A stretch of DNA of 64,000 bases from Bacteroidaceae bacterium (lineage in GTDB: Bacteria; Bacteroidota; Bacteroidia; Bacteroidales; Bacteroidaceae): NCBI GenBank assembly GCA_017535725.1, contig JAFXTO010000025.1, forward strand, positions 62,001 through 126,000, given 5' to 3'. A program made the translations under genes and the position numbers. This document shows, in pieces, positions 1-64,000 of this stretch; position 1 is the stretch's first letter; each line of letters starts with the position of its first letter. The notes beneath the pieces were generated by a model. That model worked only from the letters and a program-made list of their open reading frames with translations, did not search any database and was not told the origin of the DNA.

Positions 1-3000
1 GGTATGCGTTTGTACCCTTGTTCTTGATGGTGTTCTTGCAATCAGCATTGTCATAGACCATGTTAGCCAGCGCAGCAAGCAGGATGCGCGGGTCTCTTTT
101 CTCCGTGATGTCCGAAAGGTCTGCCCAATCGCTCAGTTGACCGTTTCCCGTTGAGCGTCCAGTGACACAAACCATCATGTTATTGCCATTGTTGGTCTGC
201 ATCCACAAATCGCCTCTCTTGTAAGGAGGTGTCGGCACACTACTTTGAACAAAGAAATTCACCTTGCTCGAAGACATCAGCGAGAGAATCCCAGCACGCT
301 CATAGTAGAAATTCTGCCAGTCGTTTTTGAAAACTACGCTGCTTATGGTCGTGTTCCCGCTTGCAGCCAGCGCGGTAGGTGTCCTATTATCGGGGAAGGT
401 ATTAGTGTTTGAGCTTTCCGATGTCGGGTCATCCAAGTACCAGCTTAGAACGTTGTACGCTCTTTCATAGTCCGCTGTACTGATATGGGCATCTATCGCA
501 TTGGCCAATATGATTTCTTTCTCAGATGTGATATTCTCCCACTCGCGCAGTACATTCAGCTTCTCAAAAGGAGTCAGAACACCGTCATCCGCAAAGTCTG
601 ACAGCTGACCAAGTGCATTAGTCGCATCTTCCTGTGCGTCATCTGCCCTGTTCTTTGCATCCTCGGAAAGCAGCGTCAACACCTCAACCCTCGCGGCGTA
701 GAACGCGCCCCAAAGACCTCGGAATGTCTCGCTGTTGATGTTCTCCGTGTTGGAAATATTACTACTTGTCAGCCATGACGGTATGATAGTATTTAGATAT
801 GTGCTTATTGCCGACGGTGGCCACGTCTTCGTGCCGTTTGGCCATTGTGTGCCTCCGTTGAGGTAGGTAAACAAATCCTCAGCCGCACTTTTGTATGTCG
901 CCATGCTTACGCCAGCCGTCGTGCATTTGCTTTGGATTTTGTAGTATTCATGGACTATTGCAGTGAAATCCGAAAGGAGGTCAAGTTTTTCGCTTGGGTC
1001 GAGCTTGCCGTCATTGGCCATGTCGCTGATTTTACCGAGCGCGGTGGTGGCATCGGCCTGCGCTGCATCCGCTAAGTCCTTGGCCTTTTTCGTGATGACC
1101 TCTAACAAGGCGGTGAGTGCCGTCTGATAGGCGTTCCATACGGAATGATACGTCGAGCTGTTGGCCGTCGGCGTGTCAGCCAGCACGGTATCGGTATTCA
1201 TGTTTGCCGCCGTGAGCCATGCGGGGCGGGCTACACCGTTCAAGATGTCATTCGATATGGTGGCCGTGGTGTCATTTGGATTGCCGTTGTTGAGCATGAC
1301 GGCCAATTTCTTATAAGCCGCTACAAGGGCATCGTCCTGTGTGTTCGTGCTCCCGAAATAATCGCTTGCCTGTTCGATGTATTTCTTATATTCGGCGATG
1401 GTTTTAAGCCAGTCGATATACAGAAGCGATTTCTCAGAGCCAGCACTGATTACTCCATCGGAAACAATATCGTCGATTCTGTCATGGGCATTGTCTGCCG
1501 TGGATTGTGCCTTGTCCGTGAGTGCCGTCAGTACAGCCGTGCGGGTGGCGTAGAACTCTGCCCAAAGATTCCTCCATGTGCCGCCCGCGATGGTCTGCGT
1601 GTTGCCCATATTGGCATCCTTAATCCATGCGGGAAGTGTGGAATCTCCAAAGTTGGCCAGTGTCGGCTCAGTCCATGAAGTGCCGCCATTGAGATATGTG
1701 CCAATGGCACGGAAAGCGGTTATATACGGCTCTATCCATACGCTGTATGTGATAATCCAGCTATTGCCGTCTTTGGCCATGTCGAGGATTCCCGACGCAT
1801 AGCCATCCGAATCGGTGTCCATCATTTCATGGTATGCCGCGATGAACTCCCTCTTTACGGTCAACTTCTCGCTTGGGTCAAGCTTGCCGTCATTGGCCAT
1901 GTCGCTGATTTTACCGAGCGCGGTGGTGGCATCGGCCTGCGCTGCATCCGCTAAGTCCTTGGCACATTTTGTTATCTTCTTCAAGAGAGCTGCCAGCGCG
2001 GTATAATAATCATTCCACTTTCCGCGATAGTTCGTCGGTGACGTGATTTCGGTATCCGTTTGCAGGTCTGCAAGCCATGAAGGGGTAGCTATGACCGTGG
2101 AAACATCGGAAACGATGAGGTCTGTGCCACCATTCAGCAGCTTTCCAAGAGCCTTGAAAGCGTTGACGTATTCAGTCAGTTCGGTAGTGATTCCGTAGTC
2201 TGCGGCTTGCTCCTTATATTTGAGGTATTCTTGAACGGCTTTCTGCCAATCGATATACACACGAGTTTTCTCTGCGCCTCCAGTAAGCTTGCCGTCACTG
2301 GCTACGTCTGCAATCTTTTCGAGCGCGTCGATGGTGTCTTGGTCGGTGACATCTTCCCAATAGGCCGTGAATGTAGGAAGAGACTCTTCACTTTCCATCA
2401 GCTGCGGCAATGAGTAGCCGCTGCCCGTGTTTTTGATGTAGTATAGATTCGGCGCACCCTCATCGGCTTCGGGTATTGTCTCACTCCATCCAAGGTAGTT
2501 TATGAGTGCTTCTTTGCCAGAATCCAACTCTTCCCGCGTTACCGATGGCGTATTGAGTGAACGTATATACAGATAATCAGCAACTATCACAACCCATCGC
2601 CATGCGCGTCCGCGATTCGTGGCTGGTGCTTTGAGTGTGTCATAGAACAAATCTTGCGCGTGAAGTATCTGCAATGCCTGCGTAGTCCATTCGGAGGCTG
2701 GGTAGTTGATTTGGTTTGGATGTGCCAGCGTCGGGCGCGGCTCATAGGCTCCAAACCACAGCTCGAACTTCTTATCTGCTTGGTTCTTGATGTCGTTGAT
2801 GGCATCGATAAGGGCTTGCAGCTGGTCATCGATGGAATCGCCATTGCCAGTATTGCCTCCCTCACTATCCACCACGGAATGAAACTCACCATATATGACA
2901 TTCTTCTTCGGGGAGAGCATCAAAGAAGGCTCCGGCAATACGAAATGCTGGCCGTTTGCACCAACATTCGCATACTCATAGATGGCGGGCGAACCCTCCC

Positions 3001-5446
3001 CTTCGACTTGCAGATAGATAATGCCCTGTCGGGCTGCGTCCGTCCAGTTACCGAAGGAAACGATGGTATCTCCAGCTTCGGGATAGTCGCTGTTGAGCGC
3101 GCAGTCCGATGCGGAAATATCTACATACTGGTACTGCTTATCTCCCTTCGATGGGATAGCTCCACGGCCTGTATTGGTGACTCTTCGCCAGTAGTATTTG
3201 TTTGATGTGTTTTGGTGTACACCGCTGTCAATATTGTACGTCCGGCACATGGCTTGGTCGTTGACCCTCCACTTATTGATTGTCGCCGTTGTGCCATCGT
3301 CCGAGTAAAGATAACATCTGAATGTGGCGACGTTGGCAATGCCTCCGATGGTCTTATCCATGACATCGCCATGAGCATCGAGCCAGTCCACATAATAAAG
3401 CTTACTACCAGCAGACGAAAAGACATAGTTTCCACCCAAATAGGAGATTTCGCGGATTTCGAGAGAAGAGAAGAAAGCCTTGATTCGGACAAACAGCTCA
3501 TCGACCTCTAACCGCGTCTTGGTGTTGCCGTTCCCGTCGGCTTGGGATATAAGCTCAAAGCCCTTGCCGAAGACATTGCCCTCGTTACCTCCTACGCTGT
3601 TGTATTGCTCTGTCTGTATGCCCCTGCGCACACCGTTTGCGTCCTTGAACGTCCACAGGGAGCTTAAAATGTCGTTGCGGTTCTTGCGGGGGTATTGTCT
3701 GTCACTTCTTAGAGCTGAATAGACGTTACCCTCAGAGGGCGCGGTGGTGTCGTTTGAGGTGATGATATAGACACTACTTCCACCGCCTCCGATATTGGTG
3801 TAGCTGTTGTTTCTGTAAGCAATGGAATCCTTCGCTTCGTTAATGGCGGCTTCGGTGGCGCGCTTGCTGGAATATGTAGCGGACTCTCCCACGATGATTG
3901 TTGCTTCATCGTAGGGTATATCCAGCTTGTACTCATAGCCTATTACGCGGGAAACCCTGCTCCCTGTGCTGAAATAGACCGAGTTGACAAGCCGAATCCG
4001 CTGACCGAGCGGGAATGTTCCCACCTTGCTATAATTCGGGTCTTGCTGGCCATTGTTCAGTCCGTACATATAATCTGCCATCATCTTGCAGGGGTATGTG
4101 TGCGGGTCTGTCCTCAACTTGGCGGCGTATGTTTCTGCCTTGTCCTTTAGCTCTTCCTCTGCATTGTCGGTGAGGTCTTGCAAGGCTTCAATCTTGGTAG
4201 CATCCCATCCAATGAGGATGAACTTGTTTTGCAGTTCTGGGTACAGGGAATCATTCGGGAGGCTAAGGCCATAAGTGTCATTGATGACAATCTCAAAGAA
4301 CTGCGATTCGGGATTCACGACCTCCGTCTCTACGCCGTTCACGGTCTGCGTAATCTTCTCGGCCACTCCTTTCGGATTGAACACCACATTAAAGGTCATG
4401 CCGTTAAGTTTGCCGCTGGTAAATTCCACCTGTAAATCGGTCTTGGGAAGGATATAGTCCTTGCTGAAAGTGAAGCTGCTGGTCTTGAATCGGTATATCG
4501 TGACCCGCGTAAGCTCTTCGTCATTATTCTCTTCATCGGTGGCCTCTACCGTTGAGCCGTCATCCTTCATCCATTTCTCTACCTCTTCAATGGCGGTGAT
4601 GGCGCTTTCTGTACGCGGAAAGACCTCATCGAAGAAAACGACACCCTCAACTATCTCATCGTCGGTAAGGTTTTCGGCGATGTCAATATATGGTGTGTCC
4701 GATGGGAGCATGAGCCTCTTCTGAACTACACCGTTCAAAAGTACCTGTTCTTCATCTGCCCTGTACCCATTGGGAATGTTGCGCGTTGAGCCAAAGGCAT
4801 AAAAGCGGGTGATTGCGTCCTTACTTGCGTTCTGAGGTGTCATATCCTCCACGTTTACACCCACCTCGAAATCGATGGCTTCGCCGCTCTCTACCTTGCC
4901 GAAATGTATGACGGTATCAGTTATCCACCATTCGATGTTAAAGGCTTCTGCAATCTGCGTCAGCGCATCAAGGAGGTATTTGTTATCAAACTGGATGAAC
5001 ACCGTGCGCTGCGCCTCTTCCAATGACAGGCAAGCGTTATCCAAGGTGTAATGCCAGCCGTGATGCTCCAAGTTGCGCAAGAATACGGCCATGTGGTTGC
5101 CAAGGTTGTCAGTCAATGACCAGCTCGCTTCGTTGCGGTTGTTACTCGGCTCAAACTTGTATAGCTTGTTATTCCACTTGTAGTATGGAGCATTGAATTG
5201 AAGGTCATAGTCATAGCCGCCAGTGTCCTTGTTGTAGGTCGGCTGCTGTGGTTCCGTGATGTAGAACGTTCCCCAATCGGGGTGAGTGATATAGTCACCC
5301 AATCGGATGTTTATCTGCTCGCTGGATGAGAAGACAAGGCGTATATAGTCCTCCTTCATCAGCTCGAAGCGACGGATTGAACCCTCTTCGATGACCACGG
5401 CGTGCGAGATGCCGCCAATTCCTATGATGTTGATTGTAGCTGCCAT
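1..5446 (-). CDS. Phage tail / host-specificity protein, C-terminus off the left edge
   Basis: The minus-strand frame starting at ATG 5446 stays open to the left edge, giving at least 1,815 residues with no stop in view. The N-terminal 300 or so residues (MAATINIIGIGG...) follow a distal-tail-like gene, the place of a baseplate hub or tail-associated protein. From about residue 1050 a module of 135-149 residues recurs five times. Each holds a 'DGxLxPxEKL'-type motif, with the Asp near residues 1051, 1186, 1330, 1479 and 1621, followed by helical Tyr/Gln-rich sequence. Such modular tails usually form fibre-like, receptor-contacting parts. The start overlaps the upstream stop by one base (TAATG), so translation is coupled. 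Its role in host recognition is inferred from position and size. Confidence 0.85.
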   Translation of the reverse strand, partial: MAATINIIGIGGISHAVVIEEGSIRRFELMKEDYIRLVFSSSEQINIRLGDYITHPDWGTFYITEPQQPTYNKDTGGYDYDLQFNAPYYKWNNKLYKFEPSNNRNEASWSLTDNLGNHMAVFLRNLEHHGWHYTLDNACLSLEEAQRTVFIQFDNKYLLDALTQIAEAFNIEWWITDTVIHFGKVESGEAIDFEVGVNVEDMTPQNASKDAITRFYAFGSTRNIPNGYRADEEQVLLNGVVQKRLMLPSDTPYIDIAENLTDDEIVEGVVFFDEVFPRTESAITAIEEVEKWMKDDGSTVEATDEENNDEELTRVTIYRFKTSSFTFSKDYILPKTDLQVEFTSGKLNGMTFNVVFNPKGVAEKITQTVNGVETEVVNPESQFFEIVINDTYGLSLPNDSLYPELQNKFILIGWDATKIEALQDLTDNAEEELKDKAETYAAKLRTDPHTYPCKMMADYMYGLNNGQQDPNYSKVGTFPLGQRIRLVNSVYFSTGSRVSRVIGYEYKLDIPYDEATIIVGESATYSSKRATEAAINEAKDSIAYRNNSYTNIGGGGSSVYIITSNDTTAPSEGNVYSALRSDRQYPRKNRNDILSSLWTFKDANGVRRGIQTEQYNSVGGNEGNVFGKGFELISQADGNGNTKTRLEVDELFVRIKAFFSSLEIREISYLGGNYVFSSAGSKLYYVDWLDAHGDVMDKTIGGIANVATFRCYLYSDDGTTATINKWRVNDQAMCRTYNIDSGVHQNTSNKYYWRRVTNTGRGAIPSKGDKQYQYVDISASDCALNSDYPEAGDTIVSFGNWTDAARQGIIYLQVEGEGSPAIYEYANVGANGQHFVLPEPSLMLSPKKNVIYGEFHSVVDSEGGNTGNGDSIDDQLQALIDAINDIKNQADKKFELWFGAYEPRPTLAHPNQINYPASEWTTQALQILHAQDLFYDTLKAPATNRGRAWRWVVIVADYLYIRSLNTPSVTREELDSGKEALINYLGWSETIPEADEGAPNLYYIKNTGSGYSLPQLMESEESLPTFTAYWEDVTDQDTIDALEKIADVASDGKLTGGAEKTRVYIDWQKAVQEYLKYKEQAADYGITTELTEYVNAFKALGKLLNGGTDLIVSDVSTVIATPSWLADLQTDTEITSPTNYRGKWNDYYTALAALLKKITKCAKDLADAAQADATTALGKISDMANDGKLDPSEKLTVKREFIAAYHEMMDTDSDGYASGILDMAKDGNSWIITYSVWIEPYITAFRAIGTYLNGGTSWTEPTLANFGDSTLPAWIKDANMGNTQTIAGGTWRNLWAEFYATRTAVLTALTDKAQSTADNAHDRIDDIVSDGVISAGSEKSLLYIDWLKTIAEYKKYIEQASDYFGSTNTQDDALVAAYKKLAVMLNNGNPNDTTATISNDILNGVARPAWLTAANMNTDTVLADTPTANSSTYHSVWNAYQTALTALLEVITKKAKDLADAAQADATTALGKISDMANDGKLDPSEKLDLLSDFTAIVHEYYKIQSKCTTAGVSMATYKSAAEDLFTYLNGGTQWPNGTKTWPPSAISTYLNTIIPSWLTSSNISNTENINSETFRGLWGAFYAARVEVLTLLSEDAKNRADDAQEDATNALGQLSDFADDGVLTPFEKLNVLREWENITSEKEIILANAIDAHISTADYERAYNVLSWYLDDPTSESSNTNTFPDNRTPTALAASGNTTISSVVFKNDWQNFYYERAGILSLMSSSKVNFFVQSSVPTPPYKRGDLWMQTNNGNNMMVCVTGRSTGNGQLSDWADLSDITEKRDPRILLAALANMVYDNADCKNTIKNKGTNAY
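991..1084. repeat. 94-bp direct repeat, copy 1, inside tail gene
   Basis: This 94-bp stretch matches 1870-1963 with one mismatch (gggtcG versus gggtcA). It encodes the conserved part of two tail modules (motif DGKLDPSEKL). The other modules have diverged much more, so this pair reflects recent duplication or gene conversion. Confidence 0.9.
1870..1963. repeat. 94-bp direct repeat, copy 2, inside tail gene
   Basis: Second copy of the repeat at 991-1084, in the same orientation and reading frame, 879 bp further along the window. Confidence 0.9.
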
Positions 5447-5850
5447 TATGAACGGTTGTTAGGATTGTACTCTCTCAGCCTCAGAATGAATTTACCCACG
5501 CCCCGCATGAACTGGCTGAACTGCTGACATGAGAGGTATGTGCAATGGTATGTGCCGCTGATTGTAGAAATGACTATCTCCCTACTCTTCAATTCGGCAC
5601 AGAACAAGGCGTACTTCGCCAAGAAATTTGCCTCTGTGTCGGCTGAAATGTTGAGATTGAGCGTGAGGTCGCGCGAATCGACAAAGGTGGCCGCATCCGT
5701 GACCACGCGCATACCATGCTCGACCCTGCTTTTACTGCTGATACGCTCCTTCATGGGTGGCGGTGTCATCAGCTGTGCAAGAGAGCTGGTGTCCATCGTT
5801 ATACCGAAAACGGTATAGGCATCTTTTCCGTTTATAGTGAGTGAGACCAT
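5446..5850 (-). CDS. Distal-tail-like protein
   Basis: This 134-residue protein lies between the tape measure gene and the giant tail protein, where siphophages encode the distal tail (Dit) protein. It is predicted mostly beta (MVSLTINGKDAYTVFGI..., RDLTLNLNIS...) and ends in a basic tail. It has no signal peptide or membrane segment. It starts 1 base after the tape measure stop, and its own stop shares a base with the next ATG, so the three genes are coupled. It is shorter than typical Dit proteins (about 200-250 residues), so a smaller tail-tip adaptor is possible. The call rests on gene order and fold impression, not on a recognised family motif. Confidence 0.6.
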   Translation of the reverse strand: MVSLTINGKDAYTVFGITMDTSSLAQLMTPPPMKERISSKSRVEHGMRVVTDAATFVDSRDLTLNLNISADTEANFLAKYALFCAELKSREIVISTISGTYHCTYLSCQQFSQFMRGVGKFILRLREYNPNNRS

Positions 5851-5851
5851 A

Positions 5852-8800
5852 TTACTTGGTATTCTTGATTATTTCCTTCAATTCCTTATGTAAGTCCTTG
5901 CCTATGCCCCTGCTGACCTCCAAGATGTCTTCGAGGAAGGCGTTATTGGTTATCATCAGATTGCGAATCTCTATGAGGGTGGTGCTATCCTCTCCCATCA
6001 CAGATGATATGGCGTTGAGGGTTGCCAGCATTGCCGTGGCGCACTCGCTGATATTCTCCCCAGCGATTTGCAAGGCGGTGAATCGTCCATTGAGTTCTTG
6101 ACCCGTATCTTCACCCATCGACTGCCATGCACCGACGGAGGGGTTTTGTTCGTAGGCATCTTCTGGCGAATATCCAGCCATCTTGTTTGCCCAATCCCTT
6201 GCTTCCATACCTTCTTGTGATATGTCGGCGTACTCTTGCCGTAAGACATTAAGGCGGTTGGCAAATTCTTCCTCAGATATGTTTGCTCTGTCGGCTATTA
6301 GGTCTCGCAATTTTTGATACCACGTTTCGAGCCTGTCATTTGCACCTCCACTTTCCGCGAGGCGCATATTAAGCAATGCGTTGGAGAGTGTTTTGGAAAT
6401 ATCCTCGGCGAAATCGTCCGCATCGTGTTTGATGTCATCAAGTGCTGACCTAAACTCACTTTTTAGATTTTCGAGAGACAAACCAGTTAGGCGAATCGAT
6501 ATGTTTTTTTCTATCTCATCCTTCTGCCCAGCGAGGCCAATGTAATTCATCAACGCATCCCACGCCTTTTCTCCGTCTTCGCTGTCATCCGTGTGCGCCT
6601 TAACGTCATCAGCTGCATTTTTTATCTGCGCCCATACATTCGGGAGATATGTTTTTATCTCATTAAGCTGTTCGGGTGTCAATCCCCACAACTGACTCGC
6701 GCTGTTAATGTCAGTCGTGCCAAGAAGGGAGTTTATGGCCTCAAAGTCCTTACCTGTCAGCCTATCGTCCAAATAAGCATTGACAGAATGGTGATTATTG
6801 CCCCACCCAATACATTTAGACTGATACAGAGCCATCGCCTCCGACAATGTGCCGGATGCTAAACCCGTCTGCTCTTCAAGAAGCTGGAGTTGTGTATTGT
6901 ATGTTTCAAGAGCCTCTATAAATGAGCCATTCTCCATTTTGTCGGACAGCGCATCAATAGAATCTTTTAGCATATCATACGCCGTAAGCTGCTCCTGTAT
7001 TCTTGTATCGTCAACATGAAATACGTCTATGATTGTTTTTGTAGCACTTACGATGCTATCGCCAAGCTGCGCCAGCGCATTAGTCATTTCATCACCCATT
7101 CCTTGAAAGATGCCCGATAAGTTAGTCTTGAACGCTGCATCAATAGTGGGCGCAAGGTCTTTGATACCAAGGAATACGTTGCTAAACGATGAAAAGTCGA
7201 TGTTTGTTATCGTTTCGATAAATTTTGCCGTCGCCTTCTTTGCGGCATCAAGAGAGGATTCTGAGGTGTTCTTTCTTTCCCGTGCAAGCAAGAGTTCCCT
7301 TTCTGCCGTTCTGATGGATTCTGCGTTTCCTTCCGCCCTCGCCCTGTTTAAGTTTTCCTCTGCGGTAATGACATCTTTCGTGGCCTCCCTAAGCTCATGG
7401 TAAGCATCTTTGAGTGCAACAAAGCCGCCCTTTCTCGATGCCAGCTCTTCGCCAAGCGCAGAAATAGCACTTTGCAACTCCTTAATCTGCTCAATATCCT
7501 CAAAGTTGCCGCTTCTTGACAATGATTCGAGGTTTCTCTTTATCACTTCAAGCTCCTTTGTCGTCCTACTTGCGAGGTTGCCAAAAACAGCCCCCCAGTC
7601 GATAGAGAACTTCACTCGCATCATCTCGACTTCATCGAGGGCTTGTTTCTTCTGCTCTTCGAGGGATTTCTTCGCCCATTCGTTACTTTCCTTTGCAATC
7701 CTCTCATCATATTCGGCAGCAATGGCCAGTTTCTGCTCTTGGTAGGAGCCGTATTCTTTCAAATACTCCAACTGGTATCGCTTATCTTCCTCTTGCAGCT
7801 CGCGCAGTCTTCTTTTTAGCTTTTTGTCATTCGCTTCAAGAGATTGGGTATAGTTGTTCGTTTCCTCTTCGGTATAGTCTGTGTTTACAGAGCTTTCATC
7901 GAAGGTTTTACCCTTGTTTGCTGGGTCGGCATGGAACAAAGTACGGGCATCGTCGATTTTCTTCTGCTTTAAGTCCTCATAGCCACGTTCAATGGCCAGT
8001 TTCTCGCGGTCGAAGTCAAGCTGGTACTGGGCAATTACCTTGTCCGTGGATTCCTCCTGTGCGTCGATGATAGCCTGTCGTGTTTCTATCTCCATGTCCT
8101 CGGCGGCGCGTTTCTCCGCGAGTTTTTGCTTGCGTAGGGTCTCTTCATACTGCTCTTGCGCACGGGCTTCACGCTCGCGCTGCTGCTTCTGCTGTTCGGC
8201 AGTCTTTCCCTTTGACACTGAACCACCGAAAGCCTTATATGCCTTCTCTGCTGCATCGACGGCATCTTGGAGCTTCTTGCGGGCTTTCTCCGCTTCATCC
8301 TTGGTGTATTTGTCGGATGATTTGTCGAAGTCTGCAAGAGCCTTGCGTGCTGCTTGGAGGTCTTTATATAGCTGTGCCTTTTGCTGGGATGGGGTAAGAC
8401 GTGTTTCTGCTCGGCGGTTGATTTCCCATTCGAGGCTTGTTACTTGGTCTTGTAATTCGTCCTTGGAAAATGTGCCAGTAGCACCGCCTGTCTTGACCGT
8501 ACCTTTTACATCTTTCTTTCCTTCCTGTTCTGCCATTCTAATCTTGGCAAGAAGACTGCGGCGCACATTAAGCTGACGTTCCAATTCCTCATTTGACACG
8601 CCAGTTAGGTCTTTGAAGTAGTTACTAACCTCTTCCTTCCGCATCTCGTTGGTTAGCTCTTGTCGGCGGTTCTTCAGCTGAATAAGCTTTGCCGTTTCTT
8701 CGCGGGTTAATGAAGGAGAGGCATATCGCCTTTCAGATGGGGCGAGCTTCTGATAAGCTTCGTAGTTTGCCTTTGCCCTTTCCTCTAATTCGGCTATTTG

Positions 8801-10189
8801 TTTGTTGACATCTTCAAGCTCATTCTTTGCCAGTTTGATACTTTTACCGCTTTCTATTTCGGCAATCTTAGCTTTCCAATAAGCAATATCTTTAAGGGCT
8901 TCTATCTCCGTATTGTATTTTGTAAACAAGTCGGGATATTCTGCCTTTAGCTTTAACATTGCCTCTCGGCGTGTGTCTGTTGACAGGGATTCGTCGCCAG
9001 CTATCCTAATAAGCTCATCCAGCTTATTTCTATGCTCTTCCTCCTTAGCGATAGCCTCTTCCTTCTTGCGGTTGTATTCCTCGGTGGCCTCGTTCACTAA
9101 CTCCTGTTGAGTCTTCATCGTTACCATTACGGCAACCAGTCCGGCTACGGCAGTAGCGACAAGGACATAGGGATTGGCAAGCATGGTCGCATTAAGGGGC
9201 TTTTGGGCTTTCTCGCACAGCACAAGCCAACCATGATGGGCTATTTCGGCAGCCGTCAACGCTCCTGTAGCGGCTGTTTGAAGTGACTGCATGGCGGTGG
9301 CCGTCATAACAGCGGCTTTGTACACTCCATAAGTGGCGACAACACCAGCGATGACCTTGCCGACGCGCTCATAGTTCTCAACCAATGACGACACCACGGA
9401 GAGCGAGCCATTGATGATACCTTCATTCTGCTTGCCGATGTTGTTGAACATAACATCTATGGCATCCTCGATATTCGAGATTTGACCTGTGATGGTCTTC
9501 GATTGTTCCTCCATCAGACCACCGAACTTGCCACCCTCGGATGACATAGAGATAATGGCTTTCTTGAACTCTTCGGCTCCCACCTTGCCAGTGGAAACAA
9601 GCTCTTGCACCTTGTCCTTGGTCACGCCGAACTGCTTTGCCAGCTCTTCGGCCAAGGGAATACCACGACCCATGAACTGCCGCAAGTCCTGTGTGTACAT
9701 CCTTCCCTGCGTGAGAGTCGTACCATACAGATAGACCAAATCACCCAGCGGGAGGGATAGGCCAGCGGCGATGTCGCCAAGCCTCACAAGGGTCTCATTG
9801 ACCTCTTCGGCCTGTACGCCGTAGGCCAATAGCTGCTTTGCGCCGTCGGTGACACCTTTCAAGTCGAAGGGAGTGACAGATGCCGTCTTCGTGAGCTGCT
9901 GCATGAGGGTATTGGCTTTCTCGGCACTGCCAAGCATGGTGTTAAAGGCCACTTCAAGCTGCTGGAACTCTCCACGGATAGAGACAACCTTCTGAATGAA
10001 CTCCTTTGCGGAGAATCCAGCAAGGGAGGCCACAGCCGCCTTTTGTGTGCGTCCGAACATCTGTTCAATGCTCATGCCGCTCTGTTCTATCTGCTGCGCA
10101 GTCTGTCTAACGCCCTCCTGTGCGCCGTGCAGGGCGTTGAGGAAGTTCTTATTGTCACCAGTTATGGGGATATGTAGATTCTCTGCCAT
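5852..10189 (-). CDS. Tail tape measure protein
   Basis: At 1,445 residues this is the longest complete phage gene. The N-terminal 250 residues match the conserved tape-measure N-domain: a helical start (NFLNALHGAQEGVRQTAQQI), then FEAF-like 'FQQLEVAFNTMLGSAEKA', 'DLKGVTDGAKQLLAYG' and 'GIPLAEELAKQFGV'. About residues 280-350 contain Ala/Val-rich hydrophobic stretches usual in tape measures. Residues about 350-900 are long charged coiled coil (Glu/Lys/Arg/Gln). The protein sets tail length, fills the tail lumen and is thought to enter the host membrane during DNA ejection. Its ATG overlaps the upstream stop (TAATG). Length times 1.5 angstrom predicts a tail of roughly 200 nm. Confidence 0.95.
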   Translation of the reverse strand: MAENLHIPITGDNKNFLNALHGAQEGVRQTAQQIEQSGMSIEQMFGRTQKAAVASLAGFSAKEFIQKVVSIRGEFQQLEVAFNTMLGSAEKANTLMQQLTKTASVTPFDLKGVTDGAKQLLAYGVQAEEVNETLVRLGDIAAGLSLPLGDLVYLYGTTLTQGRMYTQDLRQFMGRGIPLAEELAKQFGVTKDKVQELVSTGKVGAEEFKKAIISMSSEGGKFGGLMEEQSKTITGQISNIEDAIDVMFNNIGKQNEGIINGSLSVVSSLVENYERVGKVIAGVVATYGVYKAAVMTATAMQSLQTAATGALTAAEIAHHGWLVLCEKAQKPLNATMLANPYVLVATAVAGLVAVMVTMKTQQELVNEATEEYNRKKEEAIAKEEEHRNKLDELIRIAGDESLSTDTRREAMLKLKAEYPDLFTKYNTEIEALKDIAYWKAKIAEIESGKSIKLAKNELEDVNKQIAELEERAKANYEAYQKLAPSERRYASPSLTREETAKLIQLKNRRQELTNEMRKEEVSNYFKDLTGVSNEELERQLNVRRSLLAKIRMAEQEGKKDVKGTVKTGGATGTFSKDELQDQVTSLEWEINRRAETRLTPSQQKAQLYKDLQAARKALADFDKSSDKYTKDEAEKARKKLQDAVDAAEKAYKAFGGSVSKGKTAEQQKQQREREARAQEQYEETLRKQKLAEKRAAEDMEIETRQAIIDAQEESTDKVIAQYQLDFDREKLAIERGYEDLKQKKIDDARTLFHADPANKGKTFDESSVNTDYTEEETNNYTQSLEANDKKLKRRLRELQEEDKRYQLEYLKEYGSYQEQKLAIAAEYDERIAKESNEWAKKSLEEQKKQALDEVEMMRVKFSIDWGAVFGNLASRTTKELEVIKRNLESLSRSGNFEDIEQIKELQSAISALGEELASRKGGFVALKDAYHELREATKDVITAEENLNRARAEGNAESIRTAERELLLARERKNTSESSLDAAKKATAKFIETITNIDFSSFSNVFLGIKDLAPTIDAAFKTNLSGIFQGMGDEMTNALAQLGDSIVSATKTIIDVFHVDDTRIQEQLTAYDMLKDSIDALSDKMENGSFIEALETYNTQLQLLEEQTGLASGTLSEAMALYQSKCIGWGNNHHSVNAYLDDRLTGKDFEAINSLLGTTDINSASQLWGLTPEQLNEIKTYLPNVWAQIKNAADDVKAHTDDSEDGEKAWDALMNYIGLAGQKDEIEKNISIRLTGLSLENLKSEFRSALDDIKHDADDFAEDISKTLSNALLNMRLAESGGANDRLETWYQKLRDLIADRANISEEEFANRLNVLRQEYADISQEGMEARDWANKMAGYSPEDAYEQNPSVGAWQSMGEDTGQELNGRFTALQIAGENISECATAMLATLNAISSVMGEDSTTLIEIRNLMITNNAFLEDILEVSRGIGKDLHKELKEIIKNTK

Positions 10190-10917
10190 TATTGTACAGG
10201 TTTAAGTCCTTTTGAAGCAAGGAAAGCGTTTAGCTGTCCTATTGAATTGGGGTCATTGCCGTCCAAGAGAGTGCCACCCAAGTCGGCGGGCAGGTCTTTA
10301 ATCTCAGAATCAGAGAGGTATATATTGACAACCTTGTCGGCAAGCATGAGTTTCAAATACGAATAGCTCATCTCGAAGCGTATCTCATCATCGGAATAGC
10401 CCATTTCTTTGAGCTGCTGGATGAATGTACCGAGTATGGTCTTGCCGCCGTATGCAAAGTTATTCGTGTCATGCTTGCGCTTAATATCCATCAGACGGGA
10501 GATATTGCTTCGCTCCTTGTCGAGTTCGAGGTGCTTGATATACTCTTCTGTTTTGTCGGACGTGAGCACGACGATAATCAGTGTGGCCAAATCGTCATCG
10601 GAAAGATTCTCTATAAAGTAATTCTTTCGGATGGTGATTGCCCGCTGGTCGAATAAGTCCTTCTTTGTGTTGGGAGCGGTATGTATCGCGAGGATGTGGC
10701 AGCAAATGTCCCTGCTTGCCCTCACTACTCTCATGGCTTCGAGATACGGATTAACCTTTAATATGTTCGTGTCAACACCCAGCCCGTCCACTTGTCGCTT
10801 CAAGAGAAACATCTTCGCGAGCGTGACGGGATATAGGCTGAAATGCTTTCTCCCTACGGAGAAATCGTATGGCCTCTCGATGATGACATCTACAAGGTTG
10901 TAATCTATATCGCTCAT
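10189..10917 (-). CDS. Putative tail assembly chaperone
   Basis: This 242-residue protein sits directly upstream of the tape measure gene, the fixed position of tail assembly chaperones (lambda gpG/gpGT role). The sequence is mainly helical and charged (SDDDLATLIIVVLTSDKTEE...). I chose ATG 10917 (MSDIDYN) rather than an in-frame start at 10965, because the longer version would run into the tRNA-like gene at 10928-10998. I saw no convincing slippery sequence, so the usual -1 frameshift product is not supported. Its stop overlaps the tape measure ATG. The assignment is by context. Confidence 0.6.
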   Translation of the reverse strand: MSDIDYNLVDVIIERPYDFSVGRKHFSLYPVTLAKMFLLKRQVDGLGVDTNILKVNPYLEAMRVVRASRDICCHILAIHTAPNTKKDLFDQRAITIRKNYFIENLSDDDLATLIIVVLTSDKTEEYIKHLELDKERSNISRLMDIKRKHDTNNFAYGGKTILGTFIQQLKEMGYSDDEIRFEMSYSYLKLMLADKVVNIYLSDSEIKDLPADLGGTLLDGNDPNSIGQLNAFLASKGLKPVQ

Positions 10918-10927
10918 AAAGTGCATT

Positions 10928-10998
10928 TGGCTCTCGGAGCGGGGGTCGAACCCGCGCACACGCATTGCTGCGTCGCTCTACCACTGAGCTATCCGAGA
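10928..10998 (-). ncRNA. tRNA-like RNA with GCAA tetraloop in place of the anticodon loop
   Basis: The minus strand folds as a tRNA: acceptor TCTCGGA/TCCGAGA, T8-A9, D stem GCTC/GAGC with loop AGTGGTA, T arm GCGGG-TTCGACC-CCCGC, G73 and an encoded CCA. The anticodon arm is wrong: stem ACGCA/TGCGT closes directly on GCAA, a GNRA tetraloop, so there is no 7-base loop, no U33 and no anticodon. Total length is 71 rather than about 74 bases. It fills most of the gap between the tail tube gene and the chaperone gene in the late operon, ending 11 bases before the next ATG. It could act as a processing signal, or be a decayed tRNA whose arm was repaired into a stable hairpin. Confidence 0.75.
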
Positions 10999-11024
10999 TA
11001 GGGGTTACTCCCCAATAACCATCA

Positions 11025-11450
11025 TCACGCGGACTTCGCTTGGAACGTGATGTCGGTGAGTGCGCCGTTTGCGCCAGTCACTCCCTTGGTCTTGTAGGTG
11101 TAAACAGCCACAAGGCCATCGGTAGAGTCGAACTTGACGGCTACGTGCTTCGAGCATCCGGCGGCCAAGGTCACGCCGATGGCTCCGACGGCTTCGGGTA
11201 CAACCGTGACGGCGTTGGACTCGCTTTCGGTGAAACCAATAGCGGCCTCTTCTGCGGAGGCGACACGGCGATTGAAGGTGAGGATGTACTTATCGGGAGC
11301 CTTCTTGCGGCCTTCGGCAGAACCGCCCTCGATGGTAGCCTCCTGTTCTTGACCTTCTTCGACTGAGAGCTGGCAGGAGTTCTCGATGATGTCGGTGAAT
11401 CCTGCGGCGGAGCATTTGCCCCATCCTAAAACTTTTGTAGGTTCTGACAT
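11025..11450 (-). CDS. Major tail (tube) protein
   Basis: A 141-residue beta-rich, slightly acidic protein (MSEPTKVLGWGKCSAAGF..., FNRRVASAEEAAIGF..., GVTGANGALTDITFQAKSA) that sits between the tail completion gene and the chaperone/tape measure pair, the standard slot for the tail tube subunit. Length and composition suit a gpV-like tube protein. It has no signal peptide. As a high-copy structural protein it should be abundant in virions. The function is from position plus fold impression. Confidence 0.7.
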   Translation of the reverse strand: MSEPTKVLGWGKCSAAGFTDIIENSCQLSVEEGQEQEATIEGGSAEGRKKAPDKYILTFNRRVASAEEAAIGFTESESNAVTVVPEAVGAIGVTLAAGCSKHVAVKFDSTDGLVAVYTYKTKGVTGANGALTDITFQAKSA

Positions 11451-11454
11451 GGTG

Positions 11455-11859
11455 CTATTCGTTATTAAATTGATACTTTAGTTTGTTGCTGATGACGTGT
11501 TCGTCCTTCCCATTAACAGCGAGTATGCGCTGGCTGTCAAGGAAGAAGCGAAACCCGTCACCAAACCTCGATTGTAGAACCCTTGCACAGATTTCCGCGA
11601 GTGTTGAAGTACGGATGACATCTTCCACTGATTCCCCGCCATTGTTGATGTTGGGGACATAGACATTGACATTGACGAAGCAGCTTTGTATCTGGCCGTT
11701 CTGATTGGCCAGCACAGAGATGATGCAGTCTTCGGCATGGGAGCCTTTCTTTCGGGGGATATAGCGCACTTCACCATTGATGGCCGTCTTTAGTTCGGAG
11801 GCCACAACGATGCCGTACACATCCATCCTTACATCTGCGTCACTTTTCATACTTGTCAA
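11455..11859 (-). CDS. Tail terminator / completion protein
   Basis: This 134-residue protein lies between the gp10-like connector and the tail tube gene, where tail terminator proteins are normally encoded. It holds a 'VVASELKTAINGEVRYIPRK' start and 'CFVNVNVYVPNINNGG' strand region, resembling the small alpha/beta fold of such proteins. ATG 11859 gives a 20-base overlap with the upstream gene; an internal ATG at 11850 is also possible. It presumably caps the tail tube at the head-proximal end. Confidence 0.55.
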   Translation of the reverse strand: MTSMKSDADVRMDVYGIVVASELKTAINGEVRYIPRKKGSHAEDCIISVLANQNGQIQSCFVNVNVYVPNINNGGESVEDVIRTSTLAEICARVLQSRFGDGFRFFLDSQRILAVNGKDEHVISNKLKYQFNNE

Positions 11860-12316
11860 GAACTTGTCTTACCCTGCTTCGCAGGAGTTGTGGGATATTC
11901 TTCTCTATGTATAGTTGACCCTGTGCAAGTACCGCCTTTCCTTCGACCGCCTCGACGTAAACGGCGTATTCCTCGCCAGCTACGACAATGAGGGCAAAGT
12001 CTCGGTCTGCGAAATCGTTAGCCAACTTCTCTGCGAGATTCCGTCCTTTGGTTGCACCGTCAGCACCATTTCGGATGACTTCAAAACTCGATTGTTTGAC
12101 TATGCGACCCTTACGGGTGACTACATAACCGACGGAGGAACGCAAGGCTCCCGTCTGGTCTTCCCAGTTGCTCAGACTGCCATCCCGTATGCCCTTGACA
12201 ACGGACTCGCCCACCTCGGCATAAGCCTCGGCCACCGCGTTCTCGATGTCATCGTTGGCATGGTTCATCAACGTTAGGACGCGGGAAATGGATTGTCTGC
12301 TCATGGTTATACCCAT
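11840..12316 (-). CDS. HK97 gp10-like head-tail connector protein
   Basis: A 158-residue protein with the features of the gp10-like neck family: a basic helical N-terminus (ISRVLTLMNHANDDIENAVAEA), 'DQTGALRSSVGYVV', which resembles the family's 'TGxLRxSI' segment, and a later 'GEEYAVYVEAVEGKAVL'. This fold joins the completed head to the tail. MSRQSISR at 12304 is an alternative start. It overlaps the gene before it by 10 bases and the next by 20, consistent with one operon. Confidence 0.65.
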   Translation of the reverse strand: MGITMSRQSISRVLTLMNHANDDIENAVAEAYAEVGESVVKGIRDGSLSNWEDQTGALRSSVGYVVTRKGRIVKQSSFEVIRNGADGATKGRNLAEKLANDFADRDFALIVVAGEEYAVYVEAVEGKAVLAQGQLYIEKNIPQLLRSRVRQVLDKYEK

Positions 12317-12633
12317 AGACGTGCATTTAACTGGTTGCGCATAAATCCCAAGACCTCAAACTGCTTGTCATTCTCTACCTCTCCGTCAAGACCTATGAGA
12401 CGCACTTTCTCACCAGTGGCGAAAGCCCTGCAATCTTGGTCAAGGTATATGGAATAGGAGAAATTGTAAGCCTTGCCGTCATTGAAACGCACCTGTGCGG
12501 CAGAACCATTCGGAACTATCCGGCACGGCACTTCTACAACACTCTCGACATCGGGCAACGGTCGGCCAAGCTCATCGAAGCCTCCTGTCTCGAAGGTCGT
12601 TACTTGCAATTTATGTGGTCTGAAACTTATCAT
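12307..12633 (-). CDS. Head closure protein
   Basis: This 108-residue beta-rich protein (PHKLQVTTFETGGFDELGRPL..., EVPCRIVPNGSAAQV..., GEKVRLIGLDGEV) has the pattern of SPP1 gp16/HK97 gp9-like head closure proteins: a small barrel that recognises the connector and gates DNA exit. It lies between the head-tail adaptor gene and the gp10-like gene, the usual order. The start shares a base with the upstream stop. Family assignment is moderate because such proteins diverge fast. Confidence 0.55.
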   Translation of the reverse strand: MISFRPHKLQVTTFETGGFDELGRPLPDVESVVEVPCRIVPNGSAAQVRFNDGKAYNFSYSIYLDQDCRAFATGEKVRLIGLDGEVENDKQFEVLGFMRNQLNARLWV

Positions 12634-12953
12634 TAGTAGCAGGTGATTGTGGGTCGTTCGTCCAATGACTCCTCGCCGATTTCTCGGTAGAGCCTGTTTG
12701 CCTCGTTCAAGAGGTCTTCACGGCTGGCCTTTGTGATAGACATACCACCTTCTGAGATACTTTGCGGATGGCGCAGTATTTGACGGATGCAGTCGGCGGT
12801 CGCACCCTTGAAGGCCGAAGATTGCAGAATCTCCGCTGTGCATGAAGCGTCGCCAGTGAGACCCCTTCTCATAACCGTTAGGGAGTAGAAGTCATCGGGC
12901 AACGGATATTGCACCTGTGCCTTTAGTGCTGAAAGTATGGTCAGCTGTGCCAT
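12633..12953 (-). CDS. Head-tail adaptor protein
   Basis: A 106-residue mostly helical protein (MAQLTILSALKAQVQYPLPDD..., TKASREDLLNEANRLYREIGEE) just downstream of the capsid cluster and upstream of the head closure gene. This is the position of the gp6/gp15-type adaptor that binds the portal. The helical composition fits that family. I see no catalytic motif. The call is by context. Confidence 0.5.
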   Translation of the reverse strand: MAQLTILSALKAQVQYPLPDDFYSLTVMRRGLTGDASCTAEILQSSAFKGATADCIRQILRHPQSISEGGMSITKASREDLLNEANRLYREIGEESLDERPTITCY

Positions 12954-12961
12954 GTGTCTCG

Positions 12962-13330
12962 CTAATGTTTGAGTTTACTATGATAGCGTGACATATTGAG
13001 CTGGTTTTGTCGCATACTTTCCAACCCTCTATTATCGGGAGGCTGAAAGCGTTTGCGATAGCTTCGCATCTCAATATACGCGGCCATGAGGACATCGGAG
13101 GCCATCTTGGAGGTGACGGGAGCACCTTTCTCGACAACAAAAACGACGGGCGCGTTTGTCACGATGCAATACTGCACGTCCACCATCGGAGTGGCTATGA
13201 CATCCAAGGCCGAAGCGATGGATACGTTCTCGGTCTTGACGGGAGGCGAATAGTCCACCCCCTTGAAGCTTACTGCCGATGCCGTCAGTGCCAGCATCAA
13301 GCAGATTGTCATGCAAAGAAACTTCTTCAT
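12962..13330 (-). CDS. Small secreted protein in the head module
   Basis: A 122-residue protein starting at ATG 13330 with a clear signal peptide (MKKFLCMTICLMLALTASA, cleavage after residue 19). A longer in-frame start at 13366 would bury that signal. The mature part is about 100 residues, with 'VFVVEKGAPVTSKMASDVL' and a basic Arg/Gln C-terminus. A secreted product is out of place in a head operon. It may act in the periplasm, for example in superinfection or lysis control. Its 13087-13111 DNA is identical to 25 bases of the major capsid gene (13720-13744), covering MASDVL. Confidence 0.7.
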   Translation of the reverse strand: MKKFLCMTICLMLALTASAVSFKGVDYSPPVKTENVSIASALDVIATPMVDVQYCIVTNAPVVFVVEKGAPVTSKMASDVLMAAYIEMRSYRKRFQPPDNRGLESMRQNQLNMSRYHSKLKH

Positions 13331-13393
13331 TGTTGAAACATTTTTTTGGATTGTTAGAGAAAGCAAAGGAGTGGGCGGTTTCCCGCCCTGTCC

Positions 13394-14497
13394 TTATGCG
13401 TTGAGGGTTTCAAGATTGAGGTTGACAATCTTGTTGGGAGCTGCGATCTGAGGAATCCACTCAGCCGTGTATTCCATGTAGCGACCGTTCTTGTCGCGGT
13501 AGTTGCTGATGAGCATCTGACCATTGTCGTTTCCGACGGGGCGATAAGTGCGGCCTTCCACGGGGTCGGTAGCCTCATAGGGTGTGTGGTGGCGCATCCA
13601 TCCGAGGTCATCCGAGCGAAGCAGGGTAATGCGGTTGTCCGCATAAATCTGCTTGTTCGTGCCGTCCTGTTCCTCCACGTAGTCCTCCTTAATCTCGATA
13701 GAGGGCAGACCAACGCCGTTGAGGACATCGGAGGCCATCTTGGAAGTGATGAGGCCAGTGGCGATGCTGAACTGCTGAGAGGGCAGAATCATCTTGAAGG
13801 TCTCGCCGAACTCCACGGAGCCGACGATGTTCTTGATGAATGTGCCACGGCTCATAATCATCTTCTCGAACTTACCGAATTGAGGCTGGAGGTCGGCCAG
13901 CTTCTTCTGCAAGTAAGAGATGAAGTACTGCTTGCTGTCATCATAGACCTGCGCAGTGGTAGGCGTGATGAAGTGGAACGGAAGGTCGATGTCAAGCAGC
14001 TCGATGCCGTCGGCATTATCCTTGTTCTTGACGGTGGCAGAACCAGTCATCAGCAGCGAGCCGACAACGATGTCCATGCGCTTGTGGGGAGCGAGGATGA
14101 CTTGACGGTAATCGTCGGTGATGAACTGGACGATTTCGTTCATAACTGCCACTTGGTCGGCGGTCTTTGCCTCATTGTACTTGTCGATGAGGTCTTGCAG
14201 CTCAGACAGACGCTCCACGTCAATCTGATAGGCATCGCCCAGATAGGCGATTTCGCCGTAGCCGCTGCCCAGTGACTTGCGCTCACGGATGGGCTTCTCG
14301 CCATAGCGGGAATTGATGGAGCCAGCCACCACGCCCGTAACGGTGCCGAGATAGTCCTTGAAGACTCGCGTCGTAGTACGACGGAACTTCAAGTACTGTT
14401 GCCAATAGATTTTGTCAAGCCCCCGTTGGAGTACGCGGTCAATGATGGCCTGCACCACATTCGCGTCATTGAATAATGTCTGAATTGTAAGTAACAT
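13394..14497 (-). CDS. Major capsid protein (lambda gpE family)
   Basis: This 367-residue protein has the layout of the lambda-E-type capsid family: an N-terminal arm with 'DRVLQRGLDKIYWQQYLKF', a middle domain with 'VGSLLMTGSATVKNKDN', 'LPFHFITPTTAQVYDD', and a C-terminal region with 'GTNKQIYADNRITLLRSDDLG' leading to 'LISNYRDKNGRYMEYTAEW'. It has no N-terminal prohead extension, and the scaffold is a separate gene two positions upstream. It lies downstream of the scaffold and decoration genes in the late operon and should be the most abundant virion protein. Confidence 0.85.
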   Translation of the reverse strand: MLLTIQTLFNDANVVQAIIDRVLQRGLDKIYWQQYLKFRRTTTRVFKDYLGTVTGVVAGSINSRYGEKPIRERKSLGSGYGEIAYLGDAYQIDVERLSELQDLIDKYNEAKTADQVAVMNEIVQFITDDYRQVILAPHKRMDIVVGSLLMTGSATVKNKDNADGIELLDIDLPFHFITPTTAQVYDDSKQYFISYLQKKLADLQPQFGKFEKMIMSRGTFIKNIVGSVEFGETFKMILPSQQFSIATGLITSKMASDVLNGVGLPSIEIKEDYVEEQDGTNKQIYADNRITLLRSDDLGWMRHHTPYEATDPVEGRTYRPVGNDNGQMLISNYRDKNGRYMEYTAEWIPQIAAPNKIVNLNLETLNA

Positions 14498-14520
14498 GAT
14501 TCTTCTTTTTTAGGGGTTAA

Positions 14521-15324
14521 TTACTCGAACTGGAAGCGAGATGTCAGACTCTCTTTGTCCTTTTCGGAGAACGGGAGCGTCAGTTTCTCTTCTTGAATCT
14601 CATAGGCGCGCATGATGACGGCAACGAGGACGATGCCGTTCTCCACCTTGGTCTCTTCGTAGATGACGAAGTTCGCAGTGCGGACGGGGACGCTCTTCTG
14701 CGCCTCGGTGAAGTCGGTGTTGTTAGACACGTTAGCGGCCAGTCCTTCGGAGAGGGTCAACACGTCCTTTGCGTCGTTGGACGTGTCAACGGCGGTCACG
14801 GTGTAGGTGGTCTCGCCGATGACGATGTGCATACCTGCCTGTACACCGCTTCCCTTGGCGATGTCGAGAGAGGTGGCATCCTTGGTTCCCGATTTGGTCT
14901 TGCCAGTGACAAGGGCGACGGCCTCAAAGAGTACCTGTCCGGCGGTCACGGCTTCGGCAAGAGCGGAAACGGTCAGTGCGTCGTAGGCGGCATTGGAGGT
15001 GTCGATGGCCGATACCTTGACGCAAGAAGAACCTGCGCCCAACGTCATGCCTACGGAAACGAGGGAGTTCTTAGCGACCTTGATAGTCGTAGCTGCGGCA
15101 GCGGCATCCTCCACGACCTTGACATTCTTCACCACGACGGCCATGCGGGTGGCGAGATTGACGCAGACGGGAGTGAAGCGCGGGAGCTTCGAGCCAATGG
15201 TCAGCCCCGTGGTGTCGAGCTTGTACGGGCCTCTCTTGTGGTGGAGGGTCTGCACATCGCAAAGCTCTTCTACAACTGCGGCGGGGTTAAGATTGTAATT
15301 GAATCCTGCTGGCATTGTTGTCAA
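14521..15324 (-). CDS. Head decoration / head fibre protein
   Basis: A 267-residue protein between the scaffold and the major capsid gene. The first 70 residues (PAGFNYNLNPAAVVEELCDVQ) are followed by two copies of a beta-rich module of about 75 residues, marked by 'DTSNAAYDALTVS' and 'DTSNDAKDVLTLS'. Each module has the 'G(V/M)xVGMxL...V' style of small Ig-like or fibre domains found in Bacteroidetes phage head proteins. It likely decorates the capsid surface. ATG 15315 (MPAGF) is an alternative start. The exact role is inferred. Confidence 0.6.
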   Translation of the reverse strand: MTTMPAGFNYNLNPAAVVEELCDVQTLHHKRGPYKLDTTGLTIGSKLPRFTPVCVNLATRMAVVVKNVKVVEDAAAAATTIKVAKNSLVSVGMTLGAGSSCVKVSAIDTSNAAYDALTVSALAEAVTAGQVLFEAVALVTGKTKSGTKDATSLDIAKGSGVQAGMHIVIGETTYTVTAVDTSNDAKDVLTLSEGLAANVSNNTDFTEAQKSVPVRTANFVIYEETKVENGIVLVAVIMRAYEIQEEKLTLPFSEKDKESLTSRFQFE

Positions 15325-15345
15325 ATTTAATTGTTAATACTTGGG

Positions 15346-15993
15346 TTACTCGGTCTTGGGAGCACCTTGGCGGATTTGCTCTGCGAAGGCTTCACCATCT
15401 GTCTTGCCGCCTCCTGCTTCGGAGGGTGGTACGGACGGATGAAAACCGAGGTTTGCGAGTTCTTGGGATTTGTCCTTCATAAAGGAGTCCAAATCTGTCA
15501 CGTCGCTTGGCACGTTCAGCATTTTGGCCAGTGCTTCGGATATGCCGTGAGCCTTGGCCTTTTCCACGATTTCGGCAGTCCGCTGCTCTTGGGAGCGTCG
15601 CGTTTCCTCAGCTGTAATCTTGTCCGAAAGCGGTTTGAGCTTTTCGTCCATCAGCTTGGCGATAGCCTCCATAGTCGCGTCCTTGGGTGGGTCTTGTGTT
15701 TCGACGACCTGTTTGCCATCCTTGTCGATGTGGTACTTTTCCATGAACGACTTTTCGAGCGATGCGGTGAGCTGGCTCGTTAGGTTGTTCTTCTGGGCGG
15801 TGAAACGCGAGTCGAAAAGACTCTGAAAGCCTTTCATTGCGTCCGCTTGGCCGTCCACAATGGTAGCAAGGTTTTCGTCTGTCACAAGTCCAGTGGCAAA
15901 AAGGCTCTTTGCAAGCCCTTGAATCTCGTTGTCGCTCAATCCACTTTGAGGATATTTTGTCTTGAGCGCGTTGAAAATTTGTTGAATGTCCAT
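15346..15993 (-). CDS. Capsid scaffold protein
   Basis: This 215-residue protein is highly charged, low in aromatics and mostly helical, with a central coiled coil (about residues 100-150: MDEKLKPLSDKITAEETRRS). It ends in a flexible Gly/Pro/acidic tail, as scaffolding proteins do. ATG 15993 (MDIQQIF) is chosen because the promoter box TATCTTTG sits at 16024-16031; upstream in-frame codons to 16038 would be untranscribed. It is the first gene of the capsid-tail operon. There is no protease motif, so any maturation protease must be elsewhere or absent. Confidence 0.65.
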   Translation of the reverse strand: MDIQQIFNALKTKYPQSGLSDNEIQGLAKSLFATGLVTDENLATIVDGQADAMKGFQSLFDSRFTAQKNNLTSQLTASLEKSFMEKYHIDKDGKQVVETQDPPKDATMEAIAKLMDEKLKPLSDKITAEETRRSQEQRTAEIVEKAKAHGISEALAKMLNVPSDVTDLDSFMKDKSQELANLGFHPSVPPSEAGGGKTDGEAFAEQIRQGAPKTE

Positions 15994-16023
15994 TTTTAAT
16001 GTTCTCTTTGCGGTTAAACAACT

Positions 16024-16031
16024 GCAAAGAT
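16024..16031 (-). promoter_or_regulatory. Late promoter -7 box, capsid/tail operon
   Basis: TATCTTTG on the minus strand matches the Bacteroidetes -7 box (TAnnTTTG), 31 bases upstream of the scaffold ATG. At the expected -33 position there is TTTC rather than TTTG. An inverted repeat lies 43 bases upstream (16075-16097), as at the other late promoter. Confidence 0.7.
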
Positions 16032-16074
16032 ACACCATAAAACAACATCTTGAAAGGGCTTGTCTCTTGAAATA

Positions 16075-16097
16075 GTTACTTTACGCCCTAAAGTAAC
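16075..16097. promoter_or_regulatory. Late-operon inverted repeat, site A
   Basis: Perfect 9-base inverted repeat GTTACTTTA / TAAAGTAAC around a CGCCC centre. The same element, with one base change in one arm, lies at 23662-23684. Both are 42-43 bases upstream of a TATCTTTG box that leads a late operon. It is likely an activator or repressor site. Confidence 0.7.
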
Positions 16098-16101
16098 AAA
16101 A

Positions 16102-16137
16102 TAGAAAACCAGCCCTACAAATCACTTGCAAGGCTGG
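16102..16137 (-). terminator. Rho-independent terminator after the amidotransferase gene
   Basis: On the minus strand the stem CCAGCC/GGCTGG (16109-16137, 17-base loop) is followed by TTTTCTATTTTG. It separates the amidoligase unit from the late capsid operon, so the latter needs its own promoter. Confidence 0.65.
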
Positions 16138-16163
16138 CCGAAACAATAAATCAAAGTTCTATC

Positions 16164-16682
16164 TCAAAAGTAAAGATAGTATCTGAATCTCAAATTAGAG
16201 AAGTAGCAACCGCACATTTCTACAAAATCGCCGAACAGACGCACGTCTTCGCCCTGCATGAAAGCAAAGCGTGAGCCTTCGATGATGTTATAGACGGCTC
16301 TGTCTAACTCTTGCGAGAATAGGCCGTATTGCTCGATATTTGGGTAGAGATAGCGCACAAATGCCGTTTCGCTGTCTGTCTTGTCTCTCATAGGCTCTAC
16401 ACTTAAAATGCCGTTATGGGCAAACCATGTATCACCAATATTGAATGGGTGGCAGTTTGATTTCTTCACGCTGCCATGTGTAGCAAGGCGAAAGTGCATG
16501 ATACACGGCTCATCAAAGCGCACGTTTTCAAGTTCTGTCTTGAACTTGCGAAAAGATAGGGTCTTGTAGGACTTGGACGGCGTGCAGAATCCAAAGCCGT
16601 CTCTGTTGGCTCTTGCGCACGCCTCAATGATTCTGCCGTCTGGCATAAATTCACCCTTGGGCTTGTAAACTATTACACACAT
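16164..16682 (-). CDS. Class II glutamine amidotransferase (Ntn-type)
   Basis: This 172-residue protein begins Met-Cys (MCVIVYKPKG), so removal of Met exposes the catalytic Cys. The rest follows the class II (GATase_4/YafJ-like) plan: 'NRDGFG' 26-31, 'HFRLATHG' 63-70, 'NCHPF' 76-80, 'AHNG' 88-91 and 'DSET' 103-106. Such domains release ammonia from glutamine and hand it to a partner. The partner is almost certainly the amidoligase encoded 46 bases upstream. The pair is transcribed from the promoter at 17665. Amidoligase/GATase pairs are a known genomic association, predicted to modify peptides or cell wall; the substrate here is unknown. The gene is short and complete. Confidence 0.85.
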   Translation of the reverse strand: MCVIVYKPKGEFMPDGRIIEACARANRDGFGFCTPSKSYKTLSFRKFKTELENVRFDEPCIMHFRLATHGSVKKSNCHPFNIGDTWFAHNGILSVEPMRDKTDSETAFVRYLYPNIEQYGLFSQELDRAVYNIIEGSRFAFMQGEDVRLFGDFVEMCGCYFSNLRFRYYLYF

Positions 16683-16728
16683 AATGATGATATTTTTGAT
16701 GTTTGACTTTCGTTTTGTGTGGCCGCAC

Positions 16729-17619
16729 TCATGCGAGTGCAGCCGTTCTCTCTTTATAGAATCTCTTTACCCTGCTGTCGATGAAAGGCAAATCTTCGAT
16801 GCTTGCAGCCTCAATGATTCTGTTTTCTTTTGAGTAGGCAATCAAGCCCTTTAAGAACTCAATCCAGTTGAGCATCTTTTTGTATTCTACCGTACCGCTG
16901 TGCTGTCTAAACTCAATCGTATTGTGACGGCGGTATGCAATAGGATTCACTTTGTAATATCTGTCAAGGTCGCCGTTTCTGTCTGCGAAAAGCCTTGCAA
17001 TATCTTCTTTGCTTGTCGTGCAGTCTAACAATTCATAGATGTTATGACCGAAAGCCGTGTAGCCCTTGCAATATATGTTGTTTCTGCGAGAGGCTGGCAT
17101 GAAAGCGTCAATGATTCTCTCTAACTTTGCGTAATTATAGAAGATGTTTTTGTAGGTCTCAAAGCTAATATTGGCCAAACCGAAATGAATGTGCAAACCG
17201 CATGACTTATTCACCTTTGCACCAATTTCTTGCAGAACCTTACAAACCTTTTCAAGCGTCTGTAAGCCCTTTTTACCTTTTAAGATAGGACTAACGACCT
17301 CAGCCGTATTGTTGCCACTTAAAGAGCCATCGGTTACGACCTTGAAATGGTCTCTGTAATCTGTATGGTTGTAGCCCTCTACATAAGTAAGTACACCAGC
17401 CTCTCTTAAACGCTGTGCGATTTCTTCTCTCTCTACGTTGTAGCACTCAATCTCTACACCAAATGTAATGTCATCAAGTGCAAAGGGGTTGCGCTTGTAA
17501 GAATCGAGCAAAATGTTAATCTCTCTTGTGCAGATACCTAATGCACGAAGTTCGCGAGTGATACCGCTAACACTACGACCATTGTCGAAGATGTTTTGAA
17601 TTTGCTGTGAAAGTGTCAT
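16729..17619 (-). CDS. Glutamine-synthetase-fold amidoligase
   Basis: A 296-residue protein of the amidoligase family. Seen motifs: metal-binding 'FGVEIE' 53-58, 'EVVSPIL' 107-113, 'CGLHIHFG' 140-147 and 'EFRQHSGT' 236-243, in the family order. These enzymes use ATP to join carboxyl and amino groups, like glutamine synthetase or gamma-glutamylcysteine ligase. The N-terminal 45 residues look like a small helical domain (QQIQNIFDNGRSVSGITREL). ATG 17619 is preferred over an in-frame codon at 17667, which lies inside the -7 box (17665-17672). It forms a two-gene unit with the amidotransferase. The unit sits between portal and scaffold but has its own promoter and terminator, marking it as cargo. 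Confidence 0.85.
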   Translation of the reverse strand: MTLSQQIQNIFDNGRSVSGITRELRALGICTREINILLDSYKRNPFALDDITFGVEIECYNVEREEIAQRLREAGVLTYVEGYNHTDYRDHFKVVTDGSLSGNNTAEVVSPILKGKKGLQTLEKVCKVLQEIGAKVNKSCGLHIHFGLANISFETYKNIFYNYAKLERIIDAFMPASRRNNIYCKGYTAFGHNIYELLDCTTSKEDIARLFADRNGDLDRYYKVNPIAYRRHNTIEFRQHSGTVEYKKMLNWIEFLKGLIAYSKENRIIEAASIEDLPFIDSRVKRFYKERTAALA

Positions 17620-17664
17620 AGTAGTAAACTTTGATTTATTGTTATTGTTTCTTGTTTTCGAGTG

Positions 17665-17696
17665 CAAAGGTATAGCTTTTATCTTAAACCACCAAA
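17665..17696 (-). promoter_or_regulatory. Promoter of the amidoligase unit
   Basis: Minus-strand -7 box TACCTTTG (17665-17672) and -33 box TTTG (17693-17696) with a 20-base spacer. The 35 bases starting at 17665 are about 85% identical to the promoter at 24746, including the shared piece TATCTTAAAC and ACCAAATA. Confidence 0.75.
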
Positions 17697-17867
17697 TAAA
17701 ATTTAAGCTATCTCTTAAAATTGTGCCGTTTTACACATCTTTTAACTTTTATCTTTACTTTTGCAATATATTTTAAGATATAAACTATATTTTAAGCCTA
17801 TTTCTATATACATTATATATAATATATACGCATAAGGTACGATTATAGTTTAGCCTATACCTTATAA
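17697..17867. other. AT-rich upstream region of the amidoligase unit
   Basis: No gene is visible here. The stretch is very AT-rich (tatatacattatatataata near 17806) and repeats the motif TTTTAAG(A/C) several times, on either strand. This may hold regulator sites or a curved upstream element. Confidence 0.4.
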
Positions 17868-17899
17868 CAAAGAAAACGGCTCTGCATCACGCAGAACCG
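17868..17899 (-). terminator. Rho-independent terminator after the portal gene
   Basis: On the minus strand, stem CGGTTCTGC / GCAGAGCCG (one G-U pair) with loop GTGAT, 17877-17899, followed by TTTTCTTTG. It lies 38 bases past the portal stop and ends the terminase-portal operon. Confidence 0.75.
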
Positions 17900-17936
17900 A
17901 ATCCCAAAAAGAATATGTATGAAAAAAGAGAGAACC

Positions 17937-19397
17937 TTATTCTTTCGCCGTGTTGTTCTTGATGTCCTTTTCAATCTCTTCAAGTTCATCTGTGAACTCA
18001 TCGGCAATGCCTACCAGTATGACAGCTTGCTTGCGGGAGATAACGCCCTTATCTACGCCAGTGGCCGCGTCAGTGATACGCTTCGACAGGTCTTCGATGC
18101 GGTATGGTTTTTGCTCGACCTCCACCTCTAACGTCTCGCTGGCCGTTTTCAGTTCGGGCGCAATGCAGCCGATGGCGTGGATGAGGAAATTGACACGACG
18201 CTGGAAAAATTCGCCCATGTCCTCCCAATGTCTATCCACTGCAAACAGGGTGGCCATGAACATATACTCGAAAGCTGTGCCGGATGGGAACTGTCCCGTA
18301 CCTTTCAACTGGTCGAATGAGATGAGCGGGGTATTGGTGAGAGAGTAGCACCTTACAAGGAGGTTGTCAATCTGAGACTTCACCATGTCGCTGGTCTGAT
18401 GCCAATCGAGATAGTAAGCCTTACCTCCGCCTGTAATCTTCAACAGGTGAGACTTGCCGATGTTCTGTGCGCCGCCATTGACCAAATCACCCTCCAATAT
18501 AAGCTTCGGAAAGAAATTCATCTTGATAGCATCCGACCAATCGGAGGTCAGCGTTTCAAGGCTCTCGCGTGCGCCTTGTATATTCTTGCACAGCTCTTCG
18601 GGGCGGTCGCGGTAGATGGTGGGATTCTTGGAGAATCCATGCTTGAAGGGATAACCCTTGCTATCCGTCCACTCTCCTTGTGAACGCTCAATCTGATACA
18701 CGGTATCATTTGTGACCAGCATGAAGCGGTGCATGGTGGCTCCGTTGACAAGTTGGTATTCATATTCACGGCCAATGCCGATGTAGTCCTGTCCGTTGTC
18801 GGAGAATATGGGGTATAACACATCACCCTTGAAGGGAGACCATATCTGCATACGCAGTTTGTATTTCGGCTGTACCGCGATGCCAGCAAGGGATGCTATC
18901 TTCTTCCATACCTTGCGCCAAAAGCTGCTATCGTCATAGCGATACCAGTATTCGCACACCTCCGTCTCAGACAGCCATGCACGCACCTCGCGCTTGTTCT
19001 GGAATCGGAGCTTGTTGTCCTTGTGTACCCTCTTCAACACGCGGAGCAGGTCAAGCTCTTGTTTGTCTTCTGTCTCGGTTTTCAGTGTTGGCTCATTGCC
19101 GACGGTGAAAGCCGTATGGATGTTTACGATGTCCTGTTCTATGGGAAGGCCAATGCGTGCTACTGGCTGTTCGTCAAACTCGGCGGGATGAAGCACTCCC
19201 TTAGTGTCGTAGTAGGCATCCTTGACAAGAGTCCTCATATTGTCACGGAACTCTTTGTCATAGACTCGGTGGTTTTCGGCATACCATGAATCTTTGAGCT
19301 TCTTTACGTCGGGCAATGGTGCGCGGCGCGACTTCTTTATGAAGGTAATTCTCTCTTCCCACGTAGGGAGGGCGAAGATTTCGTCTATGCTATTCAT
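17937..19397 (-). CDS. Portal protein (SPP1-type)
   Basis: This 486-residue protein follows the large terminase by 11 bases. It has the portal family layout: an N-terminal alpha/beta wing, 'IWSPFKGDVLYPIFSDNGQD' and 'YQLVNGATMHRFMLVTNDTV' in the middle, then a helical crown with 'TASETLEVEVEQKPY' and an acidic C-terminus. ATG 19397 (MNSIDEIF) is used; the in-frame extension to 19565 is the shadow of TerL and not protein-like. Portals form the dodecameric DNA channel at one capsid vertex. A terminator follows, so this closes the packaging operon. Confidence 0.85.
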   Translation of the reverse strand: MNSIDEIFALPTWEERITFIKKSRRAPLPDVKKLKDSWYAENHRVYDKEFRDNMRTLVKDAYYDTKGVLHPAEFDEQPVARIGLPIEQDIVNIHTAFTVGNEPTLKTETEDKQELDLLRVLKRVHKDNKLRFQNKREVRAWLSETEVCEYWYRYDDSSFWRKVWKKIASLAGIAVQPKYKLRMQIWSPFKGDVLYPIFSDNGQDYIGIGREYEYQLVNGATMHRFMLVTNDTVYQIERSQGEWTDSKGYPFKHGFSKNPTIYRDRPEELCKNIQGARESLETLTSDWSDAIKMNFFPKLILEGDLVNGGAQNIGKSHLLKITGGGKAYYLDWHQTSDMVKSQIDNLLVRCYSLTNTPLISFDQLKGTGQFPSGTAFEYMFMATLFAVDRHWEDMGEFFQRRVNFLIHAIGCIAPELKTASETLEVEVEQKPYRIEDLSKRITDAATGVDKGVISRKQAVILVGIADEFTDELEEIEKDIKNNTAKE

Positions 19398-19408
19398 ATT
19401 TTTTATGT

Positions 19409-20644
19409 TTAGAAATATCCAGCGTATGATTTCGGGGCGGGCATATTGCGGTAGGCGTGACCCAGTAGCTCCATCCAGCAGACATAACGGATGCCGTCGA
19501 TGGCGTGGTTGTAGTTGTCGCACGGCGCATTGATGTACTGGCCTGTCTTCGGGTCTTGCTGCCATGTATAGTTTCTAAACTCCTTCCAAATATTAACGGA
19601 GTTCTCGGTGACGTAGATGTGTCTGAGACCTTGCATGAAGTCAATGCCGAAAAGGACACTCCCAGCACCTTTCATAGCGGGCTGGATGGGTAGTCCGGCA
19701 TTGTTTATCTCGGTTATCTCCCTTTGCTCGGCGTTGTCAGCCCATATCTTGCGGGTTCTCGCTTCGGGCAACGTCTTCAATGTGTCGATGATGTCGGGAG
19801 TGGTCATCCTTGTGGCGTAGCACTCTTCATCGATATACAGGCAGTCATCATGGAATCCTACCGTCTCGATGGCCGTGGGATCATTCGTAAATCCGAAGTC
19901 CAAGGCGCGCCATTTCTTTTTGACCCAGAAAGGAATCTCTTTTATAAGAGATACCTTTTCAAAGATGAGACCTTCAAGGGAGGCTCTTTCTCCAAGTCCG
20001 TAGATTTTCCACTTGCGGATGTCAACCGTTCCATTGGCGTAGTTTTCTTCTGTTGGCTCATAGGAGAGAATCTTGCGCTTCATGTTTTCGGGGATGAACG
20101 GATTATCAAGCATCGTGGAATGGTCGAAGTAACAGTCTGGACGGTGGCAGACATTATCGTATATCCAGTGTTCCTCCGCTGTCGGGTTGTAGTCAAGGAC
20201 AGAAAAGCCCGCACAACGCTGTTCGAGCTGGTCGAAATCGTCCTTGGTGGCCTCCATTGCCTCGTTTATCCAAAAAATATCACTTGTCAGACCGTGGAGG
20301 CGTTGCTGGTCATCAAGGCCGACGAACCAAAACGACCAACTGCGAATCCTAATGATATGATTGGAGTTGTTGATATACACCTTGCCAAGCAGTCCGAGGT
20401 CTGCGAGAATCGTCTTGAAGTCCTCCCATACGGTAGCAAGCAGCCATGTACCTTTCTTACGGGTGCAAACGATACGCTTGCGTTCATCGGAGTTAATGGC
20501 AAGGAAGATGAAGAACTGGATGAGCGAATAGGTCTTTGAGGAACGGGAGCCACCCTCAAAGACGTACACATTGAACTTGCCCGACTCATGCGCTTTCATG
20601 GCGCGGGCAAATACAGGAGTGCAGTTTAATGTCAGTTCGCTCAT
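19409..20644 (-). CDS. terL: Terminase large subunit
   Basis: A 411-residue terminase. ATPase: Walker A 'GGSRSSKT' 31-38 and a Walker B region 'SDIFWINEA' 121-129, with Asn where many members have Asp. Nuclease: 'RALDFGFTNDP' with Asp249, 'WADNAEQRE' with Asp303, and 'DNYNHAIDGIRY' with Asp383, the three-acid RNase-H-like site. The motor drives DNA into the head through the portal and cuts the concatemer. The start overlaps the TerS stop by 4 bases (ATGA). Length is normal for Terminase_3-type proteins. Confidence 0.95.
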   Translation of the reverse strand: MSELTLNCTPVFARAMKAHESGKFNVYVFEGGSRSSKTYSLIQFFIFLAINSDERKRIVCTRKKGTWLLATVWEDFKTILADLGLLGKVYINNSNHIIRIRSWSFWFVGLDDQQRLHGLTSDIFWINEAMEATKDDFDQLEQRCAGFSVLDYNPTAEEHWIYDNVCHRPDCYFDHSTMLDNPFIPENMKRKILSYEPTEENYANGTVDIRKWKIYGLGERASLEGLIFEKVSLIKEIPFWVKKKWRALDFGFTNDPTAIETVGFHDDCLYIDEECYATRMTTPDIIDTLKTLPEARTRKIWADNAEQREITEINNAGLPIQPAMKGAGSVLFGIDFMQGLRHIYVTENSVNIWKEFRNYTWQQDPKTGQYINAPCDNYNHAIDGIRYVCWMELLGHAYRNMPAPKSYAGYF

Positions 20645-21303
20645 TTCTTCTGTTCTTGGAGTTCGATGTCCTCCTTCTTGTTATAGGTGATGTTTACTTT
20701 TACCTTGTCGATGCTCTTATCCTCCACGGAAATATCCATCCTCTTCATCTGCTGCAATGCTTTCCTAAAGTCTGGGTCGTGGTGGAATCGCCACATCGTT
20801 ATGGCTTGAAGGTTTGGCGGCAGCTCTTGGATGGTCTCTGTGGTAGTGGTATCGTTGATGGCGTTCCCGTCCTTGTCAACACCTTGACGGACGGTCTTTG
20901 TGGTGGTCTTGGTCTTGATTTTACCGAGGGCGATTTTGTCATACACTCCCTTATAGACCAAACTGAGCTTTGCGCGAGCACGTTGCAATACTTGACATAT
21001 TAGCATCGAGCGCAGCTTATTCTCCTGTTCGTTCCATCCGTCGTATTCTCCGTTTTTCATTCGCGAGAAAACTTCGGGATTGAGGCTGTCGGGTATTCCT
21101 TCGGTGCTTTCGAGTTCGGGTAGCTCTGCACCTTCGTCCTCTGCCTTTCTGATACGCTCATCATTTCGCTTGTTGATGATGTCGCGTATTTCCTCACCGA
21201 TGAACTGGACTATCTCGCGGTCTGTGTAGTCACGACTGGCAAGGTTGCCTATAGCTGTGTAGAAATCCTCTCCGTCGTAGTCGAATTTCTTTTGTGCGCT
21301 CAT
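20641..21303 (-). CDS. Terminase small subunit (putative)
   Basis: This 220-residue acidic, helical protein directly precedes TerL and overlaps it by 4 bases. It has an N-terminal helical region that could be the DNA-binding HTH ('YTDREIVQFIGEEIRDIINKR'), a long linker and a C-terminal charged part. Small terminases recognise pac/cos DNA and regulate the motor; sequence conservation is poor, so the call is by position. A segment of Lys/Thr-rich residues ('KIKTKTTTKTVRQG') around residue 130 may be disordered. Confidence 0.6.
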   Translation of the reverse strand: MSAQKKFDYDGEDFYTAIGNLASRDYTDREIVQFIGEEIRDIINKRNDERIRKAEDEGAELPELESTEGIPDSLNPEVFSRMKNGEYDGWNEQENKLRSMLICQVLQRARAKLSLVYKGVYDKIALGKIKTKTTTKTVRQGVDKDGNAINDTTTTETIQELPPNLQAITMWRFHHDPDFRKALQQMKRMDISVEDKSIDKVKVNITYNKKEDIELQEQKK

Positions 21304-21306
21304 GGC

Positions 21307-22083
21307 TTATTCCTCCCCTGTGTCTATGACCTCGCAGCGTGAGTCGAAATCCTCGCCATTGATGAACTTGGAATCGGCATCGTACCCGAATCGCTGGAGG
21401 AATTGGTTTTTGTTGTCTATGTTGTCGAAGGATAGCATGACGTATGCATCCATGTCGCCAGCGGATTTCTGCGCGTTTTGTCTAACCTGCTCCTTAACGT
21501 CCTTCATGTGTGCCACCTTTGCGGCTCGCTCTGCCTGTCGCTGGACTTTCTCGGCCTCATTCTCTTCGTACACCTCGGCCATGAGGTCGCCAAGGGAGTT
21601 AGCCAAGTTTTCCTCATCTTCTGTCTTGAAGAGGTAGTCCAATCCCATAAGGGAGAGGTCTGCATCTGTTAGTCCGGCATCCTTGTACTCGATTTGCGGC
21701 ACCAGTTCCGCGAGCTTGTCACGGTTCCACTTACCTTGTGCGTTGGGGTTGTTGAGTAGGACATTGATGGTCATCTCTGTCTTTAGGTCAACGTCGATTA
21801 GCTCCGCACGGATGGCGTAGTCGTTTTCCTTCGTCTGCGGATTGTACTTTTCCAGCTCATCCATGACGGATATACGCTGATGACCCTGCACAATGGTTAG
21901 TCCAGTCTGCTTATTGAGCACAATGCCACCAAGGAGGCCATAACGCTTTATGCCACGCTTGATGTTTCTGCGCTCTTCCTCCGATATTTCACGGGGATTG
22001 TAAGTCGCGAAGTGGACGGCAGACCTGTTGACCGTTACCACCTCGCCAGTGAAGTATTTACTCAAATCCATTTGACTGCTCAC
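21307..22083 (-). CDS. ParB/sulfiredoxin-fold nuclease-like protein
   Basis: A 258-residue protein whose first 110 residues match the ParB/Srx domain: 'NPREISEEERRNIKRGIKRYG' followed by 'TIVQGHQRISVM', with the GHQR box at 67-70. That box binds CTP in ParB and ATP in sulfiredoxin-type members. The C-terminal half is a charged helical region with no second domain I recognise. ATG 22071 (MDLSKYF) is an alternative start. It lies between TerS and a PAPS-reductase-like gene, a pairing seen in many phages and thought to relate to DNA sulfur or other modification. No DNA-modification chemistry can be shown from sequence alone. Confidence 0.75.
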   Translation of the reverse strand: MSSQMDLSKYFTGEVVTVNRSAVHFATYNPREISEEERRNIKRGIKRYGLLGGIVLNKQTGLTIVQGHQRISVMDELEKYNPQTKENDYAIRAELIDVDLKTEMTINVLLNNPNAQGKWNRDKLAELVPQIEYKDAGLTDADLSLMGLDYLFKTEDEENLANSLGDLMAEVYEENEAEKVQRQAERAAKVAHMKDVKEQVRQNAQKSAGDMDAYVMLSFDNIDNKNQFLQRFGYDADSKFINGEDFDSRCEVIDTGEE

Positions 22084-22106
22084 TATTTTGTTGTTTCAAA
22101 TCTGTA

Positions 22107-22334
22107 TCATCCAGCGTTTAGACCCATATAGGTAGAGCGTGAAACCTTCCTGTCGAGAGATTTACCATACATAGGAACACCTTGTGAAGCTAAAGGATTC
22201 AGCGCATTGTTGATGTTTCGACTATACCTGCGGGTCGCACTTGCCACCCGCTCTATTCTCGCCGCATTGCTCGTCTGCGACTGAATACGACGGTTCTGCT
22301 CCATAATATCATTAAGCGATTTTCTTCTTGCCAT
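22107..22334 (-). CDS. Small basic protein, unknown function
   Basis: A 75-residue, Arg/Asn/Ser-rich protein (MARRKSLNDIMEQNRRIQ..., ATRRYSRNINNAL). It has no signal peptide, membrane segment or cysteine. It lies between the ParB-like and PAPS-reductase-like genes. It shares the MARx start and basic character with the 54-residue product at 23024-23188 on the other side of the reductase gene. It could bind nucleic acid; nothing firmer can be said. Confidence 0.6.
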   Translation of the reverse strand: MARRKSLNDIMEQNRRIQSQTSNAARIERVASATRRYSRNINNALNPLASQGVPMYGKSLDRKVSRSTYMGLNAG

Positions 22335-22339
22335 AATAA

Positions 22340-23020
22340 TTACTCCTTAGTTTGTTTTTGGTCGTACTCCCACAATATCCTTTCAGACAGCGGGAATGTC
22401 TTGTATATCTTTTGAAGGTCTTGCGGGTAGTTCTTGCGCAGCCAAAGGAAACAATCGAGATTGAATCCCGTGCCGCTGCTGGCCTTCAAGGAGTATCGCA
22501 CTGGTTCGGGGATGCCATTCATCTTCATATAAGCCAATACGTCGCGCTGATTCCAGTCCGCGAGCGGGTATGCTTGAAGATTGTTGATGTACTCCGATTC
22601 CTCATACCCTTTCAGCATCAGACGGCGATTCATGCCGTCGGCTTTCTTCATGCCAAGGAACACGTAATCGATTCCCGTCTTTAGCCGTATAGCCTTAACT
22701 ACGTCCGCGAGCTTGATGAGCTTCACTTTCGGATTCGGCACGCAGTACAGACCACCGCGAAGGATATATGAGAGGTTCCAGTGTGGGACTTGCATAAACT
22801 CCACTTTCGGATAGCGGGTCTTGCACCAGTTCACCCAACGCTCGATGTGTTCAAGCTGGGGAACAAAATACATGAACACACACACAACACGCTCGAATTT
22901 GCCATACACCAAATCAAGCGTAACGAGGGAGTCTTTACCAAGCGAACAAAAGACGATGCAGCTGTCGGCATTGCTCCTAACAGCCGCTATCGTCTTATGC
23001 GCTGATTCCATCTTCGTCAT
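22340..23020 (-). CDS. PAPS-reductase/PP-loop family protein
   Basis: This 226-residue protein has the PP-loop signature 'SLGKDS' (26-31), followed by a Rossmann-like core with 'KVEFMQVPHWNLSYILRGG' and 'GIDYVFLGMKKADGMNRRL', then 'YPLADWNQRDVLAYM' as in PAPS reductases and DndC. These enzymes adenylate a substrate or act on sulfonucleotides. Only scattered cysteines are present; I do not see the paired CxxC motifs that would hold an iron-sulfur cluster. With a ParB-like gene beside it in the packaging operon, a role in sulfur-based or other phage DNA modification is the leading idea. Conventional assimilatory reduction seems unlikely in a phage. Confidence 0.8.
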   Translation of the reverse strand: MTKMESAHKTIAAVRSNADSCIVFCSLGKDSLVTLDLVYGKFERVVCVFMYFVPQLEHIERWVNWCKTRYPKVEFMQVPHWNLSYILRGGLYCVPNPKVKLIKLADVVKAIRLKTGIDYVFLGMKKADGMNRRLMLKGYEESEYINNLQAYPLADWNQRDVLAYMKMNGIPEPVRYSLKASSGTGFNLDCFLWLRKNYPQDLQKIYKTFPLSERILWEYDQKQTKE

Positions 23021-23023
23021 CGC

Positions 23024-23188
23024 TTAACCAGTGGATAAGCCCATTGCGGCGCGGATGTTACGATATTGTCCTGCATGGTTGGTGAGGCGGTTGCCGCGTG
23101 CGTTGGTGTCGCGCTGACGGCCTCTGTTGCCAAGGTAAGTACCAGTAGCTCCACTGATACGCCCTAAGAGAGTTCTGGGTCGTGCCAT
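23024..23188 (-). CDS. 54-residue basic protein (too short for usual gene calls)
   Basis: ATG 23188 to TAA 23024 encodes 54 residues rich in Arg, Gly and Asn (MARPRTLLGRISG..., RGNRLTNHAGQYRNIRAAMG). The stop is 3 bases from the PAPS-reductase-like start and the ATG is 24 bases after the ASCH stop, so it fits the operon closely. It resembles the protein at 22107 in start and charge. RNA or DNA binding is a guess. Confidence 0.6.
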   Translation of the reverse strand: MARPRTLLGRISGATGTYLGNRGRQRDTNARGNRLTNHAGQYRNIRAAMGLSTG

Positions 23189-23212
23189 AGTAGTTTTAGC
23201 TTTTGGAGTTCT

Positions 23213-23584
23213 TTACTCTGTTCGACTTTTCACCGTATGATTTTTGATTCTACCGAGGTCATAAACAACACGCTCAACCACCCAAAGCTGACCTCCGTAC
23301 TCATATTCTATCGGCTGGCCGTTTTCGCCGAGCATGATTTCACAACGAGCATCCTTCACTTCGACTAAAGCGGTGTCGCCTGTCTCTTTGGACGTGAAGA
23401 GAATATCGTCATAGACGATGGGGAGGGCGTTTGCATTTTCATCCTCTATCTCAAAGCCGTCTTTGTCCAGTTGCAGGTACTTCTTGACGTTCTGAGGTCG
23501 GATTTCACGAAACTCTTGCACCTTTCGGCCATCCTTGATAGCTTCGAGGTATCTCTGTTTGATTGAAATGTTTAATGTTCTCAT
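23213..23584 (-). CDS. ASCH/PUA-like domain protein
   Basis: A 123-residue protein with the ASCH pattern: 'ISIKQRYLEAIKDGRKVQEFR' at the N-terminus (the Lys...Glu-Phe-Arg turn), strands around 'YDDILFTSKETGDTALVEVKDA', and a C-terminal 'YDLGRI'. ASCH domains are PUA-like folds that bind RNA or modified nucleotides, and some are nucleases. ATG 23584 follows the promoter box at 23612. It is the first gene of the packaging operon. A second ASCH-like protein lies on the plus strand at 25235, sharing the 'LPIKQxxFDQIINGTK' style start. Confidence 0.75.
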   Translation of the reverse strand: MRTLNISIKQRYLEAIKDGRKVQEFREIRPQNVKKYLQLDKDGFEIEDENANALPIVYDDILFTSKETGDTALVEVKDARCEIMLGENGQPIEYEYGGQLWVVERVVYDLGRIKNHTVKSRTE

Positions 23585-23611
23585 ATAGCTGTTTATTGCT
23601 GATATTTTGTG

Positions 23612-23619
23612 CAAAGATA
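23612..23619 (-). promoter_or_regulatory. Late promoter -7 box, packaging operon
   Basis: TATCTTTG on the minus strand, 28 bases before the ASCH ATG. There is no TTTG at the -33 position. The late inverted repeat (23662-23684) is 42 bases upstream. Confidence 0.7.
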
Positions 23620-23661
23620 CTCATTTTGCACGTAATTATTAAGGAGTGATTTTGCAATTTA

Positions 23662-23684
23662 GTAACTTTAGGGCGTAAAGTAAC
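23662..23684. promoter_or_regulatory. Late-operon inverted repeat, site B
   Basis: Reads GTTACTTTA-CGCCC-TAAAGTTAC on the minus strand, 22 of 23 bases identical to site A at 16075-16097. The asymmetric centre is inverted relative to site A on the plus strand. It lies between a terminator and the -7 box of the packaging operon. Confidence 0.7.
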
Positions 23685-23722
23685 AAAATCGCTTGCATGG
23701 CGGGTGTTGTGCAAGCGATTTT
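23685..23722. terminator. Bidirectional terminator
   Basis: Perfect 12-base stem aaaatcgcttgc / gcaagcgatttt with a 14-base loop. The A and T ends give a U-run in both directions. It ends the small unit at 24710-23750 and insulates the late packaging promoter. Confidence 0.8.
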
Positions 23723-23749
23723 ATTAAACGATGGATAGGTTCTGAGGCT

Positions 23750-23953
23750 TTAATCGTAATACTTTGCCCTTGACCAAATGCCCGCAAGCGTAAGAAACGC
23801 CGTGCGCATTTCGTCATCGTTCAGTGTGATTCGCCTCTCGCTGGCTCTCTCTTCAATGGCCGCGATGCCGTTTAGAACCGTCTGCGCTATGCCCTTGCAT
23901 TTCATGTGCTGAAACGCTAAAAACGCCGTTTGAAAAATAATGAAGCTTCTCAT
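23750..23953 (-). CDS. Small helical protein, unknown function
   Basis: A 67-residue protein (MRSFIIFQTAFLAFQ..., IEERASERRITLNDDEMRTAFLTLAGIWSRAKYYD). It has a hydrophobic N-terminal stretch but no convincing signal or transmembrane helix. It is the last gene of the three-gene unit with the papain-like and DUF2958 genes, 6 bases after the papain-like stop, and precedes the terminator at 23685. No family was recognised. Confidence 0.6.
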   Translation of the reverse strand: MRSFIIFQTAFLAFQHMKCKGIAQTVLNGIAAIEERASERRITLNDDEMRTAFLTLAGIWSRAKYYD

Positions 23954-23959
23954 AGATAT

Positions 23960-24355
23960 TTACTTTTTAACCCAGTAACCGTATAAACTTTTTTGCCCGC
24001 TGTCCCATGTGTCGTAAAAGCGACCATCTACAACGGCTACTATATGATGCGCTACCCTTGCGATAAAAACGCCCTGCCTATGTGCCAATGTGAATGAAGA
24101 TACCGTCGGTCGTTTTGTGCCTCGCTTGTTAGATACACCAACATACTCATAGCCTCTTCTTTTCAAGAACTCTTCATAACAGGGTTTGCCATTTGGCATA
24201 CACTGCAATTCTCTCGCAATAGGTGTAAGCTCATCGAATACATCGACCCATGACAAGTTTTCTGCCTTTGTCAATGCTCTTATCACACAATCGCCAAAGG
24301 TGTCTTTTATGTCTTTGTCGTTTGGTTGATAATATGTAAAACACTTGCTTTTCAT
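23960..24355 (-). CDS. Papain-like cysteine protease-fold protein
   Basis: This 131-residue protein carries the Cys-His-Asp order of papain-fold peptidases and transglutaminases. 'FGDCVIRALTKAE' has Cys23 at the start of a helix, 'RVAHHIVAVVDG' has His103/His104, and 'FYDTWDSG' has Asp115/Asp118, then 'YGYW'. This compact form occurs in many phages and plasmids. It could cut or crosslink peptides. It shares a promoter type with the amidoligase/amidotransferase pair, suggesting a joint peptide-modifying role. The start ATG 24355 is the first Met, and there is no signal peptide. The catalytic assignment is inferred from motif order. Confidence 0.7.
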   Translation of the reverse strand: MKSKCFTYYQPNDKDIKDTFGDCVIRALTKAENLSWVDVFDELTPIARELQCMPNGKPCYEEFLKRRGYEYVGVSNKRGTKRPTVSSFTLAHRQGVFIARVAHHIVAVVDGRFYDTWDSGQKSLYGYWVKK

Positions 24356-24369
24356 TGCTTTATTGTTAT

Positions 24370-24391
24370 GCAGGGTGATTGCTCACCCTGC
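24370..24391 (-). terminator. Hairpin between DUF2958 and papain-like genes
   Basis: Perfect 9-base stem GCAGGGTGA / TCACCCTGC with a GCAA loop on the minus strand. No U-run follows, so it more likely modulates or stabilises the transcript than ends it. Confidence 0.55.
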
Positions 24392-24401
24392 CAGTTTGAC
24401 T

Positions 24402-24710
24402 TTATGCTGCAAATCTCAAATCCTTAACCTTTGTGGGCTTGAAATACATATCACGCTCTACGGTGAGACCCCATCGACCGCGTAAGCCTTGCAGCTGTGA
24501 AAGGGTGAAGTAACCATATTCTTTGCAGTGACCTTCTACGATACCGAAGAACTCATAATCGGTGCCGTTCTGCTGTGCTTCGAGCACATACCATGTAAAA
24601 CCCTGCAAGAAGAACTTGCACACTGCAACGGCCTCTTCGCCCTTGCCATCTTGTGAATACAACGGATACTTTGCCAGTTGATTCTCGATTTGTTTTGTAA
24701 TCAGTTTCAT
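24402..24710 (-). CDS. DUF2958 family protein
   Basis: This 102-residue protein fits DUF2958: 'VAVCKFFLQGFTWYVLEAQ' then 'DYEFFGIVEGHCKEYGYFTLSQLQ' and 'GLTVERDMYF'. The family is common in mobile elements and phages; its function is unknown. It is first in a three-gene unit (DUF2958, papain-like, small helical). The strong promoter at 24746 resembles that of the amidoligase unit. ATG 24710 is the only sensible start. Confidence 0.8.
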   Translation of the reverse strand: MKLITKQIENQLAKYPLYSQDGKGEEAVAVCKFFLQGFTWYVLEAQQNGTDYEFFGIVEGHCKEYGYFTLSQLQGLRGRWGLTVERDMYFKPTKVKDLRFAA

Positions 24711-24745
24711 ACTTATTCTTTTTAGGTTGTTTCTTAAATCTGCTG

Positions 24746-24777
24746 CAAAGATATAGGCTTTATCTTAAACTACCAAA
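24746..24777 (-). promoter_or_regulatory. Promoter of the DUF2958/papain-like unit
   Basis: Minus-strand -7 TATCTTTG (24746-24753) and -33 TTTG (24774-24777), 20-base spacer. It is close to identical with the amidoligase promoter at 17665-17696, sharing TTTATCTTAAAC and ACCAAATA on the plus strand. Confidence 0.75.
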
Positions 24778-24850
24778 TATTTTTTAGGTTTTTTCTTAAC
24801 TTTATGCTGTAAAACATAATTTTAGGGTAAATCTTTATAAAATTACACTA

Positions 24851-24884
24851 TTTTAGCGTATAGACTTAACTTTTTACGCTAAAA
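24851..24884. promoter_or_regulatory. Inverted repeat, probable operator
   Basis: Perfect 10-base arms TTTTAGCGTA / TACGCTAAAA separated by 14 bases. It abuts the -33 box of the plus-strand regulator gene, in the divergent region facing the DUF2958 promoter. It is a likely site for the XRE regulator at 24957. Confidence 0.6.
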
Positions 24885-24885
24885 A

Positions 24886-24917
24886 TTTGCACGTTTGAAA
24901 TATTTGCCATACCTTTG
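24886..24917 (+). promoter_or_regulatory. Promoter of the XRE/ASCH operon
   Basis: Plus-strand -33 TTTG (24886-24889) and -7 TACCTTTG (24910-24917), 20-base spacer, 40 bases before the regulator ATG. Confidence 0.75.
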
Positions 24918-24956
24918 CAGCGCAAAACTTAATTTACACCTTAATATTAAATATGT

Positions 24957-25238
24957 ATGAACATTAAGAAAGTTATCAAAGAAAAGGGCTGGACGCTTGA
25001 AATGCTTGCAGCCAAAATGACTAAGACTGAAATCAAAGACGGTGTACCTACAACGGTGCAAGGCGTTTCGCAAGCTACCGTCTCGCAGATTCTCAACGGC
25101 AACCCCACGCTCGACAAACTTAAAGAGATTGCATCCATAATGGATATTAGCGTCTCAGAACTTGTGAGCGACGGCGAATTAGAAACAGCGATTCACTGCC
25201 CAAGGTGCGGTGAGAAGATAATCATCAAAGCAGAATGA
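24957..25238 (+). CDS. XRE-type regulator with C-terminal CxxC knuckle
   Basis: A 93-residue protein: residues 1-70 form a helix-turn-helix of Cro/C1 type ('WTLEMLAAKM...GVSQATVSQILNGNPTLDKLKEIASIMD'). The end carries 'CPRCGEKI' (Cys81, Cys84), a single zinc-knuckle half. A dimer could complete a metal site. It is first of four plus-strand genes joined by ATGA overlaps and may autoregulate through the inverted repeat at 24851. It might also control the DUF2958 unit opposite. An insert between helices ('KTEIKDGVPTTVQG') makes the HTH longer than usual. Confidence 0.8.
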   Translation: MNIKKVIKEKGWTLEMLAAKMTKTEIKDGVPTTVQGVSQATVSQILNGNPTLDKLKEIASIMDISVSELVSDGELETAIHCPRCGEKIIIKAE

Positions 25239-25657
25239 CAGCAACGAAAGAAAACACACTCTACCTCCCCATCAAACAGGTGTTCTTCGACCAAATCATC
25301 AACGGCACGAAGCTCACAGAAGAGAGAGAGGTTAAATTTGGTATCACCGCATCGCGCTACTTGATGCACGATGGTAACGGTGAGCTTGTTCTGAATCCGT
25401 CCTGCACCGAAGAGGACGAAGAGTATTATCTGGACGACTACAATGGTGGTAAGTTTCCATTTCTGCCCAAGCCGTTCAAGTTCTTGCAGCTGGCCGTCGG
25501 GTATCACAAAGTGCGCGACGAGGCACTGGTAGAAGTGAAGGACATCACATTTAAGACAGGGCGTGTCCTCGGACAGCCGCCAAAATTCGCATGGTGGATT
25601 ATTGAGTTCCACATTGGTAGGATAATAAACGTTCAACGCAAAAGAGTACACCCATGA
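25235..25657 (+). CDS. Second ASCH-like protein
   Basis: A 140-residue protein starting 'LYLPIKQVFFDQIINGTK...EREV', the ASCH N-terminal pattern, with 'FKFLQLAVGYHKVRDEALVEVKDI' and 'WWIIEFHIGRI' later. It overlaps the regulator by 4 bases and the next gene by 4. The central acidic stretch (EEDEEYYLDDY) is unusual. It is related to the 23213 protein but clearly diverged. An RNA or modified-nucleotide binding role is likely; nuclease activity is possible. Confidence 0.7.
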   Translation: MTATKENTLYLPIKQVFFDQIINGTKLTEEREVKFGITASRYLMHDGNGELVLNPSCTEEDEEYYLDDYNGGKFPFLPKPFKFLQLAVGYHKVRDEALVEVKDITFKTGRVLGQPPKFAWWIIEFHIGRIINVQRKRVHP

Positions 25658-25887
25658 ACAAAGAACGCAGAAAAAGGCTCGATGCAGTAATCAGCCAGCT
25701 CGAAGAATTACAGGCAGAGGTGGTTTCTGTGGCCGAAGAAGAGCGTGAGGCATACGATAACCTCCCCGATAGCCTCAATGATACGGACAGGGCAAACCAG
25801 CTATGCGAGAACGCCGATGACCTCGAAAGCATCGACGGCGATTTTGAAAGCTTACTCGACACTCTAAGAGAAATCTCTGAAAGATGA
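25654..25887 (+). CDS. Short acidic coiled-coil protein
   Basis: A 77-residue protein of heptad-like Leu/Ile/Val spacing and many Glu/Asp (LDAVISQLEELQAEVVSVAEEEREA..., ESLLDTLREISER). It is joined to both neighbours by 4-base overlaps. It may oligomerise or bridge the ASCH and DUF2400-like products. It has no signal or known motif. Confidence 0.65.
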   Translation: MNKERRKRLDAVISQLEELQAEVVSVAEEEREAYDNLPDSLNDTDRANQLCENADDLESIDGDFESLLDTLREISER

Positions 25888-26615
25888 TAGACATCAAAGG
25901 GCTTGCCAACTACGGCGAGAATATGACGTGTTTCGCGGACTCTTTCATTAAGGTGCTCCACGAATACGATGGCACGGCAAAGGACAAAGAAATGCTGGCC
26001 TTGTTTGCCTGTTGCCTTATGACCTCAGACGCGAAGAGCGACAAGAAGGACATCGAAAAGCTGCTGGCGATTATTCAAGAGCAGACTCCCAGCGTGTGGG
26101 ATTACATAGACCGTGAACTATTCATGGTTGACTTCCACATGAGACCTGTGCGCACTCTCAGCTTTGCGGACGATATGCAGGTCTTCAAGGTCTTCGTCAT
26201 CCTCCACGGTATCATCCTCACAACGCAGACGGTTGAGCGGTCTTTGAAGATTTCCTATAACTACAACGGGAATTATGAGGATTTCTTTATCCGGCTATTT
26301 CGCAATGCTGGCGTAAAGGATATTTTCAGCAATGACCCATCAGACTCGCAAGAACGAATTTGGACGTTCCTTCGCTTGATGGTGAGAAAGTCGCCTGTTG
26401 ACCTCGGTTCGTGGGATTGGATTCCACCGTCCATTTTACAAGTTCCAATCAACGAGGATTTGGTTTGGTCGGCCAATAAAATAGGTCTCATCAAAGGCGG
26501 GGCGAATACCGCACAAACTCGCGCAGTTATAACAGACGCTTTCCGTGAGCACTTCCCCGAAGACCCAGCAAAGGGGTATTTTGCTCTTCATGCCTACCTC
26601 TCCGAGATGAGCTGA
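25884..26615 (+). CDS. DUF2400/TIGR02757-like protein
   Basis: A 243-residue protein whose C-terminal third matches the DUF2400 pattern. 'LRLMVRKSPVDLGSWDWIPP' is followed by a 'LQVPIN' segment and 'FPEDPAKGYFAL', as in members with 'VRxDxVDLGxW...P.DPVKYDFAL'. The conserved 'LDxHV' is changed here to 'INEDL', so this is a divergent copy. The family is thought to share a helix-hairpin-helix glycosylase-like fold; activity is unproved. It is last in the plus-strand operon, converging with the gene at 26594 with a 22-base overlap of ends. Confidence 0.7.
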   Translation: MIDIKGLANYGENMTCFADSFIKVLHEYDGTAKDKEMLALFACCLMTSDAKSDKKDIEKLLAIIQEQTPSVWDYIDRELFMVDFHMRPVRTLSFADDMQVFKVFVILHGIILTTQTVERSLKISYNYNGNYEDFFIRLFRNAGVKDIFSNDPSDSQERIWTFLRLMVRKSPVDLGSWDWIPPSILQVPINEDLVWSANKIGLIKGGANTAQTRAVITDAFREHFPEDPAKGYFALHAYLSEMS

Positions 26616-26983
26616 AAAATCCTCTCAGCCTCATTCCTAAACCCTATGTGATTAAGGAATAATGATTTTGCATCGCCAAAGTACCTTGTAACTGCGGGCT
26701 TGCGCACACCAAGGACTTTGGCGATTTCGTTTCTGACCCCATTCCGACGTATCGCGCCGCTTATTATCGATGATGGGCTGTACATATAGATGACGATGAA
26801 AACAAAGATGCGGCTGTTGTCCTTGTATTTTGGATTAGCAACCTCCTTGAATCTTTGACATATCGAGGCTATTTCTGCGCAATCTGTTTTCATCGGACGC
26901 AATGCTTCTCGCTCCTGCCTTGCCAGTATGTTCTTTTTGGCGTGCAAGGCTCTAATCTGATTGATATTCTCCTTGATGCTCAT
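26594..26983 (-). CDS. HTH-containing protein, possible regulator
   Basis: This 129-residue protein starts at ATG 26983 (MSIKENINQIR). The N-terminal half is a basic helical region with Cys/Ile/Ala (DCAEIASICQRFKEV). Residues about 80-115 look like a helix-turn-helix: 'VRNEIAKVLGVRKPAVTRYF'. Its tail overlaps the convergent plus-strand gene. It may be a phage regulator or replication accessory. Confidence 0.6.
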   Translation of the reverse strand: MSIKENINQIRALHAKKNILARQEREALRPMKTDCAEIASICQRFKEVANPKYKDNSRIFVFIVIYMYSPSSIISGAIRRNGVRNEIAKVLGVRKPAVTRYFGDAKSLFLNHIGFRNEAERIFQLISER

Positions 26984-26993
26984 TGTCTGATAC

Positions 26994-27140
26994 TTATTGA
27001 TAAACAAAATTTACTCTTTCGTATTCGTCGGACATAAGGCTTTCGCGATGCTTGTCTATGTCCTCCACAAAGATAACATCATCTGAGACTTTCTTCTTTC
27101 CATTTGTGAAGACGTACATTGTTCTTGTAATCTTGTACAT
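26994..27140 (-). CDS. 48-residue hypothetical protein
   Basis: A short frame from ATG 27140 to TAA 26994 (MYKITRTMYVFTNGKKKVSD..., SDEYERVNFVYQ). It fills the gap between two genes on the same strand, with protein-like composition and predicted beta strands. It has no family; support is spacing only. Confidence 0.4.
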   Translation of the reverse strand: MYKITRTMYVFTNGKKKVSDDVIFVEDIDKHRESLMSDEYERVNFVYQ

Positions 27141-27153
27141 AAGTTATCGATTT

Positions 27154-27342
27154 TTATGATTTGTGCCTAATTTGAATGAATCCCCTCCTTGCCGTCTCTT
27201 CAAGAAGCGGCATATCCTCTTCTTTGATTTCCGCTTCCCTTTCCCCGTTGAGGGTCATCCCGCGTGGAATGTTGAAGCGGTCTCGGATTTTGTTCTTGAT
27301 GTCGGGGTCGTTGGTTGCCCAATAGATTGTTACGTGTACCAT
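27154..27342 (-). CDS. 62-residue hypothetical protein
   Basis: From ATG 27342: MVHVTIYWATNDPDIKNKIRD... then 'GMTLNGEREAEIKEEDMPLLEE'. The start overlaps the terminator hairpin region that follows the lectin-like gene. The sequence is protein-like and ends in a short basic tail (RGFIQIRHKS). No known family was recognised. Confidence 0.5.
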   Translation of the reverse strand: MVHVTIYWATNDPDIKNKIRDRFNIPRGMTLNGEREAEIKEEDMPLLEETARRGFIQIRHKS

Positions 27343-27355
27343 AAGAAAAGGGAGA

Positions 27356-27379
27356 GGCGACGTGTTGGAACACGCCGCC
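27356..27379 (-). terminator. Terminator hairpin after the lectin-fold gene
   Basis: Ten- to eleven-base stem GGCGGCGTGTT / AACACGTCGCC (one G-U) on the minus strand, followed by CTCTCCCTTTTCTT. It begins 14 bases past the stop of the variable-type protein gene. Hairpins just past the variable region are also a feature of diversity-generating retroelements. Confidence 0.6.
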
Positions 27380-27392
27380 ATGAGGTGAAAGG

Positions 27393-28070
27393 TTAAAGGT
27401 TAAATGCTGCCACTGGCCGAACAACGTCACTGTAGTACTGGCTGAAGGTGTTGACGTAACCAGAGCCAAAATTCACGATCCATGCGTTGTTGCTGTAGAA
27501 CTCAGTAACACTCCAGTAGTAGCTATCCATGTCGAAGGGCTGACCGCCGACGAACTCCAAGGCTTCATTCAGCCCCTTGTCAGCCCAATAGCACATAGCC
27601 ACGACCATCGGAAGGGCTGGGATATACTCGCTGTCGTTGAGTTTGATGTCGGTTCCAAGCTCTTGAATCCGCTTTGTGCGCTCGATACATTCCCAGTCAT
27701 TGAGGGCATCGCACTCGCGAGGTACATAGAAGTCGCTTTCGTCTTCGCACTCGACATCTTCCTTGATGAGTGGGAATTGCCCAAGGTCACGGAGTGCAAC
27801 GCAGAAAGCGTGGCCTGTATGCACTATGCCGATGTATTTCACACCACTTGCAAGGCTCTTGCCCATGCCGGAGGTGAACGGGGTATAATGGCCAGTCTCA
27901 TAGACAAGGTATATTCCATCGGACACCTGTTTGTCTGTCGGCGTTACTGGCGCGGCAGCTTCCTTGTCTTCTGTTAGGAACTTGTAGGCTTCACGGCAGA
28001 AGCTGATGGGGTTTTCAACACAACTAAACTCTTGGAGTAGCTGCATTTTGAGTTTTTGATTCTCGTTCAT
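27393..28070 (-). CDS. C-type-lectin-fold (DUF1566/Lcl-like) protein, DGR-target type
   Basis: A 225-residue protein ending in the C-type-lectin signature used by diversity-generating retroelement (DGR) targets: 'YYWSVTEFYSNNAW', 'VNFGSGYVNTFSQYY' and a final 'VRPVAAF'. The variable-looking positions use mostly NNC codons (AGC, TAC, TTC, GTC, AAC), as expected where template AAC codons are rewritten at adenines. Upstream, 'DGIYLVYETGHYTPF' and 'YIGIVHTGHAFCVALRDLG' match the scaffold of these proteins. No reverse transcriptase, Avd or template repeat is visible in this window. It could be a remote target, an orphan, or a non-variable family member. Confidence 0.75.
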   Translation of the reverse strand: MNENQKLKMQLLQEFSCVENPISFCREAYKFLTEDKEAAAPVTPTDKQVSDGIYLVYETGHYTPFTSGMGKSLASGVKYIGIVHTGHAFCVALRDLGQFPLIKEDVECEDESDFYVPRECDALNDWECIERTKRIQELGTDIKLNDSEYIPALPMVVAMCYWADKGLNEALEFVGGQPFDMDSYYWSVTEFYSNNAWIVNFGSGYVNTFSQYYSDVVRPVAAFNL

Positions 28071-28414
28071 AATTCTGTAAAATTAAAGGTTGGTGAATTG
28101 TTTTTGAGGGCTTTTGTTTTTGCTCGCGTCTCGGCTCTATGCTTTGCGTCGTATCTGTTATGACACCGCTGGCATAAGGCTCTAAGGTTGGAGGGGTCGC
28201 AGTTTTCGGGCGTATGGTCGAGATGTGCGATGGTGAGGACTACTTTGTACATCTTCTCACCCTGTGCATTTTCTTTTTCACGCCATACAAGGGAATGATT
28301 CTCTACGCCGCAGAACTCGCATCGATTGCCAGCGCGTTCAAGTATATGCGCGCGTATCTCCTTCCAGTCGGGAGGGTATCGCTTTCGGTTTTCGGGTCTT
28401 ATCGGCATGGTCAT
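28067..28414 (-). CDS. HNH endonuclease
   Basis: A 115-residue HNH protein starting at ATG 28414, which overlaps the previous stop (ATGA). Motifs: 'CEFC' 32-35, catalytic 'AHLDH' 63-67, Asn77 in 'SNLRALCQRCHN' and a second zinc pair CxxC 81-84. It is a stand-alone nuclease; in phages such genes act in packaging or DNA processing, or are homing-type. It lies 4 bases into the lectin-like gene. Confidence 0.85.
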   Translation of the reverse strand: MTMPIRPENRKRYPPDWKEIRAHILERAGNRCEFCGVENHSLVWREKENAQGEKMYKVVLTIAHLDHTPENCDPSNLRALCQRCHNRYDAKHRAETRAKTKALKNNSPTFNFTEL

Positions 28415-28569
28415 GTGTATTTGATGTAACCGTCTCTCGTTTCCACGTCGCAGTGTTCCATCCACCGCCAATCGCCATTAGGCAGTCTTCTACCTTCGAC
28501 GTATCGGCTGCAATTAGCTTTCATTCCGCAACGTGTACCGAGGCAGTAGGTAAAGAAATCATTAGCCAT
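28411..28569 (-). CDS. Small Cys-rich protein
   Basis: 52 residues from ATG 28569 (MANDFFTYCLGTRCGMKANC), with three cysteines spaced five residues apart and a fourth later (HCDV), suggesting a small zinc knuckle. The start overlaps the stop of the upstream gene; the stop overlaps the HNH start. No family was recognised. It may partner the HNH product. Confidence 0.6.
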   Translation of the reverse strand: MANDFFTYCLGTRCGMKANCSRYVEGRRLPNGDWRWMEHCDVETRDGYIKYT

Positions 28570-28789
28570 TGTTTTCTGAAAGTTTTGATGTGACAAACTT
28601 ATATATTTCTCCCGTTTCCCATGAGGAATATTTGCAATTTGGGATGAGCTGTGACTTTCCTCTGAGTATCATTCTGTGAATGTCGGTTAGAAACCTCTCA
28701 TAAAAATCTATCTTGCCCTGCATTTCCGCGACAAGCAAGACCTCATTTGTCTTTAGGCGTTTGACCTTGGTTTTCTTTCGGTGTCTCAT
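28562..28789 (-). CDS. 75-residue hypothetical protein
   Basis: From ATG 28789: MRHRKKTKVKRLKTNEVLL..., a very basic start, then 'GKIDFYERFLTDIHRMIL' helical. It overlaps the next gene by 8 bases. No family was recognised. Nucleic-acid binding is plausible from charge only. Confidence 0.55.
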   Translation of the reverse strand: MRHRKKTKVKRLKTNEVLLVAEMQGKIDFYERFLTDIHRMILRGKSQLIPNCKYSSWETGEIYKFVTSKLSENNG

Positions 28790-28793
28790 ATTG

Positions 28794-29003
28794 CTAAATA
28801 TTTTGTTGGACGTATTCTTTCCAGTTAGGAGGGATGACTTCACAAACGTCTTCATTCGGATGTCTCTCTTGCCATAGTCTTGCCTCGCGCATCATTTCAT
28901 TGGCGACCTTCACGGGAGTATTGAACCCGCGCTTTCTGCCAAATGTGTCGATGAGGTCTGAGCAGTCTGGTATCGTGGCGACATCATCAAACAATCCGCT
29001 CAT
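28794..29003 (-). CDS. 69-residue hypothetical protein
   Basis: MSGLFDDVATIPDCSDLIDTF..., then 'REARLWQERHPNEDVCEVIPP'. It is acidic and helical, with a 4-base overlap with the MazG-like stop. No family was recognised; it sits in a run of small early genes. Confidence 0.55.
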   Translation of the reverse strand: MSGLFDDVATIPDCSDLIDTFGRKRGFNTPVKVANEMMREARLWQERHPNEDVCEVIPPNWKEYVQQNI

Positions 29004-29287
29004 GTTTCATCCCCTTTCTCCAATAGTCTTTCCTGTAACCTTTCGAGCTTTCGCACCTTCTCGGCAAGATATTCATCCCAGCCGTAGAAAAAGGCCATTT
29101 GCTCGACCATGATACTCACATCTGCAAGCTCTGTGATGATTTCGGGGATGGTTACGCGGCTACGGTTGCTTTTCGCAAGGACATTCAGAAGCTCGCCGCA
29201 CTCTTCCATGACCATGAACTTCTGATTTCTGATGCCATACCTTTTGATGGCCTCATTGTAGATTTTCTTTCTTTCCTGTTTATTCAT
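29000..29287 (-). CDS. MazG-like nucleotide pyrophosphohydrolase
   Basis: A 95-residue all-helical protein with the MazG-type motif: 'VMEECGELLNVLAK' (first acidic pair) and 'EIITELADVSIMVEQ' (second set), the EExxE...ExxD pattern that binds Mg. Family members hydrolyse dNTPs or regulatory nucleotides; phage versions may lower ppGpp or clear modified dNTPs. It is the length of a single MazG domain. The 8-base overlap with the upstream gene indicates coupling. Confidence 0.75.
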   Translation of the reverse strand: MNKQERKKIYNEAIKRYGIRNQKFMVMEECGELLNVLAKSNRSRVTIPEIITELADVSIMVEQMAFFYGWDEYLAEKVRKLERLQERLLEKGDET

Positions 29288-29600
29288 ATAGCGGAATGTT
29301 TATTGCTTTACCGATACTTTCTGACGCTTCCAGCAGTTCCTTGTGATTCACGCCCACCTTGGCCACTGCTATTTGAAAGGAGTGCTGTTGCGCCCATTCG
29401 TCGCCAGCTTCACATATTCTGCGAACAAGGCTCATAACGTATTCCTCATTCTCGCCTCTCACATAGACGTGACGCGCGACAATGCTTGATAGGATTTGGA
29501 TTGCGACATCCTCGGCTTCGTCGATTGTCGCATCCTTTAACACATGGCTAACACGCTCGAAGAGTGTCATTTCAGATAACTTTTTCCTTCCCATATTCAA
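29280..29600 (-). CDS. 106-residue helical protein, unknown
   Basis: MNMGRKKLSEMTLFERVSHVL... with 'EAEDVAIQILSSIVARHVYV' and 'SFQIAVAKVGVNHKELLEAS'. It is helical throughout; ATG 29594 (MGRKK) is an alternative start. It overlaps both neighbours by a few bases. No family was recognised. Confidence 0.55.
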   Translation of the reverse strand: MNMGRKKLSEMTLFERVSHVLKDATIDEAEDVAIQILSSIVARHVYVRGENEEYVMSLVRRICEAGDEWAQQHSFQIAVAKVGVNHKELLEASESIGKAINIPLYE

Positions 29601-29752
29601 AGTAGCGTGATGACTATTTCCTTTGTCTTACCCACGCCAAGGGATTCAAGGTTCTCGATAGTTTCCTCTATCTGCTTTCTTGTTGGCCATTCTTTTGCAC
29701 GGCTCAATTTCCATTGTCCGTACTGGCACTTGAATGTAACAAATTCTTTCAT
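29597..29752 (-). CDS. 51-residue hypothetical protein
   Basis: MKEFVTFKCQYGQWKLSRAKEW..., from ATG 29752, one base after the methyltransferase stop. An in-frame extension to 29899 is only the shadow of that gene. It looks like a short beta hairpin plus helix. No family was recognised. Confidence 0.5.
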   Translation of the reverse strand: MKEFVTFKCQYGQWKLSRAKEWPTRKQIEETIENLESLGVGKTKEIVITLL

Positions 29753-29753
29753 A

Positions 29754-30509
29754 TCATTGGAATAATTGAGGTTGAATAAATCGCAAGACGCGCTCTTTTG
29801 CGGCCTTGTAGAAGTCTTTTTTAATCTCGAAGCCGTAAGCCCTGCGATGGAGGTTTGCGGCTGCAAGTAGTGTTGAGCCACTGCCAGCGCACGGGTCAAT
29901 CACTACGTCGTTATTATCCGTGAAGATGCCGACAAGTCTCTCTAAGAGGGGAACGGGCTTTTGCGTCGGGTGTACCTTCGGCGTGCTATTGTCTATTGGC
30001 CAGTCGAAGCAGTTGAATATCATCTGACCGTCATTGTTGAACTTCGGGAGCTTTTCACGGTATAGCAGTAGGCCATACTCGCAGTTTCCCACGATTTTCA
30101 TGTTGGCCTTTAGAACCTGCGCGCTGAACTTCTTACGGAAGACCAACGGGATATAATGCTTGAAGCCATACCTGTCGCCCAGCTCGATGTAATAATGCAG
30201 CTGTTCAAAGGCGCAGAAGATAATCATACATGGAGCCTTGCCGCTTTCCCGTGGTTCCTTGACAAGCATCTGACTGCAAAAGTGCATGAACTCAGCTGGT
30301 TTGAAATTCTTGTCGGTATCGAAAAACTCCTTTCCTGCAAGCTCGCTCTCACCGTTTTTATTGTCGCCGTCCTTGTACCATGCCGGATTACTTGCGTAGG
30401 CATTTACACCAAGGTTATAGGGAGGGTCTGCTATTATCAGCTGCGCTTTCGGAATCTGATAGACCTTGAAATTTTGGAAGTGGTCATTGAATAGCTCTAT
30501 CCTGTTCAT
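29754..30509 (-). CDS. DNA N6-adenine methyltransferase (orphan)
   Basis: A 251-residue methyltransferase of beta order: catalytic 'DPPY' at 28-31, then the AdoMet-binding 'DPCAGSGST' at 205-213 with 'HPTQKP' just before it. These transfer a methyl group to adenine N6 in duplex DNA. No restriction enzyme gene lies near, so it likely protects phage DNA from host restriction or regulates packaging. It overlaps the upstream gene by 26 bases. Its specificity domain is small, so the site is probably 4-5 bp. Confidence 0.85.
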   Translation of the reverse strand: MNRIELFNDHFQNFKVYQIPKAQLIIADPPYNLGVNAYASNPAWYKDGDNKNGESELAGKEFFDTDKNFKPAEFMHFCSQMLVKEPRESGKAPCMIIFCAFEQLHYYIELGDRYGFKHYIPLVFRKKFSAQVLKANMKIVGNCEYGLLLYREKLPKFNNDGQMIFNCFDWPIDNSTPKVHPTQKPVPLLERLVGIFTDNNDVVIDPCAGSGSTLLAAANLHRRAYGFEIKKDFYKAAKERVLRFIQPQLFQ

Positions 30510-31197
30510 ATTGTTCTATGAATTTTTGAGGCGTACAGCCGTATTTCTTTTCAAATAGTCGTATGTACTGGTTCTTTGTGCTTTCGTCTGCCAGCGGGTC
30601 GGTAAGCAGCATCCGAGCGGTGTGCAGTATGCTCTCTCGCGGTTCCGTGGGTTCCACCTGTTTCGTGGCGGGTGTGCGCTCTAATGGGTGCGTGGTGTCC
30701 TTGGGCTTGTAAATGGCGACGTATTCTTCCCATGTGATGCAGCCCTTTCGGCTCTCTGTCCTCTGTTTTTCGCGCTCTTCACGTTCTCGCTTGTCGTAGG
30801 CTGCAAAACGCTCTTTTACGAACTCATGCAGGAAGGTCATAATCTTCAACGGGTCAACGCTGCCGTACAGATGACCATATCGACCCGCCTTGACGCGATG
30901 GAGGAAAAGCATTATCTCTGATATTTTGAGGTAATAGTATTCGCTGGTGATGACAAATGCGCACTCTTCCAGTACGTCCCCTTCCAGCTTATCCCTGCAT
31001 CCGCAATAGTTGGATAGATTGTCGAGCTGGGGCATAAGCCACATGATAGGGAAGTTCTCGCCGTAGGCTTTTATGTCTGCCAACGTGGGAAAGTCGCCGA
31101 AGAAGCAAACGTCCGACGCTGTGCAAATCTCGCGCTGGTATGAAGGATTGAACGTCGTTAGAAACTGCGCTCTTTCGCCAAATCTACGCACCAGCAT
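30484..31197 (-). CDS. DUF6633-like phage protein
   Basis: A 237-residue protein if started at ATG 31197 (MLVRRFGERAQF); starting at 31290 would overlap the initiator gene by 107 bases. Core 'WLMPQLDNLSNYCGC', 'LKISEIMLFLHRVKAGRYGHLYG' and 'VDPLKIMTFLHEF' match a family frequently encoded beside replication genes in Bacteroidales phages (DUF6633). A variable Pro/Thr-rich linker (TTHPLERTPATKQVEPTEP) precedes a helical C-terminus. Its function is unknown, perhaps helicase loading. Confidence 0.6.
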   Translation of the reverse strand: MLVRRFGERAQFLTTFNPSYQREICTASDVCFFGDFPTLADIKAYGENFPIMWLMPQLDNLSNYCGCRDKLEGDVLEECAFVITSEYYYLKISEIMLFLHRVKAGRYGHLYGSVDPLKIMTFLHEFVKERFAAYDKREREEREKQRTESRKGCITWEEYVAIYKPKDTTHPLERTPATKQVEPTEPRESILHTARMLLTDPLADESTKNQYIRLFEKKYGCTPQKFIEQYEQDRAIQ

Positions 31198-32086
31198 CGT
31201 CTTCCGCTGAGAGTCGGGCAATGCGGCTCGCGATGTCGAGCTGTCTTCTTTGGCGTTCACTTTCGGAATTAGTTGTCCTATTGAGTCCATTTTGCTTGCT
31301 GTTTAACTCGGCTTGCGCCTTGGCGCAAATCTCGTTGTATTTCGATGTGAGTGTAGAAACGCTGAAATTCTCAAATATCCACCCGTCTTGAATACTGGAG
31401 AGGAAAGCTTTTAACGCTGCCATCATGCTCGGTGTGTCTATGGGCAGATTTCTTTGACTTCTCGCAAATCGAATCTTTTGGAGTAGCTTTGACATTAGCC
31501 CTGCGTCCTTTGCAGTCCAGTAATATTCAGTTTCAAAAACTTCGCGATAATGCGTCTCAAAGACCTTTCGAGCCATTGAATTTTCGGCTTTTGAGCCTTC
31601 AACGCACGTGCTCGCGCCCGTAGTACCAACATCTTCCGTTAAGGAAGATGAACCCCGCGTTAGCGGTTTTTCTTGGGGGATAATAGGGGGATTATCTTCT
31701 TTAGGGGGTGTGGGGGAGCTTTCTTCTAAGGGGGAAGAAAGGGGGAGTTCTTTTTGTAGATTTGATTGTTTTTTGTTTTCGGTTTGATTGTTTTTTGATT
31801 GTTTTTTGATTGTTTTTTGATTGTTTTTTGATTGTTCCTTTCTGGCGTTCTGATTACCTGTCGGCGCACCAGCTTTGCCGTTGGCCTTATTCCTTGATTT
31901 TCTGAGCTGGGGATATACTAACTTCCATATCATCAACTCAATACCGTTAAGGGCTGGCTCTTTTCCATATAGTGCATACTCATTTATCGCTCGCATGACA
32001 CGTCCGTATTGGGCGTTGGAAAGTTCACTCATCGCATCATGGAAGCTCTCTTGAAATGTGTAGCCGTTTCTTACTATCTCTTCCAT
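31184..32086 (-). CDS. DUF6291-type replication initiator-like protein
   Basis: A 300-residue protein. Residues 1-80 ('YTFQESFHDAMSELSNAQYGRVMRAINEYAL...') match the DUF6291 N-terminal domain found in phage and plasmid initiators. Residues 80-160 are a low-complexity Lys/Asn/Gln then Pro/Ser linker; an 11-base tandem repeat encodes part of it (SKNNQKTIKKQ). The C-terminal 120 residues are helical, like DnaD-type domains ('RKVFETHYREVFETEYYWTAKDA'). It lies next to the helicase, supporting a replication role. Its end overlaps the following gene. Confidence 0.65.
   Translation of the reverse strand: MEEIVRNGYTFQESFHDAMSELSNAQYGRVMRAINEYALYGKEPALNGIELMIWKLVYPQLRKSRNKANGKAGAPTGNQNARKEQSKNNQKTIKKQSKNNQTENKKQSNLQKELPLSSPLEESSPTPPKEDNPPIIPQEKPLTRGSSSLTEDVGTTGASTCVEGSKAENSMARKVFETHYREVFETEYYWTAKDAGLMSKLLQKIRFARSQRNLPIDTPSMMAALKAFLSSIQDGWIFENFSVSTLTSKYNEICAKAQAELNSKQNGLNRTTNSESERQRRQLDIASRIARLSAEDDAGA
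31786..31836. repeat. 11-bp tandem repeat inside the initiator-like gene
   Basis: Four perfect copies of GATTGTTTTTT plus seven bases of a fifth (plus strand). Because 11 is not a multiple of 3, three units together encode one 11-residue repeat. Gain or loss of one unit would shift the frame. Confidence 0.95.
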
Positions 32087-33249
32087 CAGAATAAAACATT
32101 TGTGAGCTGTCGCCCGTTAGATTGTACCTGCCACATATTCGGCCTTGGTTCGACAAGAACGAGGTCTTGCACCTTACCGAAACGATTGATATTGCCGCAC
32201 AGGTCAACGACCCATCCCTTTTCCTTCATCGGGCTTGGGCGTATCGCCCTGCCGACTATCTGATACCACAGGGCGAGGGATTTTGTCGGCCTTGCCATAA
32301 TGATAGTGTCTAATTCGGGATAGTCGAAGCCCGTAGTCAGTACACCGACATTCACGACCACTGGAATAGTACCTTTCTTAAACCCTTCAAGGATTCTCTC
32401 GCGCTCGCATTTTGGAGTATCGCCCGACACCATCGTACATCCGTCTATCTCTCGCGCAAGCCTTGACGCTTCTTTTAGAAAGCGGGTGAATACAAGTATT
32501 CCGTTTCTTTTCTTCCCGCTCTTCGGACACATGACGCGCTTGACTATCTGAACAAGCCACGAATAGAAGTCTATGCGCTCATATTCCTTCTGCACGGACT
32601 TGTCTGTGTAGTCTGCGCCAGTAGAGTTGTCCTTTAGGTTTCTCTCATCGTACAGCGGCGCGGGGGTATAGTAATAGTCAAGCTCTGCAAGGAAGCCCAA
32701 ATTGAGAAGCGTCTGAATCTGCACTTGGTAGATGACCTTCGAGAATATCCTTGGGCTTGTCCGCGTGAGGAACTTCAACATAGACCCAAAGCTGTTTGAT
32801 GACAGCCTGTATGGTGTGGCCGTCAAGCCCAGCACCTTGCAGCCAATGGCACGGATGAACTCTTCATACTGCCCGCCTTTTGAATCTACCTTGTGGCACT
32901 CATCGACTATGATTTGATTGAAGTGTCGGAACTGGTCTATATGGTGTATTGCGCTGCCGATGGTCGCAAAGGTAATGCGGCTTATCCGCTTCGAGTTGAA
33001 CGATGCGGAGTAGATAGAGACATCCAACACGCCATAGCTGCACATCTTCTTGAAGTTCTGTTCAAGAATCTCTTTCGACGGCTGGAATACAAGCGTATGA
33101 CCTTCGAGACGGTTGGCAATGTCAGCAATGACTAAGCTCTTGCCGCTTCCCGTTGGCAAAACCTCGATGGCGTTCATCGTTGTCTTGCTCTGGAAGAACT
33201 CTACCGCCTTGTCGGATGCCTGTTTTTGGTATTCTCTCAGTTCATACAT
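32086..33249 (-). CDS. SF2 DNA helicase
   Basis: A 387-residue DEAD-like helicase. Motif I 'PTGSGKS' 32-38; motif II 'DECH' 116-119; motif III 'GLTATP' 141-146; motif VI 'QIVGRAIRP' 330-338; motif V region 'VGVLTTGFDYPELD'. This is the RecQ/UvsW-like layout common in phage recombination or replication. It has no zinc or nuclease domain. It overlaps the initiator-like gene's ATG by one base. It likely unwinds branched or origin DNA together with the neighbouring Erf and nuclease. Confidence 0.9.
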   Translation of the reverse strand: MYELREYQKQASDKAVEFFQSKTTMNAIEVLPTGSGKSLVIADIANRLEGHTLVFQPSKEILEQNFKKMCSYGVLDVSIYSASFNSKRISRITFATIGSAIHHIDQFRHFNQIIVDECHKVDSKGGQYEEFIRAIGCKVLGLTATPYRLSSNSFGSMLKFLTRTSPRIFSKVIYQVQIQTLLNLGFLAELDYYYTPAPLYDERNLKDNSTGADYTDKSVQKEYERIDFYSWLVQIVKRVMCPKSGKKRNGILVFTRFLKEASRLAREIDGCTMVSGDTPKCERERILEGFKKGTIPVVVNVGVLTTGFDYPELDTIIMARPTKSLALWYQIVGRAIRPSPMKEKGWVVDLCGNINRFGKVQDLVLVEPRPNMWQVQSNGRQLTNVLF

Positions 33250-33272
33250 AGTGGAATTGTTTTAAGGAGGTG

Positions 33273-33295
33273 GGGCGTGCCGGATTGACACGCCC
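33273..33295 (-). terminator. Hairpin after the 33305 gene
   Basis: Stem GGGCGTG / CACGCCC with a 9-base loop, 10 bases past the stop of the 33305 gene and 24 bases before the helicase start. It lacks a clear U-run, so it is a possible attenuator or processing hairpin. Confidence 0.5.
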
Positions 33296-33304
33296 GCACG
33301 ATGG

Positions 33305-34033
33305 TTACTGCTCAATGATGGCGATGTCGGGAGCGATTGGGCGAATCTTCTCTATCACATCGTCGATGACGGTGGCCTTGGTGTTCTCTATCACGTCGTT
33401 TGCGCCCGCAGACTGGAGGCTGATGGTAACGTCCATGCCGTCGATGGTGGCATAGGTCTCAATCTCTATCTCTTGGGCTTCGCCGCCGCTGAAAATGGGA
33501 AGCTTCATATTGAACTTCTCTGGGATGTTTGAATCGACGGCCTGCTTGAAGGATGCTGTGCGATTTCCTTTCTCGTTAGTCTCTCTGTCTATCTTCTGAG
33601 TGACGTTGCCGTCGAACTTCTTTAGGGCGTTGACGATGCTCATACCCTCTTCGCGAACGGTAAAGAAGAAACGATTGAGCTTCAAGAACTGCCCAAGCTG
33701 TTCGGGAGACCAACGTTTGCCCATGTTGATTCCAAGCTTCTCGAAAATCTCAGAGTAAGAGAGCTTACCGAGAACCTTGCCGCGAGTATAAGCATCGTCC
33801 TCATTGATAATAAGGACGATTTGCAGCTTGTCGCGGTTCACGAGGATATGCGCCTTGTGCTGGTCGATTTCGCCCACCCGCTTCTCTAAGAAGTTGAGCG
33901 GCGCGAAGATTACGCCCGTAATGTCAATCTTGATGGGGGCTTGCTGGTCTAACTGCGCAGGAGCTTTGCCCTGCAAGATGTTTAGTGTGTTCTGTCCGTC
34001 GGGCAGATTCACGATGATTGGTTGTTCGTTCAT
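33305..34033 (-). CDS. DUF2303-like phage protein
   Basis: A 242-residue protein with 'RWSPEQLGQFLKLNRFFF' and 'EGMSIVNALKKFDGNVTQKI' in the middle, then 'EKFNMKLPIFSGGEAQEIEIETY', a mix seen in DUF2303-type (YfdQ) phage proteins near recombination genes. The function is unknown. It lies between the coiled-coil gene and the helicase. The family match is partial, so confidence is moderate. Confidence 0.5.
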   Translation of the reverse strand: MNEQPIIVNLPDGQNTLNILQGKAPAQLDQQAPIKIDITGVIFAPLNFLEKRVGEIDQHKAHILVNRDKLQIVLIINEDDAYTRGKVLGKLSYSEIFEKLGINMGKRWSPEQLGQFLKLNRFFFTVREEGMSIVNALKKFDGNVTQKIDRETNEKGNRTASFKQAVDSNIPEKFNMKLPIFSGGEAQEIEIETYATIDGMDVTISLQSAGANDVIENTKATVIDDVIEKIRPIAPDIAIIEQ

Positions 34034-34045
34034 GTGGTTTGATTT

Positions 34046-34396
34046 TTAATTGTTGTTAGTACCTGTTTTTCTAATTTCCATAAAAATGGATTTCTGCATT
34101 TCGTTGGGGAACGCTGGGCGAGAGCTGACAAGGTTTCCTTCTCTGTTGTAGAAGCCTACCATGTTGTCCTCTTCAAAGAGGAACTTGAAACATTCCTCGG
34201 TGACGGTCTTGGATTTGCTTCTGAGGTTTTCGATGGCCTCGTTTCGCTCGGTCTGCAAGGGCTTCAATTTTTCCTTGAAGCTTTCCATGACCTGTTTCTT
34301 CTCTTCCTCGATGTCCGCTATCCTTATGGACACGTCGGTAAGGGTCTCACGCTGCTTTGCCAGCTCTTCGGGGCTGAATACGCGGGAGTAGGTCAC
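34046..34396 (-). CDS. Coiled-coil phage protein; true start probably further upstream
   Basis: A 116-residue protein counted from GTG 34396 (MTYSRVFSPEELAKQRETL...). Residues 20-70 form a charged coiled coil; the end is 'FPNEMQKSIFMEIRKTG'. Upstream, the same frame remains open and protein-like for 28 codons to 34480 (VEKELGKTVAIEEREEFL), but that stretch has no ATG, GTG or TTG that works; only ATT at 34480 would include it. This may be a rare ATT start right after the upstream stop (34483), or the GTG may be used. No family was recognised. Confidence 0.6.
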   Translation of the reverse strand: MTYSRVFSPEELAKQRETLTDVSIRIADIEEEKKQVMESFKEKLKPLQTERNEAIENLRSKSKTVTEECFKFLFEEDNMVGFYNREGNLVSSRPAFPNEMQKSIFMEIRKTGTNNN

Positions 34397-34482
34397 TTGC
34401 TCTACCGCGTCGCAGTTGTTGCGGAGGAACTCTTCTCTTTCCTCTATCGCAACGGTTTTACCTAATTCTTTTTCTACAATGA

Positions 34483-34743
34483 TTATTTTGATTTTTGAAG
34501 TTGTGCCAGCTCATTGCGGAGGCTGGCGATTGTCTGTTTCTGTTGAGCTATCACCCTTTGCATGGTGATGAATGAGTCCGTAGAGATGTTGGCGATACGC
34601 TTGTACTTCTCTACTTCAAGACGGAGCCACCTGTTTTCGCTAACGGCCTTATCGCGTGCCGCTCGGTCTTCTGTCGCGAACCGTCCTCTTCTGTCTCGGT
34701 GTCTGACCTTAAATATTGGGTCGTTTGCGAATAGGTCATTCAT
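34483..34743 (-). CDS. 86-residue coiled-coil protein
   Basis: MNDLFANDPIFKVRHRDRRGRF..., then a long helix ending 'IAQQKQTIASLRNELAQLQK'. The basic start and coiled coil suggest a small DNA-associated or assembly factor. It overlaps the NinG-like stop by 4 bases. No family was recognised. Confidence 0.6.
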   Translation of the reverse strand: MNDLFANDPIFKVRHRDRRGRFATEDRAARDKAVSENRWLRLEVEKYKRIANISTDSFITMQRVIAQQKQTIASLRNELAQLQKSK

Positions 34744-35195
34744 AGTGATATTCCTTTCTCTTTGGATAGTTTCTGAACGAGTGCGCGGTAATACTTGATG
34801 AGCTGTTCAAGCTCGAAGTGCGACCATTTACGCGACTGGTGCGCCTTGGCTTCAAGGAGAATAAAGCGTTGTTCGCCTATCTTCTTGATGAGGTTGGCAC
34901 GGTAGCCTATGATATGGTCTGCGCTGAACCTGTTGCAGTACCGACATTCCGCGTGGCAGTTGTCTTCATCAAATCGGGTACTCATGTGGATTCTCGAATG
35001 GAAGTGTCCGCAGTCGGCTTGACTGATGGGCTTAATCTGACCGCAGGAGATACAGCGGAAGAAACCACTGGGCATTGCGTCTCTCAGTCTGACGTACTTC
35101 GAGAACACCGTATCGAGCTTGTCAACGAGCGATGACAGCGTGGGAGCTTTCTTCTGCTTCCTTTCGCTGGATTTCTTTTTCATGTAGTAGGGCAT
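34740..35195 (-). CDS. NinG/Rap-like recombination nuclease
   Basis: A 151-residue protein with the NinG pattern: 'LDTVFSKYVRLRDA', zinc pair 'CISCG', 'ADCGHFHSR' and 'ECRYCNRF', then 'YRANLIKKIGEQ'. The family includes lambda Rap, an endonuclease that cuts branched DNA during recombination. It lies near Erf, the nuclease and the SSB-like gene. A large overlap (74 bases) with the upstream gene is accepted because the family needs the N-terminal region; MKKKSSERKQ at 35183 is another start. Confidence 0.75.
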   Translation of the reverse strand: MPYYMKKKSSERKQKKAPTLSSLVDKLDTVFSKYVRLRDAMPSGFFRCISCGQIKPISQADCGHFHSRIHMSTRFDEDNCHAECRYCNRFSADHIIGYRANLIKKIGEQRFILLEAKAHQSRKWSHFELEQLIKYYRALVQKLSKEKGISL

Positions 35196-35349
35196 GACGT
35201 ATGTTTTTATCGTAGTTTTCTAATGCCTCGCATAATCTCTTGTGCCGCTGGAGCTGGACTTTTCCATCCTTGCCCATAAGCCTTGCAACCATGTAATAGC
35301 CTAAAGAGTGCGCGACGGCATCTTTTAGTTTTTCTCTGCGTTCCTTCAT
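35122..35349 (-). CDS. 75-residue basic helical protein
   Basis: MKERREKLKDAVAHSLGYYMVARLMGKDGKVQLQ..., from ATG 35349; a longer start at 35400 crosses the hairpin at 35365. It ends with 'EKEIQRKEAEESSHAVIAR'. It overlaps the NinG-like gene in another frame. No family was recognised. Confidence 0.5.
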   Translation of the reverse strand: MKERREKLKDAVAHSLGYYMVARLMGKDGKVQLQRHKRLCEALENYDKNIRHALLHEKEIQRKEAEESSHAVIAR

Positions 35350-35364
35350 TTGTTTTGTTGTTAT

Positions 35365-35390
35365 GCCCCGTGGCCGTATTACCACGGGGC
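35365..35390 (-). terminator. Strong hairpin before the 35349 gene
   Basis: Perfect 9-base stem GCCCCGTGG / CCACGGGGC with loop ccgtatta, located between the tRNA-like element and the 35349 gene. No clear U-run follows. Confidence 0.5.
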
Positions 35391-35458
35391 GGGTGAACAT
35401 GACTTACCATAGCGGGTTTTGAAGACCTTGGGTAATATCTCACATGGCAGACAAGATG

Positions 35459-35538
35459 TGCAGAAGGATGGAATCGAACCACCACAAAAGGCCAAGACTT
35501 TATACCGCGCATCGTTCCATCTATACGCTTTCTTCTGC
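35459..35538 (-). ncRNA. tRNA-like RNA with irregular anticodon region
   Basis: The minus strand has acceptor GCAGAAG/CTTCTGC, A73, and T arm GGTGG-TTCGATT-CCATC, all canonical, over 80 bases. A D-like stem (GCGT/ATGC) holds GG in its loop. The anticodon arm is poor: AAAG/CTTT around TCTTGGC, which would give UUG (Gln) but with C at position 33 instead of U. CCA is not encoded. It may be a degenerate or specialised phage tRNA. Confidence 0.6.
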
Positions 35539-35591
35539 ATTTACCCCACTATCTTCACAGACGGCAGGGAAGGAATAGAATAAGTATGAAT

Positions 35592-36032
35592 TTAATAGAG
35601 GTATGTCTGATAGCGTTCCACCTCTATTTGCATAGCCGCGATTTCGGCCTCGTTGACCGCTTCGGGCAAATAGATTCCAGCTTCAGAAGCAGACCAATTA
35701 CGGAACCGCTCTATCGAGAGGTTCATTTCGTCCGTTCTGAGGTCGGCAGAGCTTCGCACGTACTTGACACGTCCAAGGAACTGGTCTTGTTTCTCACCTA
35801 TGAAGAGGTCGGGATTGCACAGCTTCTTGTAATATTGCTGCTTCACCCATTCGAGGGTGTTGCCCGTCTGAGAAGCAAAATAGCCTAACAGGAGGTGAAG
35901 ATATGCGTTTTGGTTCAACGTGCGCTTGGCCTTCTTCTCTGTAATCTCGACCGTACAGCCGCGCTTGATAAGGAGTTCAAGCCTTGTCCGCGCGTTCTGT
36001 ACGTCGAGGGGATTGGAAAGTGAATATAGCAT
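35592..36032 (-). CDS. NinB-like recombination protein
   Basis: A 146-residue protein with 'AKRTLNQNAYLHLLLGYFASQTG' and 'DEMNLSIERFRNWSASEAGIYLPE'. These match the NinB/ORF-type recombination mediators that bind single strands ('RSxxQNxxYWxxL' and 'FxxxIxxWxxxxG'). It lies next to the SSB-like gene, which supports the call. Length equals lambda NinB. The assignment is by motif resemblance. Confidence 0.6.
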   Translation of the reverse strand: MLYSLSNPLDVQNARTRLELLIKRGCTVEITEKKAKRTLNQNAYLHLLLGYFASQTGNTLEWVKQQYYKKLCNPDLFIGEKQDQFLGRVKYVRSSADLRTDEMNLSIERFRNWSASEAGIYLPEAVNEAEIAAMQIEVERYQTYLY

Positions 36033-36035
36033 ACG

Positions 36036-36539
36036 TTAGAATGGTAGTCCCGTTTGCGGGTCAATACCTTGCTGCGGGAATGGTTGTTGTGGCTGTGGTT
36101 GATAGCCCTGTTGGTAGCCTTGTTGCTGGTAGCCCTGTTGTGGGTAGCCCTGTTGTGGGTATTGTGGTGGAGGTGCTTGCTGCATCATGGGCTGTACTTG
36201 CTGCTGCTGTTGCTGCGGCATCACGAACAGGTCTATCTTGAAAGCACGAAGGGAGTTGAAGTAACGCTCACCGTTAGACTGCCTATCCGCGTATTTCGTG
36301 CCGGATATATCGAATACAACCTTTACCCTGTCACCGAGCTTGAATCGGTCTAACAACTCACAGCCCTTGTCCTTGAAGTCGAAAGACGGGAAGTTAGGCT
36401 CATATTCGACGTATGTATTCGGGTCGATTCGCCGCTGTTTGAGGACGAGCTGGCGGCGTAGGAATGTGCCGCCGTTTTTCTTTTGTATGGTTTCGGGTGC
36501 GCCTATCATGTACACCTCACCAATGATTTCAAATGCCAT
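36036..36539 (-). CDS. SSB-like OB-fold protein (DUF3127 type)
   Basis: A 167-residue protein: residues 1-105 form an OB-like beta domain ('GGTFLRRQLVLKQRR', 'CELLDRFKLGDRVKVVFDISG', 'RYFNSLRAFKIDLF') matching DUF3127 single-strand-binding-like proteins. Residues 106-167 are a Gln/Pro/Tyr-rich tail ending 'DPQTGLPF', reminiscent of the SSB tip that binds partner proteins. Short DNA repeats (tagccctgttg) encode the QQGY units. It shares one base with the nuclease stop. It likely coats single strands for Erf. Confidence 0.75.
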   Translation of the reverse strand: MAFEIIGEVYMIGAPETIQKKNGGTFLRRQLVLKQRRIDPNTYVEYEPNFPSFDFKDKGCELLDRFKLGDRVKVVFDISGTKYADRQSNGERYFNSLRAFKIDLFVMPQQQQQQVQPMMQQAPPPQYPQQGYPQQGYQQQGYQQGYQPQPQQPFPQQGIDPQTGLPF

Positions 36540-37429
36540 TATCGTAGTGTGATTTTAAGTGTTTCTTTAACCTTGGAAGTCTTGATATACTGACCATACA
36601 GGTCTGCATGGTCACTCTTGAATTTCTTGCTGTCGAAAGATTCGCGCTCTTGTGCGGGAACGACCGTTATCAATACATTGCCCGTGTCGAAGCTCTTGTC
36701 TTTGTGAGCCAACATCTGAGCAAGGATTTCGGCCTTGATAGCGTCGTATTCTTCGGACAGCTCTTTTATGCGTCGCGCAAGGCTGGCCAGTGCTGCCTCA
36801 TTCTCGGCGATGTATTCGGGGAAAGCAGGGGAATACTCATACTCTTCACCGTTCATGTCGGCTTCGATGAGACGTTCAACTTCACCCTTGCAGCGTCTTT
36901 CCACCTCGATGAGCTGGGCAATGTCACCTTTGAGCCAAATGCCAAAGAGCTTGCGCACCTTGATATGGGGATTGTTCTTTTCGAGGAAGTGGGCGCAGAT
37001 GGAAAGCTGCCATGATACGCTCTCTTTGTCGAATTTGTATGTAGTCTTGAAGTCGGCCAAGTCCACGACATTATCCTCAACGTCATAGATGACATCGATA
37101 TTGGTGGCGTAGTGTTCGAGGTCGCTGACGGTGTGCTCACTTGTGAGGAACTTCAAACCGTGTGCCTCTTTGAGCTTGCAGTAACCGCGCCCCTCTTCGG
37201 TGCTCGGATTGATGCCGATGGTCTCGATAAGCTCAATCTCTTCGTGAATGTTAGTGCCTCGTTGTGCGGCGTTCTTCAAGATGCGCTCTGGTATGCCGTC
37301 GTACTTGTTGGGAAATACTCTCTTCAAGAGGGTGGACGTGATGCCTTGCAGCATCGCGCCCGTCTCTGTGTTGGTATAGGTGTGCGCTTCTTGGTTGAAG
37401 AGCACGGGAATAGTTCTTAATTCTGTCAT
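36539..37429 (-). CDS. PD-(D/E)XK exonuclease, RecE/Cas4-like
   Basis: A 296-residue nuclease: 'GTNIHEEIE' (about 58-66), Asp112 in 'TNIDVIYDVED', and 'DLADFKTTY' with D126 and K128, then Gln141 ('WQLSICAHF') give the PD-(D/E)XK core. The last 100 residues are helical with a coiled coil ('LARRIKELSEEYDAIKAEI'). It should resect double-stranded ends to supply single strands to Erf, encoded 12 bases upstream. This pair is a standard phage recombination set. Confidence 0.8.
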   Translation of the reverse strand: MTELRTIPVLFNQEAHTYTNTETGAMLQGITSTLLKRVFPNKYDGIPERILKNAAQRGTNIHEEIELIETIGINPSTEEGRGYCKLKEAHGLKFLTSEHTVSDLEHYATNIDVIYDVEDNVVDLADFKTTYKFDKESVSWQLSICAHFLEKNNPHIKVRKLFGIWLKGDIAQLIEVERRCKGEVERLIEADMNGEEYEYSPAFPEYIAENEAALASLARRIKELSEEYDAIKAEILAQMLAHKDKSFDTGNVLITVVPAQERESFDSKKFKSDHADLYGQYIKTSKVKETLKITLR

Positions 37430-37441
37430 TGTTGTAGATTT

Positions 37442-38044
37442 TTATACGCCTAATGCCTTACGTCTTGCTGTCAGTGCAGAAAGGAAGTCTGCGTGCTGCT
37501 GTAAGTCGGGATAACCTTCATAGATACGCTTCAAGTCCTCTTTCGTGAGTGCTTGCTGTATTGCGGGGAGTGCGTAGCCTTGCAGGATGTCGCTTGGTGT
37601 CAGCTCTTCGGACTGCTGCTGTTGTGGCGGGAATGGTGCTTGTGGCTGTTGTGTGTACTGCGGATTGCTGTTGAGCGTGTCCGCGTCCTTGTTGTCATCG
37701 ATAGCGAAGAGGCCGTTAAGGGCATACTTTCGTGCGTAGGAACTGGCCGCGCCTGTTACCTGCGAGCCGTCCATGCCTTTCTTCGTCTCTTCTTCACGGG
37801 CGTATGCGGTAGTGACTTCTTTCTCACCGCTGCCGTTAGTGAGCGTCGCCGTAGCCTTGATATAGATGCGATTGCCGACCAGCACCACGTCATCGCTGAT
37901 GGTGAGCGTGCATCCATTCTGAGTAAGTAGGGGTTTTACGGCTTTAAGTATATCCTCGCAGGAGCGATAATTATACTTGCCGAAACTGTTGTACTGCCCT
38001 TTTGGGGCGTTCAACGTCGATTGGATTGTGATTAGTTCTTTCAT
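37442..38044 (-). CDS. erf: Erf-family single-strand annealing protein
   Basis: A 200-residue protein with the Erf core: 'GKYNYRSCEDILKAVKPLL' and 'DGSQVTGAASSYARKYALNGLFAIDD'. It anneals complementary single strands during phage recombination. The C-terminal half has a Gln/Pro-rich linker ('QPQAPFPPQQQQSEEL') and a helical end. It is the first large gene of the recombination block. The start at 38044 agrees with family starts. Confidence 0.9.
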   Translation of the reverse strand: MKELITIQSTLNAPKGQYNSFGKYNYRSCEDILKAVKPLLTQNGCTLTISDDVVLVGNRIYIKATATLTNGSGEKEVTTAYAREEETKKGMDGSQVTGAASSYARKYALNGLFAIDDNKDADTLNSNPQYTQQPQAPFPPQQQQSEELTPSDILQGYALPAIQQALTKEDLKRIYEGYPDLQQHADFLSALTARRKALGV

Positions 38045-38065
38045 ACAGATTCTATTTAGGAGTTA

Positions 38066-38287
38066 TTACTTGCGCTTGTTGCGCCATTTCTGATACCGTC
38101 TAAGCCTGTCGAAGTCTTCGAGTAGCGAGCATCCCATTGCTGCGGCTATCGCACCCACGGGAACCATCCATAATGCGCCGCCGTGTGCTGTCAGCCAGCA
38201 CAGCCAAAGGCATAGGGCGACGAGTGCCGCACCTGCGATAAAGTCAACGGCCATTATCAATCGCACAGGGTTCTTAAATGCTTTCAT
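38066..38287 (-). CDS. Small membrane protein
   Basis: 73 residues with two hydrophobic stretches, about 8-32 (IMAVDFIAGAALVALCLWL) and 36-52 (ALWMVPVGAIAAAMG), then a basic tail 'RYQKWRNKRK'. It is probably an inner membrane hairpin with the tail in the cytoplasm. It overlaps the HTH gene by 14 bases. Phage membrane proteins like this may alter the host envelope; the role is unknown. Confidence 0.65.
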   Translation of the reverse strand: MKAFKNPVRLIMAVDFIAGAALVALCLWLCWLTAHGGALWMVPVGAIAAAMGCSLLEDFDRLRRYQKWRNKRK

Positions 38288-38576
38288 TGCAGATTCTTTT
38301 GAGTTTGATGGAACTGATTAACTTCTTGATGTCGGCAAGGGAATACCATAATGGAGCATTTTGCGACTTACCGTTTTTCACAGGATGAAGAAGATTCGCG
38401 TCCGTCCACTTTTGGAGCATGACGGGCTGGAATCCTACACGCTTGACGTACCGCTCTGCCTCACTGCGCTTGATGCGGTCGCCGTCGGGGTCTATGCCTC
38501 TCTGATAGCTCTGTATGCCCGCGTCCACGGCGTAGGATATGAGCTGCTGGAGGTCTTGGAGCGTCACGTTTACCAT
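38274..38576 (-). CDS. HTH DNA-binding protein, MerR/excisionase-like
   Basis: A 100-residue protein with 'RIKRSEAERYVKRVGFQPVMLQKWTDANLLHPVKNG' then 'APLWYSLADIKKLI', the winged-helix pattern of MerR-like and excisionase-type proteins (helix, turn, aromatic wing). It may be the phage Xis or an early regulator. It sits one base from the gene at 38578. Its place far from any integrase in view is unusual, but the phage is circular when active. Confidence 0.65.
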   Translation of the reverse strand: MVNVTLQDLQQLISYAVDAGIQSYQRGIDPDGDRIKRSEAERYVKRVGFQPVMLQKWTDANLLHPVKNGKSQNAPLWYSLADIKKLISSIKLKRICNESI

Positions 38577-38577
38577 G

Positions 38578-38802
38578 TCAGCCGTTTCTCATTATTCGTA
38601 TCGTGTTCTGAAATCTGTCAGTGCCGATGCTGAACTTCGGGAAGCCAGCCGCCGTGTTGAGTTCGCCCGCACGGGTGCGCAGGGATGATTCATTTACCTC
38701 ACCTCGCGGGAACTCGCGAATATCACCTACCGCGAGACCTTCAAAGTATTCTCTCAGCGAGCCTTTGCGGGGAGGTCTTCTTAATAGTGTCTTACGTTTC
38801 AT
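38578..38802 (-). CDS. Small basic phage protein
   Basis: 74 residues, MKRKTLLRRPPRKGSLREYF..., 'SLRTRAGELNTAAGFPKFSIGTD', ending 'RIMRNG'. The basic start and a short beta-rich end recall early phage proteins preceding HTH genes. No family is certain. Confidence 0.55.
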   Translation of the reverse strand: MKRKTLLRRPPRKGSLREYFEGLAVGDIREFPRGEVNESSLRTRAGELNTAAGFPKFSIGTDRFQNTIRIMRNG

Positions 38803-38829
38803 GTCTTTTGAATTTTTTTGGGGTTATTG

Positions 38830-38901
38830 GGGTGCAAGCTGGATTCAAACCAGCGAAAAACCATCACGAATGACGGCGCGTGTGCCTCTCGCCTTTGCAC
38901 C
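38830..38901 (-). ncRNA. tRNA-like RNA with UUCG tetraloop anticodon arm
   Basis: The minus strand shows acceptor GGTGCAA/TTGCACC, short D stem GCG/CGC with GG in its loop, and canonical T arm GCTGG-TTTGAAT-CCAGC. The anticodon arm is a 6-base stem CCGTCA / TGATGG capped by TTCG, an extra-stable tetraloop. No anticodon loop can be drawn. It is the first of a cluster with two further stem-closed elements and tRNA-Lys. It may be structural or a processing element, or a decayed tRNA. Confidence 0.65.
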
Positions 38902-38907
38902 TAAACA

Positions 38908-39059
38908 CTTTGACGATAGAATTTGCCTCTGAATCCGTCCTTCGGATTCTCTCTCTAATAAGTCAAAGAACGTCTTTCGTTGAGGTAGGCAGAACAGCCG
39001 CCCACGCTATTTTCATTATTCGTTTAGGCTTGCGCCTTGGACTCTACGACCGCTCAACG
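38908..39059. other. Two further stem-closed, tRNA-sized elements
   Basis: No gene. 38908-38968 is closed by CTTTGAC/GTCAAAG and holds a hairpin GAATCCG/CGGATTC. 38978-39059 is closed by CGTTGAG/CTCAACG and holds GTAGGC/GCCCAC (one G-U) and AGGC-TTGC-GCCT. Seven-base closing stems match an acceptor stem, but I find no proper T loop, so these are not called tRNAs. Confidence 0.4.
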
Positions 39060-39062
39060 TTG

Positions 39063-39136
39063 TACGCCCTACGGGAATCGAACCCGTGACCCACGGATTA
39101 AAAATCCGTTGCTCTGGCCGTCTGAGCTAAGGGCGT
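39063..39136 (-). tRNA. tRNA-Lys(UUU)
   Basis: A complete cloverleaf on the minus strand: acceptor ACGCCCT/AGGGCGT, D arm GCTC/GAGC, anticodon arm ACGGA-TTTTTAA-TCCGT with anticodon TTT, 5-base variable region, T arm ACGGG-TTCGATT-CCCGT, A73. CCA is not encoded. It is phage-carried; it may help translate AAA-rich early genes or replace a host tRNA attacked by defences. Confidence 0.9.
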
Positions 39137-39194
39137 GAAATGCTCGTCTGTCCGAGCCGTCAAGCGTCTATCCGCTTTGTCGTGGCGAGGGGTG

Positions 39195-39413
39195 TTATTC
39201 GCGGTTGAGCTGTGCAAGCAGCTCTTCACGGCTGGCGAAGCATCGGGATTCGTCGTAAGACATATAGTCCTTTGAACGGAGTACGACTTCTTGGCCTTGT
39301 TCTGTGGCGTTCACGCTGATGCCTGTCACTTCAAATTCGACGATTTGCATCTTCATTGTGTTCACGGTGGCGACCTTATCGCCGAGGTTGAATTTTGATT
39401 CTTTGAATTGCAT
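39195..39413 (-). CDS. 72-residue beta-rich protein
   Basis: MQFKESKFNLGDKVATVNTMKMQIVEFEVTGI..., a KOW/SH3-like start, then 'VVLRSKDYMSYDES'. No family was recognised; the start is clear. It is the first gene after the tRNA cluster, in the early block. Confidence 0.6.
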   Translation of the reverse strand: MQFKESKFNLGDKVATVNTMKMQIVEFEVTGISVNATEQGQEVVLRSKDYMSYDESRCFASREELLAQLNRE

Positions 39414-39435
39414 AGTAGTAAATGTTTAGGGGTTA

Positions 39436-39768
39436 TTATGCTGCGTTTAGATATTCTTCGGCCTCTTTCTCGCTTTCGCGGTCAATGTAGCACTTTTCGC
39501 TGTCTTCTTTTTCGGGGTCATAGACCCATGCTTCAAGCTCGATGGTAGCGTTGCGCCATGTTTCGACCCAGCCGCCCGTGCCGTTCATGTAGCCGCACCG
39601 CTCATCATCTTCGACGTAACCGTCTATTTCAATGTAGCCTTTGCCCTCGATGGTGAGAACATCGTCTATCTCTGCGCTGAAATCAAATGCACCGCGCTCG
39701 TTCTTGATGCTTGCGAGTTCGCTCAATAGCTTCTCTCGCTGTGTATCTGTTAGGGTGTAGGTATTCAT
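39436..39768 (-). CDS. 110-residue acidic protein
   Basis: MNTYTLTDTQREKLLSELA..., with 'DDVLTIEGKGYIEIDGYVEDDE' and 'WRNATIELEAWVYDPEKEDSE'. It is strongly acidic and beta-rich. Proteins of this kind are common in Bacteroidales mobile elements; I do not know the function. An anti-host or DNA-mimic role is speculation. Confidence 0.6.
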   Translation of the reverse strand: MNTYTLTDTQREKLLSELASIKNERGAFDFSAEIDDVLTIEGKGYIEIDGYVEDDERCGYMNGTGGWVETWRNATIELEAWVYDPEKEDSEKCYIDRESEKEAEEYLNAA

Positions 39769-39781
39769 ATTATATAATGTG

Positions 39782-40111
39782 TTACGCGATTCTTAAAAGG
39801 TTTGCTTTTTTGAAGCACCGCCATTCTTGTTTCTCTGTATCGAAATAGGTCTGTACGGTATCGTTCTTTCTGCGATTGTCACCGCCTACCAGAGCAGGCA
39901 CTAAATCGCTTTTCAATGTGCCGTAGGCTTCACGGATTGAACCATCGACCTTTTGAAAGTAGAACTTTACGATGCGCAGGGTCATCGCCATTTTTACCTT
40001 GATATTCAGCCAAGCGATTTTCAATGCCTCGCTCATGCTGTAACCGTTCTTGCGAACAAACTGCCATGCTAACGTCATTACGTTGTGCAGCTTCTCTCTT
40101 TTGTCTTTCAT
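39782..40111 (-). CDS. SH3-like fold protein of Bacteroidales phages
   Basis: 109 residues: a helical N-terminus with 'GYSMSEALKIAWLNIKVKMAM', then 'RIVKFYFQKVDGSIREAYGTL' and 'QEWRCFKKANLLRI'. The second half matches the small SH3-barrel proteins often encoded in Bacteroidales phages and plasmids (pattern 'FxKxDGxxREAxGT'). It is the first gene of the leftward early operon, so likely made at once after induction. Confidence 0.65.
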   Translation of the reverse strand: MKDKREKLHNVMTLAWQFVRKNGYSMSEALKIAWLNIKVKMAMTLRIVKFYFQKVDGSIREAYGTLKSDLVPALVGGDNRRKNDTVQTYFDTEKQEWRCFKKANLLRIA

Positions 40112-40174
40112 ACCTTATTCTATTAAATGTTCTTAAAATGTTTACTTATATTTGCTTTTGTACTTTATTATATG

Positions 40175-40190
40175 TACTTTTGCAAAAGTA
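40175..40190. promoter_or_regulatory. Perfect palindrome with divergent -7 boxes, probable operator
   Basis: TACTTTTG followed by its exact reverse complement CAAAAGTA. Each half is a TAnnTTTG box, so the site could start transcription both ways, and a bound dimer would block both. It lies between the early operon start (40111) and the repressor-like gene (40306). Confidence 0.6.
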
Positions 40191-40208
40191 TAACGCTTAA
40201 TTCGAGGG

Positions 40209-40216
40209 CAAAGGTA
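40209..40216 (-). promoter_or_regulatory. Early leftward promoter -7 box
   Basis: TACCTTTG on the minus strand, 98 bases before the first early ATG (40111). No good -33 TTTG is seen at the expected spacing. Confidence 0.5.
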
Positions 40217-40305
40217 AGAACTATTTTTCTTATAACAATAACTTTCGCCCAAAAATGTTATTATATTAAGAACTTTTAACAGATTTGATAAGAATAAGTA
40301 AGAAT

Positions 40306-40701
40306 GTGAATAAGAAAGAACGTATAAACGCTGCGTTTGGCTATCTGCGCGAAAACGGGATAGTACGCACACAAAAAGAGCTGGCCGACAAAATCGGCTC
40401 TACCTCCCCAAATGTATCAAGTGCATTGAAGGGTGTAGAGAGCGTTTTGACAGACAGCTTCCTAAGAAGATTCTATGCTGCGTTCAGCACATCGTTTAAC
40501 GAAGAGTGGATAATGGAAGGGGTGGGCGATATGCTCAAATCTCAGCCTCGAACGGAACAGGATGAGATTAGCCGTATGTTATCACTGCTGGAATCTGCGC
40601 AAGAAACAATAAGGAAGCGTGATGAGCAAATCGACCGCCTTCTAACTCTTCTTGAAAAAGAAACGGAACGCACGGAAACAATCGTCCGTCGTGCCGTATA
40701 A
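40306..40701 (+). CDS. XRE-family repressor-like protein
   Basis: A 131-residue protein from GTG 40306 (a TTG at 40285 is also in frame). The N-terminal HTH 'GIVRTQKELADKIGSTSPNVSSALKG' is followed by 'FLRRFYAAFSTSFNEEWIMEGVGDML' and a C-terminal coiled coil 'LLESAQETIRKRDEQIDRLLTLLE'. This is the layout of Bacteroidales phage C1-like repressors without a peptidase domain, so induction may be by anti-repressor. It is divergent from the early operon with the palindrome between them, as expected for the lysogeny switch. Confidence 0.75.
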   Translation: MNKKERINAAFGYLRENGIVRTQKELADKIGSTSPNVSSALKGVESVLTDSFLRRFYAAFSTSFNEEWIMEGVGDMLKSQPRTEQDEISRMLSLLESAQETIRKRDEQIDRLLTLLEKETERTETIVRRAV

Positions 40702-40717
40702 TCAAACTGGAATACGC

Positions 40718-41434
40718 ATGAAAAAGGTACTTCTTTGCATTGTGGTGGTTCTTGCCTCCTGCGGCGGCGCAACAAACAATGCAGCTAAGGACGCTGAACA
40801 TAAAGCCTATTTAGACAGCCTCCGAAGGGATAGCATATCGAAGGTGCAGGCTATTGAAGATACATTAGCTCTTATCGCTTGGGGTGACACCCGTTTCGGT
40901 ATGTCAAAACAGGAGGTGATGGAGTCAAGGGCTTTTGGAGGCGGTCAAAAGGAGACCGTCTCTGAGAGCGGATGGGATTCCTTTAGGATGAACAGCGAAA
41001 AGAGATTTGAGTTTGAACGACAGAACGGGTTAAGGGAGTTGATGTATATTACCGCCCATTTTGAGGAAAACGAACTCTTCAAGGTTTCGCTCGAATCGCT
41101 TGAGAGAAACGCATCATATCTTGATGACATGATACACGACTGCAATGTTTTAATTGACAGATTGACGAAACGATACGGCGAGCCATATAAAAGGATGGAA
41201 GATGTGTCTATAATCGACATCGGCGAAAACCCAACATTGCACATTGCCAGTTTTTCAATAGGTAGAAAGAGTATTTTAGTCACACTCCTTAGAAAAGAAC
41301 ATACATATAAATACGAAGTCAACATCGCAAATTTCTCCTTCCCGAAGAAAAAACATAAACCAACAAAGGAAGAGATTGAAATAATGAAGCAAGAGGATGC
41401 TCTGCGAAACGAAGTAAGGGAAAATTCCTTCTGA
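40718..41434 (+). CDS. Phage-encoded lipoprotein
   Basis: A 238-residue protein from ATG 40718 with a lipoprotein signal: MKKVLLCIVVVLASCGG, lipobox LASC, so Cys becomes the lipidated first residue. The mature protein is charged and helical ('KAYLDSLRRDSISKVQAIEDTL'), with a central 'DTRFGMSKQEVMES' domain. It lies between the repressor-like gene and the attachment site, where lysogenic-conversion genes are common. Superinfection exclusion is a fair guess. Base composition is more AT-rich than the host. Confidence 0.75.
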   Translation: MKKVLLCIVVVLASCGGATNNAAKDAEHKAYLDSLRRDSISKVQAIEDTLALIAWGDTRFGMSKQEVMESRAFGGGQKETVSESGWDSFRMNSEKRFEFERQNGLRELMYITAHFEENELFKVSLESLERNASYLDDMIHDCNVLIDRLTKRYGEPYKRMEDVSIIDIGENPTLHIASFSIGRKSILVTLLRKEHTYKYEVNIANFSFPKKKHKPTKEEIEIMKQEDALRNEVRENSF

Positions 41435-41520
41435 TTTCCGCACAATTTCCGCAAACCCCAAAACCCAGCAACCCCAAAACCCGCATAAATACTAACATCG
41501 CGCGCATTTTCACACCTCCG

Positions 41521-41566
41521 CTTCCGGTTCTGAAGGTCTTGGGTTTGAATCCCAACGGAGTCACCA
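41521..41566 (+). other. Right attachment site: 3' part of tRNA-Arg(CCG)
   Basis: This 46-base stretch reads as the last part of a tRNA: loop TTCCGGT with anticodon CCG, stem TCTGA, variable AGGTC, T arm TTGGG-TTTGAAT-CCCAA, acceptor CGGAGTC, A73 and CCA. The 5' side of the anticodon stem does not match (no TCAGA), so phage DNA replaces the 5' half. That is the expected outcome of integration into a tRNA gene. The intact tRNA should lie at the other end, left of the window. The rest of 41435-41734 holds no gene I can support. Confidence 0.75.
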
Positions 41567-41734
41567 ACACACAAAAACCTCCACACTCTGGGGTCATACG
41601 AAGGAAACTCCCCATTCTGGAGTAACACAAACGAAGAAAACTCCCCCCCCGGAGTATTGCGCGCGAGGAAAAGAAAGCCCCGCGCGCTTCGATTTCCACC
41701 ACTCTAATCCTCAATTATTTTTGAATACCGCCCT

Positions 41735-42265
41735 ATGACCCTGAACGACATCGCTGCCCACCGCCGCAGCATCCGCAAGTACAACGGACAACCCATCAGC
41801 CGCGAAGAGCTGGAGACACTTATCCGCTTCGCCCAGGAAGCTCCCAGTTGGAAGAACATGCAGACGTCCCGCTATCACATCGTCTGCTCGCTGGAGACCA
41901 TCGCCGCCGCACGCCAATGCCTCGGAGGCAGTAACCCCCAGAAGACTGAAAACACAGCAGCACTAATCGTAACCACCTTCAAGCACGACATCGTGGGGCA
42001 CACCAACGGCATACCCGACAACGAAGGGGGCAACGGATGGGGATGGTACGACCTGGGATTGCAGAACGCCTACCTGCTCCTGAAAGCCGCCGAAATGAAT
42101 CTGGACACCCTCGTCATCGGCATACGCCACGCCAACCAGCTCCGCGCCCTCCTGCAGATTCCGGAGGACGAGACCATAGGAGCCGTCATCGCCGTGGGAC
42201 ACCGTGTTGAGGACGCCAAGCGACCGCCCCGCAAGGAGCTGGACGACATCGCAAGATTCTACTAA
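41735..42265 (+). CDS. Nitroreductase family protein
   Basis: A 176-residue flavoenzyme: 'RRSIRKYNGQPISREELETLI' at the start, 'APSWKNMQTSRYHIV' for FMN binding, 'WGWYDLGLQNAYLLLKAAEMNL' and 'VIAVGH' near the end. These enzymes reduce quinones or nitro compounds with NAD(P)H. It is the first host gene after the prophage, and its tail faces the dehydrogenase gene. The substrate is unknown. Confidence 0.85.
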   Translation: MTLNDIAAHRRSIRKYNGQPISREELETLIRFAQEAPSWKNMQTSRYHIVCSLETIAAARQCLGGSNPQKTENTAALIVTTFKHDIVGHTNGIPDNEGGNGWGWYDLGLQNAYLLLKAAEMNLDTLVIGIRHANQLRALLQIPEDETIGAVIAVGHRVEDAKRPPRKELDDIARFY

Positions 42266-42315
42266 CTATGAGTAAGGAAGGTACTCGTTGAGCTGGCGAG
42301 AAGCCGTTGCGCCTG

Positions 42316-43272
42316 TTATTTCAGCAGCTTCGCGCTGAGCTTTTCGAGCATGTCTCGCGTCATGGCAGCAAGTCCGTAGTTCGGTCGCCAGCCCCATTCC
42401 TCGCGGGCAGCGCTATCGTCGAGGCTATCAGGCCAGCTCTCTGCGATAGCCTGCTTCAGGGGATTAACGTCGTAGACCATCTCAAAGTCAGGACAACGCT
42501 TGCGGATTTCAGCGTAGATTTTCTCCGGCGGGAAGCTCATGGCCGTGACGTTAAAGCCGTTGCGGTGGATGAGTTTGTCGGGGTTGGCCTCCATCAGTTC
42601 CATGGCTGCACGCAATCCATCGGGCATATACATCATGTCCATGCGGGTGCCCTCCTTGATGGGGCAGACGAATCGTTCACCTCGCACGGCGGCATAGAAG
42701 ATGTCTACGGCATAGTCCGTGGTGCCGCCACCGGGAGGGGTGACGTAACTGATGAGTCCGGGGAAGCGGACGCTGCGGGTGTCCACCCCGTATTTCAGGT
42801 AGTAGTAGTCAGAGAGCAGTTCCGTGGTGACCTTGCTGACACCATAAATAGTACGGGGTCGCTGGATGGTGTCCTGCGGAGTAAGCTCGTGCGGCGTGTT
42901 GGGACCGAAGGAACCGATACTGGAGGGTGTGAAGACCGCACAACCATTCTCGCGGGCCACTTCGAGCACGTTCCACAAACCATCGATGCCGATACGCCAC
43001 GCCAGCCGGGGTTTCTGCTCGGCCACCACACTCAGCAATGCGGCCAAGTTGTAGATGCAATCGATGTGGTATTGCTGGACGACCGATTGCAGCTGTTCGC
43101 CACTGGTGACGTCGGCGATGGCAGAGGGACCGCCCTCGGCCAACTCGCCCTTGGGCTCTGCACCAGGGATGTAGCCTGCGACTACGTGGTCGCCACCATA
43201 ACGTTTTCTCAATTCTGCAGTAAGCTCAGAGCCTATCTGCCCCGTGGATCCGATAACCAGGATATTCTTCAT
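42316..43272 (-). CDS. L-threonine 3-dehydrogenase, SDR type
   Basis: A 318-residue short-chain dehydrogenase: NAD motif 'GSTGQIG' 8-14, catalytic Tyr143 and Lys147 in 'YGVSK', and 'FTPSSIGSFGP'. It resembles the epimerase-like threonine dehydrogenases that oxidise threonine to 2-amino-3-ketobutyrate. The next step is catalysed by Kbl, encoded divergently at 43590. A TATCTTTG box lies at 43319. The long plus-strand frame opposite it is a shadow. Confidence 0.85.
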   Translation of the reverse strand: MKNILVIGSTGQIGSELTAELRKRYGGDHVVAGYIPGAEPKGELAEGGPSAIADVTSGEQLQSVVQQYHIDCIYNLAALLSVVAEQKPRLAWRIGIDGLWNVLEVARENGCAVFTPSSIGSFGPNTPHELTPQDTIQRPRTIYGVSKVTTELLSDYYYLKYGVDTRSVRFPGLISYVTPPGGGTTDYAVDIFYAAVRGERFVCPIKEGTRMDMMYMPDGLRAAMELMEANPDKLIHRNGFNVTAMSFPPEKIYAEIRKRCPDFEMVYDVNPLKQAIAESWPDSLDDSAAREEWGWRPNYGLAAMTRDMLEKLSAKLLK

Positions 43273-43318
43273 CGTAGATAGTTGTTAGTTTAAGATGATT
43301 TTTCTTTGTTTTCGGGTG

Positions 43319-43326
43319 CAAAGATA
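43319..43326 (-). promoter_or_regulatory. Promoter -7 box for threonine dehydrogenase
   Basis: TATCTTTG on the minus strand, 47 bases before the ATG at 43272. No -33 TTTG is obvious. Confidence 0.55.
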
Positions 43327-43432
43327 AGGAAAAGTTGGAAGTTTGAAGTAGGGAAGAAGGAACTTTTTCATCCAGAACGGGAAATAAATGATTTTTTCAC
43401 CTATTTGTTTACTTTCATGTTCAAAAATTCAT

Positions 43433-43440
43433 TATATTTG
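43433..43440 (+). promoter_or_regulatory. Promoter -7 box for kbl
   Basis: TATATTTG on the plus strand; a TTTG lies at 43404-43407, spacer 25. The transcript would have a leader of roughly 140 bases made of the repeats at 43481. Confidence 0.5.
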
Positions 43441-43480
43441 CACCGATTTTCAACGCAAGACCTTATAGACATTAACATAT

Positions 43481-43588
43481 TAACTTATAAACCCAGAAAC
43501 TTATAAACTCAAAAGCTCAAAACTTATCTACTCATAAACTTATAAACTCATAAACTCAAAATCTTATCAACTCAAAAACTCACTAACC
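43481..43588 (+). repeat. Degenerate ACTTATAAACTC repeats in the kbl leader
   Basis: About eight imperfect copies of a 10-17 base unit (aacttataaactca, actcataaactt, atcttatcaactca). They lie wholly between promoter and kbl ATG. They are A-rich and unstructured, probably an open leader helping initiation in a genome with weak Shine-Dalgarno use. Confidence 0.75.
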
Positions 43589-43589
43589 C

Positions 43590-44777
43590 ATGTACGGAAA
43601 AATGCAAGAACATCTTCAGCAGACGCTGAATGAGATTCGCGAGGCTGGCCTCTACAAGGAGGAACGCCTCATCCAGAGCCCCCAGGCCGCCGCTATCGAG
43701 GTGGCCGGCAAGGAAGTGCTGAATTTCTGCGCCAACAACTACCTTGGCCTGAGCAACCATCCGCGCCTCATCGAGGGTGCCAAGAAGATGATGGACCGCC
43801 GCGGCTACGGCATGTCCAGCGTGCGCTTCATCTGTGGTACTCAAGACATTCACAAGGAGTTGGAGGCAGCCATCAGCCGCTTCTTCCACACCGAAGACAC
43901 TATCCTCTATGCTGCCTGCTTCGATGCCAACGGTGGTGTCTTCGAGCCCCTGCTAACCGAGGAGGACGCCATCATCAGCGATGCCTTGAACCACGCCAGC
44001 ATCATCGACGGAGTGCGCCTCTGCAAAGCCAAGCGCTATCGCTACGCCAACGCCGATATGGAAGACCTGGAGCGCCAGCTGCAGGCCGCCCAGGAACAGC
44101 GCTTCCGCATCGTGGTCACCGACGGCGTGTTCTCCATGGACGGCAACGTCGCCCCGATGGACAAGATCTGTGACCTCGCCGAGAAGTACGATGCAATGGT
44201 GATGGTGGACGAGAGCCACTCAGCAGGTGTCGTCGGAAAGACCGGCCGCGGAGTAAGTGAATTCTACAACACCTACGGCCGCGTGGATATCTACACCGGC
44301 ACGCTGGGCAAGGCCTTCGGTGGCGCCATGGGCGGCTTCACCACGGGTCGCAAGGAAATCATCGACCTGTTGCGCCAGCGCTCACGCCCGTACCTCTTCT
44401 CCAACTCGTTGGCTCCTGGTATCATCGGTGCCTCGCTGGAAGTCTTCAAGATGCTGGACGAGTCGAACGAACTACACGACCGCCTGGTGGAGAACGTCAC
44501 CTACTTCCGCGACAAGATGATGGCCAGCGGCTTCGATATCAAGCCCACGCAGAGTGCCATCTGTGCCGTGATGCTCTACGATGCTCCCCTCAGCCAGCGC
44601 TTCGCCGCCCGCCTGCAGGACGAAGGAATCTATGTCACGGGCTTCTACTACCCCGTGGTGCCGAAGGGTCAGGCCCGCATCCGCGTGCAGATCTCCGCAG
44701 GCCACAACCGTGAACAGCTCGACAAGTGCATTGCCGCCTTCATCAAGGTGGGCAAGGAGCTCGGAGTGCTGAAATGA
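43590..44777 (+). CDS. kbl: Glycine C-acetyltransferase (2-amino-3-ketobutyrate CoA ligase)
   Basis: A 395-residue PLP enzyme of the alpha-oxoamine synthase family. PLP Lys241 lies in 'TGTLGKAFGG'; 'DGVFSMDGNVAPM' and 'VDESHSAGVVGKTGRG' are the usual cofactor-pocket stretches. It splits 2-amino-3-ketobutyrate with CoA to give glycine and acetyl-CoA. Length and sequence are typical, complete and undamaged. It is divergent from the dehydrogenase gene that makes its substrate. Confidence 0.95.
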   Translation: MYGKMQEHLQQTLNEIREAGLYKEERLIQSPQAAAIEVAGKEVLNFCANNYLGLSNHPRLIEGAKKMMDRRGYGMSSVRFICGTQDIHKELEAAISRFFHTEDTILYAACFDANGGVFEPLLTEEDAIISDALNHASIIDGVRLCKAKRYRYANADMEDLERQLQAAQEQRFRIVVTDGVFSMDGNVAPMDKICDLAEKYDAMVMVDESHSAGVVGKTGRGVSEFYNTYGRVDIYTGTLGKAFGGAMGGFTTGRKEIIDLLRQRSRPYLFSNSLAPGIIGASLEVFKMLDESNELHDRLVENVTYFRDKMMASGFDIKPTQSAICAVMLYDAPLSQRFAARLQDEGIYVTGFYYPVVPKGQARIRVQISAGHNREQLDKCIAAFIKVGKELGVLK

Positions 44778-44817
44778 TGGATGGAGAACTGCAACGCGTT
44801 GCAGCAATCGAAAGAAC

Positions 44818-44838
44818 AGGGGGGCTCATGGCCCCCCT
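44818..44838 (+). terminator. Terminator between kbl and murF-alr
   Basis: Stem AGGGGGGC / GCCCCCCT with loop TCATG, followed by TCTTCTTTCT. It ends kbl; read the other way it has an A/G-rich side and may also help end the convergent murF-alr transcript. Confidence 0.8.
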
Positions 44839-44877
44839 TCTTCTTTCTATATGGAATAATAGTCTACGTATGGAATA

Positions 44878-47391
44878 TTAGTCTACGTAGTAGATGCGTT
44901 TCACGCGGGGCGAGACACCAGTGAGGATTTCGTAGGGGATGGTGTCGATGATATCAGCCAGCACGGTGGGAGGAAGATCGGGACCGAAGATGACGGCGGT
45001 GTCACCCTCCTGGCAGGGGATGTCCGTAACGTCTATCATGCAGACATCCATACAGATGTTACCCACGTAAGGAGCCTTCTGCCCATTGACCAGGCAGTAG
45101 CCATTTCCGCGTCCGAGGTGGCGGTCGAGGCCATCGGCATAACCGATGGGCAAGGCGGCTATGCGGCTATCGCGGGTGAGATGCCCCTTTCGGCTGTAGC
45201 CCACCGTCTCATTTGCAGGCACCTCGTGAATCTGCAGGATGGTGGTCTTCAGCGTGGAGATGGGGACGAGGCGTCGGTTCCCGGCGGCTTCCCCATCGGG
45301 CTTATTCCCTCTGGGATCCACCCCATACAACCCCAGCCCCAGACGCACCATGTCGCAATGCCTTTCTGGGAAGTGCTCGATGCCCGCCGAGTTACAGATA
45401 TGACGCAAGATGTGGTTGGAGAAGGCGGCTTGCAGCTCGTCGGCAGCCCCACAGAAAAGTTCCCACTGCTGGCGCGAGAAGTTGTCGAAGTCATCGCTAT
45501 CCGAACCGACGAAGTGGCTGAATACGCTTCTGGGAATCAACGCCTTCTGCGACCGCAGCCGCTGGATGAGCTCCGATATCTCCCGCCTGGGGTCGAAGCC
45601 AAGCCGGTGCATACCCGTGTCCAACTTAATGTGGATGGGGAAGTTGGTAATACCCTCGCGCCGAGCTGTGTGTGAGAGGGCATCCAGCAGACGGAAGCTG
45701 TAGACCTCCGGCTCCAGGTGGTATTCAAAGAGCGTGTGGAATGAGGACATCTCAGGGTTCATCACCATGATATTCGCCGTAATGCCTGCCCGACGCAACT
45801 CCACACCCTCGTCGGCCACTGCCACGGCGAGGTAGTCCACACGGTGGTCTTGCAACGATCGAGCTATTTCCACGGCTCCGGCTCCGTAGGCCGATGCCTT
45901 GACCATGCAAATCATCTTTGTCTCCGGACGCATGAACGAACGGTAGTAGTTCAGGTTCTGAGCCACCGCCGAGAGGTTCACCTCGAGGATCGTCTCGTGA
46001 ACCTTCTGGACGAGGGCGTCCGTGATGCGGTCGAAGCGAGCCGAACGGGCTCCCTTGATGAGGACGATGCGGTCGCTGAGCGAGGCAAAGGCAGGCGAGG
46101 CGAGGAAAGCATCTACAGAAGGGAAAAGCAACATACGTACGGCCGTTTCCGGACCTTCTGGTCTCGCCTTCCCCAAAGCCGAAGGACTCTCCTCCCCCTT
46201 CGGGGTGGATTCAATAGTGGAACTGGGTGTTCCCGTTGAGTAACTTGGAAGGGGGCTATTCGCCATCCCCGCACTCACTTCCGGACCGATGCCTATAAAT
46301 TCATCGACGCCGTAACGCTCCACGAATTCCGCCACCTGCCCGTAGAGTTCCGTCAGGGTGAGACCCGACTGCTGAATATCCGAGAGGATGAGCGTGCGGC
46401 GGCGACCTGCTGCCTCCGGACGACGGCGCATAAAGTCCAGCGCTATCTCCAGCGAGCCGAGGTCGCTGTTGCAAGTGTCGGTGATGAGGGTGTTACCCGC
46501 CCTGCCTTCCTTGACTTCCAGACGCATGGCCACTGGCTCCAACCGTTTCACCCGCTCCCGGATAACCTCTTCAGGAAGACCTAAGTAGCGACAGACGCAA
46601 ATACAATGGATCGCGTCCTCCTGACTGGCGGCATCGAGGAAGGGCACCTCAAAATCTGCTTGATGCCAGCCAATGAGCGTTCCTTGGAAGCCACTCCTAC
46701 GGATGCAGTCGTTGATGATTTCGTCGTCGGCATTATAAATAAGTACGCGCGCGTTGTGGAACAGGCGCAGCTTTTCGCGGCACTTTTCCTCGCGGTCGGC
46801 AAAATTCTCGTCGTGAGCCGATCCGAGATGCGTCATGACTCCTATGGTGGGCTGGATGATGCTCTCCAGGGCATCCATCTCCCCCGACTCGCTGATACCT
46901 GCCTCGAAGATGCCCAGCTGAGTCTGTTCGGAGAGACGCCAGACGCTGAGCGGGACTCCTATCTGCGAGTTCCACGAACGCGGAGAGCGAGTGATATTGA
47001 AGTCGGGCGAGAGTAGCTGGTACAGCCACTCCTTGACGATGGTCTTGCCGTTGGAACCCGTGATGCCCACGACGGGGATGTTGAATTCCTCGCGATGGCG
47101 TTCAGCCAACCGCTGCATGGCTTTCAGCGGAGAGGGCACAATCAGGTAGTTGGCATCGGGCTCAGGCATCTCGGGTGCCTGGCTGACGACAAAGGCACGG
47201 ACGCCTCGGCGGTAGAGCTCTGGGATGTAGCGGTGCCCGTCGTTCTTCTGTGTACGGATGGCAAAGAACAGGGATTCCTCGGGGAAGGTGAGCGAACGGC
47301 TGTCGGTCAGCAGCCAGTCGATGCGTGTGTCGGCACTACCCACGCGGTGGGCACCTATGAGAGTAGCGATTGTTTCGATTGAGTAGGTCAT
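44878..47391 (-). CDS. murF-alr: Bifunctional MurF ligase / alanine racemase
   Basis: An 837-residue fusion known from Bacteroidetes. MurF half: ATP loop 'GSNGKT' 112-117, 'NSQIGVP' 141-147 and 'HLGSAHDENF' near 188-197; it adds D-Ala-D-Ala to UDP-MurNAc-tripeptide. Alr half: from about 465, PLP Lys498 in 'MVKASAYGAG', and 'LPIGYADGLDR' with 'GNICMDVCMIDVT' later. It makes D-Ala and uses it in the same protein. Residues 376-417, between the halves, are a low-complexity insert (PSYSTGTPSSTIESTPKGE...) from a GC-rich repeat. It is downstream of the GSCFA gene by 39 bases. The last codons sit in a 19-base tandem duplication. Confidence 0.95.
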   Translation of the reverse strand: MTYSIETIATLIGAHRVGSADTRIDWLLTDSRSLTFPEESLFFAIRTQKNDGHRYIPELYRRGVRAFVVSQAPEMPEPDANYLIVPSPLKAMQRLAERHREEFNIPVVGITGSNGKTIVKEWLYQLLSPDFNITRSPRSWNSQIGVPLSVWRLSEQTQLGIFEAGISESGEMDALESIIQPTIGVMTHLGSAHDENFADREEKCREKLRLFHNARVLIYNADDEIINDCIRRSGFQGTLIGWHQADFEVPFLDAASQEDAIHCICVCRYLGLPEEVIRERVKRLEPVAMRLEVKEGRAGNTLITDTCNSDLGSLEIALDFMRRRPEAAGRRRTLILSDIQQSGLTLTELYGQVAEFVERYGVDEFIGIGPEVSAGMANSPLPSYSTGTPSSTIESTPKGEESPSALGKARPEGPETAVRMLLFPSVDAFLASPAFASLSDRIVLIKGARSARFDRITDALVQKVHETILEVNLSAVAQNLNYYRSFMRPETKMICMVKASAYGAGAVEIARSLQDHRVDYLAVAVADEGVELRRAGITANIMVMNPEMSSFHTLFEYHLEPEVYSFRLLDALSHTARREGITNFPIHIKLDTGMHRLGFDPRREISELIQRLRSQKALIPRSVFSHFVGSDSDDFDNFSRQQWELFCGAADELQAAFSNHILRHICNSAGIEHFPERHCDMVRLGLGLYGVDPRGNKPDGEAAGNRRLVPISTLKTTILQIHEVPANETVGYSRKGHLTRDSRIAALPIGYADGLDRHLGRGNGYCLVNGQKAPYVGNICMDVCMIDVTDIPCQEGDTAVIFGPDLPPTVLADIIDTIPYEILTGVSPRVKRIYYVD
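46141..46266. repeat. In-frame GC-rich repeat insertion in murF-alr
   Basis: 126 bases encoding a Pro/Ser/Gly-rich linker, absent from what a minimal MurF needs. It contains tccccaaag and gactctcctccccc, the same pieces found in the receptor gene at 53011-53069, so it belongs to a dispersed family. Confidence 0.65.
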
Positions 47392-47430
47392 GGAGGATTT
47401 CCCCGACGGATGGACCGTCGGGCACAGGGA

Positions 47431-48486
47431 TTAAAGTTCGATGTTGTATTTAGAGATGATTTCGCTCAGCCGCTGGTGGGTTTGCTCATGAAAGCGGACG
47501 GCGGCAGGGGACTCCGGATTCGTGGGGCGGTGCATAAGAGCCTTGCGGATTGGCTCGTAGTCGCTGAGGAAACGGTGAGCCTCGGAGTCCAGGAAACGGG
47601 CGGAGAAGCGCTCCCAGATGTACTCTATCGCCTGAGACGAGGGATGCAGCATGTCCTCCGCATAGAAGCGGTAATCGCGCAGTTCGTCCAGCTGAATCTC
47701 GTAGGCGGGGAAGTAGCTCACCTGCTCCGGACGCTTCCGCTGGATGGCATCTACTGCTAATAATAGTGCAGCCTTCGAGAGGCGGCTCTCATGGAAGCCA
47801 TACTTCTGATAACGATAAGGAGAGACCGTCAGAATGACCCGCGCCCGAGGGAAGAGCATGCAGATGCTTTCAAGGATAGTAACCATTTGTTCCACAGTTA
47901 ATTCCTTTTCAGCAAACAAGGTCTGAGGACGCTTGTGGCAGTTGCCTACCACGAGGGGGGAGGGAGAGGGGGAACTGGAAGAGGGGGACAAGGGAGAGCT
48001 CGAAGAGGGAGAACTGGAAGGTGAGGGGGAACTGGAAGGTGAGGGGGAACTGGAAGGTGAGGGGGCTCCGGCGGACGAACCGCCGGAAACGGGGAGGGGG
48101 ATTAGCTCATAGTAGCGGTTGGTGCCTAAAGTGATGATGACGACATCCGGATTCCAGTCGAACAGCCTACCGCGGGCCGAGAGGATTCCAGCCTTGCAAG
48201 CTGCCTGCGAGGAAGCGTTCTTCGAACTATCCGTGAGCCAGCAATGCCACAGATGGTCTTCGTCCTCAAAGTACAGGTTATCGTTCAAGGGGTTCTGAGT
48301 CAGCGCCTGCAGGATGCTTAGCGGGTTGTAGAGCACACCGAAGGGGTTGACCAACGCAGGCAATCCGCTCTGCCTCATGCGCATACCTATGTTCTCAGCG
48401 AAGCACGAACCGAGGAACGCAATCCTATTACGGAGTCCTATCAATTGTTCGGGACTTGAAATCTCAATGGTTGTTTGCAATTTCAT
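47431..48486 (-). CDS. GSCFA-domain (SGNH-like) protein with Ser-Pro insert
   Basis: A 351-residue protein with the family box 'GSCFAEN' (26-32), which gives the nucleophile Ser, and 'EDMLHPS' near the end supplying Asp and His. The fold is an SGNH-like esterase; its substrate is unknown, but it is regularly beside murF-alr in Bacteroidales, hinting at cell wall or envelope work. Residues 134-178 are a Ser/Pro tract (SPSPSSSPSPSSS), encoded by an 18-base tandem repeat and unlike the family. A group II intron remnant ends right before the ATG. Confidence 0.85.
   Translation of the reverse strand: MKLQTTIEISSPEQLIGLRNRIAFLGSCFAENIGMRMRQSGLPALVNPFGVLYNPLSILQALTQNPLNDNLYFEDEDHLWHCWLTDSSKNASSQAACKAGILSARGRLFDWNPDVVIITLGTNRYYELIPLPVSGGSSAGAPSPSSSPSPSSSPSPSSSPSSSSPLSPSSSSPSPSPLVVGNCHKRPQTLFAEKELTVEQMVTILESICMLFPRARVILTVSPYRYQKYGFHESRLSKAALLLAVDAIQRKRPEQVSYFPAYEIQLDELRDYRFYAEDMLHPSSQAIEYIWERFSARFLDSEAHRFLSDYEPIRKALMHRPTNPESPAAVRFHEQTHQRLSEIISKYNIEL
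48012..48065. repeat. 18-bp tandem repeat in the GSCFA gene
   Basis: Three perfect copies of aactggaaggtgaggggg with diverged copies on both sides (47,955-48,011). It keeps frame and encodes six-residue Ser/Pro units. Copy number could vary between strains. Confidence 0.9.
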
Positions 48487-48487
48487 T

Positions 48488-48557
48488 ATAGGTCTGCGAG
48501 GTGTCCCCCGCCCTCCCCATTAAGAACCGTGCAAGCGTCTTTCACCGCACACGGCTC
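48488..48557 (-). mobile_element. Group II intron 3' remnant (domain V and part of VI)
   Basis: 48524-48557 on the minus strand is a 34-base domain V: GAGCCGTGTGCG, loop GTGAAAGA, then CGCTTGCACGGTTC. It has the catalytic AGC near the 5' end and a GAAA loop. After it, TTAATGGGG and a hairpin GCGGG/CTCGC look like domain VI, ending CCTAT just before AATG of the GSCFA start. Only about 450 bases separate the flanking genes, so the reverse transcriptase and most of domains I-IV are gone. Confidence 0.75.
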
Positions 48558-48772
48558 GTATAATTCTATTTTTTTCATTTTATTCATTAACCGACTCTTA
48601 GGTGCCTTTGGGCACTGCGTTTGAGTGGACAACAGACATTAGTCAACAGCCGTGAGCTAATTCTCTGTCACGATGATTCCGACAACGGTTACTTCACGTT
48701 GTTCATGATGGAACTAGAGGTTCTTTATTCAAAGAACTATTATCTATACGACTTCACGTCGCAATCATGCTG
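48558..48772. other. Leader region between the GSCFA promoter and the intron remnant
   Basis: No gene. 48558-48620 on the minus strand (TTAATGAATAAAATG then AAAAAAATAGAATTATAC) looks like the linker that precedes domain V in Bacteroidales introns. The remainder holds the inverted pair TCTTTATTCAAAGA and nothing else I recognise. Confidence 0.4.
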
Positions 48773-48780
48773 CAAAGATA
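48773..48780 (-). promoter_or_regulatory. Promoter -7 box for GSCFA/murF-alr
   Basis: TATCTTTG on the minus strand, 287 bases before the GSCFA ATG. The intron remnant lies inside the resulting leader. Confidence 0.55.
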
Positions 48781-48909
48781 AGCATTTTTTCTGTGGGAAG
48801 CAGAACTTTTCTGGTTTAAAGTTTATTTCCAAGGCAGAAAAAGCATCAAAAAGCAGGCTTGCAACCAAAAAACTACAAACTCGAAACCATAAACACTAAA
48901 CTTTTTCCG

Positions 48910-48917
48910 TACCTTTG
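48910..48917 (+). promoter_or_regulatory. Promoter -7 box for dxs
   Basis: TACCTTTG on the plus strand, 20 bases before the dxs ATG at 48938. The leader is short. Confidence 0.6.
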
Positions 48918-48937
48918 TCGCCGAAAAGAACATACGC

Positions 48938-50839
48938 ATGAACGAAACAAGCGAACAGAACTATTCTCTGTTACAAAACATACAGGTTCCTGCCGACCTC
49001 CGACAGTTGCCCTTGGAGCAACTGCCCGAAGTGTGCCGTCAACTACGCGACGACATCATCCGCGAGCTGTCTGGAAACCCTGGACACTTCGCCTCCAGCC
49101 TCGGAGTAGTGGAACTGACCGTAGCCCTGCATTACGTCTACAACACCCCTTACGACCGCATCGTCTGGGACGTGGGGCATCAGGCCTACGGACATAAGAT
49201 TCTAACTGGTCGCCGCGAAGCCTTCCGCACCAACCGCCACTTCCACGGAATCAAGCCCTTCCCTTCACCCGAGGAAAGCGAGTACGATGCCTTTACTGCG
49301 GGTCACGCATCCAACAGCATCAGCGCAGCACTCGGAATGGCACTTGCGGCCAAGGCGAAGGGAGAGCAGCGACACATCGTTGCCGTAATCGGCGACGGAG
49401 CCATGAGCGGAGGGCTCGCCTACGAAGGACTGAACAATGCAGCCAACACGCCCAACGACGTACTCATCATACTCAACGACAACAACATGAGTATCGACCA
49501 CAGCGTAGGAGGCATGAAGGACCTGCTCCACCGACTGCAGACAAGCTCCACCTACAACCGATGGCGCGACCGAGCTGCTCGCAAGATGGTCTCCTGGGGA
49601 TGGATCAATGAGGAGCGGAAGAAAGGTATCATCCGCTTCAACAACTCGCTCAAGAGCTTCATCACCCGCCAGCAGAACATCTTCGAGGGCATGAACATCC
49701 GCTACTTCGGTCCTTCCGACGGACACGACGTCATCGAGCTGGTGCGTACCCTGCGCGCCATCAAGGAGATGAAGGGACCCAAGTTGCTGCACATCCACAC
49801 CATCAAGGGCAAGGGCTTTGAGCCAGCCGAACAAGGAGGTGCCGTGTGGCACGCTCCAGGCCGCTTCGACCCCCGGACGGGCGAACTCATCAAGACCAAC
49901 GAGGAAGGACTACCGCCCAAGTTCCAAGATGTTTTTGGGCACACCTTATTAGAACTCGCGCGCGCGAATGAGAAAATTGTTGGCGTAACCCCAGCCATGC
50001 CCACAGGTTGCTCATTGAACATCATGATGGAAGCTATGCCTAACCGCGCCTACGACGTAGGCATCGCCGAGGGCCACGCTGTGACCTTCTCCGCTGGTAT
50101 GGCCAAAGACGGGCTACTGCCCTTCTGCAACATTTATTCCAGCTTCGTCCAGCGCGCTTACGACAACATCATCCACGATGTCTGCATCTCGCGTCTGAAC
50201 GTCGTGCTATGCCTGGACAGAGCAGGACTCGTCGGTGAGGACGGCCCCACGCACCACGGCGCCTTCGACCTCGCTTTCCTGCGCCCTATCCCAAACCTAA
50301 CCGTCTGTTCACCCATGGACGAACAGGAACTACGCCACCTCATGTACACCGCCCAGCTGCCCGACCGCGGCCCCTTCGTCATCCGTTACCCGCGAGGACG
50401 CGGAAGCTGCCCCGACTGGGAATGTCCCATGAAGGAGATTCCCGTAGGACGCGGACGTCTCCTGAAGGAAGGCACGGACGTAGCCTTGCTCACCCTCGGT
50501 CCTATCGGCGTGGAAGCCGTGAAGGCGGTGCGCGAGGCCGAGGAAGAACATCCCGGCTTCTCTGTTGCACACTACGATATGCGCTTCCTTCGTCCTTTGG
50601 ACGAACGCCTGCTGACGGAGGTAGCTGCACACTTCCGCCGGGTGGTCACCGTCGAGGACGGGGTGCGCTGCGGAGGCTTCGGAACTGCCGTACTTGAATG
50701 GATGGAAGACCACGGAGCCACTTGTCGAGTTACCCGTCTGGGACTACCCGACGCCTTCGTAGAACACGGCTCCATTGCAGAACTCCGACAGCTCTGCGGC
50801 ATCGACCACGAAGGCATCAAGCGGGCTCTACTCAGTTGA
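48938..50839 (+). CDS. dxs: 1-deoxy-D-xylulose-5-phosphate synthase
   Basis: A 633-residue thiamine enzyme, first step of the MEP isoprenoid pathway (pyruvate plus glyceraldehyde-3-phosphate). Seen: '[12 protein letters not shown]' 78-89, the TPP motif 'GDGAMS' 152-157 through 'LNDNNMSID' 179-187, and '[17 protein letters not shown]' with the catalytic Glu near 374. Full length and typical. It heads a row with trkA (46 bases on) and a receptor gene. Confidence 0.95.
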
Positions 50840-50885
50840 TAAACCCTATGGCCCTCCCTATAAGCCCCATTAACTCCCGCCCATT

Positions 50886-52265
50886 ATGAAAATCATCATC
50901 GCCGGAGCAGGCGCCGTAGGCAGCCACCTCGCCGCCCTCCTCTCGAAAGAGAATCACGACATCGTTGTCCTCGATCCAGATATCGAGAAACTCTCCAAGG
51001 CTACCGACGGACTGGACGTGATGACCCTGGGCGTCTCGCCCACGAGTATCAGCGGACTGAAGGAAGCGGGCACACCGCAGGCAGACCTGTTCATCGCCGT
51101 CACGCCCTCCGAGACACGCAACATGACTTGCTGCATCCTCGCCCATTCCCTGGGAGCGAAGAAGACTGTAGCGAGAATCGACAACGCAGAATACATCGAA
51201 GAACGCAACCTCGAATTCTTCCGGCAGATGGGAATTGGCTCCCTCATCTATCCAGAAATGCTGGCCGCACAGGAAATTGTCAACGGAGTGCGTCGCTCCT
51301 GGGTTCGTCAGTGGTGGGAAGTTCACGAAGGAGCACTCATCATCCTGGGTATCAAGCTACGAGAGGAAGCTACCGCACTCTATGACCAGCAGCTACGAGA
51401 CCTCTGTCCACCTGACTCACCCTACCATATCGTTGCCATCAAGCGCGACGAAGCCACCATCATACCTGGCGGTTTCGATGACCTCCGACTCGGAGACATC
51501 GCCTACTTCATGACCACCAAGAAATTCGTTCCCAACATCCGTCAATTGGTGGGTAAGGAAAACTACGCCGACGTCAAACGTTTGATGATCATGGGCGGAG
51601 GACGCATCAGCGTGCAGACATGCCATCTGCTACCCGACTATATGGAAGCCAAGCTCATCGAGCAAGACCTCTCACGGTGCCACCAGCTGGCTGACCTGTT
51701 GGATAATGACGACATCATGGTCATTAATGGTGACGGACGCGATATGGCGCTGCTTACGGAGGAAGGAATCCGCCAGACACAGGCGTTCTGTGCACTCACC
51801 GATGATACCGAGGAGAATATCCTCGCCTGCCTCGCCGCCAAGCGGATGGGAGTCCGCAAGACCGTAGCACTCGTGGAAAACACCGAATATATCACGATGG
51901 CAGAAAAGCTGGATATCGGAACCATCATCAACAAGAAAGCCATCGCCGCAAGCCATATCTACCAGATGATGCTGGCCGCAGACGTCGCAAGCGTCAAGAG
52001 TCTCACGATTGCAGATGCTGACGTCGCGGAGTTCGTGGCTGTAGAAGGGAGCCTTGTCACCAGCTGTCCCGTCATGAAACTGGGATTACCCAAGGGAATT
52101 ACCATCGGAGGTCTCGTGCGCAACGGAGTAGGGCAGCTCGTGAATGGACGCACCCAAATCCTACCCGGCGATCACGTCGTGGTCTTCTCCCGCACAGCAC
52201 TCTTCAAAGAATTGGATCACCTCTTCGGGAAACCCAAAGGCGGACTTTTCTCCATCTTCCATTAG
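50886..52265 (+). CDS. trkA: Trk potassium uptake regulator TrkA
   Basis: A 459-residue cytoplasmic subunit with two RCK-type NAD-binding halves. 'IIIAGAGAVGSHLA' starts the first; 'LMIMGGGRISVQTC' near residue 233 starts the second. Each is followed by a TrkA-C domain. It gates the membrane channel TrkH. No trkH follows here; a TonB-dependent receptor gene lies 76 bases on. The trkH gene must be elsewhere. Confidence 0.95.
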   Translation: MKIIIAGAGAVGSHLAALLSKENHDIVVLDPDIEKLSKATDGLDVMTLGVSPTSISGLKEAGTPQADLFIAVTPSETRNMTCCILAHSLGAKKTVARIDNAEYIEERNLEFFRQMGIGSLIYPEMLAAQEIVNGVRRSWVRQWWEVHEGALIILGIKLREEATALYDQQLRDLCPPDSPYHIVAIKRDEATIIPGGFDDLRLGDIAYFMTTKKFVPNIRQLVGKENYADVKRLMIMGGGRISVQTCHLLPDYMEAKLIEQDLSRCHQLADLLDNDDIMVINGDGRDMALLTEEGIRQTQAFCALTDDTEENILACLAAKRMGVRKTVALVENTEYITMAEKLDIGTIINKKAIAASHIYQMMLAADVASVKSLTIADADVAEFVAVEGSLVTSCPVMKLGLPKGITIGGLVRNGVGQLVNGRTQILPGDHVVVFSRTALFKELDHLFGKPKGGLFSIFH

Positions 52266-52276
52266 AAGCCCCGTCA

Positions 52277-52295
52277 CCCTCCCAATGAGGGAGGG
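52277..52295. repeat. REP-like palindrome between trkA and the receptor gene
   Basis: CCCTCCC-AATGA-GGGAGGG. The same 7-base stem and 5-base loop size occur at 53048-53066 and 53191-53209 inside the receptor gene. No U-run, so a repeat more than a terminator. Confidence 0.75.
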
Positions 52296-52341
52296 AGTGG
52301 TCACCATGCCTATTCACAAACTTAATTATACCTTTAATATT

Positions 52342-54648
52342 ATGAAAAGAAAGCATTCCTCAAGTGTATTTCTACCACACGGCGCTTGCAACGCTTCTTC
52401 GAGCGTCCGCGAGTCAGGAAAAGGAGGAGTGAGGCGAAAGGTTATCTTCCATCGGTTCTGCCGTAAGGGCTATGCTGCCTTTGCCAGCATGCACCGCGAA
52501 GTGTGCATCGGAGTCCTCGCAATTTCCATGCTCTCCAGCGTAAACCTCCCGAAAGTCAAAGCTGCTCAGCCCACTTCCTCTACTCCTTCCGACTCCACCT
52601 CCGTAGCCTCCGACGAAGAACTCAGCGAGGTCATCGTCGCAGGCTCCCTGTCCCCGCTGACCGCCCTGCAGTCCGCCCGCATCGTTGAGGTCATCAACCG
52701 CCAGCAAATAGAATCAGCGGCGGTGCAAACCGTCAACGACCTCCTGAAATTAGCCGTCGGCGTGGACGTCCGACAACGCGGCGGCTTTGGTATTCAAACG
52801 GACATTTCCATCGATGGCGGCACGTTCGACCAAATCACCCTCCTGCTGAACGGTGTCAACATCACCTCCCCCCACACAGGCCATCTCTCCGCTGACTTCC
52901 CCGTCAGCCTCAGCGACATCGAGCGCATCGAAATCCTCGAGGGCGCCGCCTCCCGCGTGTATGGTGCCAGCGCCTTCGGAGGGGCTATAAATGTGGTGAC
53001 AAAGAAAACAGACTCTCCCCCCGCTATCCCCAAAGACTCTCCCCCCGCCCTCCCTGTTAGGGAGGGAGCAAATACCAATGACCGTAGATTTTCTGTTGAA
53101 GGCGGCGTTATGGGCGGGATGTATGGAACAGTGGGAGCCGATGCCCACATTTCCTTTTGGAAAAAAATATCAGACTCCAAAGTATCCGCTCCCTCCCTAA
53201 CAGGGAGGGCGGGGGGAGAGTCTTTTCCCTCCTTATCAGTGAGGTTGGGGGGAGAGTCCGTCCGTTCTGACGGTGCAACCCAGAACTCTGACTTCCAGCG
53301 CGGCAATGTCTTCTTCCGCAGCGAACTGGATGCCAACGACTTCCGCATGGAAGCCCAGGCCGGATTCAGCTTCAAGTCCTACGGAGCCAATACCTTCTAT
53401 TCCGCAGCCTACCCCAACCAGTACGAACGTAACCGCCGCACCATCATCAGTCTCGCCGCCGAGACCAAAGGGCGCATCCACCTGCGACCCGAAGTCTATT
53501 GGCATCGCCTCATAGACAACTTCGAGCTCATCCGAGGCACCACAACCGGCGAAAACTTCCATCGTACAGACGTCCACGGAGCACGAGTCACAGCAGACCT
53601 GCGCTGGATAGCCGGACGCACAGCCGTCGGAGCAGAAGTGCGCGAGGAAGGCATCTACAGCACCTCTCTCGGGCAGCCCATTACCTCTACCGCCCACCAC
53701 ATCGCAGGTGAGGGAGACCTCTTCTACACAAGGCACGATGCACGTACCAACCTCAGCCTCAACGCAGAACACACCCTGCTCCTACCCCACTTCACCGCCA
53801 GTGTGGGCGTCCTCGCCAATATGAACACCCGCTTCGATGACCACCTGCGTTTCTATCCAGGCATAGATCTCGCCTACACCCTCTCCTCCAACTGGCGCCT
53901 CTTCGCCTCCTACAACCAGGGCTTCCGCCTCCCCACCTTCACAGACCTCTATTACAAATCGCCCACCCACGAAGGAAACCAGGGAATGCGTGCAGAGGAG
54001 AGCCACAGCTTCCAAATCGGCGTAAAGGGCTCTTTCAATATTTCCGCTCGACCTTGGTCGCTCCATACTTGGAGAACTTTTCAATTTTTCAATTTTTCAA
54101 CGAAGCTCTTCTACCACCGAGGCACCGACTTGATTGACTGGGTGATGTACTCCCCCGACGACGTCTTCCACAGCGCCAACTTCGACCTCGACAACATGGG
54201 CTTTCAAGCTACAGCAGCCCTCCAACTCTCACAACTGTTCAACAATCCAGATGCCGTGCTCCAACGTCTACAGGCAGGCTATACCTACCTCTACCAGAAC
54301 CGCCGCGATGACACCTATATCTATAAATCCAACTATGCCATGGAATACCTGCGCCACAAGCTGGTATGCTCTCTGGACCTCCGCATCGTGTCGCACCTCT
54401 CTGCCTCGTGGACACTACGCTGGCAGAACCGCATGGGCAGTTACATTCTCTATGAGAACGCCCAGTCCACTGGTCAACTGGTGCCTTACGACCCCTACGC
54501 CACACTGGACCTGCGCCTGCGCTGGACGGCACGCCACTACGAACTCTGGGCGGACGCCACCAATCTCCTGAATCACCGCTACTACGACCTTGGCAATATT
54601 CCTCAGCCAGGAATCGTTGTCCTCGCTGGAGTACGTGTACGATTATGA
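52342..54648 (+). CDS. TonB-dependent outer membrane receptor, BtuB-like
   Basis: 768 residues from ATG 52342; the frame upstream to 52144 is shadow. A long basic N-region precedes the signal core (GVLAISMLSSVNLPKVKA). Plug: 'IVEVINRQQIESAAVQTVND', then 'DVRQRGGFGIQTDISIDGG' and 'FPVSLSDIERIEILEGA'. This form is typical of Bacteroidales B12-type receptors. Plug residues end near 215; then about 75 residues of repeat-encoded Pro/Gly insert ('SPPALPVREGA', 'SLTGRAGGES') precede the beta barrel. The barrel ends 'GIVVLAGVRVRL', with a terminal aromatic-poor strand. The ligand is not proven. Confidence 0.85.
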   Translation: MKRKHSSSVFLPHGACNASSSVRESGKGGVRRKVIFHRFCRKGYAAFASMHREVCIGVLAISMLSSVNLPKVKAAQPTSSTPSDSTSVASDEELSEVIVAGSLSPLTALQSARIVEVINRQQIESAAVQTVNDLLKLAVGVDVRQRGGFGIQTDISIDGGTFDQITLLLNGVNITSPHTGHLSADFPVSLSDIERIEILEGAASRVYGASAFGGAINVVTKKTDSPPAIPKDSPPALPVREGANTNDRRFSVEGGVMGGMYGTVGADAHISFWKKISDSKVSAPSLTGRAGGESFPSLSVRLGGESVRSDGATQNSDFQRGNVFFRSELDANDFRMEAQAGFSFKSYGANTFYSAAYPNQYERNRRTIISLAAETKGRIHLRPEVYWHRLIDNFELIRGTTTGENFHRTDVHGARVTADLRWIAGRTAVGAEVREEGIYSTSLGQPITSTAHHIAGEGDLFYTRHDARTNLSLNAEHTLLLPHFTASVGVLANMNTRFDDHLRFYPGIDLAYTLSSNWRLFASYNQGFRLPTFTDLYYKSPTHEGNQGMRAEESHSFQIGVKGSFNISARPWSLHTWRTFQFFNFSTKLFYHRGTDLIDWVMYSPDDVFHSANFDLDNMGFQATAALQLSQLFNNPDAVLQRLQAGYTYLYQNRRDDTYIYKSNYAMEYLRHKLVCSLDLRIVSHLSASWTLRWQNRMGSYILYENAQSTGQLVPYDPYATLDLRLRWTARHYELWADATNLLNHRYYDLGNIPQPGIVVLAGVRVRL
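53011..53069. repeat. GC-rich repeat in the receptor gene, left inverted copy
   Basis: 53035-53069 (35 bases) is the exact reverse complement of 53188-53222. A partial direct copy (GACTCTCCCCCCG then CTATCCCCAAA) precedes it from 53011. It holds the palindrome CCCTCCC-TGTTA-GGGAGGG and is translated in frame. Confidence 0.9.
53188..53258. repeat. GC-rich repeat in the receptor gene, right inverted copy
   Basis: 53188-53222 pairs perfectly with 53035-53069 over 118 bases of spacer. A diverged second copy (ttggggggagagtc) follows to 53258. The DNA between could invert or form a cruciform. Confidence 0.9.
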
Positions 54649-54719
54649 ACGCCGCAAAGAATAGCCGAGCCTTTACCTATCGCGAAATCCACTTGATAAA
54701 CTTTTTCAAATGGACCCAG

Positions 54720-57700
54720 TTATTCTGTAAGTGTTATGGTTCCTTGCTGCGTCACTGCGACATCAGCGAAGGTGAGGACGCGGCTGCGGGTGGAATCATA
54801 GTATTTCAAGGTAACATGCTCACCTTCTTTGCGGCCGAAGACGGTGAGAACCGCATCCAATTGTCCATTATCCATTACCCATGTACCCCGGCACTCGTCA
54901 CCGACGAAGGCCGCCACCCTATCCCCTGCAGCGGGTACGATGCCTGCCTTGGCTATGGGCGTGACATCCAGTGCCTGGGCGAAGAAGCACAGTTCATCGA
55001 TGTGACCCTTCAGCCATTGCCGTGTATCGGTGGTCAACACGTGGCCTTCGTCGTTCACCCTGTCCATGAGGGCAGCACCGATGAGCGGGTGTCCGCCGCT
55101 GATGCCGCCCAGGCTGTCGGCGGCGAAGGTCGTGCGCAATTCCTGATCCACATAGATGTTGACCACGTTGAACGCACGGTTCACCGTCATGGCGTAGTGG
55201 TGCCATTGTCCGTCGCTGTAGTTGCCGGGAACCTCCACGTCCATACCGTTCGACCGGTACATCAGTTTCCCGGTCTCAAAACCGATGTTGAACAGGTTCT
55301 CGGCGCCCACCTCGTTCTTACTACCTGCGCCGTTGCTCACCAGCACGCCGCGCCCCTCATCGTCGGTCTTGAACCAGAACATCAGCGTGTAGTCCTGCTC
55401 CGCCGTGCGGTTCAGGGCATTCTGGGTCAGTGCCAGTCCGGGTTCTTCCCCGTCCAGGTGCAGCGCCAGTCCGTGTGGCATGGCCCACGAGGCTCCCATC
55501 AGCCGGGCGTTGGCGCCCTGCGTGTGGTCCATGACATACTGGCCGCTGCCCTCGTTCATCGGGTAGTAATCCACCAGCCCCATTTCATAGCCCGTCAGTC
55601 GCTTGCTGCCGTAGGTGGTGCCTATCTGTGCGCCCGTCAGCGCGCGGTACCACAGGCGGGCTTCCATCATGCGGCCCTGGTAGTAGTGGCTCTTCGAACG
55701 GTCCGTCTCATTGGTGCGGCCAAAGATGAGCGTACCCGTCCCGTTGTAGGGTTCTGTCAGTTCAAACATGCCAATCTCCTTGCCGCCGTTGTAGAAGGCC
55801 AGCGTGCCGTCCTCCTGACTGATGCTCATGGCCACCTGCGTGAAGCAGTCTTTCTCTATGGGCTCGGTCGAGGTGAACGTCTGGTCATCCACCACGCCCT
55901 TCAACCGCAGGTCGTCGGTCAGCCACAGCTGTAGCTTCTTGCCGTTGGTGCCGTGCGAGAACAGGGGCATCTCGCGCCCCGTCTCGTCGGGCCGCACCAT
56001 CAGGTCGATGGTCAGGTCCTTGCCGCTGAAGTTGCGCTGGGCCTCGCTCTCCACGCTGGCCTGCTCCATGAACTGCACACTCACGGTCTCCACCACGTTG
56101 TCGTTGTTCACTTCCCCCTTCACCTCAAAGTTGGTGATGGCGTTCAGGTAGTTGTATTCTATATCCTCCGAGAAGTTGAAGACGATGTCCTCGCCCTGCT
56201 TCACAATGCCGCTCACGGGGTCAGGCGATCCAAACAGCTGCGGGCGGCGCGTGTCCTTCACGCCGCTGATGACCTTCGAGGCCGAGGTGAGCAGCGAGTT
56301 GCCGTCCCTGCAGCAGAGCACAGCCCGGAGGTCGTAGGATTTCTCCATCACGGTGCCCTCGCCGTAGAACTGGGTGTTGATGTTGCCGTTCTCGGGAATC
56401 ATCTCGCGCACGCCATTAGCCTGTGCCATCAGCGTGGAGTCGGCATAGAAGGAGCAGAGGTTGGTCCAGTACTCTTCGCCGCGCTGTGACTCCTTGTACT
56501 GGAACTCGATGTGGTCGAAGTTCTTCTGGTGCTTGTCGAAGCCGTCGATGGTGATGGGCAGGAACCAGCCGAGCCTGTCGTTCCAGGGCGCATCGGTGTT
56601 CATGATCCACTTGTCGCCGGGCGATGCGATGTTCACCGCCCCCGCCATGCGCAGGTAGTGGACGTCGAACGAGACCACGTCATACACATGGGCCCTGTCA
56701 TTGGGCGAGTATAAAGCCAGTTGCAGACCCTCATAGTCGAATTCGTCGCCGGCATACACCTCGATGGTCTTCTGCACCACCTGACCCGGATTCAGGTACA
56801 CATGGATGCCTGCGCTGCCCAGCGGCGTTCCGTCCACATAGATTTTTGCGCCATGGGGGTTGCTGCCCTCTTCCAGGAACAGGTTATACAAGCACAGGCT
56901 GCCTGTGGATGCCTCGGGCAGCTCGCTGTCGTTGGCCAGATAGACCTTGAAGCGGGCTGGGTCGCCTACCGCCACTCCGCTCACGCTCTGACGGTCCAGC
57001 GTTATCTTCGGGTTCTGTATCTTCTTCGTGCGCTCATCCAGGATGCGACCCTCGTCGTAGAACAGCGTCCGCCGCTCGTCTTCCCACGGGTTGCAGGTGG
57101 CACCGCCACGCGTGCGATAGACGTAGCCCCGGCTGTAGCGGATATCGGGCAGCGAGTTGCCACGCCGCAGGTGCTCTTCCACGTACTCCACACCGTCATA
57201 GAAGTTCTGGTTGGTGAACACATCGAGCAGACCAGCCGCCTGCACGCTGGCCGCATCGGTCTGCACCCGGTAGAGGTCGAAGTTCAGGTGGCTCCTCTTG
57301 TCCATGACGATACTGAAGCTCTCCTTACGGCTGAAGGACTTCGATTCGCCGGACAGGTCTTTCACGCTATATTCCATAACGGGCAGCAGGCTGAACTTGA
57401 ACGTACTGCCACAGAAATTCACTGCCGTCTCGAAGCCTCCCTGGCTCTCCGGGTCGGCCGACGTCCCAGACGTGGTGGTGGATTCGTTGACATGATTATG
57501 ATAGATGGCATTGAGGATGAACTGCACGACCTTGACACCCACGATGGAGGTGGCCGTGATGGCCATGTCCTTACCCGATTCATCGAAGTACGTGGCAGCC
57601 AGGATGCCCGGCAGATAGTAGTAGTTCGAGAGGGTATAGTCGCTCCCGAAGGCTTCGCTATACGTCACCCGCGTACCGCCATCCACGTCGTAGTTCGTCA

Positions 57701-60700
57701 CCAGCTCTGTGGCATTCAGCTTCTCGTGTTCGTTCTGAGCCACCATCTGCACCCAGGCGAAGATAATCTGATGGATTTCACCGGCCTCGTCGCTGAAGTC
57801 CGTTGTGACGCCAGTGGGCTTCACCATCTCGTAGTCCACGCCAAACTGCTCATTGTCAGCATCCACCTTCGACCAATAGACGGGCCTGCCCGTGGCGTCG
57901 GCCCTGCGCTGGGCCTCGTCCCTGGTGCCTGTGAACATCAGGTTGCGCAGTTCCCTCACCTTTTCGGGAATCAGTTGTGTCAGGATATACTTCTGCGAAT
58001 GGACGAACTGTGATTCCACCTTCGGACCATAGCCTATCGACTCGTCCCGCACCAGATGGAACTTGTTGCCGGCCGCGTCACGCCCCTCGGCGATTTCCAC
58101 CAGCGTACCGTATTCCGAATGGATGCCTGCTGTCTGACCGCCACCCAGTCGGCCCAGCATCTGCCGATACAGGCTGTCGGGAATGGCGCGGATGGTGGAC
58201 ATCGGGGTCACCACCATGTTCTGCACCATACCGATATACAAGTCGGCATCCGCACCCACCATCGTCGCTTCGTTGCTCGTGGTGATGTCCTGATTGACGT
58301 TCATCGTGTAGGAGAAAGCGCGATGGCCCTCCATGTTGAAGGCGTATTCGAAGTCTATCAGCTCCTGGTTGTCGTTGCTGTTGATGATGCCGGCCACAGA
58401 GCCTGCACCTGCAGCAGTGGCCACTGTACCCTGGAAGTTGTCCAGCTTGGAACCCGTGACGATGTTCAGATGCAAGCCGGCACGCAGTTTCATGTCCAGG
58501 GTATAGGTGTATTTCAACGTCGAGCCCTTCGACAGGGTGGCACTGCTGCTGCCGCCTGGCGGGTCACGCAGGATGTCGATGAGCAGGGGTTGTCCGTTCA
58601 CCAGCACGTCCTTGGAGCCGCCAGTGGCAAACATATTCAGGATGTAGCCCTTCAGGGGCTGAGCCTCGTAGGTCGTTCCGTCCTGCTCCAAGGTCATGGT
58701 CACCGTGCGCAGCGCATCTTCGCCCGTCAGCAGTCGCGTGGTCTGTTCAGCTTCGAGGATGAAGCGACCCTCGCCCACGCTGTCGAGCTGCACCGTCTCC
58801 TGATGCAGACCGTTCTTCATGCCGTTGTGGACGATGACCTTCCCACCGCCAATCCTCACCACGTCCGCCTTCGCACTGCCCTTCACGCCGTTCCACGGAT
58901 AGCGTTCCACCACGGAAAGCTGAATCGCATACCGGCGCTCCAGGCTGAACACGGGATAACCGAACGTGTAGCACACCGTGTCGCCGCTCTGGTAAACCAA
59001 GGGCACCTCGGCCCGGTCACCGCCTACGGTCTGCGCCACGTAGCTCTTGTCGCCGAAATAGTCGAAGGTGTCGTAGCCAGCCTGGCGGTAGGTGATCTCC
59101 ACGGGCGCATGGTAGATGCGGTCGTAGCGATAGTGATAGGTTTCCTGAGGCTGATAGACGCTGTGACCCTCAGCATCGGTGAAGGTGCCTTCATACGCCA
59201 CGGTATCAGGAACGAGGCACTCGCTGAGGTCGATGACCTCACTCACCTGACCGTCCTGGAACAGCGTGGCGTAGCCCTCGCAATATATTTGTTGCACCTT
59301 CCATCGTGCAGGCGGCAGCATCAGCACATACTCGCCTGTCACGGAGTCGGGTTTCACCACCATGCGCTTGCGCTGCACCTCGACCGCAGTCTTGTGGTCA
59401 CCGCCGCCCGGGTGCTGGAACGTAAGGTTGCGCGTCGTCAGCGCGGGGTTCACATTGTCATACACCAACCACGACGTGTTGTCGCCCTCTAAGGTGAGCA
59501 CCATCGTCAGGTCGTCGCCCAGATTGTTCTTCGACAGGTTGTTGTCCAATGGCAGGTTGCCTTGGTCATTGCCGCCAACCACACGACCGGTCAGTTTCAC
59601 CAGCGTAGCATCGTAGAAGTAGGCCCGACCCACCTTGTCGGTCAGCACCACGCCGTCCGGACTCTTGTACCAGCCGCCGTCCACGAAGGTGTGACCTTCC
59701 ATCTCGGTCTGTATCCTGCTGCGCGTGTTGTTCATCACGTAGAACTGGACATGCCCCTCGAAGTCGGTCTCCACATATTCGCCCTTGGCGTTGTGCAGCA
59801 GTTGGCCGTTCACGCGGAAGCGCACACCCTTCACGGGGATACTCGTACCGTCGTACATCACGTAGGCGTTGAACTGCAGGCCGTTGGTGATGGTGAACTC
59901 GTGGACGACCACATGGTTCGAGTGGTCGTTGAAGCTGACGGCATACTGTTCGCACTCCAGCGCGATGCCGCCCGTGGCGGCGGGTGTCACGGTGTAGGTG
60001 ATGCTCCTCTGTCCGTTGTACGATAGTTCATCGGCCACGAAGTAGCCGCTCTCGTCGGTGGTCACCGTCACCTTGGTGTCGCCCGAGGCAATTTCCACAT
60101 CTATGCCGCATACGCCTGTGCCGTCGTTGAAGCGCACATAGCCCTCCAGGAGTCCTGTGTGCTTGCAGGCACCCTCCACCACATTCGTCTCGGTGTAGCT
60201 CACGCCCTCGCAGTCGTTGGTGGCCCGCACCTTGTATTCATAGTCTTCCAGGGGCGATACGGTCTTGTCCTCATAGCTCAACTGGTCAATGTCGGTTTCC
60301 ACGGGAATCCAGTCCTCGTCGCTGCCGCCCTTCACTCTCCTCAGTACGGTGAAGTAGTCGATGGGGTTACCGTCGGTAGTCCACGTCAGCAGTACGCTGC
60401 TTTGGCGAGTCGCCGTCTTCAGCGTCTTGTCAATCTTGCCCGTGCTCTCGTGATAGAAGTTGGGCAGCGTGGGCGGGGGATAGGTGGCAGCAGCGTAGCT
60501 GAACATCGGGGTCAAAGGGATGATCGTATCGTTCTCCTCCTTCCAACCACCGCCCAGGGTGGCCAGAAGCGACTCGACAGACAATTCCTGCAGCACGTCG
60601 GTGGCCATGACTGGAACTGCCTTGCCGTCCTTCAGTTCCCATTGGCTGCCCAACAGCTCAACGGCAACGGCCTGGTCTGTCAGGTTCCTGTTGGCATCAG

Positions 60701-63599
60701 TAGCCATCTCACCCCATCCGTGGGCAGAATAGTTCGATGCGTTACCACCCCATGCGGAATAGCCGCTGCGAAAACACATACCAAAATGGTTCATACCCGG
60801 TGCAGTGCCGTTCTCATAATTTCTTTCAAGTATCCATTCACCACTGCCATATCCGATGAAGGCGCCGCAATAGGGTTGATAAAAGCTCTCGGCGCTGAAT
60901 TGTCCGTCGAAAAGGCAGTCTGTGATATAGAGTTGTGAGGTACTGTAGGAACATCCGACGAAGCCGCCTACATAATAGGAAATCCCCGAAGCTTTTACAG
61001 ATGCTGAAACCCGGCAGTTCTTGATGTAATTCGTTGTGCTTCCACTCACATAGCCAACCAAACCTCCTGATTCCTTGTAACCCGTGATGGTACCCGTGAC
61101 GTGCAGGTTCTGGAAAGTAGCTCCAGCTATAGCAGAGAACACCCCTCCATAGAGATAATTCCTGGTATCGATGTTGATATGTAACGTATGGCCGTTGCCG
61201 TCGAAAGTGCCTCGGTATGGTTTGTTTTTCGTACCTACACATCTATTGGTAGTGATGCTGATATCGTTATACAGCACGGCATTTACATCTCTTTTGCCAT
61301 CGGCTGTATACACCGCCTCGCAAAAGAAGTCCCAGTCTGCAGCGTTGCTGATGATGATACAATTGTCTCCTCCCCAGCCGTAGAAGCTCCAGTTGTTCCT
61401 GTTGCTGCCGCTGTTGTTGTAGGCTATGCCCTTCCCGCTGCCGCTCTTGTCATCGACGTAGCATAGGTCTATATTTGCAATGCCCTGGTAGCTTCCTTTC
61501 TCCAAACAGTTGGTGATGCAGTTCTCGTTTTCACCATCTTCCCAACCGACGATGACACCTCCGTAAGCATCGGAAGCGGTACTTGTGAGCTTGCCGTCGA
61601 AGAGGCTGTTGGTAATGTCATGATTGGCACTGTGACCATGACCGATGAGGCCGCCCACGTATCTGTCGCTACAGTTCACCGTGGCAGAGATACGGCAGCC
61701 TGTGATGGTGTTGCGATGACCATTGGTGGCATGGCTGTGTGCCACCAGTCCGGCGGAGTGTATGCCGCCAGAGACAGTACCCGTCACCCGCAGGTTCCGA
61801 ATGGTATAGTCTTTGGCATAGCGGAAGGGAGCTTCGAAGCTGTTGGACGAATGAATATCCATCTGGAGCGTATGGCCGTTGCCGTCAAAGATGCCCCGGA
61901 AGGGATAGGTGTCACCTCCCGCACTGACAGCGGTGCTCACGTCGGCATAGAGGCGGACATTGACGTCATACCGTCCCTGGGCATCCTTCACCTTTTGGCA
62001 GAAGGCCTGCCAGTCTGCCTCGCTGCGGATGGGGAAATAGTAGGACTCCAGTTCCTCCCAGAGGCGTATGGGTGAAGTGCCACGCTCCACGTACAGTTCC
62101 ACCTTATAATCTACGCAGGGTCGCGTGAGGTTCACCACCTTTTGGCGGGCGTCGCGCTCGTCGGCCGTGAGCGTGTAGATGAGTGAATCCACCGTCTCGC
62201 CCTGGCGATTGGTCATGGTGATGCGCAGTTTCATCGCTGCGCCAGTGGTCCACACGGCATTAGATTCATCGGCATAGTCCCACGAGACACGTACGGTGTA
62301 GGCCCGTTCGTCCTCCCACTGTGCCGTGTAACGGGCAATGCGCAGCAGGTGCAGGTCATCCACCACGCATGAGGCCGTGGCGGCAGCGGGATTGCCACTC
62401 CACCCCCAGTTTTGGCTGCACATGCGGCGCACACGATAGGTGAGGTTGGGCAGCGTGCCGCCACCCTCAAGCTGTGCTTCGCTGATGGCATCGACCAGGG
62501 TGCTGTCGATATATGTATAGGACATTTTGTCCGGGTTGAGTACAAAAGCTTCCACACCGATGGACACGAAGTCCTCCTCCCGGCCTGTCAGCGAGCGCTG
62601 TATCTCGAAGAAGTCGGTCTCTAACATATCCTCTGTGCCTGGATACTGGATGTTCCATGCCAACTGCACCTTCGCCTTGTTGCCTCCTAACGGCATGGCG
62701 GTGAAGCCCATCGGGGCGTGAATCATCTTCAGGTTCTGGGTCTTCGAAGAAATATTATCGATGGAGTAGCTCCCGTCCTGATAGCTCACGATGACGTGGA
62801 AATTGTTGTGAGGCACGGTGGCATCTAAATAGATGGTACCACTGTTCTCGTTGGCAGGTAGGGTCTGACTGACGACATGACCGTCAGCGTCCGTGTACTC
62901 ATAGCGCGCCGCCGTCAGCTTGGTGGTGCCGATGAACCAAGGTATCTCCAGCATACCCTGCTCACTGTAGGCGATGGTGGCCATCGTCACCTGCGGGAAC
63001 ACCACGTCGGCAGCCGCTGGTACGGAAAGGGTCACGTCACTGAGTCCCGGCACTTTCTCCTTGTAGCGACTGTTGCCGTCGCGCTCCACGTCCCACGTGA
63101 ACTTCAGCGTCTTGCCCAGCATGTCGTAGGGCAGTGTCCACACGGCATAGACGTTGTAGGTCTTGCCGTCGGTGTTACGATATACCAGGCGCTCCTGTTC
63201 ACCGCCCCCTTGCGTCAGGGTGAAATGATTGGTCGAATTGCCTTGCGTCACATCGAAACTGCCTCCCACCGAGGTTAAGAAGTGAACGTAAATGTCCTTG
63301 CTGCTCTGGTCGGTTTCACCATTGCGCCACCAGCGGAACGCCGTCGTTGAACGCGAAGTACCGGAATCATCGGTCCACGACACATTGAGTTTACCATCGC
63401 TCACCCAGCAGTCGGCACCTGCCTGGTCATAGACAGGCACCTGGATGCGGATGGTGTTTGAACCGTTGAGCATCACCATGTAATTATAGGCCTGGTCAAC
63501 ATGAGTAGCTGCCGCCATTTCTGGCATCAGCCACACCAGCAGGGCCACCGGGAGCCAAGTGAGCCACGACGGTCCTCGCAAGATTTGATTTCTGGTCAT
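54720..63599 (-). CDS. Giant surface protein with GLUG repeats and LamG-type domains
   Basis: A 2,959-residue secreted protein. Signal peptide: 'WLTWLPVALLVWLMPEMAAA' region (about residues 12-31). N-terminal 550 residues are beta-rich FN3-like. Two GLUG regions follow ('FRGIFDGNGHTLQMDI', 'VGGLIGHGHS', 'YRGTFDGNGHTLHINI', 'VGGFVG'). Then FN3 and carboxypeptidase-like beta domains ('LLEGYVRFNDGTGVCG'). The C-terminal 550 residues hold two LamG/ConA-type folds ('FTQVAMSISQEDGTLAFYNGG'; 'DGQWHHYAMTVNRAFNVVNIYVD'). No type IX C-terminal sorting domain, lipobox or membrane anchor is visible. It may bind glycans or join cells. The long plus-strand frames across it are shadows. Confidence 0.85.
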   Translation of the reverse strand: MTRNQILRGPSWLTWLPVALLVWLMPEMAAATHVDQAYNYMVMLNGSNTIRIQVPVYDQAGADCWVSDGKLNVSWTDDSGTSRSTTAFRWWRNGETDQSSKDIYVHFLTSVGGSFDVTQGNSTNHFTLTQGGGEQERLVYRNTDGKTYNVYAVWTLPYDMLGKTLKFTWDVERDGNSRYKEKVPGLSDVTLSVPAAADVVFPQVTMATIAYSEQGMLEIPWFIGTTKLTAARYEYTDADGHVVSQTLPANENSGTIYLDATVPHNNFHVIVSYQDGSYSIDNISSKTQNLKMIHAPMGFTAMPLGGNKAKVQLAWNIQYPGTEDMLETDFFEIQRSLTGREEDFVSIGVEAFVLNPDKMSYTYIDSTLVDAISEAQLEGGGTLPNLTYRVRRMCSQNWGWSGNPAAATASCVVDDLHLLRIARYTAQWEDERAYTVRVSWDYADESNAVWTTGAAMKLRITMTNRQGETVDSLIYTLTADERDARQKVVNLTRPCVDYKVELYVERGTSPIRLWEELESYYFPIRSEADWQAFCQKVKDAQGRYDVNVRLYADVSTAVSAGGDTYPFRGIFDGNGHTLQMDIHSSNSFEAPFRYAKDYTIRNLRVTGTVSGGIHSAGLVAHSHATNGHRNTITGCRISATVNCSDRYVGGLIGHGHSANHDITNSLFDGKLTSTASDAYGGVIVGWEDGENENCITNCLEKGSYQGIANIDLCYVDDKSGSGKGIAYNNSGSNRNNWSFYGWGGDNCIIISNAADWDFFCEAVYTADGKRDVNAVLYNDISITTNRCVGTKNKPYRGTFDGNGHTLHINIDTRNYLYGGVFSAIAGATFQNLHVTGTITGYKESGGLVGYVSGSTTNYIKNCRVSASVKASGISYYVGGFVGCSYSTSQLYITDCLFDGQFSAESFYQPYCGAFIGYGSGEWILERNYENGTAPGMNHFGMCFRSGYSAWGGNASNYSAHGWGEMATDANRNLTDQAVAVELLGSQWELKDGKAVPVMATDVLQELSVESLLATLGGGWKEENDTIIPLTPMFSYAAATYPPPTLPNFYHESTGKIDKTLKTATRQSSVLLTWTTDGNPIDYFTVLRRVKGGSDEDWIPVETDIDQLSYEDKTVSPLEDYEYKVRATNDCEGVSYTETNVVEGACKHTGLLEGYVRFNDGTGVCGIDVEIASGDTKVTVTTDESGYFVADELSYNGQRSITYTVTPAATGGIALECEQYAVSFNDHSNHVVVHEFTITNGLQFNAYVMYDGTSIPVKGVRFRVNGQLLHNAKGEYVETDFEGHVQFYVMNNTRSRIQTEMEGHTFVDGGWYKSPDGVVLTDKVGRAYFYDATLVKLTGRVVGGNDQGNLPLDNNLSKNNLGDDLTMVLTLEGDNTSWLVYDNVNPALTTRNLTFQHPGGGDHKTAVEVQRKRMVVKPDSVTGEYVLMLPPARWKVQQIYCEGYATLFQDGQVSEVIDLSECLVPDTVAYEGTFTDAEGHSVYQPQETYHYRYDRIYHAPVEITYRQAGYDTFDYFGDKSYVAQTVGGDRAEVPLVYQSGDTVCYTFGYPVFSLERRYAIQLSVVERYPWNGVKGSAKADVVRIGGGKVIVHNGMKNGLHQETVQLDSVGEGRFILEAEQTTRLLTGEDALRTVTMTLEQDGTTYEAQPLKGYILNMFATGGSKDVLVNGQPLLIDILRDPPGGSSSATLSKGSTLKYTYTLDMKLRAGLHLNIVTGSKLDNFQGTVATAAGAGSVAGIINSNDNQELIDFEYAFNMEGHRAFSYTMNVNQDITTSNEATMVGADADLYIGMVQNMVVTPMSTIRAIPDSLYRQMLGRLGGGQTAGIHSEYGTLVEIAEGRDAAGNKFHLVRDESIGYGPKVESQFVHSQKYILTQLIPEKVRELRNLMFTGTRDEAQRRADATGRPVYWSKVDADNEQFGVDYEMVKPTGVTTDFSDEAGEIHQIIFAWVQMVAQNEHEKLNATELVTNYDVDGGTRVTYSEAFGSDYTLSNYYYLPGILAATYFDESGKDMAITATSIVGVKVVQFILNAIYHNHVNESTTTSGTSADPESQGGFETAVNFCGSTFKFSLLPVMEYSVKDLSGESKSFSRKESFSIVMDKRSHLNFDLYRVQTDAASVQAAGLLDVFTNQNFYDGVEYVEEHLRRGNSLPDIRYSRGYVYRTRGGATCNPWEDERRTLFYDEGRILDERTKKIQNPKITLDRQSVSGVAVGDPARFKVYLANDSELPEASTGSLCLYNLFLEEGSNPHGAKIYVDGTPLGSAGIHVYLNPGQVVQKTIEVYAGDEFDYEGLQLALYSPNDRAHVYDVVSFDVHYLRMAGAVNIASPGDKWIMNTDAPWNDRLGWFLPITIDGFDKHQKNFDHIEFQYKESQRGEEYWTNLCSFYADSTLMAQANGVREMIPENGNINTQFYGEGTVMEKSYDLRAVLCCRDGNSLLTSASKVISGVKDTRRPQLFGSPDPVSGIVKQGEDIVFNFSEDIEYNYLNAITNFEVKGEVNNDNVVETVSVQFMEQASVESEAQRNFSGKDLTIDLMVRPDETGREMPLFSHGTNGKKLQLWLTDDLRLKGVVDDQTFTSTEPIEKDCFTQVAMSISQEDGTLAFYNGGKEIGMFELTEPYNGTGTLIFGRTNETDRSKSHYYQGRMMEARLWYRALTGAQIGTTYGSKRLTGYEMGLVDYYPMNEGSGQYVMDHTQGANARLMGASWAMPHGLALHLDGEEPGLALTQNALNRTAEQDYTLMFWFKTDDEGRGVLVSNGAGSKNEVGAENLFNIGFETGKLMYRSNGMDVEVPGNYSDGQWHHYAMTVNRAFNVVNIYVDQELRTTFAADSLGGISGGHPLIGAALMDRVNDEGHVLTTDTRQWLKGHIDELCFFAQALDVTPIAKAGIVPAAGDRVAAFVGDECRGTWVMDNGQLDAVLTVFGRKEGEHVTLKYYDSTRSRVLTFADVAVTQQGTITLTE

Positions 63600-63640
63600 C
63601 TGATGGATAGTTTATTGGTTTATTTTTGTGATTTCTCCCG

Positions 63641-63648
63641 CAAAGATA
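63641..63648 (-). promoter_or_regulatory. Promoter -7 box for the giant surface protein
   Basis: TATCTTTG on the minus strand, 42 bases before the ATG at 63599. The -33 position has TTTA. Confidence 0.55.
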
Positions 63649-64000
63649 TGATATTAAATTGTAAATGAGACCTTAATAATCGAAAAATATTCAGAAAAGG
63701 ACGTTTTTTTTGGAAAAAACTCATAAATACACTTAATTCTTCGCCCGCGAGGTCAGAGACATGAGTTTTTTTGCAACCTTTGCCATGAATTTGATGATAT
63801 CTTCATCTGTTCCAGCGAACGATATACGGTTATGTCATTCAACTTTCGACAACTCAGCTTCATAAATCCGTCTTTGCCTTTTCGCATATCTGTCTTTTAT
63901 TATAATGTTTTTGAAAAATAGATATAGATATGCAGACCGTTTGACCTCTGTCAAACGCTTTACTCGTCCATACGTGTTTATGGTTTCGTCCGTACGTGTT
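63649..64000. other. AT-rich intergenic region with a hairpin
   Basis: No supported gene. 63938-63957 is a perfect hairpin CGTTTGAC-CTCT-GTCAAACG. Near the end cgtccatacgtgtt and cgtccgtacgtgtt form a direct repeat. A minus-strand stretch (63887-63730) has protein-like codons in two frames and may be a decayed small gene. Confidence 0.4.

Follow-up and report, generated by a model that had tools for sequence, protein, structure and literature searches.

In animal mitochondria, and in the tufB tRNA-mRNA co-transcripts of Escherichia coli, tRNAs positioned between genes release the mRNAs. RNase P requires little beyond the acceptor and T stems of a substrate, and the tRNA genes that phages carry are commonly interpreted as helping with decoding or as sites of attachment. 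In plant mitochondria, tRNA-like sequences that border genes, the t-elements, provide RNase Z and/or RNase P signals for the ends of mRNAs and rRNAs, and stem-loops with anticodon loops of the wrong size also occur, as outlined in PMC8662596. RNase P additionally cuts substrates that are not tRNAs, including bacterial mRNAs, the phage M3 RNA and the C4 antisense RNA, according to the outline in PMC11143913.

The tRNA-like element described here lies between tail genes in a 64,000-nucleotide stretch of a Bacteroidaceae contig (the window). It and its relatives resemble the plant t-elements, as these are outlined, in being tRNA-like, in bordering a gene and in having a deformed anticodon loop, but they belong to a bacterial virus, retain a full cloverleaf and mostly lie behind a hairpin, and their cleavage is presumed. 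Whereas the M3, C4 and mRNA substrates are, in the outline cited, individual RNAs, the phage elements constitute a family conserved in its site within a structural operon, from which anticodons have been lost. The tRNAs punctuating animal mitochondrial and tufB transcripts decode; by contrast, the window element and 18 of 33 elements from IMG/VR lack a seven-base anticodon loop. A tRNA body, with a pseudoknot replacing the anticodon arm in some relatives, recalls tmRNA, although the phage elements are far shorter; tmRNA itself can be ruled out, as ARAGORN, which searches for it too, reported none in the window or the scanned loci. A literature search of titles and the openings of abstracts returned no description of such an element, which does not prove its absence from print.

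The main features of the locus are listed in Table 1. ARAGORN calls a tRNA at 10928-10998 on the reverse strand as tRNA-???, a proper anticodon being absent, and the Rfam tRNA model (RF00005) matches the element above its cut-off of 29 bits, with 53.4 bits and E = 1.2e-8. The acceptor stem (UCUCGGA/UCCGAGA) is paired at 7 of 7 positions, and the D arm (GCUC-AGUGGUA-GAGC), anticodon arm (ACGCA-GCAA-UGCGU) and T arm (GCGGG-UUCGACC-CCCGC) are followed by G-CCA. These two programs and a script parse thus confirm the original prediction of a full cloverleaf with CCA in which the anticodon stem is closed by GCAA. Folded alone, the element reaches -30.5 kcal/mol (z -2.3), with 5 of 200 shuffles equally stable; in its minimum free energy structure the acceptor, D and anticodon arms form as read, and the T arm has extra pairs within the T loop. 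The cloverleaf is also recovered in the fold of a 161-nt stretch of the predicted transcript, the whole of which is less unusual (z -1.5, 14 of 200 shuffles equal).

Table 1. Positions of the element, its hairpin and selected genes in the window
Feature	Position	Strand	Basis
Short hairpin (GGGG-AGUAA-CCCC) with its end 2 nt upstream of the element; corresponds to the upstream hairpin of relatives	11001-11013	-	Folding
tRNA-like element: full cloverleaf, G73 and CCA, without anticodon	10928-10998	-	ARAGORN, Rfam, folding, script parse
Anticodon-arm position: 5-bp stem ACGCA/UGCGU with GCAA tetraloop (10965-10968)	10960-10973	-	Sequence reading, folding; same stem in host tRNA-Thr(CGU)
Tail-tube-like gene, 141 aa, phrog_17745	11025-11450	-	PHROGs; role predicted from gene order
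Gene between tail tube and tape measure, 245 aa, phrog_11996, in tail-assembly-chaperone position	10192-10926	-	PHROGs; gene order
Tape measure protein gene, 1445 aa	5852-10189	-	phrog_9959 (E 1.7e-210); Pfam TMP_3 (E 1.9e-30)
Ordinary tRNA-Lys(UUU)	39062-39136	-	ARAGORN; Rfam 71.7 bits

The element therefore has the acceptor, D and T arms of a decoding tRNA and lacks a seven-base loop with U33 and a readable anticodon. Its D arm, anticodon stem and T arm are similar to those of the host tRNA-Thr(CGU), while the acceptor stem is different, and the window copy is likely to derive in part from that gene. As the host loop, UUCGUAA, is converted to GCAA by a three-base deletion and one substitution, the tetraloop needs no special origin. 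This likeness was revealed by a DNA match to MT837721.1, itself rejected as a relative since it contains two ordinary tRNAs beside what is, by eye, an apparent Clp ATPase gene.

A gap of 98 nt, in which the element sits, separates the 141-aa gene from the 245-aa gene, which has in-frame AUGs at 10926 and 10917 and is followed by the tape measure gene; upstream, in the same direction, are connector-like, major head, portal and terminase genes. PHROGs annotates the families of both flanking genes as "unknown function", searches of Pfam and NCBIfam found nothing above cut-off for either protein, and a PDB search gave no name either. Gene order suggests that the 141-aa protein is likely to be the tail tube and the 245-aa protein the tail assembly chaperone. 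A pattern scan of window positions 9800-12000 for promoters and terminators found nothing at the element junction; the region as a whole contains four promoter-like sites against 1.9 in shuffles, and two terminator-like sites against 2.0. An attachment site or integration target is ruled out by the location inside the tail operon, the tRNA-Lys gene at 39062-39136 being separate. Elsewhere in the window, at 35459-35538 on the reverse strand, a second, weaker tRNA-like fold with 7 of 7 acceptor pairs and a T arm (Rfam 23.7 bits, cut-off 29) is flanked by NinB-like and NinG-like genes, and is perhaps another punctuation site.

Among sequenced genomes these phages are rare, occurring in 2 of 101 from the genus and 3 of 399 from the family, the window's own genome counted in each; an order-level search of 393 genomes gave five further weak partial matches, which were left unused, and one scan of genome contigs gave four loci. 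In the relative from the same genus (G014), whose version of the 245-aa protein is 59% identical, the equivalent position is occupied by a tRNA-like element, called as tRNA-??? by ARAGORN and with a loop read as eight bases. GenBank phages include a gene related to the downstream gene in a single record, MT835773.1. In IMG/VR, a scan using just the protein from the window yielded no relative, and alignment-based scans with the downstream protein found 19, then 53 loci, several being near-copies. By finder and by eye, 33 of these 53 loci have a complete element at the junction (seven are near-copies), two have an incomplete one (L033, truncated where the contig stops, and the degenerate L052) and 17 none, while the upstream sequence is missing from one (L083). 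The upstream gene at the 17 loci without an element is assumed to encode the tail tube, and looks different in L069 and L081. Five more complete elements, every one with an altered loop, come from outside the 53-locus scan (the window, L024, L004, L096 and L103). A further set of 19 loci contributed eight new ones: L096 and L103 are complete, L092, L094, L097 and L104 are cut by the contig end, and L101 and L108 are without the stretch. At a single locus, L053, an extra gene related to Pfam crAss001_48 (3590-3973) stands between the element and the gene in chaperone position; the element still adjoins the tail-tube gene, an arrangement that associates it with the 3' end of the tail-tube mRNA. 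The junction of L063 contains a short acceptor-like hairpin (CAGGUU...AACCUG) that looks like what is left of an element after deletion of the middle.

A cloverleaf finder demanding at least 6 of 7 acceptor pairs and at least 4 of 5 T pairs detected elements at 21 of 39 junctions with scores of at least 17.3, against 0 of 312 shuffled junctions and 0 of 215 control tiles; lowering the score to at least 16.3 gave 24 of 39, 5 of 312 and 3 of 215, respectively. Applied to both strands of 44 loci (362,317 bases, comprising flanks of a few kb only), a stricter finder returned 24 matches, all at the junction, and missed five curated elements (L037, L044, L049, L056 and L073); its additional matches in the window were the ordinary tRNA-Lys and the second candidate. 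A chance fold is rejected by these controls together with the covariation in the altered elements. Low finder scores (13.3-16.0) in L052, L062, L067, L072, L074 and L076-L081 were dismissed by eye. L024, L044, L053, L073, L096 and L103 were parsed by eye; ARAGORN calls five of these and Rfam calls L053, and the L044 element has two acceptor mismatches. At the gathering cut-off, Rfam places 12 of 18 loci above; those below are L035, L056, L065 and L073, along with L052, where the element is degenerate, and L072, where it is absent.

Of the 33 complete elements, 15 have a seven-base anticodon loop and 18 an altered one. Altered loops comprise GNRA tetraloops, further short loops, long loops containing CCUCCU, which resembles the 16S rRNA tail, and probable pseudoknots. 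Three of the five four-base loops are GNRA: the window and L038 have GCAA, and L061 has GAAA on a U-G closing pair, the three members being in different parts of the tree, with the L038-L033 branch weakly supported. The other two, when the longest pairing is taken, are CAAG (L103) and AUCC (L065). An eight-base loop, CUCAUACA, is found by script in L041 and L043, and by eye in L024 and L096, where the script prefers another pairing. In L031, L045 and L048 the loop spans 13 to 24 bases and includes CCUCCU, and the middle region is 48 to 58 bases long in L035, L036, L070, L004, L068 and L053. Elements with seven-base loops vary in identity (initiator-like Met, Gly, Ala and Lys), and some may be working tRNAs; in L034 and L039 the seven-base loop, read by eye, is without U33. 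Two elements of this kind come from named strains, Prevotella sp. KH2C16 (L025) and Prevotella vespertina A2879 (L027). Elements resembling initiator tRNAs, with a 1-72 mismatch and a CAU anticodon, stand at the junctions of L042, L046, L051, L050, L054, L058 and L059; for the first three the likeness to the host initiator tRNA, the mismatch included, is full-length.

This variety of loops is accompanied by a conserved body. In 18 distinct altered elements, 98.6% of the 288 cells formed by 16 acceptor, D and T stem pairs are paired, against 69.0% after shuffling, and double changes are present at 15 of the 16 pairs; the finder thresholds partly build in the former figure, the latter less so. 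The original prediction had suggested comparing the arm in related phages for covariation; for the body, the covariation score is 0.860 compared with 0.240 when shuffled and 0.129-0.191 when slid. The set omits the D loop and the middle region, and rows were dropped for L036 and L004 (whose bodies duplicate those of L035 and L070), for the near-copies L032, L047 and L071, and for the incomplete L033 and L052. Bases of the elbow and the 3' end are similarly maintained in the 18 elements: U8 in 17, A14 in 17, the D-loop GG in 18, the T-loop UUCRA in 17 and C74 in 18. By eye, C74 follows the discriminator in the listed host tRNAs too, implying that the elements keep the 3' rule of host tRNAs.

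Five sister contrasts with altered loops on both sides (window-L103, L045-L048, L061-L096, L031-L035 and L068-L070) contain, in 80 pairs, 12 two-sided changes, 3 one-sided changes that still pair and 1 broken pair, counts that assume, as we infer, that the ancestor of each pair already had an altered loop. Nine contrasts were computed; the four uncounted are two without change, one repeating a counted change, and L041-L043, whose sole difference is at a position unpaired in both. On a protein tree of 51 rows, the label 'altered' requires at least 10 changes, at least 6 of them forced by well-supported branches, where gain or loss of the whole element is included as a change. The pairing and the double changes in the altered elements imply, on the evidence of the sequences, that the tRNA body is under selection although decoding has been lost.

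Structure is also evident immediately upstream. Across 33 elements examined, the 50 nt before the element have a mean z of -2.4 relative to mononucleotide shuffles, with z at or below -2.0 in 23; the last paired base is 0-10 nt from the element in all 33, a distance given without control. The window hairpin is weak by itself (z -0.3), and no terminator is called there. Terminator-like hairpins followed by a run of T are present at 7 of 16 junctions lacking the element, compared with 4 of 26 junctions that have it and 11 of 280 control tiles; at the other 9 of the 16, the terminator-like hairpin is absent as well.

The placement at 33 of 53 loci, the covarying body, the predicted hairpin, and the terminator-like hairpins at some element-free junctions together give most support to the element being a processing mark. 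It is probably a non-decoding tRNA that marks the late tail message for processing, a phage t-element: it is tRNA-like and at a gene boundary, its loop is deformed in the window and 18 of 33 relatives, and its fold is kept by selection. RNase P and RNase Z would read the conserved parts of the element rather than the anticodon arm, and the altered elements retain an acceptor/T stack, UUCRA (17 of 18) and C74 (18 of 18), which are features of RNase P substrates. Transcription would proceed from the tail tube through the hairpin and the tRNA-like element to the gene in chaperone position and the tape measure. RNase P, recognising the elbow and the acceptor/T stack, would cut at the 5' end of the element, such that the tail-tube mRNA would end right behind the hairpin and be shielded from 3' exonucleases, while RNase Z or other 3' tRNA processing would free the downstream message near its start codon. 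In L034, L045, L049 and L050 the 3' end of the element overlaps the start codon (CUAUGG), and an RNase Z cut would there produce an almost leaderless message. The tail-tube protein, needed in many copies, would in this way gain its own stable mRNA, apart from genes whose products are needed in few copies. The anticodon, unneeded and a liability at the RNA levels of late genes, would have been lost or capped many times. The predicted hairpin is only 0-1 nt away in eight of 33 elements, which could hinder RNase P. RNase P/Z processing of the late message, one of the possibilities raised by the original prediction, is accordingly the best supported, and rests on the conserved place and the compensatory body changes seen in sequence; we infer that the junction is transcribed, that these enzymes cleave it and that the mRNA becomes more stable, along with the roles of the flanking proteins.

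Given that RNase P needs mainly the acceptor and T stems, the intact D arm and the often stable arm replacements exceed the requirements of punctuation. A stable RNA that would act in trans once released, as a decoy occupying tRNA nucleases or the CCA enzyme or by pairing through its exposed loop, for instance by copies of the 16S tail, is a possible but doubtful alternative. Several arm replacements look structured, among them the GNRA loops and the putative pseudoknots of two distant lineages. L035/L036 and L070/L004, which are distant from each other on the tree, can both be fitted by an H-type pseudoknot, and two compensatory pair changes are found in its second stem; the fit concerns four sequences of two types, with two of five shuffle measures not above chance. 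However, given their sequence similarity, these two types may be one invention spread by recombination. By eye only, a pseudoknot is also possible in L068 and L053.

The 16S-tail sequence, CCUCCUUUC, is concentrated at the junctions, with 4 occurrences in 7,000 nt against 1 in 325,630 nt elsewhere (same strand, 41 loci); on the same basis CCUCCU has 7 against 28, and the control string CCUUCC 0 against 44. It falls within the loop in L045 and L048, which are sisters on the tree, but in L037 and L073 the 16S-like stretch is upstream, outside the element, and the window junction has none: the single copy in the window, at 972-980 on the reverse strand, is off the junction, and 0.64 copies per window are expected by chance. 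In L103, which is not part of the junction count, a copy of the 16S tail lies upstream of the element. Searching genomes for the 16S end gave one match, in a relative from the order and reading GGCTGGAATACCTCCTTTC, and none in the window's own genome or the other 19 searched.

The anticodon loop is what many tRNA nucleases read, and is the part of these elements that is not kept; the decoy role offered by the original prediction thus finds no specific support. A defence enzyme that cuts tRNA tails has been published, as outlined in PMC12851939, and on that outline a decoy need not carry an anticodon, such that one for enzymes acting on the acceptor end is possible. Against trans action more generally, no loop feature is common to all elements, most altered members have neither a 16S-like stretch nor a supported pseudoknot, and an RNA acting in trans has no need of a fixed gene junction or of alternation with terminators. 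Nevertheless, the stable arm replacements and the 16S-tail copies leave room for a trans role in some lineages. A combined scheme, in which captured host tRNAs (initiator Met, Thr and others), stripped of decoding, would punctuate the message and at the same time provide a stable scaffold for an interchangeable payload replacing the anticodon arm, is unlikely. The payload of one lineage would copy the 16S tail (CCUCCUUUC), and could pair with the rpsU Shine-Dalgarno or fill the ribosomal tail pocket, shifting the choice of mRNAs that host ribosomes initiate on late in infection; Bacteroidia ribosomes hide the 16S tail and the Shine-Dalgarno of rpsU is exceptionally strong, as outlined in PMC9976891.

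It is quite unlikely that the element is an insulator in cis, blocking translation coupling or exonucleases as any compact RNA would, with the tRNA shape merely handy. The terminator-like hairpins found alone at 7 of 16 element-free junctions are what such a role would lead one to expect, but the bases of the L-shape elbow (U8, A14, GG and UUCRA) and C74, kept in 17-18 of 18 altered elements, are not something an insulator would need. Decay of a formerly useful phage tRNA gene, or sequence error, is very improbable: relatives with a seven-base loop, which the original prediction had regarded as a sign of either, do occupy 15 of the 33 complete loci, and the window loop can be explained by a few changes to host tRNA-Thr(CGU), but simple decay is not what they demonstrate, as the sister contrasts are compensatory, bodies covary in separately altered lineages, altered loops come from contigs of many different samples, and tRNAs of differing identity stand at one place.

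At this one gene junction, a tRNA fold is under selection while decoding has repeatedly been given up. If the cleavage predicted for the processing mark is true, a structural operon of a virus would here be punctuated by tRNAs. This could then explain some of the 'undetermined' tRNA calls in Bacteroidales phages, and the elements would supply RNase P substrates in which nature has replaced the anticodon arm in a series of ways.
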